Source: Candidatus Naiadarchaeum limnaeum
Lineage (GTDB): Archaea > Undinarchaeota > Undinarchaeia > Undinarchaeales > Naiadarchaeaceae
Assembly: GCA_014189685.1 (NCBI GenBank)
Contig: DVAB01000038.1
Coordinates: 1-36,245, forward strand
Direction of reading: 5' to 3'
Length of the DNA: 36,245 bases
Shown: piece by piece, positions 1 to 36,245 of the stretch
Position numbering within the stretch: position 1 is the first letter of the stretch
How the letters are laid out: the number at the start of each line of letters is the position of its first letter
Position numbers and translations under genes: made by a program
Notes under the pieces: generated by a model
Told to the model about the DNA's origin: nothing
The model's database searches: none
What the model saw: only the letters and a program-made list of their open reading frames with translations

Positions 1-288
1 CCCACTCAATTGAACAATAAATTCCCCGCGCGATTTTTTAATCCCTATATTGCGGCCGCTTCCTGAATCCGTATTTGGGTTATCAAGAAGAATTATGTTT
101 GGATTTTTCGCTTTTCTCGCATAACTCTGAATTATTTCTCTTGTTCTATCTCTTGAGCGGCCGTCTGAAAAAATAATTTCGTATTTATTTTTTTGATAGT
201 TCTGCGTCAGTAAGGATTCAATACATTTTCCGATAGTGCGCTCTTCGTTTCTAGTTGCAATAACAATACTCACCTTTATTTTTGCCAT
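1..288 (-). CDS. Glycosyltransferase family 2, N-terminal part (runs off left edge)
   Basis: Reverse strand from ATG at 288 reads MAKIKVSIVIATRNEERTIGKCIESLLTQNYQKNKYEIIFSDGRSRDRTREIIQSYARKAKNPNIILLDNPNTDSGSGRNIGIKKSRGEFIVQLSG with no stop to base 1; typical GT-A/GT2 N-terminus. Absent from ORF track because truncated. Confidence 0.85.
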   Translation of the reverse strand, partial: MAKIKVSIVIATRNEERTIGKCIESLLTQNYQKNKYEIIFSDGRSRDRTREIIQSYARKAKNPNIILLDNPNTDSGSGRNIGIKKSRGEFIVQLSG

Positions 289-296
289 ACAATTAG

Positions 297-1403
297 TTAC
301 TTTTTGTAAAACTTCTTTATTTGTTCAGCCACATATTGAATATCCTTTTCTTTTAATCCAGGATAAACTGGCAGAGAGATTTGCATATCAGCAGCCTTTT
401 CGGATTTTGGGAAATCCCCTCTTCCATAGCCCAAATGCTTGAAAGTTTCCTGTACGTGTAATGGAATCGGATAGTGTGTTCCAGCTTCAACTCCATTTTG
501 TTCTAAAAACTTCAGTAGTTGATCTCTTCTCTGCGCCCGCGGCGAATATAAATGATAAATATGGTAAGCATATTCCATTTCCTCTGGCAAAATTAGCTCT
601 TTAGTACCAGAAAGATATTTATCATACCAAGTTGCAATCTGCCTTCTCTCCTCGTTCCATTTTTTAACATGCTTTAACTGTGCGCGACCGATTGCTGCAT
701 GTAATTCCGAAAGCCTAAAGTTATATCCTGGAACATATGAGCGCTCGATATCTCCTTTTTTGCGGCCAGCATCCCTATACATGATTGACTTTTCATACAA
801 TTCGGGATTATCTGTTGTAATCATTCCTCCATCACCGCAGACAGTCATGTTTTTTGTAGGATAAAATGAAAAACAGTTTATATCTCCAAAAGTCCCACAA
901 GAATCGCCCTTGTACTTTGCCCCAACTGCTTGAGCAGCGTCCTCAACTATAATTAAATCTTTTTCAGTTGCAACTTCCAAAATCGGATCCATATCCGCAC
1001 TCTGCCCATACAAATGAACTGGCATTATTGCTTTTGTTTTTGGGGTCACTGCCTTTTTAACAGCCCCTGGATCGATATTCATGCTATCCTCATCAATATC
1101 AACTAAAACTGGTTTTCCGCCTGCAATTAAAATTGCATTTCCTGTTGCCATAAAAGTGAAAGGAGTTGTAATTACCTCATCCCCTCTTTTAACTCCGGCA
1201 GCCAAAAGCGCAGCAATTAGTGCAGAAGTTCCAGAATTAACAGCCACCGCATGTTTAGTTCCAACAAATTTTGCAAATTCCTCTTCAAAAGCAGAAACAT
1301 TCGGGCCTTTAACATATCTCCCACTTTTAATAACTTCAAGTGCAGCGTTTATTTCCTCGTCGCAGAAATGGATTTTTGCTCTTTTAATTCTAACCTTTGC
1401 CAT
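297..1403 (-). CDS. DegT/DnrJ/EryC1-family PLP-dependent sugar aminotransferase (WlbC/WbpE-like)
   Basis: 368 aa; AVNSGTSALIAALLAAGVKRGDEVITTPFTFMAT, EDAAQAVGAKYKG, SFYPTKNMTVCGDGGMITT PLP-lysine region. Confidence 0.92.
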   Translation of the reverse strand: MAKVRIKRAKIHFCDEEINAALEVIKSGRYVKGPNVSAFEEEFAKFVGTKHAVAVNSGTSALIAALLAAGVKRGDEVITTPFTFMATGNAILIAGGKPVLVDIDEDSMNIDPGAVKKAVTPKTKAIMPVHLYGQSADMDPILEVATEKDLIIVEDAAQAVGAKYKGDSCGTFGDINCFSFYPTKNMTVCGDGGMITTDNPELYEKSIMYRDAGRKKGDIERSYVPGYNFRLSELHAAIGRAQLKHVKKWNEERRQIATWYDKYLSGTKELILPEEMEYAYHIYHLYSPRAQRRDQLLKFLEQNGVEAGTHYPIPLHVQETFKHLGYGRGDFPKSEKAADMQISLPVYPGLKEKDIQYVAEQIKKFYKK

Positions 1404-1461
1404 AGGGGTTTAGATTAAATCTTTCAATATTTATATATATGAGTTTTAAGACAAATCACTT

Positions 1462-1845
1462 ATGGGTTCACGCGATTGCGAAAGAGAGGCACGCGAACTG
1501 GAAGCTGAGACTTTATATTTTTTCGCAAGTCATTATTGGTTTGCTGCCAAGAATTTTCAAAGGGCAATAGCATGTCTTGCTAAAGACCTTGCGAAGGCGC
1601 ACAACTTAATTGGGAGGGAAACTAAAGAAAGCCAAAAAGCATTTATGAATTATATAAGAGAGGAAGCGCATGCAAAAAATCTTCATTTAGCGATTTTTGG
1701 ATCTAATCCCCCAGCGGATGTTGATAAAATTGATTCCTTTATTAGAGCACTGAATGTTGATAGTAATCTGAGAAAAGGATTAAATTCCTACTTTATAGTG
1801 CACTATGCAAATATGGAAGATGCGCGAAGTCTTTTAAGAAAGTGA
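1462..1845 (+). CDS. Hypothetical, probably helical 127-aa protein
   Basis: Open frame on the strand opposite to both flanking genes, preceded by A/T-rich TATA-like sequence (atatttatatatat); no family recognised. Confidence 0.6.
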   Translation: MGSRDCEREARELEAETLYFFASHYWFAAKNFQRAIACLAKDLAKAHNLIGRETKESQKAFMNYIREEAHAKNLHLAIFGSNPPADVDKIDSFIRALNVDSNLRKGLNSYFIVHYANMEDARSLLRK

Positions 1846-1851
1846 CCTGTA

Positions 1852-2499
1852 TTACTTGCCAATTCTTTTATACGGCTTTTCAGAAGTCTCAAACGGATAT
1901 CTCAAATCCCCGACATCTTTAATAACTTCCGCCGGATTCCCAGCCACAACTTTATTCGCAGGAACATTTTTTGTAACAACACTTCCTGCGCCCACTAAAG
2001 AATTTGTCCCAATTACAACTCCTGGCAAAACTGTTGCGTTTGCGCCGATTCTTGCATATCTCTGCACAACTGGCCCTTTCAAATATTCCTTTGCGCGCGG
2101 TGCTTGCGGATGTGGCGCATTTGTAAAGCAAACTTTCGGCCCAATCCAGCAATTATCCTCTAAAACAGAAAACTCAGGAATAAAAGCTCCTGAGTGAACG
2201 CGAACATTATTCCCAATTTTAACATGATGTTCTATTATGCTCTGCGTCCCGATTGAAACATTGTTCCCAATTGTATTTTCCTCGCGCAGCATTGTTCCGT
2301 GGCCTGTTTGGAAATTCTTTCCAATTTTATTTCCTGCATAAATTACTGTATGCGAACGAATAACAGCTCCATCTCCAATAACAGTTTTGAGCTGCCCGTC
2401 TTTTTTTCCGCGCGGCGGCACGCCAATAACAACATAATCTCCAATCTCACAGTTTTTTCCAAGTTTTACATTCTTAAAAATTTTATGAGTCTTAACCAT
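1852..2499 (-). CDS. Left-handed beta-helix (hexapeptide) acyltransferase, WlbB/WbpD-like
   Basis: 215 aa of hexapeptide repeats (IGDGAVIRSHTVIYAGNKIGKNFQTGHGTMLREENTIGNNVSIGTQSIIEHHVKIGNNVRVHSG). Confidence 0.9.
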   Translation of the reverse strand: MVKTHKIFKNVKLGKNCEIGDYVVIGVPPRGKKDGQLKTVIGDGAVIRSHTVIYAGNKIGKNFQTGHGTMLREENTIGNNVSIGTQSIIEHHVKIGNNVRVHSGAFIPEFSVLEDNCWIGPKVCFTNAPHPQAPRAKEYLKGPVVQRYARIGANATVLPGVVIGTNSLVGAGSVVTKNVPANKVVAGNPAEVIKDVGDLRYPFETSEKPYKRIGK

Positions 2500-3481
2500 T
2501 CTTTTTCAACTCCGCTTCCACATCCAATTCCTGATCCAGTTGCGCACTCTTAAGACAAATCTCACAGATTTTTGTGAATAAATACTCTTTCTCTGCGCTC
2601 TGCGCGTGGTTTTTTTGTAAATTCTTATCAGAAATTGCAGCGCAGAAATATTTTAGTTCATCGAACAACGGCTCATTTTTCTCAACTTCAATAAATTTTT
2701 CATCCCTTTCAATCACTTCGTCCTGCTTTATTTCAATCGGATAACTTATCAGAGTTTGTTCAAGCAAATCTGCATATATTTTTGTCCGCTCTCCAATAAT
2801 CCACAAATCCCTTGCTTTTTGCGGATGGAACCAGCTTACTTCCAAGTTTGCAATAAAATCCCCATAATCCAAATTAATGAAAGCAACATCCTCTCTTTCT
2901 TTTGAAAGAAAATTTTTCTTTTTGCAGTAAATTCTTTTTGGCTTTTTTTCTAAAAGATAATCAAGAATATCGATTAGATGAACTGCAAAATTTAATATCA
3001 CTCCAGAATCTTTTCGCGGCGGCTTATTTGAATGAACATATCTTCCTGTTATATACTGAACTTGCCCGACATCTTTTACCATTTCTTTTAGGATCTGCAC
3101 AGCATTGTTAAACCTAAACAAATATCCAACCATTAAAAGCAGATTTTTCTTTTTTGCCAGATTAATTAATTCTTTTGCCTCTTTTGAATTACTAGTAATA
3201 GGCTTCTCAACCAAAACATGTTTGCCCGCGTTCAAACAATCTTTCACAATTTTATAATGCAAATTAGTAGGTACAACAATAGAAACTGCATCAACTTCTT
3301 TTAAGAGCTGGTTATAATCTGTATAAAACTTAACTCCAAGTTTGTCTGATTCTGCTCTTGCCATAGGATTCACGTCAGCAATTCCAACAAATTTGCAAAC
3401 ACCTTGTTTTGCTAATTCAGAGTATGCCCTAGCATGATTAATTCCCCACTTTCCTAGTCCAATCAATCCAAGCTTGGCCAT
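2492..3481 (-). CDS. Gfo/Idh/MocA-family oxidoreductase (WlbA/WbpB-like)
   Basis: 329 aa; N-terminal GLIGLGKWGINHARAYSEL Rossmann motif, VLVEKPITSNSKEAKELINLAKKKNLLLMVGYLFRFN EKP signature. Confidence 0.92.
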   Translation of the reverse strand: MAKLGLIGLGKWGINHARAYSELAKQGVCKFVGIADVNPMARAESDKLGVKFYTDYNQLLKEVDAVSIVVPTNLHYKIVKDCLNAGKHVLVEKPITSNSKEAKELINLAKKKNLLLMVGYLFRFNNAVQILKEMVKDVGQVQYITGRYVHSNKPPRKDSGVILNFAVHLIDILDYLLEKKPKRIYCKKKNFLSKEREDVAFINLDYGDFIANLEVSWFHPQKARDLWIIGERTKIYADLLEQTLISYPIEIKQDEVIERDEKFIEVEKNEPLFDELKYFCAAISDKNLQKNHAQSAEKEYLFTKICEICLKSAQLDQELDVEAELKKNG

Positions 3482-3557
3482 TCCACCTCGTAGCTTTACA
3501 TTATACAGCTAAACATATTTAAAGCTATTTTCCACTATAGTATAAGCTTTCGGGAGA

Positions 3558-4490
3558 ATGAAAAAAGTATTGGTTACAGGCGCAGCCGGCTTTATAGGCA
3601 GCCATCTATGCGAGGCTTTACTAGAGCGCGGAATTGAAACAATTGGAATTGACTGCTTTACTGATTACTATCCTCGTGCAATTAAAGAAAAAAATATTTC
3701 TGCTTTCAAATCAAATAAAAAATTTAAATTTATTGAAGCAAATCTCCTGAATTATGATTTAAAAAAACTTGTTTCAGATGTTGACACTGTTTTTCACTTA
3801 GCCGCGCAGCCTGGAGTTCGCTATTCGTGGGAAAACTTTCAGGTTTATTTAGAAAATAACATTCACGCAACGCAAAAATTGCTCGAGGCGTGCAAAGAAA
3901 AAAAACCGCAGTTTGTTTTTGCAAGCTCCAGTTCAGTTTATGGAAATGCCCCGCTTCCAATAACAGAAAATATTTCAACAACACCCATCTCTCCTTATGG
4001 ATTAACAAAAGTCAGCTGTGAAAATCTTTGCAAACTTTATGCTCAAGAATTTAAGATACCAACAATTGTTCTGCGCTATTTCACAGTTTATGGCCCAAGG
4101 CAGCGCCCTGATATGGCAATTTATAAATTTTTTAACTCAATAATTGATGGAAAAGAAATTGAGGTCTATGGAGATGGAAATCAAACTCGTGACATGACTT
4201 ATGTTTCAGATATTATTGACGCAACTCTGCTCGCAGGGGAATTTGAAACAGATTACTTAGTTTTTAATATTGGAAGCGGAGTCAGAACAAAATTAAAAGA
4301 TATTATTCATATAATTGAAACTCTCACTGGAAGGGAAGCAAAACTTAATTATAAGCCAGCTGCTAAGGGCGATATGAAAGATACTTGGGCAGAAATTGGA
4401 AAAGCAAAGGCATATTTGAACTATGAGTCCAAAGTAAAATTGGAAGAGGGACTAAGCAATTATCTTAATTGGTATATGAAGAACAAATGA
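3558..4490 (+). CDS. NAD-dependent epimerase/dehydratase (extended SDR; UDP-sugar epimerase-like)
   Basis: VTGAAGFIGSHLCEALLERG, SSSSVYGN, SPYGLTKVSCE (YxxxK). Confidence 0.93.
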   Translation: MKKVLVTGAAGFIGSHLCEALLERGIETIGIDCFTDYYPRAIKEKNISAFKSNKKFKFIEANLLNYDLKKLVSDVDTVFHLAAQPGVRYSWENFQVYLENNIHATQKLLEACKEKKPQFVFASSSSVYGNAPLPITENISTTPISPYGLTKVSCENLCKLYAQEFKIPTIVLRYFTVYGPRQRPDMAIYKFFNSIIDGKEIEVYGDGNQTRDMTYVSDIIDATLLAGEFETDYLVFNIGSGVRTKLKDIIHIIETLTGREAKLNYKPAAKGDMKDTWAEIGKAKAYLNYESKVKLEEGLSNYLNWYMKNK

Positions 4491-6481
4491 GCATGTTAAA
4501 CGAAGCATTTTCTGAAATTAAAGAAAAGAAATGGCTCTATACCCTATTATTTGTTGCAATTTTAATTGGCTTAACTTTGCGTGCTTATCATACTGATTAT
4601 CCAGTTGTTGGCTATCACAATTGGAAAGAAACTCATTATTTAACAGAAGCAAGAAATTTTGCGCGCGATGGATTTTTCAAATACGGATTTTTTGTTCCAG
4701 CATATAACTATCCACAGTTGAGCTCTGATCCAACCGGCGCGCATGCAGATACGTTTCCTTTTATTTCAGTTGTGCTTGCAATTTTTTTCAAAATTTTTGG
4801 CCCAAGCCTAACAGTTGCACGTGCAATTAATATCTCTTTTAATCTTTTAATTGTTCCAGCAATATTTTTGTTTGTGCGCAGATTGTTCAGGAGAAATGAC
4901 ATTGCGCTTGTTGCAGCTTTTACCACTTCTATAACCCCCTTATTGGTTTTCTTCTCGCATAACACACAGTTGCAAAATCCAGGACTGCTTTTTATGGTTT
5001 TAGCTGGGTACTTTTACATTCGCTGGTTTGAAAACGATCTTGATTTAGATTTAATTTTAACATCGGTATTTGTTGCTCTATCTGGCCTTACCGTTTTCAC
5101 ATTTCTTGTAATTTTATTCCCAATAGTGCTCACATTTCCATATGATAGAATAAAGCGTTTTACCCTTACACGATTGAAAACTTATGCAATTTCAGCTGCT
5201 ATTCTTTCAACTGTTTTGTTGTGGGTTTTATACATGCAATTTGCAGTAATTCCGCGCACAGGAATCTCAACAATAAGCGAGAAGCTTTTGAATCTTGCGC
5301 CGCTCTATGCAGGACAGTTTTGGCAAATAATCCGCAGCTATGCAGCCGATAACTATACACTTTTTGGAGCTGTCCTTACATTTATTGGAATATTTTCTTT
5401 TCTATCATACTACTTTAAAGAAAGAGGAATGTTTGGAAAGAAAATTGCAGTTCCGGTCATCCTTGCCACACTAATAATTGTTCCACTTATTGCGTGGAAG
5501 GCACAGTTTAAAATTTTATATCTGATTATCTTTGCAGTTCTTGCAGTTTTAGCTCTGCCAATATTTAAACGCGAAATATCCCATAAAGCTAATTCCTTTG
5601 CATCTTTGAGCGTCAACGAGAAGATGGGAGAAAGCTCTGCTTTCGATCCATTTAAGTTTATGCTTGCCTATGGTATTGGTGCGGCAATATTTTTCATGCT
5701 ATTGGCAGAAAAACTTTCAGGGCACTCCTACCACCAATATCCAATTGCACCATTTTTCATAGTTTCAATTAGTTTTGCAATTATTGCAATCGGAGAAAAT
5801 ATTGGTTCGGTTTTATCAGCTAAAGTCCAGCCCGCAGGGGATGAGGAAAAACTTGGAAGGGAAGATGTTTTTAAAATTTTAAAATATTTTGTCGCTTTTA
5901 TCTTAGTTATCTTTTTAGTATACGGCCCGCCAGGTGGGGCAGGAAAAGTTTCTGAAACTCTATTGGGGACAAATTTAGCTCTAAGTGGCTCTCTTGAAGC
6001 AAAGAATAGACAGTTTGATACGCAACTTCCTGGGTCAGATATTGCAGGGGAGTACATTCAGAAAAACTCAAACCCCGCGGATAGAATTTTGTTCTCAGGC
6101 GGAGAAATAATGGGATTGCTCTGGCATTCTGACCGCAAAGGATTTTATGGAATTTCAAGTGTAGATGTTATTAAAAAAGCAGAGGAAAAAGGAGTTAAGT
6201 GGATACTCCTCTACCCTCCCCTAGGAAGGAACGAATTGAACAACGAAGGAATTCTCTCCTACCTAAAAGAAAATTATGGACTAAAGCAGGTAGCTTTTGT
6301 TAAATCTGGAGAAAATTTCAATATAATTTACTTTTTATTCAAAAAAGGAGGGACTTTTGATCCTGACAAACTTTCCGAGCTTGTTCAGGATTATGCTGTT
6401 GCAAGTAAAGATTATGAGCTCACAGGTGAAAGAAGAATATCTCTTGGATATATAACTTTAGATAATAAAACTGCCTCTTAG
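4487..6481 (+). CDS. GT39/ArnT-like multi-pass membrane glycosyltransferase
   Basis: Many TM helices; LRAYHTDYPVVGYHNWKETHYLTEARNFARDGFFKYGFF acidic first loop. Start refined to 4487 (ATGA overlap with upstream stop) instead of ORF-track 4469. Confidence 0.8.
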   Translation: MSMLNEAFSEIKEKKWLYTLLFVAILIGLTLRAYHTDYPVVGYHNWKETHYLTEARNFARDGFFKYGFFVPAYNYPQLSSDPTGAHADTFPFISVVLAIFFKIFGPSLTVARAINISFNLLIVPAIFLFVRRLFRRNDIALVAAFTTSITPLLVFFSHNTQLQNPGLLFMVLAGYFYIRWFENDLDLDLILTSVFVALSGLTVFTFLVILFPIVLTFPYDRIKRFTLTRLKTYAISAAILSTVLLWVLYMQFAVIPRTGISTISEKLLNLAPLYAGQFWQIIRSYAADNYTLFGAVLTFIGIFSFLSYYFKERGMFGKKIAVPVILATLIIVPLIAWKAQFKILYLIIFAVLAVLALPIFKREISHKANSFASLSVNEKMGESSAFDPFKFMLAYGIGAAIFFMLLAEKLSGHSYHQYPIAPFFIVSISFAIIAIGENIGSVLSAKVQPAGDEEKLGREDVFKILKYFVAFILVIFLVYGPPGGAGKVSETLLGTNLALSGSLEAKNRQFDTQLPGSDIAGEYIQKNSNPADRILFSGGEIMGLLWHSDRKGFYGISSVDVIKKAEEKGVKWILLYPPLGRNELNNEGILSYLKENYGLKQVAFVKSGENFNIIYFLFKKGGTFDPDKLSELVQDYAVASKDYELTGERRISLGYITLDNKTAS

Positions 6482-7401
6482 TTGACAGTTTTTTCTATTT
6501 TGTAAGTTTCTGTTGTTCTGGTTCTTATTAAAAGCTCTGCTACGAAACCATTTAGAATAAAAAGAACTCCAAGAATTAATAACAATAAAACTAAAGTTAG
6601 CAAAGGTCTATTCCCTATGCTCAATCGAAGCCAAAACTTTTCATAAGCAAGCCACAATCCTCCTAGAAACCCAAGCCCAAAAAGAAAGAGTCCTGCCCCC
6701 CCAAATATGTGGATTGGTCTGCTCCCATAAGTGACTAAAAATTTTAGTGTTAACAAATCCAGCAATCCTTTTGGCAATCTTGCCAATCCATATTTTGTTT
6801 TTCCCTTAAACCGAGAGCGATGATTCACAGGAACTTCTGCAACTTTAAATCCTCTTGAGGAAATCATTGCGGGAATATATCGATGCGTTTCTCCATAAAT
6901 TTGCAAATCATTTACAGTTCTTCTCTTGTAAGCTCGCAGAGTGCACCCAGAATCATGTATGTTCAAATCCATTAAAAAATCCATAAGCCAGTTTGAAATT
7001 TTTGAGCTTAAAACTTTTCCAAAAGTGTCCTTCCTGTTAGCTCTCCAGCCGCAAACCACATCATATCCATCATTTAGTTTTCTCAAAAGTTTTGGGATAT
7101 CTGCTGGGTCGTTTTGCAAATCAGCATCCATTGAAATTATTACATTTCCTTTTGATTTTTGAAATCCAGCCAAAAGAGCCGCAGTTTGCCCAAAGTTTCT
7201 TGTGAATTTTACAATTCTAACTTTTTTGTCTCTCCTTGCAATTCTTTCCAGTTTTTCAAAAGTTTGGTCAGTTGAGCCGTCATCCACAAAAATAATTTCG
7301 CAACTCTTGTTTATTTTTTTCAGAGTTGAAACTAACTCTGAGTGCAATTTTTCAACATTTTCTTGTTCATTGAAAGTTGGAATTACAATACTCAAATCCA
7401 T
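6478..7401 (-). CDS. GT2 glycosyltransferase with C-terminal TM helices (dolichyl-phosphate sugar synthase / DPMS-like)
   Basis: LSIVIPTFNEQENVEKLHSEL, VDDGSTDQTFEKL, SMDADLQNDPADIPKLL, C-terminal two TM segments. Confidence 0.9.
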   Translation of the reverse strand: MDLSIVIPTFNEQENVEKLHSELVSTLKKINKSCEIIFVDDGSTDQTFEKLERIARRDKKVRIVKFTRNFGQTAALLAGFQKSKGNVIISMDADLQNDPADIPKLLRKLNDGYDVVCGWRANRKDTFGKVLSSKISNWLMDFLMDLNIHDSGCTLRAYKRRTVNDLQIYGETHRYIPAMISSRGFKVAEVPVNHRSRFKGKTKYGLARLPKGLLDLLTLKFLVTYGSRPIHIFGGAGLFLFGLGFLGGLWLAYEKFWLRLSIGNRPLLTLVLLLLILGVLFILNGFVAELLIRTRTTETYKIEKTVN

Positions 7402-7411
7402 TTTAGTAAGC

Positions 7412-7421
7412 TATTTAAATA
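7412..7421 (+). promoter_or_regulatory. Putative archaeal TATA box for the 7449 gene
   Basis: TATTTAAATA, centred about 32 nt upstream of the ATG at 7449 in a 47-bp divergent intergenic region. Confidence 0.4.
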
Positions 7422-7448
7422 AGGAACTATTAATTTAAGCTTTCTGTT

Positions 7449-8042
7449 ATGGCATTATTGGAGAATATGGTGGGGGAGGGAGCAGAGTTTAAGCTCGTCC
7501 TAGAAGGCACTCCATCTAATATTAAGCGTATTTTAAATCAGACGATAAATGATTACATCACTCCTAAATCAGTGTTTCAATTTTCTCTAACGCGGGAAAC
7601 AGATGTAAACGTTTTCAAATTTTTCCGCGCGTATAAACCACTTAATTTGAAACCGGAAGTTTTTGAATTTGCAACTCAGTCTGAGGAGCTTGCAAAAATT
7701 TATGGAATAATGCTTGGCTTTGCAATTACAAAACTCACTGCACACAACTTGGCAAGGGAAGAAATGGCTTATTATTTCAAGGTTTGCGAAAAAGCCCTTT
7801 TATTGCGCGCAAGCAAAGAAATAATTGAATTAATTGGAAATGCCACAATTGCTTTAAAAGAATTAACTGTGCAGAGCACAATCCCGGAGGATGAGATAGA
7901 AAAGCTTAAGAACTCTTTGAGAGAGGCAAATTCTCTAGAATCTATTGCACTTGTTTTCAGGGAGGTTGAAAAAGTTAATAGGATTGCAAATCCAAGATAC
8001 GCTGTTGGGACAAAATGGCATTATTCTCCACAACTGGCATAA
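7449..8042 (+). CDS. Hypothetical 197-aa protein
   Basis: Clean ORF overlapping the following mutase gene by 28 bp; no recognised motif. Confidence 0.7.
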   Translation: MALLENMVGEGAEFKLVLEGTPSNIKRILNQTINDYITPKSVFQFSLTRETDVNVFKFFRAYKPLNLKPEVFEFATQSEELAKIYGIMLGFAITKLTAHNLAREEMAYYFKVCEKALLLRASKEIIELIGNATIALKELTVQSTIPEDEIEKLKNSLREANSLESIALVFREVEKVNRIANPRYAVGTKWHYSPQLA

Positions 8043-9364
8043 GGGGGATTTCTAACGAAACTCTTACTTCCGAATTTGTTCTTGATCTTGCGCGCACATA
8101 TGGCAGCATGCTCAAGCAAGGAAGTAAAGTGTTAATCGGGAATGATCCCAGAACTAGTTCTGAAATGGTTAAGAGCGCTGTAATAGCAGGACTGCTTGAA
8201 ACAGGCTTGAATGGTTTTGACACAGGAATTGTTCCAATCCCTGTATTGAATTTTGCAGTCAAGCAGAGTTATGATGCAGGAATTATGGTAACAAGTTCGC
8301 ATAACCCTGCTGAGTACAATGGATTAAAGTTTATTTTGACAAATGGAATGGAGATTTCTGAAAATCAAGAAAAAAGATTTGAACAAATTTATAAAAGAAA
8401 AAATTTCCGCCGCGCAAATTGGAAAAAAATTGGAAAGTATACCGAGCACAATGTCATTCAAGATTATGAGACTGCTGTTCTTAATTTTATAAAATTAAAA
8501 GCTCTTAATTTGAAAATAGTTTTGGATATTGGAAACGGCGCACAGGGGACAGTTGTTCCAAATCTTTTCAAGCAGTTGAGCTGCGAAACTGTAATTCTAC
8601 ACAGAACTATGAACGGATTTTTTGAGCGCGGCCCTGAGCCAAGGCCAGACACTTTAACAAAATTAAGAGAGACTGTTCTAAGCGAACAAGCTGATATGGG
8701 AATTGCATTTGATACTGACGGAGATAGAGCCATTTTTGTAACGGGGAGGGAAGAAATTTTAATGGGTGATGTAACTGGTTCTCTATTGGCAAACGAAATT
8801 TTAAGTGAAAATAAGGGCGGATTGATTGTTACAACAGTCGCAACCTCAAGTTTGATTGATTATGTTGTTGAAAAAAACAATGGAAAAATAATTAAAACAA
8901 AAATCGGCGGAAAAATTGTGGGCGATGTTATAATTAAGAAAAAAGCTTTGTTCGGATTTGAGGAAAACGGCGGCTGCATGTTTCCGCAAATTTCTCCTTC
9001 AAGAGATGGGGCTTTAACAGCAGTAAAAATTGCAGAGTTAGTTGCCAGTTCTGGAAAATCTTTGTCGCAACTTGTGGCAAAATTTCCAAAATTCCATCAA
9101 TTGAAAGCGCGCATTCACTGTGAGGAAAAGCTTAAAAGCAAAGTTATGACTTATATTAAAACTCTGGTAAAGAAAGAAGTAAAAAAAATTGATTCAACAG
9201 ATGGAGTAAAAATCTTCTTTGAAGATGACTCATGGATTTTAATCCGCCCGAGCGGAACAGAGCCAATCTTTAGAGTTTTTTGCGAATCAAAAAGTCAAAA
9301 AAGAACAGAGGAACTTGAAAAATGGGGAGTAGAAAAAGTAAAAGAAGCGATAAAAAAGTTATAA
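8015..9364 (+). CDS. Phosphohexomutase (phosphomannomutase/phosphoglucosamine mutase family)
   Basis: STTGIRGISNETL, VTSSHNPAEYNGLKF catalytic serine, FDTDGDRAIFV metal-binding loop, IRPSGTEPIFRVFCES phosphate-binding loop. Confidence 0.95.
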   Translation: MALFSTTGIRGISNETLTSEFVLDLARTYGSMLKQGSKVLIGNDPRTSSEMVKSAVIAGLLETGLNGFDTGIVPIPVLNFAVKQSYDAGIMVTSSHNPAEYNGLKFILTNGMEISENQEKRFEQIYKRKNFRRANWKKIGKYTEHNVIQDYETAVLNFIKLKALNLKIVLDIGNGAQGTVVPNLFKQLSCETVILHRTMNGFFERGPEPRPDTLTKLRETVLSEQADMGIAFDTDGDRAIFVTGREEILMGDVTGSLLANEILSENKGGLIVTTVATSSLIDYVVEKNNGKIIKTKIGGKIVGDVIIKKKALFGFEENGGCMFPQISPSRDGALTAVKIAELVASSGKSLSQLVAKFPKFHQLKARIHCEEKLKSKVMTYIKTLVKKEVKKIDSTDGVKIFFEDDSWILIRPSGTEPIFRVFCESKSQKRTEELEKWGVEKVKEAIKKL

Positions 9365-9711
9365 TAAAAAAGCCTTGGGGCTTTGAAGACCATGTTTTGA
9401 TTAAAGATGGCTTTTGCGTAAAGCGATTGGTTTTTTGGAAAGGTCGAATGTCATCTTTTCACAAACATAAAAAAAAGGGCGAAGTATTTTTTATAAGGCG
9501 CGGAATGGTTAGAGTTAGATTCAAAATTGGGGCGCGCATTTACAAAAAAGGGCAATTTCTTTATTTGCCCAAAGGAACTCTTCATCAAATCATTAATGTA
9601 GGAAAAAGCACTCTTGAAATAATTGAGTTTTCATATCCGTATGTGAGCAAGGATGTTTTTCGTTTTGAGGACCCATGGGCAAAGCTAAGAAAACAAAAAA
9701 AGTTAGCTTAA
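9322..9711 (+). CDS. Cupin-fold protein similar to the mannose-6-phosphate isomerase (type II/ManC C-terminal) domain
   Basis: KPWGFEDHVLIKDGFCVKRLVFWKGRMSSFHKHKKKGEVFFIRRGMVRVRF...GTLHQIINVGKSTLEIIEFSYPYVSKDVFRFED. Confidence 0.85.
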   Translation: MGSRKSKRSDKKVIIKKPWGFEDHVLIKDGFCVKRLVFWKGRMSSFHKHKKKGEVFFIRRGMVRVRFKIGARIYKKGQFLYLPKGTLHQIINVGKSTLEIIEFSYPYVSKDVFRFEDPWAKLRKQKKLA

Positions 9712-10265
9712 AAAAAGCAATTTTTCTTGATAGAGATGGAACTATTAACGAGGATAATCTCAATTATATAAAAAGTTGGGGTGAATTTAAATTTCTGCCA
9801 AAATCAAAATCTGCAATAAGGCAATTAAACCGTGCCGGCTATTTAGTAATTGTAATTACAAATCAGGCAGGTGTTGGAAAAGGATTGTATGCTGAAAAAA
9901 CTCTGAATGAAATAAATCAGAAAATGCAGGATGAGCTAAAATTAGCAGATGCTCATGCTGACGCTATTTATTATTGCCCGCACTCAAAGGAGGAAGCTTG
10001 TAATTGCAGAAAACCGAAAACCGGAATGATAGATAAGGCAGTTAAGTTGCACAAAATCGATTTAAGCAAGAGCTGGATTGTCGGCGATTCTGTAAAGCAC
10101 GATATTCCGCTTGGAAAATCAGCTGGCCTAAAAACAATTTTAGTCAAAAGTGGCCGCATTCCAAATCAAGAAGAAATAATGAGCGCGCAGCCGGATTATG
10201 TTGTTGAGGATTTGATGGAAGCGGTGCAGGTGATAAAGGGGAGTGTGTTTGGAGCGAAAAAATAA
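9675..10265 (+). CDS. gmhB: D-glycero-D-manno-heptose-1,7-bisphosphate phosphatase (HAD-IIIA, GmhB-like)
   Basis: FLDRDGTINED, ITNQAGVGKG, zinc loop CPHSKEEACNCRKPKTGM, SWIVGDSVKHDIPLGKSAGLKTILV. Confidence 0.88.
   Translation: MGKAKKTKKVSLKKAIFLDRDGTINEDNLNYIKSWGEFKFLPKSKSAIRQLNRAGYLVIVITNQAGVGKGLYAEKTLNEINQKMQDELKLADAHADAIYYCPHSKEEACNCRKPKTGMIDKAVKLHKIDLSKSWIVGDSVKHDIPLGKSAGLKTILVKSGRIPNQEEIMSAQPDYVVEDLMEAVQVIKGSVFGAKK
10218..10252. repeat. 35-bp imperfect direct repeat, copy 1 (inside gmhB 3' end)
   Basis: gaagcggtgcaggtgataaaggggagtgtgtttgg; 32/35 identical to copy 2. Confidence 0.85.
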
Positions 10266-10284
10266 TAATTTTCTCTGTTCTCAT

Positions 10285-10312
10285 ATTATAAATACTCAAA
10301 CGTATTCATAAT
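10285..10312. promoter_or_regulatory. Hairpin / TATA-like sequence upstream of the interrupted ORF
   Basis: attat-a-aatac-tcaaac-gtatt-c-ataat inverted repeat; also contains attataaata, 13-40 bp upstream of ATG 10325. Confidence 0.4.
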
Positions 10313-10324
10313 AAATACCGAGTA

Positions 10325-10714
10325 ATGAAAAGAATAAATATCAAAGGAAATGGATGGTGTTTTGGAGTGGAATTTTTTATTTAGGCAGCTCTTTTTGAAA
10401 AAACAGGGGAGGCTGATTGGTTTATAGAGCATATAACCAAGGGGCCAAATGATAACAGGGGCGATGGAGAAATAGACGATTATTTTTTTGCTTACAGAGT
10501 TGAATCTGAAATATTAGGCGTAAGAGATTCGCAGTCTCGAATAACCGAGGTAAGCCTGGTTGAATCATTCAGAATTAATGCGAATAGTTATTCATATCAA
10601 AGCGTTTTTAAGGAGGCTCTCAAAAATATAAAAAGGCCAAAACTTCTTGATGTGAAAAAAGAGAATTGTAAAAGACCTGAACAATTGGGGTCAATTTTAA
10701 AGAAGTACCTATAG
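10325..10714 (+). pseudogene. 130-codon ORF with one in-frame TAG (10382-10384): pseudogene, sequence error, or amber read-through
   Basis: MKRINIKGNGWCFGVEFFI*AALFEKTGEADWFIEHITKGPNDNRGDGEIDDYFFAYRVESEILGVRDSQSRITEVSLVESFRINANSYSYQSVFKEALKNIKRPKLLDVKKENCKRPEQLGSILKKYL* ; the 109 codons after TAG remain open in the same frame. Confidence 0.6.
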
Positions 10715-10735
10715 GAGTTTGCCATATTATTTTCA

Positions 10736-10770
10736 GAAGCGGCGCAGGGGAGAAAGGGGAGTGTGTTTGG
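10736..10770. repeat. 35-bp imperfect direct repeat, copy 2
   Basis: gaagcggcgcaggggagaaaggggagtgtgtttgg; runs into a G10 homopolymer (10769-10778). Confidence 0.85.
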
Positions 10771-10791
10771 GGGGGGGGAAGAAATTATAAT

Positions 10792-12015
10792 CTATTCAGT
10801 TATCTCGCTAATTCTCCACTTCCCATTCTTCAGCAGTAGCGTCATATTAGCCTCTTCCACATAAGTAACTGTTTTTGGCATAAGTTGGTCCGGCGGTAAA
10901 GTATCAGTATACTTAACATAAACGCGCGCTGTGCTATTTGTTTTTTCTATTACCTTTAATTCACTCAATTCTCTTTTATAACCCACTTGCGGCCCTGCTT
11001 TAGCTGTTATAGTATCAAATTGAGTTAGCATATCATTGTAAAAAGCCATATTTTCAGAATCAAGAGTTTCAATAAATGCGTTCCTATCTCCTATACTATA
11101 CGCATTAAAATGTTGTTTCACTGTTTGTTCAGGAGAGCCGAAAAACGAAAATAGAAAAGGAAACTTTTCTGGATTATCTTTGACATAATTGTAAACAGAA
11201 AATGAAGCTATAACTAAGACGAATAAGGTTACGGCAACAATCAGCATTTTCTCATTCTTTTTTTTGGTATAATAGCGCAAACCATATACATCTTTATGAA
11301 CTACATACTCTTCTTTTGGTTTGGTTTTAGGTATTACAATGGGTTTTGCTTCTCGCAACCAGTCTAAAACGCGCAAGTATCTTTTAGTTGTTTTCTCTTT
11401 CCTTTGTTCAAGATAATCTAAATAGGAGCCACAAGGATGACCACCCGCCCGTCTCCATTCTTCCATAAAAATAATACTATCCTTCGTTGAACTCTGAAAT
11501 CTAGGCATGCCCGGTTCTTTTGCTCTTAGATGTTTATTACAAAAGTAATGATTGCAATGCTTACACACTTGAAGATTTGTTCTTACTTCACATGAATGGT
11601 AATTGCATTCCGTCGTAATTATCAGTGGCTTTACATATTTTTTTGCAAGTTTCCTATAATCCGGGATTTTTCCACCATGCACTACAATCACACCTGGCGG
11701 CGGTTTCCAAGAACCCAAATGGATAAAAGCATGCTTTTTCTGAAACTCACTATCGTGGGTTGGACTAGCCAAATGCGCTACTTCATGGGTTGCAGTATTT
11801 TGCATGTCATAGTCATTCATTTGCATAAGCCGTCCCTTATAAATGCAAATAAGGTACGCATCAAGATGGATATGCGCTTGCTCATTTCTTGTGTCAGGGC
11901 AATGCCCAAAATTGACTTCGGGGGGACTTACGCCTAAGGCATTAGCTGCACTCTTAACATATTCTAGAAATTTCACTTTCTTTATCTGAAAAATATCGTC
12001 TTCACCCGTTCCCAT
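10792..12015 (-). CDS. Predicted gluzincin metallopeptidase (SprT/YgjP/WLM-like HExxHxxxxxH) fused to an AN1-like zinc finger, TM helix and C-terminal NTF2/DUF4878-like domain
   Basis: THEVAHLASPTHDSEF; CNYHSCEVRTNLQVCKHCNHYFCNKHL; TM MLIVAVTLFVLVIASFSVYNYV; C-terminal SPEQTVKQHFNAYSIGDRNAFIETLDSE...LLLKNGKWRIS. ORF track starts at 12030 (TTG); ATG at 12015 is an alternative start. Confidence 0.75.
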   Translation of the reverse strand: MGTGEDDIFQIKKVKFLEYVKSAANALGVSPPEVNFGHCPDTRNEQAHIHLDAYLICIYKGRLMQMNDYDMQNTATHEVAHLASPTHDSEFQKKHAFIHLGSWKPPPGVIVVHGGKIPDYRKLAKKYVKPLIITTECNYHSCEVRTNLQVCKHCNHYFCNKHLRAKEPGMPRFQSSTKDSIIFMEEWRRAGGHPCGSYLDYLEQRKEKTTKRYLRVLDWLREAKPIVIPKTKPKEEYVVHKDVYGLRYYTKKKNEKMLIVAVTLFVLVIASFSVYNYVKDNPEKFPFLFSFFGSPEQTVKQHFNAYSIGDRNAFIETLDSENMAFYNDMLTQFDTITAKAGPQVGYKRELSELKVIEKTNSTARVYVKYTDTLPPDQLMPKTVTYVEEANMTLLLKNGKWRISEITE

Positions 12016-12036
12016 CCCCCCGCCCCACAACTAATT

Positions 12037-13020
12037 TTATCTTCTTTCTCTTAATATCCACTCATTCTCCCTCAGCCAATCAACCGTCCTCCTAATCGCC
12101 TCATCAGTTCTCACACTTTGTCTCCACCCCAATCCTTTCAATTTATTTATTGCAAGATAAACAAAAGGCTGATCCCCTGGCCAGCCGCGCTCACCCCCGC
12201 TGTATTTGAACATAACATCTTTCAGTCCCATTTGCGCTGTAATAATTTGCGCAACTCTATCAACTGTTGTATGCCCCTCTGTTCCAAGATTAAAAATGTT
12301 TACAGAATCTTTTGCATTTTCAACTGAGGTAAAAATTCCATTTACACAGTCTTTAACATATAGAAAAGACTTTTTCTGTTTCCCATTGCCCAAAATTTCA
12401 AGCTCATGCGGATTTTTATTTAATTTTTTCATAAAATCAAAAACAACTCCATGCTGATATCTTTCTCCAACAATTGAGACGCTCCTGTAAATCCAGCTTT
12501 TCATTCCAAACAGATTACAATAAGCCTGTATCAAAGCCTCGCAAGCTAATTTGCTAGCTCCATACAGGGATGTTTGGACAGGCAAAAAGCTTTCAGGGGT
12601 TGGAAAAATATATGGCTCCCCATAAATCGCGCTTGAGGAAAAGAAAGCTATTTCTTTCACATTGTTCAGGCGCATTGCCTCCAAAACATTGTAAGTTGCT
12701 ATTGTATTCTGCTCCAAATCAACTTTTGTATTTGCAGTTCCATATCTTATATCTGCGTTCGCAGCCAAATGAAAAACAAAATCCTGGCCGCGCATCAATC
12801 TTTTTACAGCTTTAAAGTTGAGCAAATCAGATTTTGAAAATGAAATTTTTTTGCTTTTCAAATGCTCTTGTATAAATCTTTTTTGCCCTGAGCTTAAATT
12901 ATCGATTACAGTTACCTTGCACTTTAAATCCACCAAACGATCAACTATATGGCTTCCAATAAATCCTGCTCCGCCTGTTACCAGAACTTTTTTCCCTGAT
13001 AAATTTGCCATAATACTCAA
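12037..13020 (-). CDS. NAD-dependent epimerase/dehydratase (extended SDR)
   Basis: VTGGAGFIGSHIVDRLVDLKCKVTVIDNLSSG, SSSAIYGE, SLYGASKLACE. Confidence 0.92.
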   Translation of the reverse strand: MSIMANLSGKKVLVTGGAGFIGSHIVDRLVDLKCKVTVIDNLSSGQKRFIQEHLKSKKISFSKSDLLNFKAVKRLMRGQDFVFHLAANADIRYGTANTKVDLEQNTIATYNVLEAMRLNNVKEIAFFSSSAIYGEPYIFPTPESFLPVQTSLYGASKLACEALIQAYCNLFGMKSWIYRSVSIVGERYQHGVVFDFMKKLNKNPHELEILGNGKQKKSFLYVKDCVNGIFTSVENAKDSVNIFNLGTEGHTTVDRVAQIITAQMGLKDVMFKYSGGERGWPGDQPFVYLAINKLKGLGWRQSVRTDEAIRRTVDWLRENEWILRERR

Positions 13021-13154
13021 CCTTCTTACTTACCTCCCTTATTATATTTTCACCCTTAATCAATTGCGCCTATGGCTTTATTTTTTCCCAGGTTTTTTGT
13101 GCAGCATTTTTCTCTTTAGTTTTCACGGAAGAAAAATGTGGAACAAAAAAGCTG

Positions 13155-14102
13155 TCATAGTTTTATCGGATTCCTAATCCAAATAAACAACCCCACGAGG
13201 CTGTAGATGTAGCTGAATATTAAAATACTTAATGAAAGCGCTACTGCTGCGCTTGCACTCAGCCCTATAAATGAAAAGAATAGTATCAAAGTAGCATCTC
13301 TTGTTCCCAATCCAGAAATGGATATTGGAATAATCTCAACAAGCAAAATTGTCGGAAATATCATGAAGAGAACAAAATAATTTATTGTTATGTTCATCGC
13401 TTTTGCAAGCAAATAGTATTGCAATGAAACAATCCACCACGCGAAAAATGACAGCAGGCCAGCTTTTATCATTGCAACTTTATTTCTGCGCAAAAGATTT
13501 ATTCCATTATAAAAATCTCCAAAGCTTGCTTTAAGTTTGTTTTTGTATTTTGCAGGAACAAAAAAATTGTAAAGCGGTTTTAATAATTTCTCGGCCCTTT
13601 CCTTTTTTAAGAAGAAAGCCACTGCAGCAATAAAGAGCAAAAACATAATTGCAATAAAGACTGGGGCTCGGCTATTTACAGTAAAGTTGCTTAAAATATA
13701 AATCAGCCCCACTGCGGAAAGTGTCATTAACACTAAGATATCTATAACTCTGTCGACAACAACTGTTGTCAGTGCTTTTCCAGTTGCCAGTTTTTCCTTC
13801 AGATAGAGCGCTCTTGCCAAATCTCCAACTCTCCCTGGGGTAATCAGGCCTATAAAAAACGCTGCAATCCATGCTTTAAATCCTTCCTTCCAACCAAGCT
13901 TAACTTTAAATGGATTAATTAGTTGCTTCCATTTGAGCGTTTTTATAAAGAGAGAAGGGAGTATCATTAAAAATGCAGCCAGCCAAAAAACCGGATTCAT
14001 TTGAAGAAAAGTTTGCTTAACTAAACTTAGATTTGTTTTGCTTAAAATATAAACAAAAATAATTAATCCAAAAAGCGGCAAAAATTTAGAAATATTTTTC
14101 AT
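13155..14102 (-). CDS. Lysylphosphatidylglycerol synthase TM-region / flippase-like integral membrane protein (UPF0104, AglD C-terminal-like)
   Basis: 315 aa, 7-8 TM; WKEGFKAWIAAFFIGLITPGRVGDLARALYLKEKLATGKALTTVVVDRVIDILVL. Confidence 0.85.
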   Translation of the reverse strand: MKNISKFLPLFGLIIFVYILSKTNLSLVKQTFLQMNPVFWLAAFLMILPSLFIKTLKWKQLINPFKVKLGWKEGFKAWIAAFFIGLITPGRVGDLARALYLKEKLATGKALTTVVVDRVIDILVLMTLSAVGLIYILSNFTVNSRAPVFIAIMFLLFIAAVAFFLKKERAEKLLKPLYNFFVPAKYKNKLKASFGDFYNGINLLRRNKVAMIKAGLLSFFAWWIVSLQYYLLAKAMNITINYFVLFMIFPTILLVEIIPISISGLGTRDATLILFFSFIGLSASAAVALSLSILIFSYIYSLVGLFIWIRNPIKL

Positions 14103-14713
14103 TATTTTTCTTCTTTTAACTTTTGATAGATGTATTCTGTGATTAAATGCTCCAGCATTAAATGAACATCCTCAATCATTCTCATTGAGTGAACAGGAAC
14201 AACTAAACAAATCTTTGCAAGACCTTTTAATTTTCCGCCTTCATACCCAGTTAGCCCAACTGTAGTTGCGCCTTTTTCATTCGCAAGTTTGATTGCATTT
14301 AAAACATTTAGAGAATTTCCGCTTCCAGAAACTCCAACAACTAAATCCCCCCTTTCAACTAAGTTTTCCAACTGCTCTGTAAAAATATTATCATAGGAGG
14401 AATCATTTGCCCATGCAGTCATAATTGGAATATTATCATTCAAACAAAAAACTTTGAATCGTTTTTTTCCATGCATAATTCCTTTGTCCCATGGCTCGCA
14501 GCCGCTTATTGTTCCTTTTCCCAAATCAACCGCAAAATGCGAGGCCATGGCAGCGCTTCCACCATTGCCGAACATAAAAACCCGCTTGTCTTTTTTATAA
14601 ACATCCATTAAGGAATCCACTATCTGCTCTATTTTTTTCTTATCCAATTTATCCATAGTGTCCTTTAGCTTGGATATGTACTCTTCACTGAATTTTTCAA
14701 CATCTTTTGTCAT
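14102..14713 (-). CDS. gmhA: Phosphoheptose isomerase-like SIS-domain protein (GmhA-like)
   Basis: FMFGNGGSAAMASHFAVDLGKG, GDLVVGVSGSGNSLNVLNAI; TAATG overlap with downstream gene. Confidence 0.87.
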   Translation of the reverse strand: MTKDVEKFSEEYISKLKDTMDKLDKKKIEQIVDSLMDVYKKDKRVFMFGNGGSAAMASHFAVDLGKGTISGCEPWDKGIMHGKKRFKVFCLNDNIPIMTAWANDSSYDNIFTEQLENLVERGDLVVGVSGSGNSLNVLNAIKLANEKGATTVGLTGYEGGKLKGLAKICLVVPVHSMRMIEDVHLMLEHLITEYIYQKLKEEK

Positions 14714-14726
14714 ATCGGTTTATTTT

Positions 14727-15707
14727 CTAGCTCCCTATATATACAATTTTACTTCCTTCTTGCGAAAATTTAAACGGCAATTCTTTATGCCCTTTCAGAG
14801 CTTGTCTTACCCTTTCCATTTTTTCTTCTGGAGCATAAATTAAAACAAATCCGCCCCCGCCTGCGCCGCAGACTTTTCCCCCACTTGCCCCTGCTTTCCT
14901 TGCTTTTGCGTACATTTCATCAATAATCTGATTTGAAATTCCCCCTACCACCTTTTTTTTCAATTCCCACCCTTTGTGCAAAAGCTCTCCAACCTTTTGA
15001 GCCTCTCCATCATGCAGTGCGTTTCTCATCTCAGCAGCAATATCGCGCATCTTTGTCAAAATTTCAACTTTTTCTTTCTCGCCAGTGACTTTTTTCTGAA
15101 CATTCAAGATTTCGCTTGATTTTCTTTCAATGCCAGTGAAAAACAAACTCATATTGCTTTCTATTTCCTCTTTCACATCTTTTTTAATAATTATCGGATC
15201 AACCTTTACAATCCCATCTGGCATGAACTGAATGTAATCAAATCCTCCATAAGCAGCAATGTACTGATCCTGCTTTCCAATCGGCTCTTTTAAAATATCA
15301 ATCTCAATTTTGCACGCCTCGCTTGCAAGTTTTTCTGCTGTTGTGTGCTGTCCTTTGTAAGCATATAAGGCATTTAGCAATCCAACAGTAAAAGTGCTTG
15401 AGCTTCCCAATCCGCTTCCACGAGTTGGAACATCTGCAACTGATGTAATCTCTACACCTTTTGTTACTCCTGTAAACTTCATTGTCTCGCGGAAAAGCGG
15501 ATGTTCCAATTGCTCCGCAGAATCAACATTTTCGGTTTTTGAATACTTCACCCGGATATCACTATCGAATTTATTGTTCACAGTGATGTAAACATACTTG
15601 TCAATAGCAGTGCTTATTACAGCTCCAACCTGTCTGCTGTAATACTCTTTCAAGTCTGTTCCGCCGCCTGCGAAACTCACCCTAAGTGGGGTTCTGCTTA
15701 TTATCAT
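14727..15707 (-). CDS. hddA: GHMP kinase, D-glycero-alpha-D-manno-heptose 7-phosphate kinase-like (HddA)
   Basis: MIISRTPLRVSFAGGGTDLKEYYSRQVGAVISTAIDKYVYITVN, RGSGLGSSSTFTVGLLNAL, GASGGKVCGAGGGGFVLIY. Confidence 0.87.
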   Translation of the reverse strand: MIISRTPLRVSFAGGGTDLKEYYSRQVGAVISTAIDKYVYITVNNKFDSDIRVKYSKTENVDSAEQLEHPLFRETMKFTGVTKGVEITSVADVPTRGSGLGSSSTFTVGLLNALYAYKGQHTTAEKLASEACKIEIDILKEPIGKQDQYIAAYGGFDYIQFMPDGIVKVDPIIIKKDVKEEIESNMSLFFTGIERKSSEILNVQKKVTGEKEKVEILTKMRDIAAEMRNALHDGEAQKVGELLHKGWELKKKVVGGISNQIIDEMYAKARKAGASGGKVCGAGGGGFVLIYAPEEKMERVRQALKGHKELPFKFSQEGSKIVYIGS

Positions 15708-16414
15708 TTTTTTGCTCCCTGACTTTTGCTTATGAATTCCTCAAACCTTTTCATTCTCTCCTTAGTTCCTATATCATAATATCTAGTTTTCGTTTCGTAT
15801 GCCAAAATTTCCCCCTCTTCTACTAATTTTTGGAAAATACCATCTTCTAAATTTATTGCCCTTGCACTTTGTATGTAATCTAACAATACTTTCTTGAATA
15901 AAGCAACTCCTGCCCACACATATTTTACTCTTTTGTCTTTACCGTCTTTACTGTAAAGTGCTACTTTTCCATCTTTGGTTAAAGTATCATTTGTGCGCTC
16001 CCAATTTTCCTCTCCTGTGTAAACAACTAGCATAGCAATCTTATCGCTCTCTGAAAATTTTTCATAAATATCTCTGTAATCAATATCTAGATAAGTATCT
16101 CCGTTTATTACAAAAAAAACATCATCAAGATAAAAAGATGCATTCTTAATCGCTCCTGCTGTTCCAAGAGGGGAACTTTCAATGCTGTGCGTTATTTTAA
16201 CTCCGAATTTTTTTCCATTTTTATAATAATCCTGAATTTTGTGCGCAAGATAGCTTGAACAGATAACAAAATCATCTATTCCTTTTTCCTTCAATAGTTC
16301 AATAGCATAATCAAAAAACGGTTTTCCTTTAATTGGTACAAGTGGCTTTGGAGTGGTGTGAGTGAGAGGCCGCAATCTAGTGCCCAAACCACCGGCTAAA
16401 ATAACAGCTTGCAT
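15704..16414 (-). CDS. hddC: Sugar-phosphate nucleotidyltransferase (HddC-like)
   Basis: MQAVILAGGLGTRLRPLTHTTPKPLVPIKGKPFFDYAIELLKEKGI; ATGA-type overlap with hddA-like gene. Confidence 0.8.
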   Translation of the reverse strand: MQAVILAGGLGTRLRPLTHTTPKPLVPIKGKPFFDYAIELLKEKGIDDFVICSSYLAHKIQDYYKNGKKFGVKITHSIESSPLGTAGAIKNASFYLDDVFFVINGDTYLDIDYRDIYEKFSESDKIAMLVVYTGEENWERTNDTLTKDGKVALYSKDGKDKRVKYVWAGVALFKKVLLDYIQSARAINLEDGIFQKLVEEGEILAYETKTRYYDIGTKERMKRFEEFISKSQGAKK

Positions 16415-16782
16415 TATTTTCTCTTTCTACTTGATTTTTTGTACTCCTCAAACTTCAGTGCGACCTTTCTTACAAGCTCAGTCACATCTTTATTTGTTTG
16501 TTGAAGGCGCACGTAAACTTGAAAGATTAGTCCAAATGAAACTAAAAGTCCAAAAATCAAAAGAGTATCTAATGTCCTTCTTGTGAATAATGCAAATATA
16601 AAATTAAAAAATGTTGGAATAATTGACGCAACAATAAGCAAAATTGAAAATCCGCCCCAAATCCAAAAATCTTTTCTCTTAAAATTTCCTTTTTTGTAGA
16701 GCATTTTCGAATAATAAAAAATAGCCCCTGCTAAAACAACTCCTATGAACTGCAGCCATGAGAAAGCTAACTCTGCCCCCAT
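16414..16782 (-). CDS. DUF2304-like small membrane protein
   Basis: LQFIGVVLAGAIFYYSKMLYKKGNFKRKDFWIWGG...TLDTLLIFGLLVSFGLIFQVYVRLQQTNKDVTELVRKVAL; immediately follows a GT2 gene, the usual DUF2304 context. Confidence 0.75.
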   Translation of the reverse strand: MGAELAFSWLQFIGVVLAGAIFYYSKMLYKKGNFKRKDFWIWGGFSILLIVASIIPTFFNFIFALFTRRTLDTLLIFGLLVSFGLIFQVYVRLQQTNKDVTELVRKVALKFEEYKKSSRKRK

Positions 16783-16783
16783 A

Positions 16784-17503
16784 TTACTTCACATACCTCG
16801 CCTTTAATCCAATTTTTTTTGCCAGCATTCCAAGTAAAATATGAATTCCTGATTTTATATTCGTTCCTTTTGTCGCGCTCCTTGGAGAATAGATTGCTTT
16901 AATCGGAACTTCTTTTATTCTAAATCCGTGGCCGCTCAGTTCATGGATTATTTCACTTGAAACCTCGTATCTATCACTTTCAATAAGAATTTTTTCAGCA
17001 GCTTCTCTTGTAAATGCCCTCAGTCCGCTTTGCGAATCAGTTATTTCTGTTCCGGTGAGGAAATTTGTTATTTTTGTCAAAACCAGATTTCCGATTTTTT
17101 TTGTGTGTGGCATTAATTCCAAATCCTCTTTCCTCAAAAATCTGCTCCCAATAACAGCATCTGCCTTGTTTTTCAAAATAGGCTCAATCAAACTTCTCAC
17201 ATCCTTTCCTGTATGTTGCAAGTCCGCATCAAAGGTTACAATTATATTAGCATCGCTTTTTTCGACAGCTGCGGTTATTCCTGTCGCCAAAGCCGCGCCC
17301 AATCCGCGATTTATAACATGAGTTAGAACATGTGCCCCATATTTTTTCGCAAGCTCTCTAGTTTTATCTTCGGAGCCATCATTTATAACAAAAACAGGGG
17401 CTCCTGCAAAATTTTTCTTTACATCGATTAGAGTAGGGACTATTGTTTCCTCCTCATTATATGCAGGAATTACAAAAGCAAGCTTTGCCAACTTTTGTTT
17501 CAT
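16784..17503 (-). CDS. GT2 glycosyltransferase (DPM1-like, soluble)
   Basis: LAFVIPAYNEEETIVPTL, VINDGSEDKTRELAKKYGAHVLTHVINRGLGAALATG, TFDADLQHTGKDV. Confidence 0.93.
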   Translation of the reverse strand: MKQKLAKLAFVIPAYNEEETIVPTLIDVKKNFAGAPVFVINDGSEDKTRELAKKYGAHVLTHVINRGLGAALATGITAAVEKSDANIIVTFDADLQHTGKDVRSLIEPILKNKADAVIGSRFLRKEDLELMPHTKKIGNLVLTKITNFLTGTEITDSQSGLRAFTREAAEKILIESDRYEVSSEIIHELSGHGFRIKEVPIKAIYSPRSATKGTNIKSGIHILLGMLAKKIGLKARYVK

Positions 17504-18414
17504 TTGAGCAGCTCCTTTATCCCATCCTTTAATGCTATCTTTGGCCTAAACTTTAATTCTTTTTTTATTTTTTCAATTGATGCAAGACTTCTCTTTATAT
17601 CTCCTGGCCTTTGGTCAGCATATTTTACTTCAAAATTTTTCTTATGCAGTTGCTTTAAAACCTTTATTATTTCACTTAAACTTGTTTCTTTTCCATTTGC
17701 TAAATTATACACGTGAAATTTTTCGTTTCCTTTTACTTTTGCATTTAATAACTGCATGCAGCAGGAGACCGCATCGTGCACGCTTAAAAAGTCTCTAGTT
17801 TGTTTTCCATCACCATACACCGTTATCTTTCCAGAATTTCTTACCCCATCGATGAATTTGTAAATAACTCCTGCCGAGCCCTCCCCATACACATTGAAAG
17901 TTCGCAATGCAAAAGTTTCCAAGTTAAAGTATTCTGAATAATATTTGCAGTATTGTTCAGCGGCATATTTTGATAATCCATATGGAGAAAGTGGATTCGG
18001 GGGCAAATCTTCTTTAAGCGGAAGTTTTTTTGCACCCCCATACACAGCTGCTGAGCTAAAAAATACAACTCTCGGAACTCCATCCATGTGCGCAGCGCGC
18101 AAAACATTCAGTGTTCCAAAAATATTTATCTGTGCATCTTCGATTGGATCATGAATAGATGTTGGAACATCAGCCTGCGCGGCTAAATGAAAAACAATAT
18201 CCTTTCCTGCAGTTATTTTTTTCATAACATCAAAGTTTCTGATGTCCTCTTGAACATATTCAATTTTATCTTTTACTTTTTGCAATCTGTTAACAGAGAT
18301 TACTTTTGCACTTGATAAATTATCGATTACAGAAACCTCGTGTCCTTTCTCAACTAGGGTATTGACTAAAAAACTCCCTATAAACCCCGCACCACCTGTT
18401 ACTAATACTTTCAT
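17500..18414 (-). CDS. NAD-dependent epimerase/dehydratase (UDP-glucose 4-epimerase-like SDR)
   Basis: MKVLVTGGAGFIGSFLVNTLVEKGHEVSVIDNLSSAK, SSAAVYGG, SPYGLSKYAAE. Confidence 0.93.
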   Translation of the reverse strand: MKVLVTGGAGFIGSFLVNTLVEKGHEVSVIDNLSSAKVISVNRLQKVKDKIEYVQEDIRNFDVMKKITAGKDIVFHLAAQADVPTSIHDPIEDAQINIFGTLNVLRAAHMDGVPRVVFFSSAAVYGGAKKLPLKEDLPPNPLSPYGLSKYAAEQYCKYYSEYFNLETFALRTFNVYGEGSAGVIYKFIDGVRNSGKITVYGDGKQTRDFLSVHDAVSCCMQLLNAKVKGNEKFHVYNLANGKETSLSEIIKVLKQLHKKNFEVKYADQRPGDIKRSLASIEKIKKELKFRPKIALKDGIKELLK

Positions 18415-19310
18415 ACTATTATTGTCACCATTCCAAGCAATATTTCAAGTCCCCAAATTACTGATACAAGTTCCCACTCCCTAAGTGGTTTGAACTTTAA
18501 AATAACTCTGCTCAGGGATAAATAGCTTTTGTTTCCATTTTTCGGAGGAGTCAAAAAGCCTGCTCTTACTTCTGTTGGCTTTGTTTGAGCGCTTGAGAAA
18601 ACTCCAAAAGTTGTGAATTTTAAAATCGCATCTACAACATGTGGGATAAAAAGTATTGCAAGTTTGTAAAAAGGCGCGCCAATTAAAGTTGCTGCTATTA
18701 ATACAGTTCCTATTGGCAAAGTTCCAACATCCCCGGGAAAAATTTTTGCAGGATATTTATTGAAAATTAGAAATCCAACAAGCGCAGCAGCGTAAATGAG
18801 CAGAATAATTTGCGCGTTTTGCATAGGAGTACTTAGTGCAATGAAAAAAAGCATTATTGCTCCTAATCCAGATTCGAGTCCATTAAAACCTGCGAGCATG
18901 TTCGTCCAATTTGAAGCAATTGTAACTGCAAAAAATAAAATTACTATAGTAAACGGCTCGATAGGAATTAAAAGCAAAAGTGGAATTGCCCCAAAGCTTG
19001 CAAGAACTAATTTTCTCCACGGAGCAAATTGAAGCAAATCATCAATCAATCCGATAGTTGCCTCTGTGAGAAAGGCGAGCAGAATTATCGCAAAAACAAA
19101 AGAGCTTTTTAAAAAGTATGCTGCTACTATTGATATTGTAAAAGCAGCTGCTATTCCCACTCCGCCTATTTTTGGTTTTCTTGGACGCTCCTTTTTGTGC
19201 AAATCTTCTGATACAATTCCTAAAATATTCAATCTTTTAATTACAAGAAGCGTAAAAGTAACACTCAGTAAAAATGCAAGCATTATTAGTGCAATATCAA
19301 CTGTTTCCAT
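18411..19310 (-). CDS. MraY/GPT-family polyprenyl-phosphate GlcNAc(-like)-1-phosphate transferase
   Basis: Multi-TM; KKERPRKPKIGGVGIAAAF, AFLTEATIGLIDDLLQFAPWRKL, NWTNMLAGFNGLESGLG, GDVGTLPIGTVL. Confidence 0.88.
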   Translation of the reverse strand: METVDIALIMLAFLLSVTFTLLVIKRLNILGIVSEDLHKKERPRKPKIGGVGIAAAFTISIVAAYFLKSSFVFAIILLAFLTEATIGLIDDLLQFAPWRKLVLASFGAIPLLLLIPIEPFTIVILFFAVTIASNWTNMLAGFNGLESGLGAIMLFFIALSTPMQNAQIILLIYAAALVGFLIFNKYPAKIFPGDVGTLPIGTVLIAATLIGAPFYKLAILFIPHVVDAILKFTTFGVFSSAQTKPTEVRAGFLTPPKNGNKSYLSLSRVILKFKPLREWELVSVIWGLEILLGMVTIIV

Positions 19311-19313
19311 AAT

Positions 19314-20375
19314 TTAAACAAATTTTTGCAAAACGCTTTTTATTACTTTAATCGGATCCTCCATTCTTTCAACTAATTGTGCAGCTTTTTTTCCAAGTTT
19401 TTTCTTATAGCTGCTATTTTTATGAATAATGCCAAGAGCCTTTTTTGTAGCATTTGTTGAATCAGCCTTTATTATCAATCCTTTCTTTACAGCATAGTTT
19501 TCGTACATTGTATTGAAAGGCCTGCAGCTTATTGTTGGAGTTCCAAGCAAAGCTGATTCAAGTGTCATTGTTCCCCCTGAGCCGATAAAGATATCAGAAT
19601 AATGCAAAAGCGAAGGCCCGTCTATTGCATGGTGAGGAATAAACGCACGCCCATTCAACAGTTGTGAAATTGTTTCATCCTGTTCTCTATATCGTGGAAG
19701 AACAATAAAGTTTGCATCTATTTTTTCCATTAACTCATTTACAATTGGGAGTACTAACGAGCTGCTTCCGGAAACTTTATTCGCAAGGTAAGCGGCAAAA
19801 ATTTCCTCTGTTCTAAAGGTAACAGTTGGTTTTCCTTTTTTTATCTTTAATAATTCTAAAACCTCATTATTTGGCTTGAAACCTTTCAGCCATGCAACTG
19901 GATCAAGCGCATCGTATTGAACTATTCTTTCTTTTTGCACCCCATATTTTTGCCAGACTTCTTTCGGAATTAATTTTGGAGTAACTATCAATGTTGCAAG
20001 AGGAGCAGTTAATCGTGCGACAGCTTCTGCCTCAGGAATATCATTAATGCAAACATGCGGAATTTTTAACCCAAATGCAACTCTTGATGCCTCAGGGGAT
20101 GCGAGAGAAACAAGAACATTGGGTTTTTCCGCTTGAACTAACTGACTTAATTTTTCTGTTCTTTCAATGCTCGCAATAAGTTTTCCTTCAAGAGTTCCTC
20201 CACCGTGCTTTCCAACAACTTCTGCTGAAATTCCCTTTAACTCCAAAAGTTCATTTGTTTCTTTGTACTCTCGCGTTGTAATTAATAACTCATGCTCTTT
20301 TTCAAGTTCTCTAGCTAGGCGTCCGAACATCATTACTTGCTTTGGAGTTAGAATTTCAATCCAAATCTTACTCAT
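19314..20375 (-). CDS. DUF354-family protein (GT-B / UDP-GlcNAc 2-epimerase-like fold)
   Basis: MSKIWIEILTPKQVMMFGRLARELEKEHELLITTREYKETNELLELKGISAEVVGKHGGGTLEGKL; start refined from 20447 to ATG at 20375. Confidence 0.82.
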   Translation of the reverse strand: MSKIWIEILTPKQVMMFGRLARELEKEHELLITTREYKETNELLELKGISAEVVGKHGGGTLEGKLIASIERTEKLSQLVQAEKPNVLVSLASPEASRVAFGLKIPHVCINDIPEAEAVARLTAPLATLIVTPKLIPKEVWQKYGVQKERIVQYDALDPVAWLKGFKPNNEVLELLKIKKGKPTVTFRTEEIFAAYLANKVSGSSSLVLPIVNELMEKIDANFIVLPRYREQDETISQLLNGRAFIPHHAIDGPSLLHYSDIFIGSGGTMTLESALLGTPTISCRPFNTMYENYAVKKGLIIKADSTNATKKALGIIHKNSSYKKKLGKKAAQLVERMEDPIKVIKSVLQKFV

Positions 20376-20424
20376 GGCAATGAGTTTTAAAAATCCGCCT
20401 TTAAATATTTTCCCGCTGAAACGA

Positions 20425-20473
20425 TGTGAAGCCCAAAAGGGCTTCACAGATGAAAAATCCTTTGATTTTCCAT
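20425..20473 (-). terminator. Two adjacent hairpins between the 20503 gene and the 20375 gene (terminator or dispersed hairpin element)
   Basis: tgtgaagccc-aaaa-gggcttcaca (20425-20448, 10-bp perfect stem) then atg-a-aaaatc-cttt-gatttt-c-cat (20450-20473). Confidence 0.6.
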
Positions 20474-20502
20474 GATTTCAAACGTTTTCATACGATTTCA
20501 AC

Positions 20503-21453
20503 TCACTTGAGCGGCCGCTTAAGCAATAAAATATATGTCTTTCCAACCTTCTTTTTTTCAATTATATCTCGCTCTTCTAACTCAGAAGTTAGCCTTGTAA
20601 CTTTTGGCCTTGAAAACCCAGTGAGCGAAGGAAGTTCTTCCTGTTTTAGTCCAGAATTTCCATGCTTTTCAATCTGTTTTGCAATTTTCTTTTCATCCTC
20701 GCTTAAAACTTCATAGGGAACTTCCATTTTTCTTCTAAAGACTCCTACGCTGAATAAACTTGAGATCAAAAATATCACCAAGCCACCAACAAGTATACCA
20801 ATAACAAACAAACCCCTTGAATCAGTCGTTTGCTTCACCAATGCAATTTGAGTTTGCTCAGTGGGCTGTAATCCTCCTAGCTCTGCTAATTCACTTTTAA
20901 CATTTTCAGAAACATTTCCTGCTAAAATTATTCTGCTAGCCCTCAAATCTGATATGGCTGCTTTTGTCTCATCTGGAACTTTGTTTGTTTCAACTAGTAA
21001 GAGCGGGCTTTTGAAATCAATTGCAATTCTTCCTGCAGAAATTAAAGTTCCTTTCTGATCTCCTGGTGCAACAATTACTGTCTCTGATGTTTCCCACAGA
21101 GAAACAGCAACTCTTGCCGCAGTTCCATATCTGTTCCAATCCCATAGTCTTGTTATTGAATAATTCAGTCTTTCCAAATTATTTTCAACACTTTTTGAAA
21201 CTGCATCCTCTCCCCCAATTATAAGAGCACTTTTGTAGCCCTGTGCTCTATATCCATATAGTTCGAATTCTGTTTCCTGATCTATTCCTCCGCGCCCGAT
21301 TGTTATCAATGGAATTTCAGCGCTTTGTGTATAGACCTGCGCTACTATTGAGTCAACAGGAAAATCTCCGCGCGCAATTACAATATCATAGCTAGCAGCA
21401 TTTACAGTTGGAATTAACAGCAGAACGATTGCGAACAAAATTAACTTTTTCAT
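20503..21453 (-). CDS. Secreted CWB2-like domain + TM helix + cytoplasmic winged-helix HTH (predicted transmembrane regulator)
   Basis: Signal peptide MKKLILFAIVLLLIPTVNAA; CWB2-like SALIIGGEDAVSKSV, RLWDWNRYGTAARVAVSLWETSETVIVA; TM GLFVIGILVGGLVIFLISSLFSVGVF; wHTH LSEDEKKIAKQIEKHGNSGLKQEELPSLTGFSRPKVTRLTSELEERDIIEKKKVGKTYILLL. Confidence 0.82.
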   Translation of the reverse strand: MKKLILFAIVLLLIPTVNAASYDIVIARGDFPVDSIVAQVYTQSAEIPLITIGRGGIDQETEFELYGYRAQGYKSALIIGGEDAVSKSVENNLERLNYSITRLWDWNRYGTAARVAVSLWETSETVIVAPGDQKGTLISAGRIAIDFKSPLLLVETNKVPDETKAAISDLRASRIILAGNVSENVKSELAELGGLQPTEQTQIALVKQTTDSRGLFVIGILVGGLVIFLISSLFSVGVFRRKMEVPYEVLSEDEKKIAKQIEKHGNSGLKQEELPSLTGFSRPKVTRLTSELEERDIIEKKKVGKTYILLLKRPLK

Positions 21454-21467
21454 CTCCCACTCGCTTT

Positions 21468-22421
21468 TTACTTTGCCCTATTTAACTGTTTTTCTATTGC
21501 TTGCGCAATCTCATCAGAATTTGGATTTACAAAAACGCAATTCTTTGATTTTCCAGCCTCTTTCAAACCGCCAATATTTGTTGCAACTGCCAGTAATCCG
21601 CATACAAGCGCTTCACGGAGAGCAATTCCATAGCCCTCTGTGCGCGAAGGCATTACAAAAAGTTTTGATTCGTTCATTATCTGTGCTATTTCTTGCGGGG
21701 TTTTTTCTCCTGCAAAAGTTACTCTGGCACTTAATTGTTTTCTCTTAACCTCAGCTATCAAACTCTGGTAAAATTCATTTTCAATTATAGGCCCGGCAAT
21801 AATTAGTTTATAATTTGAAAACTTTTTGCCAAGCTCTGAAAATGCATCTATTAAAAGATCAATTCCTTTTGAGCGCTGAAGTCAACCAGCAAATAAAATT
21901 TGATTCTTGTTCTTAACCCTAACTTTTCTGAAAATCTTTTTATCAATTTCATTTTGCCTGTATTCAAGATTTCTATAGTGGTATCCGTGTTCAATTAAAT
22001 GTGCGCCCAAATCTTTGCTCACAACAAAAACTTTGCTCGCGCTTCTTAATGCAAAATTGTTAAAAATTCTATAAAATGGCTTATCCATATTAACTAAAAT
22101 ATCCGAGCCGTGACAAGTAACAGTATACTTAATTCCAAAGAATTTTTTTGCTAAATAAGCAAGAAACCCAAAAGTTGTTGCATAGTGCGCACTAATTTCT
22201 TTAATTTGTTTTTTGTGCGCCCATATTTTAAAAAATAATTGTGGTCCGTTTTTTATAAAAGGTCCGCGTTTCACCAAAATTAAATTTTTCCTATTTAAGG
22301 GATTGATGCTCGTTCCAATAAAAATTGCATTAGTGCTTTTTTCAAATTCCAATTTCGCCTGCAGCTCGACTCCTCTGTAGGGGGGCGGATACGGCCCCAA
22401 AATTGCTCTTATTCCTCCCAT
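21468..22421 (-). pseudogene. GT4-family glycosyltransferase interrupted by a single in-frame TGA (minus-strand codon at 21882-21884)
   Basis: The two ORF-track pieces (21882..22421 and 21468..21761) are one frame: ...NKNQILFAG*LQRSKGIDLLIDAFSELGKKFSNYKLIIAGPIIENEFYQSLIAEVKRKQ...FVMPSRTEGYGIALREALVCGLLAVATNIGGLKEA. Confidence 0.85.
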
Positions 22422-22430
22422 AAAGAAGTC

Positions 22431-22440
22431 TATTTAAATA
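22431..22440 (+). promoter_or_regulatory. Putative archaeal TATA box for the 22472 gene
   Basis: TATTTAAATA in a 50-bp divergent intergenic region, about 36 nt upstream of the ATG at 22472. Confidence 0.4.
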
Positions 22441-22471
22441 CCCTCTAATATAACTTTTTGCTGAGGGGGAG

Positions 22472-23209
22472 ATGGAAATACTTGAGCGCTTTGATGATGG
22501 AAGTGTAATTGCTCTGCTTGAAATAGACAAGCTGCACGACCATGAGCAGATTAAACAAGATATGTTAAGCCAGCTTGTTGCAGAGATTAAGAAAGATAAA
22601 GAGGTTAAGTATCCGCTCATTGTTGACAAGTATAGCAATGTTGTTCTTGATGGCCATCACAGATACCATGCCCTAAAAGAACTTGGCTGCAAATTCGCAC
22701 CAGCACATGTAATTGATTACTACGATCCACATGTAAAAATTGAGCGCTGGTATCCGATTATAAAAACTAGGCGCGAAATAAAATCTGTTTTTAAAGCACT
22801 AGAAAACGACGACTATTCTGTGGATCAAGTTGAGAATGAAGACGTTTTAAAAGTTGTTCTTGATTTGGGTCAAGCTTGCCTTGGGCTAATTGTAGAAAAT
22901 GATCATGAAGAATATTATCTAGCTTACAAACATCACTGCAATTTTCAAGAGGCTATGCAAGTTGTTGAAAGGGCAATTGAAATTGAAGGCAAACGGAAAG
23001 AGCTTGATTATATTGGCGATGAAAAGGAAATGATTTCAATTCTAAAAAGCAAGGAAGCAAGAATGGCAATTGTTACCCCTCAGATTAAGAAGGGCGAGGT
23101 TGTTGAAAAAGGCGCAAAGGGGAATCCTTTGCCTGCGAAGAGCACAAGGCATGTTTTGCCAGAAAGAAAATATTATCCGGTTTCACTGATGGATTTGATG
23201 CCTAAGTAA
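22472..23209 (+). CDS. ParB/Srx-fold protein, SerK/SbnI-like (predicted free-serine kinase or related)
   Basis: IALLEIDKLHDHEQI...VKYPLIVDKYSNVVLDGHHRYHALKELGCKFAPAHVIDYYDP: DGHHR motif followed by ALKELGC. Confidence 0.8.
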   Translation: MEILERFDDGSVIALLEIDKLHDHEQIKQDMLSQLVAEIKKDKEVKYPLIVDKYSNVVLDGHHRYHALKELGCKFAPAHVIDYYDPHVKIERWYPIIKTRREIKSVFKALENDDYSVDQVENEDVLKVVLDLGQACLGLIVENDHEEYYLAYKHHCNFQEAMQVVERAIEIEGKRKELDYIGDEKEMISILKSKEARMAIVTPQIKKGEVVEKGAKGNPLPAKSTRHVLPERKYYPVSLMDLMPK

Positions 23210-24338
23210 ATTTCTTTAGAATTTTCATCAATTCTGTTCCTTCAATTCTTTTCAAACGTCCTTTTGCGCAGGAATATTCGTTATAGTTTCTAACTCCGTC
23301 CGGCTTTACGCCGTTCCCAGCAATTGAAATTGGCACAGGGTCTGCGGAGTGGCCTTTTTTCTCAACAGGAGTGGAGTGATCTGCTGTAATTACTAGAATG
23401 CAGTCATTCATAGATTTTTCAAGTACATGCAGTTGCCCATCTATTCTTTCAATCATTCCAACTTTTCCCTCAAAATTTCCATCATGGCCAAAGTTATCAG
23501 TTGCTTTTACATTTACAAGAACAAAATCATATCTCTCAAGTGAGTCAACAGCTGTTTTGAATTTTCCGTGGATATTTGTATTTTCAGTTCCATTAGCGCC
23601 CTGTACTTCTAAAACATCTAACTCACAAAATCGCGCAACTCCTTTTACAAGTGCGGTTGCTGCAATGCAAGCCCCTCTTAAATTATGCAATTCCTTAAAG
23701 CTTGGAGCTTTTTTGTAAACCCCTGCGCCGCGCAGCAAAATCATATTCACAGGCAAACTTCTGTTTCTGTTTAATTCAAGCCTGCCCAATTTTTCATAGC
23801 ATTTTTTTGTAAACTGGTCCAAAACTTTTCCGGCCTTCAAAACTTTTTTCCCAGCAATATGCGGATCTGTATCTGAAGCTTTTTGTTTGAATTTTTTCAG
23901 GACTAAAGTTCCTCTGTGGTCAACGGTGTGTTTGAAAACAAAATCAGCTCCGATATCAATTTCATTCACAGCTTTTTCCAATTCTGTTAAATTTCCCCTG
24001 ATTCTTCCAGCGCGCCTATCAATAACTTCAAAATTTTTATCGACTGTTGCAATATTTGCGCGGAAAGCAACATCCCCTTCTCTTAATTCAATTCCTGCGC
24101 CTAAAGCCTCCAAGGGCCCACGGCCGGGATAATATTTTTTTAAATCATACCCCAAAAGTGATAAATGTCCTGTATCAGAATTTGGAACAACTCCCTTTTT
24201 AACAACATCCATAATCCCATTTATTCCGCGCATGGCAATTGAATCAAAATTTGGAGTGTTTGCATACTCAAGCGGAGTGGCTCCTCTTTTTCCTTTTGTA
24301 TCAGAAATGCCATCGCAGATTAATAAAATATATTTCAT
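23202..24338 (-). CDS. apgM: 2,3-bisphosphoglycerate-independent phosphoglycerate mutase, archaeal type
   Basis: MKYILLICDGISDTKGKRGATPLEYANTPNFDSIAMRGINGIMDVV...PNSDTGHLSLLGYD...ITADHSTPVEKKGHSADPVPI; start refined from 24392 to 24338. Confidence 0.92.
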   Translation of the reverse strand: MKYILLICDGISDTKGKRGATPLEYANTPNFDSIAMRGINGIMDVVKKGVVPNSDTGHLSLLGYDLKKYYPGRGPLEALGAGIELREGDVAFRANIATVDKNFEVIDRRAGRIRGNLTELEKAVNEIDIGADFVFKHTVDHRGTLVLKKFKQKASDTDPHIAGKKVLKAGKVLDQFTKKCYEKLGRLELNRNRSLPVNMILLRGAGVYKKAPSFKELHNLRGACIAATALVKGVARFCELDVLEVQGANGTENTNIHGKFKTAVDSLERYDFVLVNVKATDNFGHDGNFEGKVGMIERIDGQLHVLEKSMNDCILVITADHSTPVEKKGHSADPVPISIAGNGVKPDGVRNYNEYSCAKGRLKRIEGTELMKILKKFT

Positions 24339-24410
24339 AATAGTGCATAGCATTCTATTTACTAATATATTAAAAGTCTTTCTTACTTCCAACTTACGCT
24401 GAATTCTGTC

Positions 24411-24695
24411 TTATTTGTTCAATGGAATCTTTACTGTCGATACATTCACTTTCTCGTTTTCTTTGCTCGTTAGTTCCTCTGTGCTGATTTCTATTGCGCC
24501 AACTTTCAAGTCATTGAGAAATCTGTTCCTCACTATCTCTGCAACGTCTACTGCCCTGCTAATCGCTCTTCCTCTTGCTTCAAGGTTCACACTTTTTTGC
24601 CCATTGTTAAATTGTGTCACAACTGCCAGCACATAGTTCATAACTGGTTTGTTTCCAACGAATACTGTATTCTCAGGTGCTTCTGTCATTTTCAA
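24411..24695 (-). CDS. albA: DNA/RNA-binding protein Alba
   Basis: [54 protein letters not shown]-like ggaggtcgg upstream of TTG (24695) or ATG (24689). Confidence 0.95.
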
Positions 24696-24769
24696 CCGAC
24701 CTCCCTTTTGTAACTGAATGATGCTGTTAGCAGAAAAGTTAGAAATAAGGTTATTTATAATCCTTTTGT

Positions 24770-26323
24770 TTAGCTCACTGTGAAAGTCTTTGTAACCTCA
24801 TTATCGCTACGAGTTGTGCTCCTTTCAGAGTTTGGAACGAACTTTGCATAAGCAGTATATGTTCCAGCATTGTTTGCTTTGCAATTATTTATTTTCAAAT
24901 CATAAGTGCTTCCAATGCCTATTGTTTGTCCACTTACTCCACCTCCAAATGAGAAGCATCCTGCATATGCGCCGCTCGAATTTTTAACATGAATAGAAGT
25001 ACTCCCCCCTCCTAGTTGAGAGCTTGTCCCTGCATTTCTGAAAGTTGCAATAAGGCTAAAGTGCTTTCCCACTGTTGGCGTTGCATTAAATTTAAGGTCA
25101 GAAGCTGTTATTCTAAGGTCCGGAGCTCCGCTAACTGTAAATGATAAAGATTTTTGATTATTTCCCTCATTGCTTTCAGTTACTACATTATCAGGAATGT
25201 CTATAGAAGCTGAGACTAGTGGAGTTCCAGCCTCTTGTGGGGTCCAAGTTGCTGTTATTATTCTTTTTTCTGTGTATCCAAACGACCCTGTTGTTGTATC
25301 AAGTATGTTGGAGCCAGCAGCATTTATTCTAACTTTTGAATTCTTGTTCACTTTGGCGCATCCAAGATTAGCAAATTCAGCTTCAATTGTAACAGCTTGC
25401 TTTGCTTCAACACTTGTTATTATATTTCCACTAGAATCTTTTACGCGCACAAAATTAACTGTTAAATCAGGCCGTGCGTCTGCTGTTGTTTTTATCTGAG
25501 TTGAAAAAGCACCACTAGAACTTATTTTTGTTCCCCCACCTTGTACTTCCATTTTTTCAGCCGGCTTTCCATTCACTTCTAAATAGCCCAAGCCAGGGGT
25601 TTTGATCGCAGCTTCAAATAGGTCTACCCAGTTAACCCACCCAGTATCGTGTGCTTTTATTTTTTTAACCATACCTTCACAGCTAAATGTTGCAGTTCTC
25701 TTGTCATGAACTGGGATATCCCTAAATGTATATTCGCAACTCTTCTTTCCTGCTAAGTCAAATGCTTCAGCAATGACATCTGTTCTGAAAACTTCTCCTC
25801 CTAGAGTAACATTTGTGTTGATTTCTGTTACATAGTATTCCTTTGGATATTCATAAACAACCTCATCCTCAAACCAATAAATTTTTTCATCCCCTTTTGT
25901 CCAAGTTCCTTCATCTACAACTTTTAAATCAAGAGTTCCAACTTTTCCATCAATAGTTCTCATATGCGGCAAATTCTGCCCTTTGTAAGTTACATATTGT
26001 GAAACTAAGTTCTCAGCCTTGTCTATTACTAAATTTTTCAAACTATCCGTTGGCTGAACAGCGGCTGCACAGAAATTTTCCATATCATGCCCCTGTTCTT
26101 CTAAAGCTTTGTGTGTGGCAATTTCTATCATATCATTATAAAAAAGCTCCATCCCCTCCAGAGTGTTTTCCATTAACAAAAAATTTTTTGTAAATTCTGC
26201 TCTTGCTTGTGCTCCCCCTCCAACGCTCAATAAGCCAGCAGATGCGATTGTTGTAACTCCGGCAACTAGCAAAGCAAGTCCAACAATTTCTATCTGTGCT
26301 CTAACATTCTTTATAGCACCCAT
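24770..26323 (-). CDS. Class III prepilin-like protein with CARDB-type repeat domains
   Basis: N-term [29 protein letters not shown]-terminal [37 protein letters not shown]... and [34 protein letters not shown] repeats. Confidence 0.8.
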
Positions 26324-26829
26324 GTTTCAAGAGAAATATCTACACTCCCCCCGCTCTTGAGTGGGAGAAGCTGATTTTCGGTAAAAAGATTCTCTGTTGT
26401 TGGATTTACGCCACATCTATATTTTTCTGCGGTCCCCTCCATCACTTTAAGTCTATGAACATCTTTTCCCAAATTCTGCTCAAGCCACTCGCAGATTTTT
26501 GGCAATACATCCACACTAAAATAGGTGCTCATTGTTTTTCCAGAGGGATGTTTCCCATTGGGATTATCAATAGAGCGCTCAATCAAAGTTGAATACGAAA
26601 TGCCAAACTCATCCCTTGTTAAAAGGAAGTTATTGAGATAATTTGTTGTTGTGATTAAATGTTCTCGCTCAATAAAGGGGAGAGGTCCTTCTTTCACAAC
26701 TTTCCCCCTTAAAACAATAAAGTAATAAAATGAAAGAATTCCCAGGATTAAAATTAATGCAAGAGCTGCTAGCCCCATTGCAATTTCTTCCTGCGCTTTT
26801 CGATTTGCTAAAATTGTTTTAATCTTCAT
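26311..26829 (-). CDS. Class III prepilin-like protein
   Basis: MKIKTILANRKAQEEIAMGLAALALILILGILSFYYF; start refined from 26934 to ATG 26829 (the upstream part is out of frame over another small ORF). Confidence 0.75.
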   Translation of the reverse strand: MKIKTILANRKAQEEIAMGLAALALILILGILSFYYFIVLRGKVVKEGPLPFIEREHLITTTNYLNNFLLTRDEFGISYSTLIERSIDNPNGKHPSGKTMSTYFSVDVLPKICEWLEQNLGKDVHRLKVMEGTAEKYRCGVNPTTENLFTENQLLPLKSGGSVDISLETWVL

Positions 26830-26834
26830 CTGAT

Positions 26835-26984
26835 TTATCCTCCTATCGCACCTAGGAAGTTTAATTGCAGTCCAGCAGCCACCATTATTGCAACAAAGAA
26901 AATTATTCCAATAATTATCATAATTATCATCCAAATCCCAGTTCCTATTTGCTGGCCCTTTTCGTTTTTAAAAAGTATGCTCAT
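26835..26984 (-). CDS. 49-aa class III prepilin-like micro-protein (not in ORF track)
   Basis: MSILFKNEKGQQIGTGIWMIIMIIIGIIFFVAIMVAAGLQLNFLGAIGG*; ATGA overlap with the upstream gene's stop. Confidence 0.75.
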   Translation of the reverse strand: MSILFKNEKGQQIGTGIWMIIMIIIGIIFFVAIMVAAGLQLNFLGAIGG

Positions 26985-27967
26985 AGGTTCTCCCTATATA
27001 TTTTCGTATAATATGGAATATCTTTTGGGCTTATTTCTATTTTTAGACTATAGCCTGCTAAGTTTTGATTTGGGACTGAAATTTTTCGTATGGCAGTCTC
27101 ATTCACATTTATGGACGGCGTTGTAGCAGTGTACTGCATAACTGTTGATGTGGCAGGAGGTATTCCAAGAATAATAGGGATGTTCGATTGCTGGTCTGAA
27201 GTTGAATTTACAATGCTAACAGCAATATTATATTCTCCGGCGCAAGTGCCTGTATTTAAGATTACTATATCAAAAACTAATCCAGCCTTTGCCGTTGTCA
27301 CAATTGCATTCTTACTCGCAACTGAAACCTCAACTTTTCCCTTATCAAATTTGTCCCTTCTTTTAATTATAACTGGAAAAGAGCGCTTTCCTATTTCTAC
27401 GCAGCCAGAGGGAATTCCATTTATTCTTTTAGTGTTATCATCTATAGAACCTAACAAGCTGGCTACCTCTCCTACATCACTAACAGCCCCTCCTCCGATT
27501 TCAACTATTCTCAGCGATATATCTGCTGGATTGCTCAAATCTTTTACCAAATCCCATAATTCCAGAGGATTACTAAGCCCTTGAATAAATTCTACTGTTT
27601 CTAGGCTAAATTCTCCATAACTCTCTTCTATTGCAGTCTCATCAACAACAACAGCATTCCAAATATAAGCCCCTTTCCTTGCGCACCCTTTTATTGAATC
27701 AGAGGCTTTGCTCCAATCAATAACTCCGCGATGCGCCATTACTTGCGTTTCTTCTGCAATATTTTTTGTTTCAACATACAACAAGCAATTTGGCGAATTT
27801 ACAACTGTATCAGCAACTAAAGAAAAAGAACTTAGTTCATCCCTGAACAAAATCTCAGCCGCTGTCTGGCTTCCAACAATATAAACAGCATAAACAAATC
27901 CAACACTCACAGCTACTACTGCTACGAATATCAATATCTGCCCCACCAATGCTTTTGTATTCTTCAC
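26981..27967 (-). CDS. Prepilin-like / secreted membrane-anchored protein (GTG start)
   Basis: MKNTKALVGQILIFVAVVAVSVGFVYAVYIVGSQ N-terminal helix; SD-like ggaggtcgg upstream; GTGA overlap with upstream micro-ORF. Confidence 0.72.
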   Translation of the reverse strand: MKNTKALVGQILIFVAVVAVSVGFVYAVYIVGSQTAAEILFRDELSSFSLVADTVVNSPNCLLYVETKNIAEETQVMAHRGVIDWSKASDSIKGCARKGAYIWNAVVVDETAIEESYGEFSLETVEFIQGLSNPLELWDLVKDLSNPADISLRIVEIGGGAVSDVGEVASLLGSIDDNTKRINGIPSGCVEIGKRSFPVIIKRRDKFDKGKVEVSVASKNAIVTTAKAGLVFDIVILNTGTCAGEYNIAVSIVNSTSDQQSNIPIILGIPPATSTVMQYTATTPSINVNETAIRKISVPNQNLAGYSLKIEISPKDIPYYTKIYRENL

Positions 27968-28101
27968 AGCCGACCTCCGCTACATTGTTGTATAATCGGC
28001 TGGCGCTTATCAAGGGGTTCATCTTTGAAATTTTTGCTAGAACCCCTTAAATTTCTACTTCTATTTTTCCCTGCGGTGCTAGTTACTTTTCTTTTTTTCA
28101 T
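27964..28101 (-). CDS. Putative 45-aa basic micro-protein bridging two pilin-like genes (or a regulatory hairpin region)
   Basis: MKKRKVTSTAGKNRSRNLRGSSKNFKDEPLDKRQPIIQQCSGGRL*; ATGA overlap with upstream stop (28098) and GTGA overlap with downstream start (27967). Confidence 0.45.
   Translation of the reverse strand: MKKRKVTSTAGKNRSRNLRGSSKNFKDEPLDKRQPIIQQCSGGRL
28012..28048. repeat. Inverted repeat (9-bp perfect stem, 19-nt loop) inside the micro-ORF
   Basis: aaggggttc ... gaacccctt. Confidence 0.6.
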
Positions 28102-28526
28102 GCTATTGAAATTATCGATCTTAAAGTTGTTTTATCAATAGTTTTTGACACAACTATGGCGCCCCCTGCAGTACAATCAATTACCTGTCTTCCTGGAAGT
28201 GTGGCGTCTTTCTCATGCAAATAGTGATATGTTGCAAATCCTTCTCCAATTATTGCAGAAACTTTTGCACTTATACGTGAGCCTTCTATGGTAAAAATAA
28301 CATCCCCTGGGCAATTTGCATCTATCGTTACATCTTTTGTTGTTAAAGCTAAAACATCAAAAGTAACTCCTAAATTACGTGCAGCGGTTTGCGCCTTTAT
28401 ATCAGCAAGCGCAACATTATTAAAAATAAATATTGCACTTCCAGTTATGGTAAGAAAAAGAACTATTTTTAATATAAAATTTATACCAAATTCAACTGAC
28501 CCCCTAGGATTCCTAATTGCTTTCAC
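28098..28526 (-). CDS. Class III prepilin-like protein
   Basis: MKAIRNPRGSVEFGINFILKIVLFLTITGSAIFIFNNVAL. Confidence 0.72.
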   Translation of the reverse strand: MKAIRNPRGSVEFGINFILKIVLFLTITGSAIFIFNNVALADIKAQTAARNLGVTFDVLALTTKDVTIDANCPGDVIFTIEGSRISAKVSAIIGEGFATYHYLHEKDATLPGRQVIDCTAGGAIVVSKTIDKTTLRSIISIA

Positions 28527-28549
28527 AACTTAGCTTAACGCTTTAGTAA

Positions 28550-28753
28550 TTAAATAATTAACGCACTTTGGAAAATTGGAGGGGCGCTCTTGTTTATTTG
28601 CTCTCCTCCTCCCTTTATAAGATGTGCAAGCGGCTCAAAAATACTCCCTGTTGCCCCAAGGAAGAAAGCGATTATAACAACTGTTACTAGGAGAAGTATT
28701 GCCATTATCACAACTGTATTTAATGCGAGCTCAATTCCTTTTTTGCTTCCCAT
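28550..28753 (-). CDS. Class III prepilin-like small protein
   Basis: MGSKKGIELALNTVVIMAILLLVTVVIIAFFLGATG. Confidence 0.8.
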   Translation of the reverse strand: MGSKKGIELALNTVVIMAILLLVTVVIIAFFLGATGSIFEPLAHLIKGGGEQINKSAPPIFQSALII

Positions 28754-28755
28754 AT

Positions 28756-29130
28756 CTATTGTCCAAAACCCCAGTAGCAGCCTTTTGCTTTTTTCACATC
28801 GTTACAGATGCTTGGCTCATTTATACTTGAGCAGGTCGCTCCCGTGTTTACAGTTGCTCCACTACAAAGAGGACTGCTCTGTCCAGCATTGTTAAGACTT
28901 GCGCAACCACTGTCTGTCATTCTCACTGTTCCAATACATTTAAATTCAAGGCTTAGATTTGACGCTCCTTCTTCTCCTTCTCCGCTTATATCTGTAATTG
29001 CGCTGCCTGCCCTTCCAAATCCGCCGAGGAAAAACCCAATAACTACAATTATCACAAGTAAAACAACAGCAATCACAGCAACTGTTCCAATAGCAATTTC
29101 TAATCCGCGTTTATTAAGAAGAGCGTTCAT
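28756..29130 (-). CDS. Class III prepilin-like protein, Cys-containing C-terminus
   Basis: MNALLNKRGLEIAIGTVAVIAVVLLVIIVVIGFFLGGFG. Confidence 0.8.
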   Translation of the reverse strand: MNALLNKRGLEIAIGTVAVIAVVLLVIIVVIGFFLGGFGRAGSAITDISGEGEEGASNLSLEFKCIGTVRMTDSGCASLNNAGQSSPLCSGATVNTGATCSSINEPSICNDVKKAKGCYWGFGQ

Positions 29131-29177
29131 TTTTGAGCGAAGCGAGAAAATGCGAGGAAGCTTTGCTTCCGAAGCAT
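29128..29177 (-). repeat. Two-hairpin repeated element, copy C
   Basis: catttt...aaaatg stem, then atgc-ga-ggaagc-ttt-gcttcc-gaa-gcat (29150-29177); same architecture as copies A/B with paired substitutions. Confidence 0.8.
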
Positions 29178-29187
29178 CTTAAATTAA

Positions 29188-29586
29188 TTAGGCTGAGCAA
29201 TCAACAGAAACGTATTGTGTACACTGATAAGAAACTTCTGTAGAATCTTTTGGAGTGCCATCAGCATTCACTCGTTTTACCCCATCTTTATTAAAGTCAA
29301 TATCATATCGATCAGCGCACAAATCTTTATACCATCGATCCCCTGGGACATTTCTTATCTCAGGAGAGCCCAGATTTTTCCAATTTGTATGAGCTGTCTG
29401 GCATTTAATCTGTGCAACTTCCTCTGGGCTTCTTTCTGTAAATCCGCCAAAGATATCTCTAAAGAAGCTGAACCCTCCTATCACAAATCCAATAATCAAA
29501 AATAAAGCAAAAACAGCGAGCGCAACAATTACTAGCATATTTATGCTTAGCTCAACTCCTTTCTTGTTTCTAGTTGCATATTTCAT
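29188..29586 (-). CDS. Class III prepilin-like protein
   Basis: MKYATRNKKGVELSINMLVIVALAVFALFLIIGFVIGGFSFF; preceded by TATTTAAATA (29611-29620). Confidence 0.8.
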   Translation of the reverse strand: MKYATRNKKGVELSINMLVIVALAVFALFLIIGFVIGGFSFFRDIFGGFTERSPEEVAQIKCQTAHTNWKNLGSPEIRNVPGDRWYKDLCADRYDIDFNKDGVKRVNADGTPKDSTEVSYQCTQYVSVDCSA

Positions 29587-29610
29587 TGTTTGTGGTATAA
29601 TTTCTTGGAG

Positions 29611-29620
29611 TATTTAAATA
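29611..29620 (-). promoter_or_regulatory. Putative internal TATA box of the pilin-like operon
   Basis: TATTTAAATA centred about 29 nt upstream of the ATG at 29586. Confidence 0.45.
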
Positions 29621-29812
29621 TTAGCCGAAACCCTCTATAATTGCGTTCCCAAGGTTTGCAATTTTTCCGCTTATTATAAGCGCAAGCACAACTCCCAGGA
29701 TAACGAAAACAAGTGCTATTATAATCCAAAACATTTCCACATCTGCTTTTTTATGTCCCATCCAGGACATACGAGGACGCTTTGCGTCCGAAGTATTCTC
29801 AATTACTCTCAT
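29621..29812 (-). CDS. Class III prepilin-like small protein (true start 29812, 29770 or 29761)
   Basis: (MRVIENTSDAKRPR)MSWMGHKKADVEMFWIIIALVFVILGVVLALIISGKIANLGNAIIEGFG; N-terminal part is encoded by hairpin repeat copy A. Confidence 0.7.
   Translation of the reverse strand: MRVIENTSDAKRPRMSWMGHKKADVEMFWIIIALVFVILGVVLALIISGKIANLGNAIIEGFG
29752..29796 (-). repeat. Two-hairpin repeated element, copy A
   Basis: tatgtcc-catcca-ggacata, overlapping atac-ga-ggacgc-ttt-gcgtcc-gaa-gtat (29769-29796). Confidence 0.85.
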
Positions 29813-29814
29813 TT

Positions 29815-29943
29815 TTATCCAGGAAGTCCAGTAACCACTCCATAAATCAAGTTCCAAAAAGCCAGCAAAACAACTAGCGCAACAAGAGCAATTGCTATTC
29901 CAACTATCCAGTTTAATGTAAGTTCTACCCCTCTATTGCTCAT
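29815..29943 (-). CDS. 42-aa class III prepilin-like micro-protein (not in ORF track)
   Basis: MSNRGVELTLNWIVGIAIALVALVVLLAFWNLIYGVVTGLPG*; start overlaps the upstream gene's 3' end. Confidence 0.78.
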   Translation of the reverse strand: MSNRGVELTLNWIVGIAIALVALVVLLAFWNLIYGVVTGLPG

Positions 29944-31093
29944 AGTCACTTATGATTACCTCTCCAATTCCATCACCATTTGTATCCTCTAGTCTTGTGT
30001 AGTAGGTTTTTTCTTGCCCTGGCAAAACGTTTAGTTGGCTTGCCTTAATATTATCATTTGTAAACCCTTCCCCTATTCCCAGAAAGATAGTTTTAGGAGT
30101 AAGAATTGGTCTTGCTCCACAACCTTTAAAACCGGAGTACTTAGAATCTAAATGTGTATAAGTAGCTCCTATTTCTGATGCAAAATCATTAAAGCGGGAT
30201 GTATCCCTGACACCGACATTGGCATTTGGCAGTCCGTTGAAAGTTTGATACCCAGTATCTTCATTATAAAAACATTTGCAGAATCTTGTCTGGTCTGGCC
30301 CTGAGCCCTCTTGCTGGCATCGTGATATCATTGTTAAAGTCATTGTTGTTTCTGTGACTCTGCTGAAAGTTATATTGCACCAATTTGGGTCAAATTGATA
30401 ACCACAAACATAGTTGCTTCCTTTACCATCTCCAACAACAACCTCACAGTCTTTTTTATTAGCAGCAGTTAATTCCGCATCGGTCCATATTGCTTGCTGC
30501 GCTAAATAAGTAGAACAGCTTCCGCGTACAAGAACACTCCCTGGCTCCTCAACAGTTACATTTAGCTTAAAAAGATTAAATTTCCTGCTATCTATTGTGC
30601 GTTTCTCATAGCCAGTTCCTCTGCCACCCTGCAAAGTGTAGAAAGTATCCACAGCTCTTCTATAAACGCAGTCAGCAGTTAAATCAGCTGTAGCTTTTTT
30701 TCCAATTGTAATAGGACAGAAATCTGGAAAGTTTTCAATGCAAGTATCTGTTTCGATTTTTATAAATTTCGCAGCTTCTTCACTTGCCCAATCAACAGGA
30801 CCCTCAATAAATACCTTATGCACAATACCGGTGAATGGATTGAGTACATACTCCCACCACTGCGTTTCCACTTTTTCTTGTATATCATTTTTTTTCTCAT
30901 CCACTTTTTGATTAAACTTATTCTTTAATTCTATTGTTGCCTTGCACTGCCCTTTTACGATTGAGCCTGTGGAAACAGCAGCAACTCCGCCGCTAAAAGC
31001 AATTGCAACAACTCCTATCAGAAGTATGATTACAACTCCCCCGACTATTGCAACCGCACTTGAATCAGCTCTTACATTTCTTAATTCTCTCAT
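29933..31093 (-). CDS. Class III prepilin-like protein with large Cys-rich ectodomain
   Basis: MRELRNVRADSSAVAIVGGVVIILLIGVVAIAFSGGVAAVSTG followed by a Cys-rich region (DTCIENFPDFC, GSCSTY, YVCGYQF, NWCNITF, RFCKCFY, GCGARP). Confidence 0.75.
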   Translation of the reverse strand: MRELRNVRADSSAVAIVGGVVIILLIGVVAIAFSGGVAAVSTGSIVKGQCKATIELKNKFNQKVDEKKNDIQEKVETQWWEYVLNPFTGIVHKVFIEGPVDWASEEAAKFIKIETDTCIENFPDFCPITIGKKATADLTADCVYRRAVDTFYTLQGGRGTGYEKRTIDSRKFNLFKLNVTVEEPGSVLVRGSCSTYLAQQAIWTDAELTAANKKDCEVVVGDGKGSNYVCGYQFDPNWCNITFSRVTETTMTLTMISRCQQEGSGPDQTRFCKCFYNEDTGYQTFNGLPNANVGVRDTSRFNDFASEIGATYTHLDSKYSGFKGCGARPILTPKTIFLGIGEGFTNDNIKASQLNVLPGQEKTYYTRLEDTNGDGIGEVIISDYEQ

Positions 31094-31743
31094 ACCAATC
31101 TTATCCCTGCTAAATTCAATATTACAAATATAGCCGCGCCTGTAATAAAGTTTGTAATTATAACTGCTGCGAATCCTTTTAATTTTGATATATTATGCGC
31201 AGTTGAAATAGCATTTGCCATTATGTAGATTAGCCACAGTGAGAATATTATAAAAAGCATAGGAATTATTTGTGCGAGCTGTGAAAGATATGTTGGCTCA
31301 AGTATATTCCCGGTATTTAGCGCACTTATTGTTTCCAAAACTTTGAGGTAAAGCCATACGTTTACAACTATTGAAGCAGTTGCCTGCACAAAATTCAATG
31401 ATTTTGCATAGCAGAAAAATGAAAATGTCTCATAGAATTCTCCGCTACCCCCAAGTTTCAGTGCAATCAAGTTTGCAATATAGGCAATTAGCACTAAGCT
31501 GAAAAATTCTATGCCCAAAAATAAAATGGCATTTCCAAGGTTTAGAATAGTTCCGAAGCCAAACTGAACTGCCATTATGTTAATTCCCAGCAGTTTGGTG
31601 AAAAATCCAAAAGTTAGTAATGAAACCACAGACACAATAAGAAAAATTATAACCCCGTCTTCTCCTGTGATATTCCCTTTTAATTCCTCAAATGCCTCGC
31701 CTGGCTTAAAAATTATTTTTGGGATTATGCGCAGCGATATCAT
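31090..31743 (-). CDS. Yip1-like multi-pass membrane protein
   Basis: MISLRIIPKIIFKPGEAFEELKGNITGEDGVIIFLIVSVVSLLTFGFF; about 5 TM segments. Confidence 0.7.
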   Translation of the reverse strand: MISLRIIPKIIFKPGEAFEELKGNITGEDGVIIFLIVSVVSLLTFGFFTKLLGINIMAVQFGFGTILNLGNAILFLGIEFFSLVLIAYIANLIALKLGGSGEFYETFSFFCYAKSLNFVQATASIVVNVWLYLKVLETISALNTGNILEPTYLSQLAQIIPMLFIIFSLWLIYIMANAISTAHNISKLKGFAAVIITNFITGAAIFVILNLAGIRLV

Positions 31744-31780
31744 GTTATCTTCTAACTTTCCTTGCTTTAAATTATTTTCC

Positions 31781-31942
31781 TCAAACCTTGAACAAAGTTC
31801 TGAAAAGCAATATGCTCAAAAGCGCAATGGCAATAATCACAATTATCAAAACTACTGATTCAAAAATATCCATTTGTGCTCTCCTATGTCTCATCAGAGA
31901 CATACGAGGACGCTTTGCGTCCGAAGTATTCTTTGAATTCAT
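31781..31942 (-). CDS. Up to 53-aa class III prepilin-like micro-protein (not in ORF track)
   Basis: MNSKNTSDAKRPRMSLMRHRRAQMDIFESVVLIIVIIAIALLSILLFRTLFKV*; N-terminal part encoded by hairpin repeat copy B, internal ATGs give shorter forms. Confidence 0.7.
   Translation of the reverse strand: MNSKNTSDAKRPRMSLMRHRRAQMDIFESVVLIIVIIAIALLSILLFRTLFKV
31885..31929 (-). repeat. Two-hairpin repeated element, copy B
   Basis: tatgtctc-atca-gagacata overlapping atac-ga-ggacgc-ttt-gcgtcc-gaa-gtat (31902-31929). Confidence 0.85.
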
Positions 31943-31944
31943 TT

Positions 31945-34041
31945 TTATCCTGGGCTTAATTTTAATCCTGAGAAAAGCATTATTCCAAAGAATAATGCAA
32001 ATACATAAATAACTGTGCTAAAAAGCAAATTTGTTCCAATTGAATAATTCTTGTAAATATCATCTTTCCCATTCATAACTCCATTTATCATTATTGAGAG
32101 CAAAATTGTAACCTCAATCATGTAAACCCCTACAATTATTTGCATGTGCTCTGCGGGCACAACAGTTGCAACATTAAACATAGAACTTTTAAACAATCCT
32201 GAAACACTGGTAACACTAACATCTTTTGGCAATGCTATAGATTCTACTCTTTTTCCGAGCTCTGTTAAAATTTTAAATAATAAAATATCCAACGCAATAA
32301 TAACGCCTGCAATAAAACTTGTTAAAAACTGCGCTTGGAATTTCATAGTCGTAACTGTGTTTCCAATCAATCCTTCTATTGTGTTTTTCACTGTGCGCAG
32401 ATTTTCCAAAAATTTTCCGATTGTTTTCATTGAAACAGCAGCCGCACCCAACCCCTTTTTTGTTGACTCAACTAAAACTTCCATAATTGTTTGCAGTGTT
32501 TTGCTTGGGTAAAATCTCAAAGCACCGTTTTCAGGATCGAATAAAGCCTGCTCTAAAGGCATCCCCAAATTTTTCATACTTGTTCCAACCCTGTAGAAAA
32601 ATCCTCTTATTACTCCTGCCTTAATTTCATCAGCAGATCTGATAATTGCGCTTTCTATAGGAGTCCCCATTGAAATTCGCTCTCCCAATTGATACAAAGC
32701 CGAATCCAATCCATTTTCAAGCTCCTCAATCTCTGCGCGCACTTTTAATTTTTGATAGGAACTTCCAATTGTATAGATTATAATTCCTGCAGAAGCTCCA
32801 ATAATAATTGTTAGCGATTGTATAATCCTAGGCAATTCAAATCCAACCTGTGCAGGCGGGTTCAGAATCATTAAGAATCCCGGGATTGATATTAGAATAA
32901 AGGCTACGATTGAAACTAGTAATAATGGAATTTGATGCTCTTTTCCAGCTTTTGTTGTAATGATATAATGGCCAGGCTCTGGCAACCCAGGATAGCCCTC
33001 AATATCTGGCCGTGAAAATCCTCCTGGTCGCTTGCTCAAGACAATTTTTAGCATAACATAAATTATTATTGGGAGCAAAAAGTTGTAGACAATAATTAAA
33101 GCATTCACACTTATTCCGCGCGCCATTAGAGTTGTTATAACTGGCGCGATAACTAATCCCATAACAGGCAAAACAATTCCAAGCATGTAAAGAACAATTA
33201 TTGGCAATCTCAATCCTCTCGCGAATTTCTGCATCATCTCCAAATTTCCGCGGAGCATAATACGCGCCCCCTCATCCAAAGTTTTAATCCTCTCCTTCTC
33301 ATCTGCAATTTTCATAGAATTTCTTATTAACTCAATTGCAGTTGCAAAATTCTGATTAGTTGACTGCCATTTTGCTGCGTACTCTGCTAAAGCCTGGTCC
33401 ATGCTTAAATAAGCGCCATTTTCTAAATCCCAAACCAGTTTTCTTAAATCGCGGCCTAAAGTTCCTGTCAGATGTGCTGCTGTAAATCTTACTGCCCCTT
33501 CCAAAGTTGCCGAGGTGCGCAGGTAAATAACCATATAAGTAATTGCTAACGGCATCGAATTTAGAGTTTCAACAGTTGAAACACGCTGCAGATACTCCGG
33601 GTATTTCTGAATTCCAAATAAAGCAATAACTCCTACAATCACGCTTACTAGAGCGTAAATAAATCCAAATGTAAAAAATAGAGCCGCGCTTAAAATTAAA
33701 AAGAGCATAAATGCAAAAATACCAAAACTAATTACCTCTGCTGGCCTAATTACAAGGCCAGTGTAATAAAGAATTTGATTTAACTTTTCCTCGTCCTCTT
33801 TTTTTATTCCAACTTTTAAAACTCGTCCAGAAAATCTGCAAGCTTTTTCAAAAAGAGTTTTTGGCTCTCCAGCAGCAAAATATTCTTCCTGAAATTCCTT
33901 GAACTCTTTTGTTACAAAGCGCAATTCTGTTGGCGCAACTGCTTTTTTGCGCTGCTCCACCCCGTATTTTTCAATTATTTTTTGTAGTTCCTCGTGTTCT
34001 TTCAGAACAGGAATTTCTTCTTTTTTCTTCTTGTCCGCCAT
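31945..34041 (-). CDS. Type II/IV secretion system F-family membrane protein (TadC/FlaJ-like, duplicated T2SSF)
   Basis: 698 aa; two related halves (AITYMVIYLRTSATLEGAVRFTAAHLTGTLGRDLRKLVWDLENG and LYQLGERISMGTPIESAIIRSADEIKAGVIRGFFYRVGTSMKNLGMPLEQALFD) with TM clusters. Confidence 0.88.
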   Translation of the reverse strand: MADKKKKEEIPVLKEHEELQKIIEKYGVEQRKKAVAPTELRFVTKEFKEFQEEYFAAGEPKTLFEKACRFSGRVLKVGIKKEDEEKLNQILYYTGLVIRPAEVISFGIFAFMLFLILSAALFFTFGFIYALVSVIVGVIALFGIQKYPEYLQRVSTVETLNSMPLAITYMVIYLRTSATLEGAVRFTAAHLTGTLGRDLRKLVWDLENGAYLSMDQALAEYAAKWQSTNQNFATAIELIRNSMKIADEKERIKTLDEGARIMLRGNLEMMQKFARGLRLPIIVLYMLGIVLPVMGLVIAPVITTLMARGISVNALIIVYNFLLPIIIYVMLKIVLSKRPGGFSRPDIEGYPGLPEPGHYIITTKAGKEHQIPLLLVSIVAFILISIPGFLMILNPPAQVGFELPRIIQSLTIIIGASAGIIIYTIGSSYQKLKVRAEIEELENGLDSALYQLGERISMGTPIESAIIRSADEIKAGVIRGFFYRVGTSMKNLGMPLEQALFDPENGALRFYPSKTLQTIMEVLVESTKKGLGAAAVSMKTIGKFLENLRTVKNTIEGLIGNTVTTMKFQAQFLTSFIAGVIIALDILLFKILTELGKRVESIALPKDVSVTSVSGLFKSSMFNVATVVPAEHMQIIVGVYMIEVTILLSIMINGVMNGKDDIYKNYSIGTNLLFSTVIYVFALFFGIMLFSGLKLSPG

Positions 34042-34117
34042 AAAACGAGCTAGGCTTTAAGTGTATTTAATTATTTTCTGCAAGGGTTTAAATTGTAGTT
34101 AATCCACTTTAATATTA

Positions 34118-34831
34118 ATGGACAAAGAAATCAGGAAAAAGATAAAAGAAATAATAATGTTGGGGTTCCCAGATTTAACAGTTCCTCAGAAAAGCATGGT
34201 ATTGGCAATTGTTTTGCGACAATTTTCTTCTGTAGAAAATAGAGATAGGCTATTTAGAAGCAAATTTTTTAGGGAATGGGTTTTAGGGCAGGTAGATGTT
34301 ATACGGCGTTCAACAGATGGCTTCAATGAAGCTATGCTTATCAATTTAGTTAAATCTATTTTTGAGGGTGAGATAGAGGCAGATGAATTATTTGCAAAAT
34401 TTCCTGGCTTAAAAGAATATTTAATCAGCAAACATCCTAAAAATAAAGCCTTCTTGGATCAATTAAAATTATATGTAAGCTGGCATCACTCTGAGGAAGG
34501 GGACCTTTATGCCGTGATAATTAAATTTAAACCAAGAGCTGGTGGAGCACATTTACTCCTTACTGACGATAAAACCTCATTTGAGAAAATAGATATTCCA
34601 AAAGAATATAGAGATAGAGGTTTTGGTCTACTTTTATTTTTAGGCCGCTTACTTTTTGTCGATAAAATTGCGAGTGGTGAAACGATAGAATTACATTTAG
34701 ATGATTCTGGAATAGAATTCTATTCAGGACTTTTTGGAGTCGGCAGAATAAAAGAAGTTTATGAATACAACGAATTTATTCAACTTGTTTCACAAGGTCT
34801 TAGACGAAAAAGAATAGGTTGCAATTTATAA
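34118..34831 (+). CDS. Hypothetical 237-aa protein with possible C-terminal GNAT-like domain
   Basis: PKEYRDRGFGLLLFLGRLLFVDKI resembles GNAT motif A (RxxGxG); SGIEFYSGLFGV resembles motif B region. Confidence 0.55.
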   Translation: MDKEIRKKIKEIIMLGFPDLTVPQKSMVLAIVLRQFSSVENRDRLFRSKFFREWVLGQVDVIRRSTDGFNEAMLINLVKSIFEGEIEADELFAKFPGLKEYLISKHPKNKAFLDQLKLYVSWHHSEEGDLYAVIIKFKPRAGGAHLLLTDDKTSFEKIDIPKEYRDRGFGLLLFLGRLLFVDKIASGETIELHLDDSGIEFYSGLFGVGRIKEVYEYNEFIQLVSQGLRRKRIGCNL

Positions 34832-34833
34832 CT

Positions 34834-36245
34834 TTAGTGCGCAACCGGCTTCCCTCTTATTTCACTCTTTGCCCAGTCCATCCATTTATTGTAAATTTCT
34901 TTTGAATCAAAACCGCCTGTTTCTCTGGTCACCTTGTCCGAAATTAAGTGGAAAGCATCAGTTGCCCTTCCAACAAATCTGGCTTCTAAAATTTCTTTGT
35001 TCTTAGACTGATTCGAAAGATCAACTATTGCCTGCTTTATATCTGCGCGCAATTTTATGTTATCCATAATTGCATGCCAATCCCCTGCCCATTCTTTAAC
35101 TTTGCTTCCTATCCCCATTAAAACTTCAGAATTTCCATCCAGAAAATCTTTTGTAGGTTCGAGCGCATCTTTTTTCGCATTGTATTTCATTAATTCTATA
35201 AAGCCGTTTTCCTTCAGAGGATCTTTTAGCCATTTTTTTCCAATTTCGGTTATTGTGACAACTCTTCTGGATCTGTGCAGTCCATCAGCACTTCTAATTG
35301 GCGCAGGCATAACTAAGAGATCGGTTGCTTTGAAAGAGGTTGTTGGAACCCCCAAATCGTTTACAACCCGGTCCCAAACTCCATAAGGATCATCCCCATG
35401 AATAGTTCCTGCAACAACATTGCTCAGCGCGCCAACACGCATTGCCTCATACAGGGCTTTTGCTTCGTGTGATCTTACCTCTCCTATAATTAAGCATGAA
35501 TCTCCTAATCTCAGCGCTGTTCTAATTCCCTCATCTGCGGGTATTTCAGATTCTAATTTTGTAATAACAGATTGAACTTTTAAAGAAAGAATATTGTATC
35601 CAAGTTTTCTATACTCATCTATTGGCAATTCAAGAGTATCCTCTACTGTAATAATTCTGTACTTTCTCATAATCTCAACAATAGATGCGCTTAGCATAGA
35701 GGTTTTTCCAGATGAGCGCGGGCCTGCGTATAATATTGCGCGGCCTCCATCAATAACAAACCAAATTAATCCTGCTGCCAATGGGGACATCATTTTCTGA
35801 TCAATGAAAAGTGGAAAAGTCCAGGGCTCTGACCTGTGCCTTCTAAAAGCAAATGCCAACCCCTGTGGACTTAAACTTCTTGTAATTACACATACTCTTG
35901 CCCTTCCTTCTGGAGTAATAGCACTTGTATCAAGAACAGGCTCTGCCTCATCCAATGGCCTTCCAGATTCTAATCTAAATCTCGCAGCCATTGATTCTGC
36001 ATCTTCTTTTGTTGGGAGTAAATTAGTTGTGCACTCTTCAAAGTCTGAATGTAAAATTCGAATTTGTTGTTCCCCAATTGGCGCATTTATATAAATATCT
36101 TGAATTTTTGGATCTGCAAGCAAAATCTCCATAATTCCAAGGCCTGTTGTGTATCGAGTTAGAATTTGGGCAAGTTTTAAAACTTGATCATGCTTTAAAC
36201 TTATTCCCTGCTCATTCGCAACAGTTGCAATTAAATCTGCACCTA
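34834..36245 (-). CDS. Type II/IV secretion system ATPase (GspE/PilT/FlaI-like), runs off right edge
   Basis: GPRSSGKTSMLSASIVEIMRKYRIITVEDTLELPIDEY Walker A, DSCLIIGEVRSHEAKALYEAMRVGALSNVVAGTIHGDDP. The frame stays open upstream of 36132 (GADLIATVANEQGISLKHDQVLKLAQILTRYTTGLGIMEI), so the listed ATG is internal. Confidence 0.93.
   Translation of the reverse strand, partial: GADLIATVANEQGISLKHDQVLKLAQILTRYTTGLGIMEILLADPKIQDIYINAPIGEQQIRILHSDFEECTTNLLPTKEDAESMAARFRLESGRPLDEAEPVLDTSAITPEGRARVCVITRSLSPQGLAFAFRRHRSEPWTFPLFIDQKMMSPLAAGLIWFVIDGGRAILYAGPRSSGKTSMLSASIVEIMRKYRIITVEDTLELPIDEYRKLGYNILSLKVQSVITKLESEIPADEGIRTALRLGDSCLIIGEVRSHEAKALYEAMRVGALSNVVAGTIHGDDPYGVWDRVVNDLGVPTTSFKATDLLVMPAPIRSADGLHRSRRVVTITEIGKKWLKDPLKENGFIELMKYNAKKDALEPTKDFLDGNSEVLMGIGSKVKEWAGDWHAIMDNIKLRADIKQAIVDLSNQSKNKEILEARFVGRATDAFHLISDKVTRETGGFDSKEIYNKWMDWAKSEIRGKPVAH

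Follow-up and report, generated by a model that had tools for sequence, protein, structure and literature searches.

Dispersed palindromic sequences usually avoid gene starts and show no precise register to them. The palindromic elements of Rickettsia and Wolbachia, which have no known transposase, exceed the present element in length and are located inside ORFs, in frame. Start-codon-sequestering 5' UTR switches i.e., riboswitch expression platforms and RNA thermometers, use mutually exclusive stems to free or hide an AUG or a Shine-Dalgarno (SD) sequence. REP, BIME and REPIN sequences are short imperfect palindromes, dispersed within one genome and sometimes paired or arrayed, and REPs are found mainly downstream of genes (PMC3733652). 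In archaea, tRNA position 59/60 is a known intron position, and tRNA introns are known to spread between tRNAs (PMC4090602).

The two-hairpin element described here resembles each of these in part. Like REP-type sequences, it is a short dispersed palindrome; unlike them, it has no tag and no RAYT, is tied to start codons in a single orientation, carries compensated stem changes between copies and enters tRNA T loops. With the Rickettsia and Wolbachia elements it shares the character of a small palindromic insert tolerated in genes and RNA loops, whereas its copies lie mostly at the start codon with two stems in competition. It differs from 5' UTR switches in having no ligand-binding core, in preceding many unrelated genes, in occurring also in tRNAs, and in giving no Rfam match above the gathering score on either strand of five element-bearing loci. 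Finally, it occupies the same T-loop position as archaeal 59/60 introns, in otherwise intact tRNA genes, but the same module stands at mRNA start codons and a scan of weak sensitivity found no bulge-helix-bulge.

Copies of the element in the window

The window i.e., the whole 36,245-nt stretch analyzed, contains three strong copies of the element in a pilin operon, all on the minus strand. We refer to the hairpin that comes first on the gene strand as hairpin A and to the other as hairpin B; these are hairpins 2 and 1, respectively, of a first-pass annotation of the same DNA. Copy C (29128..29177) was recovered with covariance-model E values of 1.4e-11 (hairpin A) and 7.5e-7 (hairpin B). On the gene strand, its hairpin A reads AAGATGC-TTC-GGAAGC-AAA-GCTTCC-TC-GCAT and its hairpin B CATTTTC-TCGCTTCGCTC-AAAAATG, with 6 nt common to both stems. 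The 3' end of the copy is the start codon of a 124-aa prepilin-like ORF (28756..29130, minus strand; MNALLNKRGLEIAIGTVAV...), for which there was no Pfam match. Copy A (29752..29796; hairpin-A model E 2.6e-10) reads ATAC-TTC-GGACGC-AAA-GCGTCC-TC-GTAT, followed by TATGTCC..GGACATA as hairpin B. Copy B (31885..31929; hairpin-A model E 2.6e-10) has a hairpin A identical to that of copy A, and a hairpin B composed of TATGTCTC..GAGACATA. In both, the 5' foot of hairpin B holds the start codon of a downstream hydrophobic ORF which, from its translation, begins inside the copy: 49 aa at 29621..29770 (minus strand; MSWMGHKKADVEMFWIIIALVFVILGVVLALI...) for copy A and 40 aa at 31781..31903 (minus strand; MSLMRHRRAQMDIFESVVLIIVIIAIALL...) for copy B. 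Together, copies A and B constitute one 71-nt repeat that is 83% identical.

These three intervals read as the first-pass annotation had claimed, with compensated stem changes and an invariant TTC/TC internal loop. That account, however, stopped at three copies. The window holds a fourth, degenerate in sequence, at 5601..5653 (minus strand; E 7.5e-6 for hairpin A, 2.6e-5 for hairpin B), reading ATGG-ATC-GAAAGC-AGA-GCTTTC-TC-CCAT and then CATCTTC-TCGTTGACGCTC-AAAGATG; it sits in frame, antisense, within a 670-aa PMT-domain ORF (4469-6481). Hairpin B covaries as described, but its conserved loop TCG-N4-6-CTC, present in copy C and absent from copies A and B, had been missed. The core CGAGGANNNTTTNNNTCCGAAG, allowing up to 3 mismatches, occurs 3 times in the window against 0.23 expected, and 3 occurrences were reached in 0/100 shuffles.

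A genome-wide family of covarying hairpins

The genome-wide covariance-model search that the first-pass annotation had proposed yielded further structured copies. With the hairpin-A model, the 984 kb genome gave 19 strong matches (E 2.4e-12 to 2.6e-4); with the hairpin-B model, which has the loop TCG-N4-6-CTC, it gave approximately 21 at E < 0.01. Combined, the two models define about 30 loci. The element has the layout X-A-X'-B-X and a length of roughly 37-110 nt. X is a border, typically AAATG, the 3' copy of which is the start codon, and X' is its complement, placed centrally. Hairpins A of class A1 have a UUC/UC internal loop and an AAA loop, while the loop of hairpin B is mostly UCG-N4-6-CUC. 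Two variants, C45:4259 and C51:17039, carry two extra hairpins.

Across the genome-wide copies, 96.2% of hairpin-A cells are paired compared with 84.7% after shuffling, and six of the 10 pairs are changed on both sides (15 cells, against 3.0 shuffled); sliding the alignment by 1-3 columns gave nothing comparable. This excess agrees with the selection on structure suggested earlier, or with the copying of structure. For hairpin B, 92.4% of cells are paired compared with 68.0 shuffled, a figure whose outer-stem part is partly built in because members beyond those linked to a hairpin A were chosen partly for having 5 bp or more in the stem. The inner loop pair, which was not used for member choice, is paired in 18/19 (C-G 12, U-A 5, U-G 1). 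In 16/17 copies measured, including one tRNA copy, 2-6 nt of X' belong to both stem A and stem B; the two stems of copy A, and likewise those of copy B, overlap by 3 nt. Read from these alignments, the family exists, its stems covary, and hairpins A and B lay claim to the same X' nucleotides. A scan of viral contigs for the element core found none.

Placement at start codons

Approximately 23 of the 30 or so loci are locked onto a start codon in one and the same orientation, with the ATG within or just after the 3' arm of hairpin B. In this genome, an ATG follows the hairpin-B loop by 0-8 nt in 14/20 loci, compared with 0/26 in other archaea (Fisher p=1.6e-7). In elements fused to start codons, a central CAT can therefore pair either with an upstream ATG or with the real start codon. 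The host genes include those for TBP, rpoA', rpl5, rrp4, the proteasome, purD, mtnA and archease, among others, with no obvious common pathway. The competition between stems and the association with gene starts, both noted in the pilin operon, are supported. A single archaeal family is joined to the start codons of genes with core functions (TBP, RNA polymerase, ribosomal protein, exosome, proteasome); it is predicted to have a built-in choice between an exposed and a hidden AUG, and it also interrupts tRNA genes that seem indispensable.

Among the listed genes with a near-consensus TATA box, most have it 33-42 nt ahead of the element's 5' border; several other copies are positioned between the genes of operons. 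Both hairpins should therefore be in the RNA, and the element may be transcribed upstream of the start codon. Start codons in element leaders have a predicted mean unpaired probability of 0.32 compared with 0.49 for 374 genes (p=0.007), and the predicted folds are not uniformly sequestering, the values ranging from 0.00 to 0.73 among leaders. These predictions are consistent with mutually exclusive stems that may control access to the AUG or the SD. In 9/23, an SD-like sequence precedes the ATG by no more than about 20 nt, mostly inside hairpin B e.g., AGGAG (rpl5 copy, in the loop) and AGAGGTGATC (peroxiredoxin-like copy).

Three further ideas were discarded. SD sequences at the upstream border, taken as proof of insertion, did not differ from those of ordinary genes (p=0.35). 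A leader peptide from an upstream ORF (MLRKQSFLAFSR...) is contradicted by copies at C12 and C32, where that frame contains a stop or lacks an ATG. Sequestration of start codons by upstream complements throughout the genome is at most a weak effect in a subset of genes; upstream complements of 7 nt accompany 6/372 first ATGs and 14/1677 internal ATGs.

Insertions in tRNA genes

By sequence, four copies interrupt tRNA T loops, those of tRNA-Lys(CTT), Ala(GGC), Arg(TCG) and a tRNA-Leu, and all four fit position 59/60. The gene for tRNA-Lys(CTT) equals that for tRNA-Lys(TTT) except for one D-loop base, the anticodon and a 35-nt T-loop insert, GCTCTCGCGAGCATTTTCTCGCAGAGCTCGAAAAT. The intact paralogue proves the insertion in the DNA, and tRNA-Lys is the one locus at which a clean insertion can be set against an empty paralogous site. 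Among the tRNAs read, no second gene was apparent for the anticodon of Ala(GGC) or for that of Arg(TCG), so these two must work despite the interruption. No bulge-helix-bulge was found at any splice register of the four inserts by a strict scan and manual check, a scan that also missed most canonical anticodon introns. Direct repeats of 9 nt (CATGAAAAT) flank the mtnA copy and of 4 nt (AAAT) the tRNA-Lys insert; elsewhere they measure 3-6 nt and are irregular.

A proposed two-state leader and its alternatives

The explanation that we favor, with a probability of about 45%, is a lineage-specific family of palindromic insertions that is transcribed and serves, at translation starts, as a leader with two states. 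The family would have arisen through insertion and spread of a palindromic element which, at gene starts, may work as part of the transcript. Hairpin A, made first, would take X' and leave the AUG open; if hairpin B takes X' instead, the AUG would be closed, giving a two-state switch of translation initiation in which hairpin B of some copies also carries the SD sequence. Should the leaders work, they would constitute a genome-wide, sequence-flexible archaeal translation switch. Some copies lie off the start codon, inside a 5' UTR ahead of the true start (C3) or antisense at a start (C51), and these, together with the copy within an ORF (C22:5622), are unexplained by a pure translation-leader function.

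Those off-start and in-ORF copies, the modular variants with extra hairpins, the four T-loop insertions with their single clean 35-nt paralogue comparison, and the abundance of hairpin B in intergenic DNA of other archaea would all suit purely selfish or neutral palindromes, MITE-like or similar to those of Rickettsia, landing at AAAT(G) sites. Such palindromes would survive where harm is small: just ahead of the start codons of a compact genome, within ORFs whose frame they keep, and in RNA loops; the agreement of the stems would come from copied flanks or palindrome correction rather than function. The opposite strand, with tandem GA mismatches around a GCNNNGC-type mini-hairpin, may moreover form a very stable DNA hairpin. 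We regard this account as rather unlikely, however, since the start-codon register (14/20 against 0/26) is far tighter than insertion at intergenic ATG or AAAT would predict, several genes have SD sequences in hairpin B, and there is no obvious transposase, Y1_Tnp being absent. A further candidate is a REP/BIME-type element, for which a RAYT (Y1) transposase would be the agent of spread. Of the options in the first-pass annotation, a dispersed element came closest, and short imperfect palindromes do occur in several copies, sometimes in arrays. Nevertheless, a PF01797 search of the 98%-complete genome was negative, whereas it was positive in 5/14 control genomes; the inspected alignments showed no conserved GTAG or CGTC tag by the hairpins; and 14/20 hairpin-B loci end at a start codon, contrary to REP location. 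Tag, transposase and location all contradict this origin, which is highly improbable. We give as little credence to a regulator of pilin stoichiometry, processing or differential expression, which the first-pass annotation had proposed. The operon does hold three strong copies, two of them near-identical, but the genome-wide distribution contradicts such a role, most copies lying elsewhere, before unrelated housekeeping genes and in four tRNA genes.

A different account invokes excision from RNA: an intron-like insertion common to tRNAs and mRNAs, in which X' would guide the process from within by pairing with both borders, and loss of the insert would leave an uninterrupted T loop or AUG junction e.g., TAAATGGCA at a thiolase-like gene. 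The need for functional Ala(GGC) and Arg(TCG), the known archaeal intron position of all four tRNA inserts (PMC4090602), the pairing of one X' with both borders, and the SD-like sequences that some genes (rpl5, rpoA') have 5-10 nt ahead of the upstream border would be accommodated by it. SD sequences within hairpin B, on the other hand, would be lost with the insert, none of the copies seen disrupts a reading frame in the middle of a gene, which an excisable intron could do, and no bulge-helix-bulge can be drawn at the tRNA inserts, the last a weak objection given the canonical introns missed. Excision is, on balance, improbable. We hold it similarly doubtful that a two-hairpin module with an X' guide is removed without a bulge-helix-bulge from tRNAs (59/60) and from the starts of mRNAs as a new kind of mini-intron; if the elements are excised, they would represent a new intron type.

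Occurrence in other archaea

The source genome is small and deep-branching; in an RNA polymerase A' tree it falls, with a placement that is not firm, on a long branch between DPANN groups and the rest. Comparison with relatives was at the level of the order. Among these, no significant hairpin-A copies were found. A scan of relatives with the hairpin-A model gave only two matches in G017 and one weak match in G024, with 0 at a gene start. In the order relatives, the T-loop pattern gave single-mismatch matches only, outside any tRNA context. A hairpin of the B type with a CTCGCTACGCTCG-type loop is present in 70/299 archaeal genomes and is widespread in intergenic DNA. It has the loop motif and inner pair of hairpin B but, unlike hairpin B in its own genome, none of the 26 loci checked lies at a start codon.

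The two-hairpin element is a genome-wide family

The positions and hairpins drawn in the first-pass annotation for three minus-strand copies in the pilin operon (A, 29752-29796; B, 31885-31929; C, 29128-29177) both match the sequence. Copies A and B are portions of a single 71-nt repeat, and the core pattern occurs in the window far more often than by chance (3 occurrences vs. 0.23 expected). We searched the whole 984 kb, 98%-complete archaeal assembly, in which the window is contig 22; the relatives compared were order-level. A looser pattern that left stem positions free recovered additional copies with differing yet pairing stems (GGAAAT..ATTTCC, GGAATT..AATTCC, GGAAC..GTTCC, and others), and a covariance model of the 5' hairpin only (hairpin A) identified 19 genome copies at E <= 2.6e-4. 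Across the 14 copies used for training, pairing held in 96.2% of pair cells vs. 84.7% in shuffled controls, double changes fell in 15 cells vs. 3.0, and pairing dropped to <=50% when the alignment was slid by 1-3 columns. This covariation was mostly not built in by the choice of copies, because most varying stem positions had been free in the search pattern. The two-hairpin element is a genome-wide family.

In gene direction, the element reads ATGC-TTC-GGAAGC-AAA-GCTTCC-TC-GCAT-TTTC-TCGCTAACGCTC-GAAAATG, the final ATG being the start codon. Genes bearing it, named from their translations except for the Pfam-confirmed RNA polymerase A', include TBP, archease, a thiolase-like protein, a DNA polymerase II large subunit-like protein, purD, mtnA, a peroxiredoxin-like protein, rpl5, rrp4, PhoU-like regulators and pilin genes. 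Since the same element precedes TBP, RNA polymerase A', rpl5, rrp4, purD and others, the pilin operon, on which the annotation had centered, is not special.

Hairpin B as a further conserved module

A stem search around TCG-N3-7-CTC found the same start-codon hairpin (hairpin B) also behind other 5' hairpin types. In its alignment, TCG/CTC is near-invariant and the inner pair, which unlike part of the outer stem had no role in selecting members, covaries (C-G 12, U-A 5 and U-G 1 of 19). On the opposite strand, G-A mismatches flank the apical helix of both hairpins (GA/GA in B, GA/GAA in A). A hairpin-B covariance model matched approximately 21 loci in its own genome (E < 0.01) and 70 of 299 archaeal genomes. 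Hairpin B ended at a start codon in 14/20 loci of its own genome vs. 0/26 in other archaea (p=1.6e-7), several of the 26 being non-independent members of one family; in these 26 loci there is no start linkage. The family is real and structured, and its start-codon use is lineage-restricted.

In one archaeal family, f43 (L205, L206, L208-L210, L212, L213), a single genome has as many as ~21 copies of hairpin B, and many of these are intergenic CACCTCCTCGCTACGCTCGGAGGTG.

Competing stems and leader signals

In 16/17 copies, hairpin A's outer stem and hairpin B's stem lay claim to the same 2-6 nucleotides, and this overlap makes ATG-CAT-ATG the recurrent layout. In predicted folds of -62..+38, the start codon of element leaders was unpaired with a mean probability of 0.32 vs. 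0.49 for 374 genes (p=0.007). Predicted folds favored the A state in the thiolase-like and mtnA leaders, and the B state in the archease, C28 and PhoU-like leaders.

Over gene starts in the window and loci L155-L174, the TATA box lies most often 25-29 nt 5' of the ATG, which suggests that many Candidatus Naiadarchaeum limnaeum mRNAs are leaderless. In element genes, TATA boxes lie mostly 33-42 nt ahead of the element's 5' border, so both hairpins should be transcribed.

Insertion, palindrome or excised RNA

We favor, at a probability of roughly 0.45, an insertion family whose copies act at translation starts as two-state leaders. The main rival, a neutral or selfish palindrome family, we consider rather unlikely. 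Excision of the element from RNA appears more doubtful still: SD-like sequences directly 5' of the ATG, mostly inside hairpin B, occur in 9/23 element genes (a share near the 30% seen genome-wide), and for these genes at least, this speaks for translation of a leader that still contains the element.

Four tRNA genes, those for Lys(CTT), Ala(GGC) and Arg(TCG) and one of Leu type, have a hairpin module of the same kind in the T loop, between positions 59 and 60. The four loci are C21:5020-5062 (L192), C6:2094-2182 (L190), C25:9279-9366 (L193) and C7:69370-69478 (L158). Anticodons were assigned by eye, and ARAGORN detected none of the four. The Leu-type gene seemingly also has an anticodon intron. 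Compared with the intact Lys(TTT) gene, tRNA-Lys(CTT) has a 35-nt insert, one changed D-loop base and another anticodon. In the set of tRNAs read, Ala(GGC) and Arg(TCG) each occurred just once (a missing contig is possible), so these two genes should be functional. Archaeal introns are known at position 59/60 (PMC4090602), where permuted tRNAs of Thermofilum also have their junction (PMC3218864); however, no bulge-helix-bulge could be drawn at the four inserts, by a scan that did poorly on its controls. The inserts are the strongest evidence for the element as an insertion. A REP identity was rejected for the family, as was a known Rfam RNA, the latter on a search of both strands of five element-bearing loci.

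In other archaea, the hairpin-B motif apparently also lies inside or beside tRNA genes (L228 in G135, apparently within an anticodon-loop intron; L203 in G192).

Variants and other palindromes

A degenerate fourth copy (window 5601-5653) lies inside a PMT-domain ORF (4469-6481), antisense to and in frame with it. Variants at C45:4188-4289 (L038) and C51:16967-17070 (L041) have two extra hairpins, GCAAAGGAAT..ATTCCTTTGC and CGCGAAACC..GGTTTCGCG, whose insertion separates hairpin A from the CTCGCTTNCGCTCAAAGATG part. On contig C28 (L172 1751-1890), a multi-hairpin element with a long closing stem, ATTTAATaTCGG/CCGAcATTAAAT, lies directly 3' of tRNA-Ala(CGC). Finally, two perfect hairpins within a GlmS-like ORF on C51 (L167 7242-7282) read in frame as RNPRFRYPQTKFAVKK, similar to in-frame palindromic insertions.
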